Assembly: GCA_947305035.1 (NCBI GenBank)
Contig: CAMZCV010000007.1
Span: forward strand, 1-14,090
DNA length: 14,090 nucleotides
Source of the DNA: an uncultured Coriobacteriales bacterium
GTDB lineage: Bacteria; Actinomycetota; Coriobacteriia; Coriobacteriales; Atopobiaceae
Direction of reading: 5' to 3'
In this document: piece after piece, positions 1 to 14,090 of the stretch
How the letters are laid out: each line of letters begins with the position of its first letter
Position numbering within the stretch: the stretch's first letter is position 1
The notes under the pieces: generated by a model
Databases searched by the model: none
What the model was told of the DNA's origin: nothing
The model's input: only the letters and a program-made list of their open reading frames with translations
Made by a program: the position numbers and the translations under genes

Positions 1-624
1 GATGTCGTAGGGGATCTCGGGGATGAGGATGACGTCGGCGCCGCCAGCCACGCCCGCATACAGCGGGATCCATCCCACCTTGTGGCCCATGATCTCGATC
101 ACGAACACGCGGCCGTGGCTCGAGGCGGTGGTGTGGATGTCGTCGATGAACTTGGTCGCGATCTCGAGTGCCGAGTGGAAGCCGAAGGTGAGGTCGGTCC
201 CCCAGGTGTCGTTGTCGATGGTCTTGGGGAGGGCGATCACGTTGAGGCCCTCTTCGGAAAGGCGGTTTGCGGTCTTGGTGGAGCCGTTGCCGCCCAGCAC
301 GCACAGGCAGTCGAGCTTGAGCTTGTGGTAGGTGTGGAGCATCTTCTCCACCTTGGAGACGCCGTTCTCATCGACATCGTCGATGGTCTTGAAGGGCACG
401 CGGCTCGTTCCCAGGATGGTGCCTCCGCGGGTGAGGATGCCCGAGAAATCGCTCCAGCCGAGCATTGTGAAGTTGCTGTCGATGAGACCGCGGTAGCCGT
501 CGTGGAATCCGTAGATCTCGACGGGCTCTTCACTGCCGAGCAGCACCGTCTTGACGATGCCGCGCATGGTGGCGTTGAGCGCCTGGCAATCTCCGCCGCT
601 GGTAAGCATGCCGATCCTGAACAT
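1..624 (-). CDS. pfkA: 6-phosphofructokinase, N-terminal 208 residues (3' end outside window)
   Basis: Phosphorylates fructose 6-phosphate to fructose 1,6-bisphosphate, the committed step of glycolysis, in the cytoplasm. The visible part starts MFRIGMLTSGGDCQALNA, the N-terminal nucleotide loop of the family. It then shows GGNGST at residues 111-116 and PKTIDND at 133-139, where D137 and D139 match the catalytic TIDND aspartates, and later HGRVFVIEIMGHKVGW. Glycine at 114 points to ATP rather than pyrophosphate as donor, whereas K134 is the residue usual in pyrophosphate enzymes. This mix is characteristic of the 'mixed' PFK subfamily, so donor preference is inferred. The start is supported by AGAAGG nine bases upstream. 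It lies 37 bp after pyk on the same strand and is probably co-transcribed with it. The C-terminal part is beyond the window. Confidence 0.95.
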   Translation of the reverse strand, partial: MFRIGMLTSGGDCQALNATMRGIVKTVLLGSEEPVEIYGFHDGYRGLIDSNFTMLGWSDFSGILTRGGTILGTSRVPFKTIDDVDENGVSKVEKMLHTYHKLKLDCLCVLGGNGSTKTANRLSEEGLNVIALPKTIDNDTWGTDLTFGFHSALEIATKFIDDIHTTASSHGRVFVIEIMGHKVGWIPLYAGVAGGADVILIPEIPYDI

Positions 625-661
625 TGGCCGCACCTTCTTCTTCGAAAAACGTTACCGGACC

Positions 662-2101
662 TTACTGGACCTGGGCGATCATCGACATGTTGGTGGACGT
701 GCTGTAGTTGCCCATGCGCGGCGAGGTCTGCGGGTCGCCTGCGGTGATGACCACGAGCTCTCCCGCATTCACGAGGCCCACCTCGCGGGCAACCTGAAGG
801 GAATGGTAGATGGTGTTCTGCAACGTGCCCTGCTCGATGGTCTTATAGGCCTTCGTTCCCCAGATGAAGCAGCAGGTGCGCAGCGTCTCCTCGTTGGGGG
901 AGGGGACGTAGATGGGCAGCTCGGGCCTATATGCCGACACGATGCGCGCGGTGCGCCCCGAATGCGACGGGCAGAGAATGGCCGACGCACCCACCTGCTC
1001 CGCCATGAACACGGCGGAATACCCGGTGGCGGCGCTCACGTTGGCAAGACCCTTGCGCTCATGGTATGCCTTGCGCTCCAGCAGGTGCTTCTCGGTCTCG
1101 ATACAGATGTCCGACATGGTCTTGACCGCCTCGACGGGGAACCTGCCCGACGCCGTCTCTCCGGAGAGCATGACGCAGTCGGTGCCGTCGTAGATGGCGT
1201 TGGCCACGTCGGTGATCTCGGCGCGCGTGGGCCGCGGGTTCTCGATCATGGAGTTGAGCATCTGCGTGGCCGTGATGACGATCTTGTAGGCATCGTTGCA
1301 CTTTCCGATGATCATCTTCTGCATGTGCGGAACCTGCTCCGCGGGGACCTCCACGCCCAGGTCGCCGCGGGCCACCATGATGCCGTCGGACGCCTCGAGG
1401 ATCTCGTCGAAGTTGGCCACGCCGAGCACGCTCTCGATCTTGGGGAACACCTTCACGTTCTCGGCGCCATGGGCGACGAGGATGCTCCTGATCTCCTGCA
1501 CGGCGGCTGCGCTGCGGATAAACGATGCGGCGATGGCGTCGATGCCTTGCTCGCAACCAAAGATGATGTCCTCGCGGTCGCGGTCGGTCACCGATGGCAG
1601 GCCAACCTCCACGCCGGGGATGTTGACGCCCTTATGCTCGCCCAGCTCTCCGCCGTTCTGAACATGGCAGTGAATCTCGCCGTTCTCCACGGCGGTCACG
1701 CTGAGCTCGATCAGGCCGTCGTCGATGAGGATGGTGGCGCCGGGCTCAACCTCGTTGGGCAGGTTCTTGTAATCGAGCGAGATGCGCGTTGCCGTGCAGG
1801 GCTCCTCGTCGGCGACCACCACGACGTCGCTGCCCGTCTCGATGGATACCTTGCCGCCGCCCTCGATGATGCCCGTGCGCACCTCGGGGCCCTTGGTGTC
1901 GAGCATGATGGCCACGGGAATGCCCAGCTCGGCGGAAACCTTGCGCACGCGGTCCATCATGGCCTTCTGGCTTTCGTGGGTGCCGTGGGAGAAGTTGAAG
2001 CGCGCGACGTTCATGCCATTCTTGATGAGCTTGCGCAGCGTCTCCTCGTCTTCGCAGGCGGGACCCATGGTGCAGACGATCTTCGTTCTCTTATCAGCCA
2101 T
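662..2101 (-). CDS. pyk: pyruvate kinase
   Basis: Converts phosphoenolpyruvate and ADP to pyruvate and ATP, the last step of glycolysis. The 479-residue product has the normal length for the family. The N-terminal part of the barrel carries RFNFSHG (R34, N36, S38) and LDTKGPEVRTG (68-78). The B domain spans roughly 70-170. The signature VFPKIES contains the catalytic K221 and metal ligand E223, followed by ARGDLGVE with D247, ITATQMLNSM with T279, and MLSGETASG. The regulatory C domain runs from about 350 to the end. ATG 2101 is preceded by AAAAGAGG nine bases upstream. It is second in a leftward cluster between the broken lactate dehydrogenase and pfkA. The 116-bp upstream spacer carries hairpins, listed separately, and could hold its own promoter, although I saw no convincing one. 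Confidence 0.97.
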   Translation of the reverse strand: MADKRTKIVCTMGPACEDEETLRKLIKNGMNVARFNFSHGTHESQKAMMDRVRKVSAELGIPVAIMLDTKGPEVRTGIIEGGGKVSIETGSDVVVVADEEPCTATRISLDYKNLPNEVEPGATILIDDGLIELSVTAVENGEIHCHVQNGGELGEHKGVNIPGVEVGLPSVTDRDREDIIFGCEQGIDAIAASFIRSAAAVQEIRSILVAHGAENVKVFPKIESVLGVANFDEILEASDGIMVARGDLGVEVPAEQVPHMQKMIIGKCNDAYKIVITATQMLNSMIENPRPTRAEITDVANAIYDGTDCVMLSGETASGRFPVEAVKTMSDICIETEKHLLERKAYHERKGLANVSAATGYSAVFMAEQVGASAILCPSHSGRTARIVSAYRPELPIYVPSPNEETLRTCCFIWGTKAYKTIEQGTLQNTIYHSLQVAREVGLVNAGELVVITAGDPQTSPRMGNYSTSTNMSMIAQVQ

Positions 2102-2120
2102 TTGAATCGGCCTCTTTTCC

Positions 2121-2204
2121 AGCGGCTGCTGCCGCTATTGCAGGGCGCCCCCGCCGGGATGGCAGAGGCGCCGTTATTCTCTTCCAGCCGCACCAGCGGC
2201 TTTT
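2121..2204 (-). promoter_or_regulatory. GC-hairpin leader between ldhA and pyk
   Basis: The 116-bp spacer contains three 6-bp all-or-mostly GC stems. On the minus strand, in order, they are AGCCGC/GCGGCT with loop TGGT (2201-2186), GGCGCC/GGCGCC (2172-2167 with 2149-2144), and AGCGGC/GCCGCT with loop AGCA (2136-2121). The last ends directly before the AAAAGAGG ribosome-binding site of pyk. The arms of the first and third hairpins can also pair with each other, so alternative folds exist. No T-run follows the first hairpin on the minus strand, so it is not a canonical intrinsic terminator. Regulatory function is inferred and weakly supported; in GC-rich DNA some such stems arise by chance. Confidence 0.35.
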
Positions 2205-2217
2205 CAACCGAAAGAGT

Positions 2218-3170
2218 CTAGCAGACCTGGCTGCCTTGCACGTACTCTCCACCATTCGCGTATGCCACGGCGTTGTCGAGCGTGCACTGCGCGATCTGCG
2301 AGAGCGCCTCGCGGGTGAAGAACGCCTGGTGGCTGGTGAGAACGACATTGGGGAAGGAGCAAAGGCGCGCGGTGATGGAGGTGCCGAGGATCTGGTCGCC
2401 GCGGTCCTGGTACACGTTCTGGTTCTCCTCCTCGTACACGTCGAGGCCGGCGGCGCCGATCTTGCCGGAACGGATGCCGCGGATGAGCGCGTTGGAATCC
2501 ACGAGCGCGCCGCGGCCCGTGTTGATGAGGATGACGCCGTCCTTCATCTTGGCGATGCTCTCATCGTTGATCATGTGGTAGCTGTCCTTGTTGAGGAACG
2601 CATGGAGCGAGATGAGGTCGGCGCGGGCATAGAGCTCGTCGTAGTCCACGTACTCGTCGACGCAGCCCTCCTCGATGAGCTTCTGGTTGGGGTAGAGGCG
2701 CCGATGCGGCCGGTGCCGATGATGCCCGCGGTCTTGCCGTAGAGCGTCTCGCCCACGAGGCCGCCCAGCGAGAAGTTGTTCTCGCGCACGCGGATGTATC
2801 CCTTGTGGATGCGGCGGTTGGCGCACATGGCGAGCGCCATGGCATGCTCGGCGATGGCCTCGGGGCTGTATGCGGGCACGCGCGTGACGGTGATGCCCAG
2901 CTCCTTGGCCATGTTCACGTTCACGGCGTCGAAGCCTGCGCAGCGCATGAGCACGAGCTTGACGCCCAGGCCCGCGAGCACCTCGAGCGTGAGGGCGCCC
3001 ACGTTGGCGTTCACGAATGCGCAGACGGCGTCGTAGCCGCGGGCGAGCGATGCGGTGAGCGGGGTGAGGTTGGTATCGGTGTACTCGATGGAGATTTCGG
3101 GATAGGCGGGGAGCTCTTTGTCAAAGGACTCTTTGTCATAGCTTGCGGTGCCGTAGAACAGGATCTTCAT
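2218..3170 (-). pseudogene. ldhA: D-lactate dehydrogenase (2-hydroxyacid dehydrogenase), frameshifted by an internal deletion
   Basis: D-lactate dehydrogenase reduces pyruvate to D-lactate with NADH and regenerates NAD+ in fermentation. The first frame (from ATG 3170) reads MKILFYGTASYDKESFDKEL and continues through PAYSPEAIAEHAMALAM and the dinucleotide loop GKTAGIIGTGRIG, then leaves frame near 2700. The second frame resumes at LYPNQKLIEEG and runs through ADLISLHAFL, VILINTGRGALVDS, GLDVYEEE and LTSHQAFFTREAL to the stop at 2218. Against the E. coli LdhA layout, about 19 residues should lie between the end of GTGRIG and YPN, but only 5 nt are present. This is a net loss of about 52 bp that removes the second Rossmann strand and shifts the frame. 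Restoring 52 bp would give 334 residues, the normal size. A good ribosome-binding site (GAGGAGG) precedes the start. It could be a true pseudogene or an assembly error. Confidence 0.88.
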
Positions 3171-3216
3171 GGGTTTATGACCTCCTCGATGCCACGGTGG
3201 AGAAGCGACAGCTCAA

Positions 3217-3243
3217 AGTATAGCGCCGGATTGTGCATTTCAA
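3217..3243 (-). promoter_or_regulatory. candidate sigma-70-type promoter for ldhA
   Basis: On the minus strand TTGAAA (3243-3238) is followed after 15 bp by TATACT (3222-3217), which is a good -10. The spacing is shorter than the optimal 17 bp. Transcription would begin about 40 bp before the ldhA start and could continue into pyk and pfkA. Confidence 0.5.
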
Positions 3244-3252
3244 CGCGAATGG

Positions 3253-3281
3253 TGAACGCAGAACCGCAGACGGGGTATAAT
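3253..3281 (+). promoter_or_regulatory. candidate promoter for the calcium ATPase-rsgA operon
   Basis: A perfect TATAAT at 3276-3281 is preceded by GGGG. The expected -35 position (3253-3258) holds only TGAACG, so the -35 is weak, which often indicates an activator or simply a -10-driven promoter. The transcript would start near 3288 and have a leader of about 110 nt before the ATPase start at 3398, unusually long for this compact region. Confidence 0.55.
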
Positions 3282-3304
3282 GACACCTGTTGCAAAGGCA
3301 GATA

Positions 3305-3390
3305 GCCTGGCACAAAGGTGAGCCCTTGCCCCTCCTGGGGAATTATGATCGGGAACCGCGGAACAGACGCCAGGCGCGAACCCCAGGAGG
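3305..3390 (+). promoter_or_regulatory. structured leader that can mask the ATPase ribosome-binding site
   Basis: CCTCCTGGGG at 3331-3340 is the exact reverse complement of CCCCAGGAGG at 3381-3390, and the second copy contains the AGGAGG ribosome-binding site of the downstream ATPase. Two competing pairings exist. The left arm can fold on itself as a CCCC/GGGG stem (3329-3332 with 3337-3340, loop TCCT). GCCTGGC at 3305-3311 can pair with GCCAGGC at 3369-3375, which crosses the 10-bp pairing and so would form a pseudoknot or exclude it. This has the form of a translational switch. I do not recognise a known riboswitch core here, including the Mn2+-sensing yybP-ykoY class often found near such ATPases. 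Confidence 0.5.
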
Positions 3391-3397
3391 AATGCCC

Positions 3398-6076
3398 ATG
3401 AGGGAGTATCTCGAATCCGCTGAGAAGGTCGTCGAAGACCAAGGGACGGATGTCAAAAACGGTCTCACCGCCGCAGAGGCAGCGGCGCGTCTCCAGAAGA
3501 ACGGTCCCAACAAGCTGAAGGAAGCCGAGAAGGACCCGCTGTGGAAGCGGTTCTTCGCCATGATGGCCGACCCGATGGTCATCATGCTCATCATCGCGGC
3601 GGTCATCTCCGCCGTGACCGGCATGATGCAGGGCGAGGCTGACTTCGCCGACGTCTTCATCATCATGTTCGTGGTCGTGCTCAACTCCGTGCTCGGCGTG
3701 GTGCAGGAGTACCAGGCCGAGAACGCCCTCGCGGCCCTGCAGGAGATGAGCGCCGCCCAGTCCAAGGTCATCCGCGACGGGCGCCAGATCTCCGTGCCCT
3801 CCGCCGAGATCGTGGTGGGCGACATCGTCATCCTCGAGGCCGGCGACGCGGTGCCGGCAGACTGCCGCATCATCGAGAGCGCCTCGATGAAGGTCGAGGA
3901 GAGCGCGCTCACCGGCGAGTCGGTTCCCGTGGATAAGATTGTCAAGATCCTCGGCCTTCCCGCCGGGCATGAGGACGTTCCCCTGGGCGACCGCAAGAAC
4001 ATGTGCTACATGGGCTCCACCGTGGTGTACGGTCGCGGCGTTGCCGTGGTCATCGCAACCGGCATGGATACCGAGATGGGCAAGATCGCCGACGCCATCG
4101 CAAACGCGGCTGACGAGCTCACGCCGCTTCAGATCAAGCTCAACGAGCTCTCCGGCGTGCTCACCAAGCTCGTCGTGGGCATCTGCGCCATCGTCTTCGT
4201 GGTGGGTATCTTCCAGCACGGCGGCATGGCGTTCTTCCAGGATATGGACCAGGTGCTCAACACCTTCATGGTCGCCGTGTCGCTCGCCGTGGCCGCCATC
4301 CCCGAGGGCCTCGTGGCCGTGGTGACCATCGCCCTTTCCATCGGCGTCACCAAGATGAGCAAGCGCCGCGCCATCGTCCGCAAGATGAACGCCGTCGAGA
4401 CGCTCGGCTGCACGCAGGTCATCTGCTCCGACAAGACCGGCACCCTCACGCAGAACCGCATGACCGTCGTGAAGCACTACTCCGAGGACACCCCGCGCCT
4501 AGTGCGCTGCATGGCGCTCTGCTCGGATGCCAAGTGGGATAGGGTTGCCGAGCAGGCCGTGGGCGAGCCCACCGAGGCCGCCCTCGTTGCCGACGCCGCC
4601 AAGATGGGCTTCACCTCCAGCGACCTCGATGCAGCCAACCCGCGCGTGGGCGAGGCGCCGTTCGACTCCGGCCGCAAGATGATGTCCGTGGTGAACCTCT
4701 CGCCGTCCGGCGACTACATCCAGCACACCAAGGGCGGCCCCGACGTGGTTCTCGCGCGCTGCACCAAGTTCCACACCTCCGAGGGCGACGTTCCCATGAC
4801 CGACGAGCTGCGCGCCAAGATCATGGAGCAGAACAAGGCCATGGCCGACGACGCGCTGCGCGTCATGGCCGCCGCCCGCGTGAACTACCACAAGAATCCG
4901 CCCGCCAGCTACGAGGCGGCAGATCTCGAGAAGGACATGGTCTTCATCGGCCTCTGCGGCATGATCGACCCGGTGCGCCCCGAGGTCAAGGACGCCATCA
5001 TGGAGGCCCATGGCGCCGGCATGCGCGTGGTCATGATCACCGGCGACCATATCGACACCGCCGTGGCCATCGCCAAGGAGCTCGGCATCGTGCGCGATAA
5101 GAGCCAGGCCATCACCGGCGCAGAGCTCGACAAGATCTCCGACGAGGACTTCTTCACGCGCATCGAGGAAATCGGCGTCTACGCGCGCGTCCAGCCCGAG
5201 CACAAGACCCGCATCGTCGACACGTGGAAGAAGAAGGGCATGGTCGTCGCCATGACCGGTGACGGTGTCAACGACGCGCCCTCCATCAAGAAGGCCGACA
5301 TCGGCGTGGGCATGGGCATCACCGGCACCGACGTCACCAAGGGCGTCGCCGACATGGTGCTCGCCGACGACAACTTCGCCACCATCATCGGTGCCGTCGA
5401 AGAGGGTCGCCGCATCTACGACAACATCCGCAAGGCCATCCAGTTCCTGCTCTCGTCCAACCTCGCCGAGGTCATCTCGGTGTTCGTGGCGTCGCTCATC
5501 GGCTTCGTCATCCTCGAGCCCACGCACCTGCTGTGGATCAACCTCATCACCGACTCCCTGCCGGCGCTTGCCATGTGCATGGAGGAGGCCGAGCCCGACA
5601 TCATGAAGCGCAAGCCGCGCAACTCCAAGGACGGCATCTTCGCCAACGGAATGGGCATCGACACGCTCTTCCAGGGCGCTGTCATCGCAGCTCTCACGCT
5701 CGCTTCGTACTTCATCGGCATCAGCCACGCCGGCGTGAGCCTCGCCGAGGCCGTTGCGAGCGATCAGGCCGGTCTCGAGGGCATGACCATGGCGTTTCTC
5801 ACGCTCTCCATGGTCGAGATGTTCCACTCGCTCAACATGCGCAGCCGCCGCGGCTCCATCTTCAAGCTCCCCACGCAGAACGGCTGGGCTTGGGGCGCCT
5901 TCGCGCTTGCGCTCCTGCTCACGTGGGTCGTCATCGAGACCCCGCTCTCGCAGCTCTTCCACTTCGCAGAGCTCGACCTCATGCACTACGGCATCGCCAT
6001 GGCGCTCGCGTTCTCGATCATCCCGATCATCGAGATCTACAAGTCCGTCATGCGCGGCATCGAGAAGGAGAAGTAG
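3398..6076 (+). CDS. P-type calcium-transporting ATPase, SERCA-like (P2A)
   Basis: ATP-driven cation pump of the cytoplasmic membrane, 892 residues, predicted to export Ca2+. Landmarks in order are an N-terminal cation-ATPase domain, TGES at 172-175 (actuator), PEGL at 302-305 (M4), the phosphorylation motif DKTGTLTQ with D345, MITGDH, and the hinge TGDGVND with D622 and D626. Residues that bind calcium in SERCA have counterparts: E303 in M4, N688 and E691 in M5, N715, T718 and D719 in M6, and E807 in M8. This suggests both calcium sites are retained, whereas PMR1/PMCA-type pumps lose one. ATG 3398 is chosen because AGGAGG lies seven bases upstream; ATG 3392 would be too close. Its stop is 3 nt from rsgA, so the two are probably one operon. 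Substrate is inferred from conserved residues. Confidence 0.93.
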
Positions 6077-6079
6077 AGC

Positions 6080-7177
6080 GTGGCGAAGCGCGGCGGCTCA
6101 AAGCGCACGCAGTCTACCGACGCCGGCAGGGTCATCGAGGCCCTGCCGGCGCTCTCGCATCTGGCCGATGTTCCCAACTTCGACGAGCTGAAGCCGCACG
6201 ACTCCCAGCGCGCGGCATTTGCCCGAGCACAGGATCGGCTGGGCGATGACGTGGAACTCGCCTGCGTGGTGCGCCTCGACAGGGGCTTTCCCGCGCTTGC
6301 CACGGAGAACGCGCTCTTCCGCGCCGAGTTCGCGACCAAGCTCACCAAGGGCGGAGACAGCCGCGTGGCCGTGGGCGATTGGGTTGCGGCGCGCCGTCCT
6401 GCCGAGCACGATATGGGCCTTATCGAGGAGATCCTCCCGCGCACGAGCGATATTGCCCGCTGGCGCGGCAAGGCGCGTGGCGAGAAGCAGACCCTCGCCG
6501 CCAACGTCGACATCGTCATCGTGGTGCAGGCGCTCCTGCCGGGCGAGTTCGACCCCGAGCGCATCGTGCGCTCCGCCGTCATCGCGCGGGATTGCGGTGC
6601 CGAGGTCGCCGTGGTGCTCACCAAGGCCGACCGCGTGGATGCCGCGCACCGCGAGGCTGCTGTGGCTGCTATCAGGGCGCTCATCGGCGATGATGTCTCC
6701 ATCGCCGTGACTTCTTCGGAGGAGGGGAGCGGCATCGACGACGTGCGTGCCCTTGTCCCCTCGGGCACCATCGCCATCGTGCTGGGGGAGAGCGGTGCGG
6801 GGAAGTCAACGCTTCTGAATGCCCTGCTCGGCCACGAGGCGCTCGAGACGGGCGCCGTGCGCGAGCGTGACGACGCGGGGCGCCATACCACCGTGGCGCG
6901 CCGTATGGTGTCGCTGCCGAATGCGGGCATCATCGTGGACGAGCCCGGGCTTCGGAGCCTGCCGCTCGTGGGGCACGAGCGTGGGCTCGCCAAGGTGTTC
7001 CCCGATATCGCAGAGGCGGCTTCTACCTGCAAGTTCAGGGATTGCACCCACACGCACGAACCCGGATGCGCCGTGCGCGGCGGTTCGTTTGCACCCGAGC
7101 GTGTGGCAGCCTATGTTGCCCTCGCTTCCGAGATGCGCGCCAACGCCGCCACCCTCGATCCCGACATCGTGCTTTGA
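6080..7177 (+). CDS. rsgA: small ribosomal subunit biogenesis GTPase RsgA
   Basis: Circularly permuted GTPase that helps late maturation of the 30S ribosomal subunit. The 365-residue protein has a basic N-terminal tail, an OB-like region around 58-125, then the permuted G motifs: G4 TKAD (181-184), G5 near S212-S213, G1 GESGAGKST (236-244), G2 around T270-T271 and G3 DEPG (287-290, instead of the usual DTPG). The C-terminal zinc site follows as C317, C322, H324 and C330, matching the family spacing C-x4-C-x-H-x5-C. The start is GTG, with AAGGAG nine bases upstream inside the end of the ATPase gene, so translation is probably coupled. The TGA stop is the first three bases of the first REP unit, so the C-terminus may have been defined by insertion of that element. 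Confidence 0.92.
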   Translation: MAKRGGSKRTQSTDAGRVIEALPALSHLADVPNFDELKPHDSQRAAFARAQDRLGDDVELACVVRLDRGFPALATENALFRAEFATKLTKGGDSRVAVGDWVAARRPAEHDMGLIEEILPRTSDIARWRGKARGEKQTLAANVDIVIVVQALLPGEFDPERIVRSAVIARDCGAEVAVVLTKADRVDAAHREAAVAAIRALIGDDVSIAVTSSEEGSGIDDVRALVPSGTIAIVLGESGAGKSTLLNALLGHEALETGAVRERDDAGRHTTVARRMVSLPNAGIIVDEPGLRSLPLVGHERGLAKVFPDIAEAASTCKFRDCTHTHEPGCAVRGGSFAPERVAAYVALASEMRANAATLDPDIVL

Positions 7178-7237
7178 GACAGTGCTCCCGGGGAGGAGTG
7201 TCTCACTGAGACAGTGCTCCCGGGGAGGAGTGTCTCA
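7175..7237 (+). repeat. left REP pair (two 31-bp palindromic units)
   Basis: Units at 7175-7205 and 7207-7237 are identical and in direct orientation, separated by one C. Each starts TGAGACA and ends TGTCTCA (7-bp outer stem), with an inner CTCC/GGAG stem around loop CGG and a bulged GAG on the right arm (GGAGGAGTG). The first three bases of the first unit are the rsgA stop codon. Such palindromes can also stabilise mRNA 3' ends; there is no T-run, so intrinsic termination is not indicated. Confidence 0.9.
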
Positions 7238-7255
7238 CCGAGGACCGCCGCATTG

Positions 7256-7264
7256 TGCTATCGT
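7256..7264 (+). promoter_or_regulatory. possible extended -10 for the RAYT gene
   Basis: TGCTATCGT lies 30 bp before the RAYT start and is identical to the extended -10 proposed for the response-regulator gene. No recognisable -35 is present, since that position falls at the end of the second REP unit. Weak evidence. Confidence 0.25.
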
Positions 7265-7294
7265 TCTGACCCAATCAAACATCGGGAGGACGCC

Positions 7295-8035
7295 ATGGCA
7301 CACCGGCAATTGAGCGAGTCGGGCTTCTACCACATCACCATGCGCAGCGCAGGCCAGATCGCCCTGTTCGAAGATGATGACGATCGCAGGAAGTACCTTT
7401 CTTTGCTTAAAGCTGCACGCGACAAGTACAACGCGCGGATCATCGCCTGGGTGCTTATGACCGACCACGTGCACCTTATCGTAGATTTCGGTGAGAATCC
7501 CCAGAATATCAGCGCATTCATGCATTCGATCGATCATCCCTACAGTTGCTACTTCAATGCGAAGACGGGCAGATCGGGCACTCTGTTCCAGAGTGTGTTC
7601 TGGAGCAAACCGCTCATCGATGACTCCCAGCTCATCGCCACAACCTACTATGTCCATATGAACCCTGAGAATGCCTGCATCGCACCCATGCGGGAGTATC
7701 GGTGGAGCAGCTATCGCGAGTATGCAGGGCTGCAGTGGGCCGTCGACACGAGCACGGTGCTCGAATTGTTCGGAAGTTTCGAGGCGTTCGATGCATACGA
7801 AGGGTCGCCGAAGGATGTTGTAAGCAGGGCATCATCCGTGGCCCCGCAAGACGGAGATGTGCTTGCGAGGGCGATGGCCCTTGCTGGAGTGAAGACCTCG
7901 GACGAGCTCAGGGCCCTTCAAAAAGTGCAGCGAGATGAGCTGATCCGAAAACTTGCGAGCGAGGGGAACAGCGCGCGGAAGATTGCGCGATCATTCGGAA
8001 TCGGCCATGCGACCGTCTCCCGCATCATAAAATGA
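7295..8035 (+). CDS. REP-associated tyrosine transposase (RAYT, Y1/HUH family) with C-terminal HTH
   Basis: Single-strand DNA nuclease and strand-transfer enzyme of the Y1 class, 246 residues. The metal-binding HUH pair is H58 and H60 in MTDHVHLIV. The nucleophile is probably Y119 in TTYYVHMNPEN, followed by the family motif EYRWSSYREYAG (134-144). The C-terminal residues from about 211 to 246 (RDELIRKLASEGNSARKIAR, then SFGIGHATVSRIIK) form a helix-turn-helix that probably binds DNA. ATG 7295 has GGAGG five bases upstream; an open frame extends further upstream but only through the REP unit. The TGA stop is the first codon of the first downstream REP unit. The neighbouring palindromes are its likely substrates. 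All key residues are present, so it looks intact. Confidence 0.92.
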   Translation: MAHRQLSESGFYHITMRSAGQIALFEDDDDRRKYLSLLKAARDKYNARIIAWVLMTDHVHLIVDFGENPQNISAFMHSIDHPYSCYFNAKTGRSGTLFQSVFWSKPLIDDSQLIATTYYVHMNPENACIAPMREYRWSSYREYAGLQWAVDTSTVLELFGSFEAFDAYEGSPKDVVSRASSVAPQDGDVLARAMALAGVKTSDELRALQKVQRDELIRKLASEGNSARKIARSFGIGHATVSRIIK

Positions 8036-8094
8036 GACAGTGCTCCCGGGGAGGGGTGTCTCATGAGACAGTGCTCCCGGGGAGGGGTGTCTCA
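8033..8094 (+). repeat. right REP pair (two 31-bp palindromic units)
   Basis: Units at 8033-8063 and 8064-8094 abut with no spacer and are identical to each other. They match the left pair except for one base, with GGAGGGGTG where the left units have GGAGGAGTG. Orientation is the same as on the left. The first unit begins with the RAYT stop codon, and the last TCA (8092-8094) is the stop codon of the minus-strand flavoprotein gene. Confidence 0.9.
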
Positions 8095-8724
8095 CGAGGG
8101 CATGATGAAGTGCGTGCGTGCCCCGCGCTCCGGCTGGGGATGCTCGATACCCGCAGCACGTCCCGCCTCGATGCAGCGTAGGAGCCACGCCATGTTGTGC
8201 GCAAGGTTGCGCAGCGTCTGCATGCCCTCCTCATCGCGCATGAGGTCATCATGCGTGAAACCGTGCAGCTCGTTCCAGTAGGTGGAGCCCACGCAGGGCA
8301 TGCCCGCGATGCCGAAGTACTTGTTCATCACGTCGAGCGTCGCCGTGGTGCCGGCGCGTCGAGCCACGCAGATCGCTGCACCGGGCTTGCCGTCGAACAC
8401 CTTGCGGAAGCCCGCATAGAAGACGCGGTCCAAGAAATCGAGCACGCGGCCCGCGGGATGGGCGTAGAAGACGGGCGTGGCGAAGATGAAGCCATCGGCC
8501 CCCTCCGCCTTGTCGATGAAGTCGTTCACGCCGTCATCCTTGAAGATGCAGCGTCCCGTTTCGGAGCATTTCCCGCAACCCAGGCAATCGCGCACAGGCG
8601 CAGCGCCCACGTTGACGATCTCGCTCTCGATGCCGTCCTTCTCGAGCTCAGACGCGATGTACTCCAGCATGAACGCGCAGTTGCCCTCCGCGCGCCAGCC
8701 GCCGTTCAACATGAGAACCTTCAT
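8092..8724 (-). CDS. flavodoxin-fold iron-sulfur flavoprotein / NAD(P)H-dependent oxidoreductase
   Basis: Predicted FMN-binding redox protein of 210 residues in the NADPH-dependent FMN reductase superfamily. The N-terminus MKVLMLNGGWRAEGNC is strand 1 and the phosphate-binding loop of the flavodoxin fold, and TPVFYAHPAG (83-92) is the loop over the isoalloxazine ring. A compact cysteine motif C47-x2-C50-x2-C53-x5-C59 matches that of iron-sulfur flavoproteins, which bind a 4Fe-4S cluster, so electron transfer in anaerobic or oxygen-stress metabolism is likely; the physiological partner is unknown. ATG 8724 has AGGAG eight bases upstream. The gene diverges from the response regulator and its -10 overlaps that gene's proposed operator. 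Its TGA stop is provided by the end of a REP unit. The last 10 or so residues (ERGARTHFIMPS) look unconserved. Confidence 0.82.
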   Translation of the reverse strand: MKVLMLNGGWRAEGNCAFMLEYIASELEKDGIESEIVNVGAAPVRDCLGCGKCSETGRCIFKDDGVNDFIDKAEGADGFIFATPVFYAHPAGRVLDFLDRVFYAGFRKVFDGKPGAAICVARRAGTTATLDVMNKYFGIAGMPCVGSTYWNELHGFTHDDLMRDEEGMQTLRNLAHNMAWLLRCIEAGRAAGIEHPQPERGARTHFIMPS

Positions 8725-8746
8725 GGCAGCCTCTCCTCTCTGTGCG

Positions 8747-8778
8747 TTAAGCTTCATTTTAGGTTACGCTGCTATCGT
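8747..8778 (+). promoter_or_regulatory. candidate response-regulator operator and promoter (autoregulation)
   Basis: Two half-sites, TTAAGCTT (8747-8754) and TTTAGGTT (8758-8765), are repeated with an 11-bp period, the spacing typical of OmpR/PhoB-family binding sites. Seven bases later an extended -10, TGCTATCGT, is present (TATCGT at 8773-8778). There is no recognisable -35, as expected for a promoter whose -35 region is replaced by an activator site. The same layout occurs before the VTC gene at 10836-10867. Binding of the neighbouring regulator is inferred. Confidence 0.5.
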
Positions 8779-8783
8779 GGCAA
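8756..8783 (-). promoter_or_regulatory. candidate promoter of the flavoprotein gene
   Basis: On the minus strand TTGCCA (8783-8778) and TAAAAT (8761-8756) are separated by 16 bp. Each differs from consensus at one base. The predicted start near 8749 gives a leader of about 25 nt containing the GAGAGGAG ribosome-binding site. The -10 lies inside the direct repeat proposed as a response-regulator site, so binding there would be expected to repress this promoter. Confidence 0.6.
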
Positions 8784-8812
8784 CCTACGGTTACGTGGAC
8801 GAAGGGAAGACC

Positions 8813-9496
8813 ATGAGGATCCTTCTCGCAGAAGACGAGCGCGAGCTTTCCCGTGCCCTCGTCGCGATTCTCAATCACGCCGGCTATACGGTCGACGCCG
8901 CGCTCGACGGCGAGGAAGCGCTTTACAACCTCGATATCAACGACTACGACATCGCCATCCTCGACATCATGATGCCCAAGGTCGACGGGCTCACCGTGCT
9001 CAAGACCATCCGCGAGAAGGGCCTCGCCCTGCCCGTGCTCATGCTCACGGCCAAATCCGAGATCCGCGACCGTGTTGCAGGGCTCGATGCCGGTGCCAAC
9101 GACTACCTCACGAAGCCCTTTGCGGCGCAGGAGCTGCTCGCGCGCATCCGCGTCCTCACGCGCACCACGCCCACGGTGGCCAAGCGCGAGCTCTGCTTCG
9201 GCGACATCTCCCTCGACGAGCAGGCTTCCCAGCTGGTGTGCGCCAGCGAGCGCGTCGACCTCACCGCCCGCGAGTTCCAGATGATGGAGATGCTCGTCAC
9301 GGCCAAGGGCGCAAAGCTCTCCACCGATGCGTTCATGCGCAAGGTCTGGGGCTCGCTTTCGGATGTCGAGACGAGCGTGGTGTGGGTGAATCTCTCCAAC
9401 CTGCGCAAGAAGCTGACACGGGTTGGCTCGTCGGTGCGTATCTCTGCGCTGCGCAATGTGGGTTACTTCCTCGAGGTGGGGGAGAACGAAGGATGA
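8813..9496 (+). CDS. OmpR-family response regulator transcription factor
   Basis: Two-component DNA-binding regulator of 227 residues. The receiver domain (1-115) has acidic residues E7 and D8, phosphoacceptor D51 in IAILDIMMPKVDG, T79 in LMLTAK, and K101 in DYLTKPF. The C-terminal winged-helix domain (about 130-223) shows FGDISLDEQASQLV, LTAREFQMMEML and VVWVNLSNLRKKL with the terminal hairpin RNVGYFLEV. ATG 8813 follows GAAGGGA at suitable spacing. The stop overlaps the start of the histidine kinase by four bases (ATGA), so the two are translationally coupled partners. Direct repeats at its own promoter and at the VTC promoter suggest its regulon. The signal it answers to is not known. Confidence 0.95.
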   Translation: MRILLAEDERELSRALVAILNHAGYTVDAALDGEEALYNLDINDYDIAILDIMMPKVDGLTVLKTIREKGLALPVLMLTAKSEIRDRVAGLDAGANDYLTKPFAAQELLARIRVLTRTTPTVAKRELCFGDISLDEQASQLVCASERVDLTAREFQMMEMLVTAKGAKLSTDAFMRKVWGSLSDVETSVVWVNLSNLRKKLTRVGSSVRISALRNVGYFLEVGENEG

Positions 9497-10791
9497 TCAA
9501 GCAGCTCCGGCGCAAGTTCATCATCATCGCGCTCGCGAGCGTTGCAATCGTGCTGCTCCTTATCGTGGGCGGTATCAATATCGCCAATTACGTCTCGGTG
9601 ATGTCGCAGGAGGATGCGCGCACCGATCTGGTCGCCGCCGCCGATGGCGAGCTTGCCGAGTTCGGCCGGGACCTTTTCGATAACCCGGAGGGAAAGCAGG
9701 GCCCCGGTGGACCTGCTGACTTCCAAGGGCAGGGCTTCGGGCAGCATGGGTTCAACCGCGGCTTGGGACGCGAGACGCCCTTCGACACCCGTTACTTCAT
9801 CGTGTGGGTCGATGCGGATGACAGCGATGCCGACGGTATGCTCGCCGTCTCCGCAGACCTCTCGCACATCATGTCCATCGACGCCGCGGAGGCGCTCGAT
9901 CTGGGCGAGCGCGCATGGAGGTCGAATCGCGAGCGGGGCACCTTGGAAGGCTATCGGTTCCTGCGCTGCGAGATTGACGGCGAGGAAGCCATCGTCTTCG
10001 TCGACATGTCGCGCGAGCTGTCGTCGTTCTCGTCGTTCGCGCTGGCGAGCGCGGTTGCCAGCCTTGTGGGCCTTGCCGCCGTTGCCGCCATCCTCGTGCC
10101 CGTCTCGGCCATCGTGGTACGGCCCATCGAGGAGAGCCAGGAACGCCAGCGGCGTTTCGTCACCGACGCGAGCCACGAGCTCAAGACCCCGCTCGCCATC
10201 ATCTCGTCGAGCGCCGATGTCCTGGAGATCGAGAACGGCGAGAGCGAATGGGTTGAGAGCATTCGCCACCAGGTGAGCAGGCTCTCCGACCTCACAGCCA
10301 AGCTCGTCACGCTCACCAAGGCCGAGGAGGGCACCGCGAGCATGCGGGTGGCCGATTACAACCTCACGGCCGTCGTCGAGGAGCTTGCGCACGAATTCGA
10401 GCCGGTGGCGGTTGCCAACGGCAAGTCGCTCGAGGTTCGCGTGGCGCCCCTGCAAACCGCCCGCGGCGATAAGACGCTTGTGCGCCAGGCGGTTTCGCTC
10501 CTGCTTGATAACGCCCTCAAGCATTCCGACGATGGGGGAGCGGTGCGTCTTTCCGCCGAGGCAAGGCGCGGACATGCGCGCATCAGCGTGTGGAACACCG
10601 TCGACGGGATAGCTCCGGGCGAGCACCCCGAGTTCTTCGAGCGGTTCTACCGCGCCGATGAGGCGCGCTCGTCATCGGGCGGGCATGGCATCGGACTTGC
10701 GGTCGTCTCCGCAATCGCCGAAGCGCATGGCGCCAGCGTTTCCGCTCGCTCCGAAGACGGACGCTCCCTCGAGATCACCGTCACGCTGTAG
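9493..10791 (+). CDS. membrane sensor histidine kinase
   Basis: Partner kinase of the preceding regulator, 432 residues. TM1 spans about 9-32. The extracytoplasmic sensor runs from about 33 to 180 and contains an unusual Gly/Gln/Phe-rich stretch near 69-92 (GPGGPADFQGQGFGQ) followed by a folded-looking segment. TM2 is about 182-209. The dimerisation and phosphotransfer domain has H228 in DASHELKTPLAI, and there is little room for a full HAMP domain. The ATPase domain has N340 in LLLDNALKHS, the F box FERFYRADEA and G2 GGHGIGLAV. The G1 box is degenerate: NTVDGIAPGE stands where DxGxG is usual, a variant I associate with several Gram-positive kinases. The start overlaps the regulator stop. The ligand cannot be told from sequence. 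Confidence 0.93.
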   Translation: MIKQLRRKFIIIALASVAIVLLLIVGGINIANYVSVMSQEDARTDLVAAADGELAEFGRDLFDNPEGKQGPGGPADFQGQGFGQHGFNRGLGRETPFDTRYFIVWVDADDSDADGMLAVSADLSHIMSIDAAEALDLGERAWRSNRERGTLEGYRFLRCEIDGEEAIVFVDMSRELSSFSSFALASAVASLVGLAAVAAILVPVSAIVVRPIEESQERQRRFVTDASHELKTPLAIISSSADVLEIENGESEWVESIRHQVSRLSDLTAKLVTLTKAEEGTASMRVADYNLTAVVEELAHEFEPVAVANGKSLEVRVAPLQTARGDKTLVRQAVSLLLDNALKHSDDGGAVRLSAEARRGHARISVWNTVDGIAPGEHPEFFERFYRADEARSSSGGHGIGLAVVSAIAEAHGASVSARSEDGRSLEITVTL

Positions 10792-10835
10792 ACGCTTCGA
10801 TGCCCCATCGAGGGGCTGCCTCGTCACTGCATGGC

Positions 10836-10867
10836 TTTAGGTTCCATTTAAGTTGCCTCCCTATAGT
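10836..10867 (+). promoter_or_regulatory. candidate response-regulator operator and promoter of the VTC-DUF4956 operon
   Basis: TTTAGGTT (10836-10843) and TTTAAGTT (10847-10854) are direct repeats with an 11-bp period. Seven bases later comes TATAGT (10862-10867), a good -10, and no canonical -35 is present. The TTTAGGTT octamer is also present in the response-regulator promoter with the same spacing grammar. The RNA would start near 10874 with a short leader carrying AAGGAGGTG. Regulation by the adjacent two-component system is inferred. Confidence 0.55.
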
Positions 10868-10894
10868 GTTCTCGACACTCAAGGAGGTGCAACC

Positions 10895-11686
10895 ATGTCC
10901 AACCAGTTCGTGTTCAAGCGCTACGAGATCAAGTACCTCGTCACCGACGAGCAGCGCGCCCGCATCGAGCGCGCAATGGCTCCCTTTATGGTTGCGGACG
11001 AGCACGGCGAGTCAACCATCTGCAACGTCTATTACGACACGCCTTCGCATCTGCTCATCCGCCGCTCTTCCGAGAAGCCCGTCTATAAGGAGAAGGTGCG
11101 CGTGCGCTCCTACGGCCGCCTCGCCGAGGGCGGGGAGATGTTCGTCGAGCTGAAGAAGAAGTACGACGGCGTGGTGTACAAGCGCCGCATCCTCGCCGAT
11201 GCAACCCGCGCCAACGCCCTGCTCTCCGGCGCAGCGGAGCCTGCGGACCAGATCGAGCGCGAAATCGCGTTCGCCGCAAAACGCTATGAGGGCCTCGTGC
11301 CCGCCTGCTACATCGCCTACGACCGCTGCGCGTTCTTCGCCGCCGACGATCGCGGTTTCCGCGTCACCTTCGACCGCAACATCCGCTGGCGCGAGGATCG
11401 TCTCTCGCTCTCCGAGGACACCGACGGCGAGCAGCTGCTCGAGCCGGGGACGTCCCTCATGGAGGTCAAGTGCGCGGGCGCCATGCCGCTGTGGCTCGTG
11501 CGCGAGCTCACGGCGATGCGCCTCTTCAAGACATCCTTCTCGAAATACGGCACGGCGTGGGCCCGCTCCGGTGCTGTCGTGGCCGCTTCGCCCGCTCCCG
11601 TGCGTGCTCCGAGGCACGCCACCGTGCTCCCAACCCCCGCGTTCGCCCATACCCAGCGCCGCGCCGCCCATGCGCGCGTGGCATAG
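10895..11686 (+). CDS. VTC-domain polyphosphate polymerase
   Basis: Soluble 263-residue protein of the VTC/tunnel metalloenzyme fold, the catalytic domain that in yeast Vtc4 makes polyphosphate from ATP. Tunnel residues can be seen in order: KRYEIKY (8-14), KVRVRSYG (67-74, with R69 and R71), VELKKKYDG (84-92), Y142 and R144 in IAYDRCAFF, RVTFDRNI (156-163), and E190 and K192 in MEVK. This is the single-domain bacterial form without the yeast SPX and membrane domains. A 35-residue Ala/Pro/Arg-rich tail (about 228-263) appears disordered. ATG 10895 is chosen over an upstream ATG because AAGGAGGTG sits six bases before it. DUF4956 follows 16 bp later, a known pairing in bacteria. Direct proof of polyphosphate synthesis by this subfamily is limited, so activity is inferred from the fold. 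Confidence 0.87.
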   Translation: MSNQFVFKRYEIKYLVTDEQRARIERAMAPFMVADEHGESTICNVYYDTPSHLLIRRSSEKPVYKEKVRVRSYGRLAEGGEMFVELKKKYDGVVYKRRILADATRANALLSGAAEPADQIEREIAFAAKRYEGLVPACYIAYDRCAFFAADDRGFRVTFDRNIRWREDRLSLSEDTDGEQLLEPGTSLMEVKCAGAMPLWLVRELTAMRLFKTSFSKYGTAWARSGAVVAASPAPVRAPRHATVLPTPAFAHTQRRAAHARVA

Positions 11687-11702
11687 ATAGGAAGTGACCA
11701 AG

Positions 11703-12383
11703 ATGTTCGAATCCCTGTTTGCAACCACCGCCACGACCACCTCGCTCGGAATCTCCTCCATGCTCGCGGCAATCTGCGCCGCCCTCATCCTGGGCCTCGC
11801 AATCTCGTGGGTGTACACGCTGCGCAGCCGTGCCACGCGCTCGTTCGTCCTCGCCCTCGCCATCCTGCCCGCTATCGTCGCCGTCGTCATCATGATGGTC
11901 AACGGGAACGTGGGGGCAGGCGTTGCGGTTGCAGGGGCTTTCTCGCTCGTGCGCTTCCGCAGCGCGCCCGGTTCCGCACGCGATATCTGCTTCATCTTCC
12001 TCGCGATGGCGGTGGGCCTGGTCTGCGGCATGGGATACGTGCTCTATGCGGGCATCATCACCGCCGTCCTCTGCGCCGTGCTCGCAATCTACCAGCTCTC
12101 CGGCCTCGGCATCCGCAGCAGCATGCGCGACCGCACGCTCAGGATCACGATTCCCGAAGATCTGGACTACTCCGACCTCTTCATCGACATCTTCGCCGCC
12201 TATACCACCTACCACGAGCTCGTTGCGGTGAAGACCTCCAACATGGGCAGCCTCTACAGGCTCACCTACGAGGTCGGCATCGCCGACTCGGCAAACGAGA
12301 AGGCCATGATCGACGAGATCCGCTGCCGCAACGGCAACCTGGAAGTCGCTCTGACCCGTCAGGAGACCGAGGGCGCGCTGTAG
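11703..12383 (+). CDS. DUF4956 membrane protein, partner of the VTC polymerase
   Basis: Integral membrane protein of 226 residues with unknown biochemical role. Hydrophobic segments lie near 19-40, 48-68, 96-114 and 115-133. The family signature GNVGAGVAVAGAFSLVRFRS (68-87) sits between the second and third. The C-terminal 80 residues are soluble and may form a ferredoxin-like domain (RTLRITIPEDLDYSDLF, then YRLTYEVGI). ATG 11703 has AGGAAG eight bases upstream; an in-frame GTG at 11694 lies inside that site. Co-occurrence with VTC polymerases suggests it takes the place of the yeast Vtc membrane subunits, for anchoring or passing polyphosphate, but this is a guess. The stop codon falls in the loop of the operon's terminator. 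Confidence 0.88.
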   Translation: MFESLFATTATTTSLGISSMLAAICAALILGLAISWVYTLRSRATRSFVLALAILPAIVAVVIMMVNGNVGAGVAVAGAFSLVRFRSAPGSARDICFIFLAMAVGLVCGMGYVLYAGIITAVLCAVLAIYQLSGLGIRSSMRDRTLRITIPEDLDYSDLFIDIFAAYTTYHELVAVKTSNMGSLYRLTYEVGIADSANEKAMIDEIRCRNGNLEVALTRQETEGAL

Positions 12384-12405
12384 CCAGCCGCCCTCCCTTG
12401 TTTTT
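12369..12405 (+). terminator. intrinsic terminator overlapping the DUF4956 stop codon
   Basis: GAGGGCG (12369-12375) pairs with CGCCCTC (12389-12395), and inside this GCTG (12377-12380) pairs with CAGC (12385-12388) around loop TAGC. A single C (12376) is bulged. The stem is followed by CCTTG and five T residues (12401-12405). The TAG stop of DUF4956 (12381-12383) is in the loop. This is the best terminator in the window and ends the VTC-DUF4956 operon. Confidence 0.85.
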
Positions 12406-12413
12406 CAAACCGC

Positions 12414-12442
12414 GGAACGTTCGTGCTTCCGTTGGGTATACT
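12414..12442 (+). promoter_or_regulatory. candidate promoter of the CPBP gene
   Basis: TATACT at 12437-12442 is a good -10 located 37 bp before the start codon. The -35 position (12414-12419, GGAACG) is poor. It lies directly after the DUF4956 terminator, so this gene is probably a separate transcription unit. Confidence 0.5.
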
Positions 12443-12478
12443 TGACGGTGTGTGTCCGTGCTCCAAAGAGGAGAGATG

Positions 12479-13777
12479 ATGGATAACCATCCGCAGTACC
12501 AGCCCCAGGCTCCCACGAACGTTCCGCCTGCATACCCGCAGCAGGCCTACCAGCAGCAGGCTCCCGCGCCCGCCTACCAGCAGCAGATGTACGCCCAGAC
12601 CGCGTACCAGCAGCAGGCTCCAGCGCCAACCTACCAGCCTCAAGCCCCTGCTCCCACGTACCAGCAGCAGGCCCCTGTCCCCGCGCAGCCTCCTGCGGTC
12701 AAGCCCAAGAAGGGCTGGGGCATGATGTTCGCGGCCTTCGCGCTCGTCCCCTTGTTCATCGTGGGCGAGATCGCCGGCCTGTACCTGGGCGACTACACCC
12801 CGCTCGGAGAGGACATCGGCGCAGAGCTCGGCGGCGCGCTGTCCATGCTCATCCCCTGCCTCCTCCTTGGCGGCGCGAAGGTGGTCAACATCACCAAAGA
12901 TTCGTTCAAGTGGGCATGGCGCGCCCTGTGGTGGTCCATCGCCATCTCTGCGGGCATCGCCATCTACGACCTTTGGGCAACCATCGACGCCGGCGAGTTC
13001 GTGCTCGCCTCCGATTGGCCCTGGCAGTTCTTCCTCTCCGTCGTCTTCTGCATCTTCATCGGCTTCCTCGAGGAGTTCATGGTGCGCGGCCTCGTGCTCA
13101 ACGGCCTGCTCGCCCGTATGGGCAAGACCAGGAAGGGCATCGTGTGGGCCTGCATCCTGAGCTCCATCTTCTTCGGCCTGCTCCATGTCGATGTCACGTC
13201 GATCGGTTCCTCAACCCCGCTTGAGATTCTCCAGGGCGTTCTCAAGGTGCTCCAGACGGGCATGTACGGCTTCGCGCTCGCGGCTGTTGTCTGCAAGACG
13301 GGCGAGATCGTCTCGGCAGCACTGCTCCATGGCCTCGATGACTGGCTGCTCTTCGTGCTCACGTTCGTGATGGGCGAGAACCCCTTCGTGACCGAGTACG
13401 TCTCCGAGGGCACCGAGGAGGGCTGGGCCACTGCGATCGTCTACATCATCTGCATCCTGCTCTACATCCCGCTGGTGGTGCGCGCCATCAAGACGCTGAA
13501 GAACATCGACACGCCCAACCGCGGCGCATTCTTCCGCGAGCGCAAGGGTGTTGTCGAGGCTTCGTCCGCGCCAGCGCCCGCTATGGCGGCGGCTTCAGCA
13601 GCGGGCGTCGTGTCGGCTCCGCAGGTCGCGCCGCAGGTCACGGGATATACTGCTCCCGCCGCTCAGATGTATCAGCAGCAGGCTCCCGCGCCGGTTCCCC
13701 CCGCAGGGTTCGTGCCTACGCAGATTCCCGATCAGTCCCTGTATCAGACGGGTCAAAACGGCCCTCAAAGAATGTAG
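12479..13777 (+). CDS. CPBP-family intramembrane metalloprotease-like protein with low-complexity tails
   Basis: Membrane protein of 432 residues whose core resembles CPBP/ABI (CAAX-processing, bacteriocin-self-protection) glutamic proteases. The three motifs are present: EEFMVR (198-203), F232-x3-H236 in FFGLLH, and HGLDDW (284-289), where D288 stands at the usual Asn/Asp position. About eight hydrophobic segments lie between 79 and 340. The N-terminal 75 residues are Pro/Gln/Tyr-rich with repeats of YQQQAPAP, and the C-terminal 70 residues are Ala/Pro-rich and carry YQQQAPAP again near 398-405, so both tails probably face the same compartment. ATG 12479 is preferred to ATG 12476 because AGGAG is five bases before it. 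Substrate unknown. The last 20 codons overlap the convergent gene. Confidence 0.85.
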   Translation: MDNHPQYQPQAPTNVPPAYPQQAYQQQAPAPAYQQQMYAQTAYQQQAPAPTYQPQAPAPTYQQQAPVPAQPPAVKPKKGWGMMFAAFALVPLFIVGEIAGLYLGDYTPLGEDIGAELGGALSMLIPCLLLGGAKVVNITKDSFKWAWRALWWSIAISAGIAIYDLWATIDAGEFVLASDWPWQFFLSVVFCIFIGFLEEFMVRGLVLNGLLARMGKTRKGIVWACILSSIFFGLLHVDVTSIGSSTPLEILQGVLKVLQTGMYGFALAAVVCKTGEIVSAALLHGLDDWLLFVLTFVMGENPFVTEYVSEGTEEGWATAIVYIICILLYIPLVVRAIKTLKNIDTPNRGAFFRERKGVVEASSAPAPAMAAASAAGVVSAPQVAPQVTGYTAPAAQMYQQQAPAPVPPAGFVPTQIPDQSLYQTGQNGPQRM

Positions 13778-14090
13778 AGGCTGCGGGACCCACGAACACG
13801 CCGGAAAATGCGGTGAAGAGGCCCTTGGCGGTCGCATAGGCTATGCCGCGACCCAGGGCGAACTTGATGAGCTGTGCGAGGCCAAGGAAGATTCCCACGG
13901 TGAGCAGGCACACGATGAGGCGCACGACCTTGCGCTTGATGCTGCAGTCTGTGGAGAAGCGCACATAGCGGTGCTCGAGGAACCATCCCACCACGATGCC
14001 TGCCAAGATACCCGCATTGCTGTAGGCGTCGAGCTGCATCTTCGCAGGGTCGACGAGCAGCACGCCGCCCACGTAATCCATGGGATAGGG
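13716..14090 (-). CDS. C-terminal part of a probable PAP2-family membrane phosphatase (5' end outside window)
   Basis: The last 124 residues of a membrane protein read in from the right edge (PYPMDYVGGVLL) to a stop at 13716-13718. A Gly-rich membrane segment AGILAGIVVGWFLEHRYVRF is followed by a basic loop (STDCSIKRKVVR) and another long hydrophobic stretch. This arrangement resembles the C-terminal half of clostridial and coriobacterial PAP2 lipid phosphatases after the catalytic histidines. The catalytic motifs themselves would be upstream and are not visible, so the family call is by resemblance only. The hydrophilic end EGRFDPSDTGTDRESA is encoded opposite the last codons of the CPBP gene. 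Confidence 0.6.
   Translation of the reverse strand, partial: PYPMDYVGGVLLVDPAKMQLDAYSNAGILAGIVVGWFLEHRYVRFSTDCSIKRKVVRLIVCLLTVGIFLGLAQLIKFALGRGIAYATAKGLFTAFSGVFVGPAASTFFEGRFDPSDTGTDRESA

Follow-up and report, generated by a model that had tools for sequence, protein, structure and literature searches.

Promoters activated by response regulators of the PhoB/OmpR class carry a direct repeat with an 11-bp period that replaces the -35 element, and a fixed 9-nt spacing to the -10 is a requirement of the activators in this class. Among described systems, the layout that appears closest to the one analyzed here is that of CiaR, published as TTTAAG-N5-TTTAAG situated about 10 nt before the -10, with feedback on the regulator's own genes and control of dltABCD (PMC3091779, PMC8317062). 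For C. glutamicum MprA the published motif is TKTTAAGAAM, together with evidence for positive autoregulation and with cell-envelope targets (PMC12113857). The genes involved have described counterparts as well. Specifically, the Pel clusters of Gram-positive bacteria have been reported with CotH, polyphosphate polymerase and DUF4956 accessory genes (PMC7112168), and for Cthe_2159 proteins a beta-helix fold and binding to cellulose and polygalacturonic acid have been described (PMC6712302). Bacterial VTC-DUF4956 operons have little assigned biology. A literature search that covered few subscription journals found no title on the control of such an operon, a narrower search also found none, and no paper was found that combined Coriobacteriia, a response regulator and a binding motif.

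The locus analyzed here lies in a 14,090-nt window (the whole stretch of DNA that was analyzed) from the assembly of an uncultured Coriobacteriales bacterium (G000; 1.66 Mb in 339 contigs, 68.75% complete), and its features are collected in Table 1. The window's regulator matches PF00072 with 109 bits and PF00486 with 59.5 bits, both above cut-off, and this combination of a receiver with a Trans_reg_C winged helix is that of the OmpR/PhoB family; among the NCBIfam matches listed, all were below cut-off. In a phylogenetic tree this regulator falls in clade A (12 rows, support 100/99), and clade B (support 100/100) consists of a paralogue that many genomes carry, with the assignment to clade B by tree covering 25 rows only. 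For the VTC protein, no solved structural relative was found by sequence at E 0.01. The gene that follows DUF4956 is the CPBP protease in the window and in the genus genome G053, and a long Cthe_2159-like gene in G031 (PF14262) and G061 (by resemblance). On the other side of the regulator lies a flavin-reductase-like gene (8092-8727), and an IS200-like (Y1_Tnp) transposase gene (7238-8035, + strand) is found between a GTPase-like gene and the flavin-reductase gene.

Table 1. Promoter elements and genes of the regulator-VTC locus, with positions counted within the window.
Feature	Position	Strand	Sequence or domains	Context
Operator 1, direct repeat with 11-bp period	8747..8765	+	TTAAGCTT-CAT-TTTAGGTT	upstream of response regulator gene
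Operator 1 half-sites	8747-8754, 8758-8765	+	TTAAGCTT, TTTAGGTT	separated by CAT
-10 after operator 1	8773..8778	+	TATCGT	spacer ACGCTGC (7 nt); regulator ATG 8813
Response regulator, OmpR/PhoB family (clade A)	8813..9496	+	PF00072, PF00486	clade by tree
Sensor histidine kinase	9493..10791	+	HisKA + HATPase_c	start overlaps regulator stop
Operator 2	10836..10854	+	TTTAGGTT-CCA-TTTAAGTT	upstream of VTC gene
Operator 2 half-sites	10836-10843, 10847-10854	+	TTTAGGTT, TTTAAGTT	separated by CCA
-10 after operator 2	10862..10867	+	TATAGT	spacer GCCTCCC (7 nt); VTC ATG 10895
VTC-domain protein, polyphosphate polymerase-like	10895..11686	+	PF09359, 126.8 bits (cut-off 23)	
DUF4956 protein	11694..12383	+	PF16316, 62 bits (cut-off 30.6)	
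CPBP (Rce1-like) protease	12461..13777	+	PF02517	follows DUF4956; without a separate operator

The original prediction had placed two such repeats, each 7 nt from a -10 and with no -35, at the regulator and VTC promoters, and reading the sequence directly locates both repeats and both -10s at the predicted positions, correct to the base. The two halves agree at six of eight positions in operator 1 and at seven of eight in operator 2, and when written in hexamer register both elements read TTHAGG-N5-TTHAGG-N9-TANNNT. At the -35 positions given by a 17-nt spacer the sequences are AGCTTC (operator 1 promoter) and AGGTTC (operator 2 promoter), and a consensus scan of the + strand from 8600 to 12600 found no sigma-70-type promoter, in agreement with the claim that neither promoter has a -35. 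A degenerate half-site pair followed by N9 and YANNNT has two matches on both strands of the whole window, which are operators 1 and 2, so the CPBP and ATPase promoters indeed carry no such element. Likewise, exact TTWARSTTN3TTWARSTT occurs twice in the window's assembly, again as the two operators. When up to two mismatches are allowed this pattern has seven matches relative to three for a reversed-pattern control, indicating that the loose repeat by itself hardly exceeds background. On the sequence evidence, it is the fixed spacing to the -10, the conservation and the position before particular genes that make these elements more than chance. Note that a sigma-70-like match, TTGCCA-16-TAAAAT, is present on the - strand at 8756-8783, pointing towards the flavin-reductase-like gene and with its -10 inside operator 1; chance alone would give 0.4 such matches in this region. 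If this promoter is real, then binding of the regulator would shut off the flavin-reductase-like gene while activating the regulator's own gene.

Loss of the repeats from sister species had been named beforehand as one of the observations that would speak against the prediction, and the sister species keep them. A search of five genomes of the window's genus with TTWARSYTN3TTWARSTT, allowing at most one mismatch and placing no requirement on a -10, returned 15 sites relative to three for the reversed control, two of the 15 being the window's own. All except one, which lies before one other gene, precede four gene families: VTC (5), the regulator (4), a Cthe_2159 lipoprotein (3, of which those in G000 and G053 match PF14262 in a search and that in G061 resembles them) and a second predicted lipoprotein that matches no named family (2). 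Even though the pattern did not ask for it, YANNNT is found at exactly +7 after all 15 sites and TANNNT after 12 of them, as compared to at most four sites with a -10-like hexamer at each of the other offsets from 0 to 24. The operator at the VTC promoter is conserved in all five genomes, and the site at the regulator promoter is clear in four, with TTTAGCCTCATTTTAGGTT as the counterpart of operator 1 in G053 and with sites that lie 259 and 332 nt upstream of the regulator start in G031 and G061, respectively.

We also scored promoters across the wider family, leaving the third base of every half-site out of the score, covering 250 nt upstream and taking 11 of 13 as the threshold; the scorer was designed after viewing the sites in the first 61 genomes, which form the in-sample set. 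At this threshold, sites are found at 21/29 VTC promoters, 13/15 promoters of Cthe_2159 genes outside the operon, 6/11 second-lipoprotein promoters, 14/25 clade B regulators, 4/16 dltA promoters and 2/13 clade A regulators. The 14 Cthe_2159 genes within the operon, for which no separate promoter is required, have none. Dinucleotide shuffles of the in-sample regions reach this score in 0.2-1.1% of cases; for the VTC, separate Cthe_2159, second-lipoprotein and clade B promoters the comparison is 55-87% observed versus 0.3-0.8% in shuffles. As for the geometry, half-sites are spaced by N5 in 50 of 80 regions versus 1-14 at the other spacings from N2 to N12, and TANNNT is at N9 in 35 of these 50 versus 0-5 at other distances from N2 to N19 (the spacing counts include four manually entered half-sites of G031 and G061). 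In the in-sample set the regulator regions of these two genomes were cut such that their sites fell outside, the starts of the G046 Cthe_2159 and G049 second-lipoprotein genes were miscalled, and the G003 VTC gene was left out as having no tblastn match with the window's protein.

The same scorer, with a slightly different start finder, was applied to 33 genomes unused in its design, where 25 of 36 VTC promoters score at least 11, versus 0/36 on the opposite strand, 0/36 for reversed sequence and 0.8% of mononucleotide shuffles. These 36 were taken from 38 VTC matches, the second copies G081:C10 and G086:C81 being omitted, and they come nearly all from genera present in the first sample, with 14 from one genus and 16 from another (by genus: g9 14/14, g28 8/16, g4 1/3, g7 0/1, g27 1/1 and g30 1/1). 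VTC promoters with no scoring site number 8/29 in-sample and 11/36 held-out. A scan of 470,055 bases selected around targets yields 26 sites with a score of at least 12, and none in the reversed control; the 26 lie before 15 VTC genes, four clade A regulators, two second-lipoprotein genes, two dltA genes and one other gene, with one site geneless and one before an interrupted regulator gene adjoining VTC in G047 (separate Cthe_2159 sites, which score 11, are outside this list). The full element is thus above chance frequency; occurrence at chance frequency had likewise been named beforehand as speaking against the prediction. By comparison, a degenerate 19-mer with no -10 matches 28 times in the 61 genomes; its reversed controls give counts of similar order, and beyond the genus and its near relatives it hardly exceeds them. 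Two individual loci are also worth recording. One is L183 (G062:C30), where a site with the full score at 2379 is followed after 226 nt by a 398-aa ORF, and the other is L063 (G047:C1, about 5000-7900), where a divergent regulator-kinase pair adjoins VTC with sites facing both. Since the G047 regulator and VTC genes each contain an in-frame stop codon, both may be decaying.

Taken together, the tandem half-sites at about 11 bp, the lack of a + strand -35 and the fixed distance to the -10 are the layout of an activated promoter, and the claim of an OmpR/PhoB-type operator that replaces the -35 and is common to the regulator and VTC promoters is strongly supported at the level of sequence. A further claim, that the site would track both the VTC genes and this regulator, holds for the former and fails for the latter. 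Clade A is present in 13 and VTC in 61 of 140 genomes, and their co-occurrence is not significant (8/13 versus 53/127, p 0.24), for which reason a general partnership of the clade A regulator with VTC was rejected. The tie of the regulator to its own expression is similarly divided: a site at its promoter is present in four of the five genus genomes, but the scorer finds none at other clade A regulators. Specifically, own-promoter sites that score at least 11 within 250 nt are found only in G000 and G053, the sites of G031 and G061 lie farther upstream, G004 and G013 have only a weaker or shifted site, and none was found in the other seven of the 13 clade A genomes. This evidence counts against simple autoregulation across the whole of clade A. 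Clade B regulators often do carry the same layout, N6-N5-N6-N9-TANNNT, at their own promoters (L128, L130-L134, L201-L203, L212, L214 and L215), and the clade B paralogue, acting through similar sites, probably fills the role in genomes that lack a clade A regulator.

This raises the alternative that the operators are real and that another OmpR-family regulator binds them, whether from clade B or from elsewhere in the family, with the neighboring pair merely linked to VTC. Such a reading would account for the sites at 14 of 25 clade B promoters, and for the fact that most site-bearing VTC promoters are in genomes that lack clade A. We nevertheless consider it unlikely for the window's genus. 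In the window's genome (69% complete) the next regulator match is about 36% identical and no clade B gene turned up, and among the matches listed for G053 and G031 the second-best are 39% and 42% identical, respectively, and fall outside clades A and B. Moreover, the clade A regulator-kinase pair adjoins VTC, in the same gene order, in six genomes that span three genera (G000, G053, G031, G013, G004 and G061). The half-sites themselves also argue for the adjacent regulator. With kinship ignored, a C at the third base is found in 0 of 42 half-sites in the clade A set versus 47 of 124 others (33/74 in the in-sample clade B set and 14/50 in the held-out set). From these observations we infer that the adjacent regulator is the likely binder in the window's genus.

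A T at the third base, with kinship again ignored, is found in 29/42 clade A half-sites versus 5/74 others in-sample; the view that T is nearly exclusive to clade A was softened by its presence in 13 of 50 held-out VTC half-sites, and the absence of C stands. Three promoters come from genomes in which clade A lies elsewhere. Of these, the two VTC promoters (G015 and G043) carry C in all four half-sites, and the third bases at the Cthe_2159 promoter of G001 are T and A. The recognition helices differ as well, with W191, N193 and N196 in 11/12, 11/12 and 12/12 clade A rows (kinship ignored), versus E, Y and F at the same positions in all 25 clade B rows. A tentative history, to which we give somewhat less than even odds, is that a dlt-linked clade A regulator came to lie beside VTC and took over an older regulon of VTC, Cthe_2159 and surface-lipoprotein genes from clade B, with the third base moving off C and the helix residues changing from E, Y and F to W191, N193 and N196. 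If so, then VTC-DUF4956 would belong to a cell-surface or adhesion program and not to a phosphate store. Two paralogous regulators whose half-sites are related and yet distinguishable also provide a natural example of a regulon changing hands and of altered DNA specificity.

A second alternative is that the regulator is a repressor that covers the -35 region and thereby blocks RNA polymerase. The site does overlap this region, and operator 1 also overlaps the - strand promoter-like match that faces the flavin reductase gene. However, there is no + strand -35 to be covered, the fixed 9-nt spacing to the -10 fits the requirement of an activator, and CiaR-controlled genes of like layout are described as mostly under positive control (PMC8317062), which together make repression improbable. 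Rigid spacing to the -10 could also be expected if the hexamer pair were a core promoter element for an alternative sigma factor, and this is very improbable, as two tandem hexamers with an 11-bp period are the layout of an OmpR-family dimer and the element is restricted to a small number of gene families and occurs at response regulator promoters of two clades. Chance likeness of A+T-rich promoter DNA, for which only the near-background counts of the loose patterns (7 versus 3 and the 28 matches of the 19-mer) speak, has a negligible probability and was rejected on the basis of the shuffles, the reversed sequence, the opposite strand and the held-out genomes.

We therefore favor, with a probability of roughly 75%, the explanation that both elements are OmpR/PhoB-family operators through which the adjacent regulator activates transcription in this genus, with clade B most likely doing so in relatives that lack this regulator. 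In the proposed mechanism, the kinase would phosphorylate the adjacent regulator, which would then bind head-to-tail over the -35 region and recruit RNA polymerase. Activation of its own promoter would constitute positive feedback, and its other targets would be VTC-DUF4956, the separate Cthe_2159 lipoprotein gene and the second predicted lipoprotein gene. The apparent regulon includes secreted lipoproteins and so reaches past polyphosphate; it has the look of a cell-surface program.

PF14262 is present in 25 of 26 genomes with VTC relative to 7 of 35 with no VTC (Fisher 1.3e-9), and in 15 of these 25, judged by coordinates, a copy lies within about 2.5 kb downstream of VTC. The idea that separate Cthe_2159 genes are operon genes that have moved away was dropped on the basis of frame lengths. 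Nine of the 15 separate frames are 454-491 aa long and those of G004, G005, G009 and G046 are 579-734 aa, so the separate genes may represent a different paralogue class. The separate copy of G005 is located at the start of a contig and may be a continuation of the VTC operon. The conserved operator draws VTC-DUF4956 and secreted carbohydrate-binding proteins of the Cthe_2159 type into one probable regulon.

As for the signal, four genomes (G024, G015, G043 and G026) have the clade A regulator in divergent orientation to dltA, a gene for D-alanylation of teichoic acid, and a site that scores at least 11 faces dltA in three of them (G015, G024 and G043), which lends support to an envelope signal as originally proposed. 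The dltA promoter of G026 has only the proximal half-site, with a score of 9, and among 12 dltA promoters with no clade A linkage one (G044) scores 11. Regarding the assignments, G043 DltA has 476.6 bits (cut-off 476) and DltB 420.5 (cut-off 375), and the G024 DltA match of 441 is below cut-off. The signal sensed is probably envelope stress, judging from this linkage. The location of the regulator's relatives beside dltA, in combination with the common operator, provides a concrete hypothesis for when and why VTC-DUF4956 is made, and makes its role testable.

Relative to the described systems, the window's promoters share their core sequence with the MprA motif as published. However, that motif is a single 10-bp block with no fixed pair and no fixed distance to the -10, and the MprA targets include sigE, sigB and htrA. 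The 11-bp direct repeat in place of the -35 is shared with the PhoB/OmpR class in general; the half-site sequence differs, and no link to phosphate genes was seen. With CiaRH, by its published description, the window's promoters share the layout of hexamer-N5-hexamer before the -10, with related half-sites, and an OmpR-type regulator; the feedback of CiaR on its own genes and its control of dlt would correspond here to the predicted positive feedback and to the sites that face dltA in G015, G024 and G043. There are several differences. Half-sites here are TTTAGG and TTAAGG as well as TTTAAG, the distance to the -10 is N9, the hosts are actinobacterial, and the recognition helix reads VVWVNLSNLRKKL here versus VVEVYVSKVRKKL in CiaR. 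In the three genus genomes searched for DltA (G000, G031 and G053) no match was found at E 1e-80, and VTC and lipoprotein genes stand in the place of dlt. Finally, the Pel clusters resemble this locus in combining a VTC-like polymerase gene and a DUF4956 gene, whereas the partner here is a PF14262 Cthe_2159 gene that shares either the same operon or a common operator.
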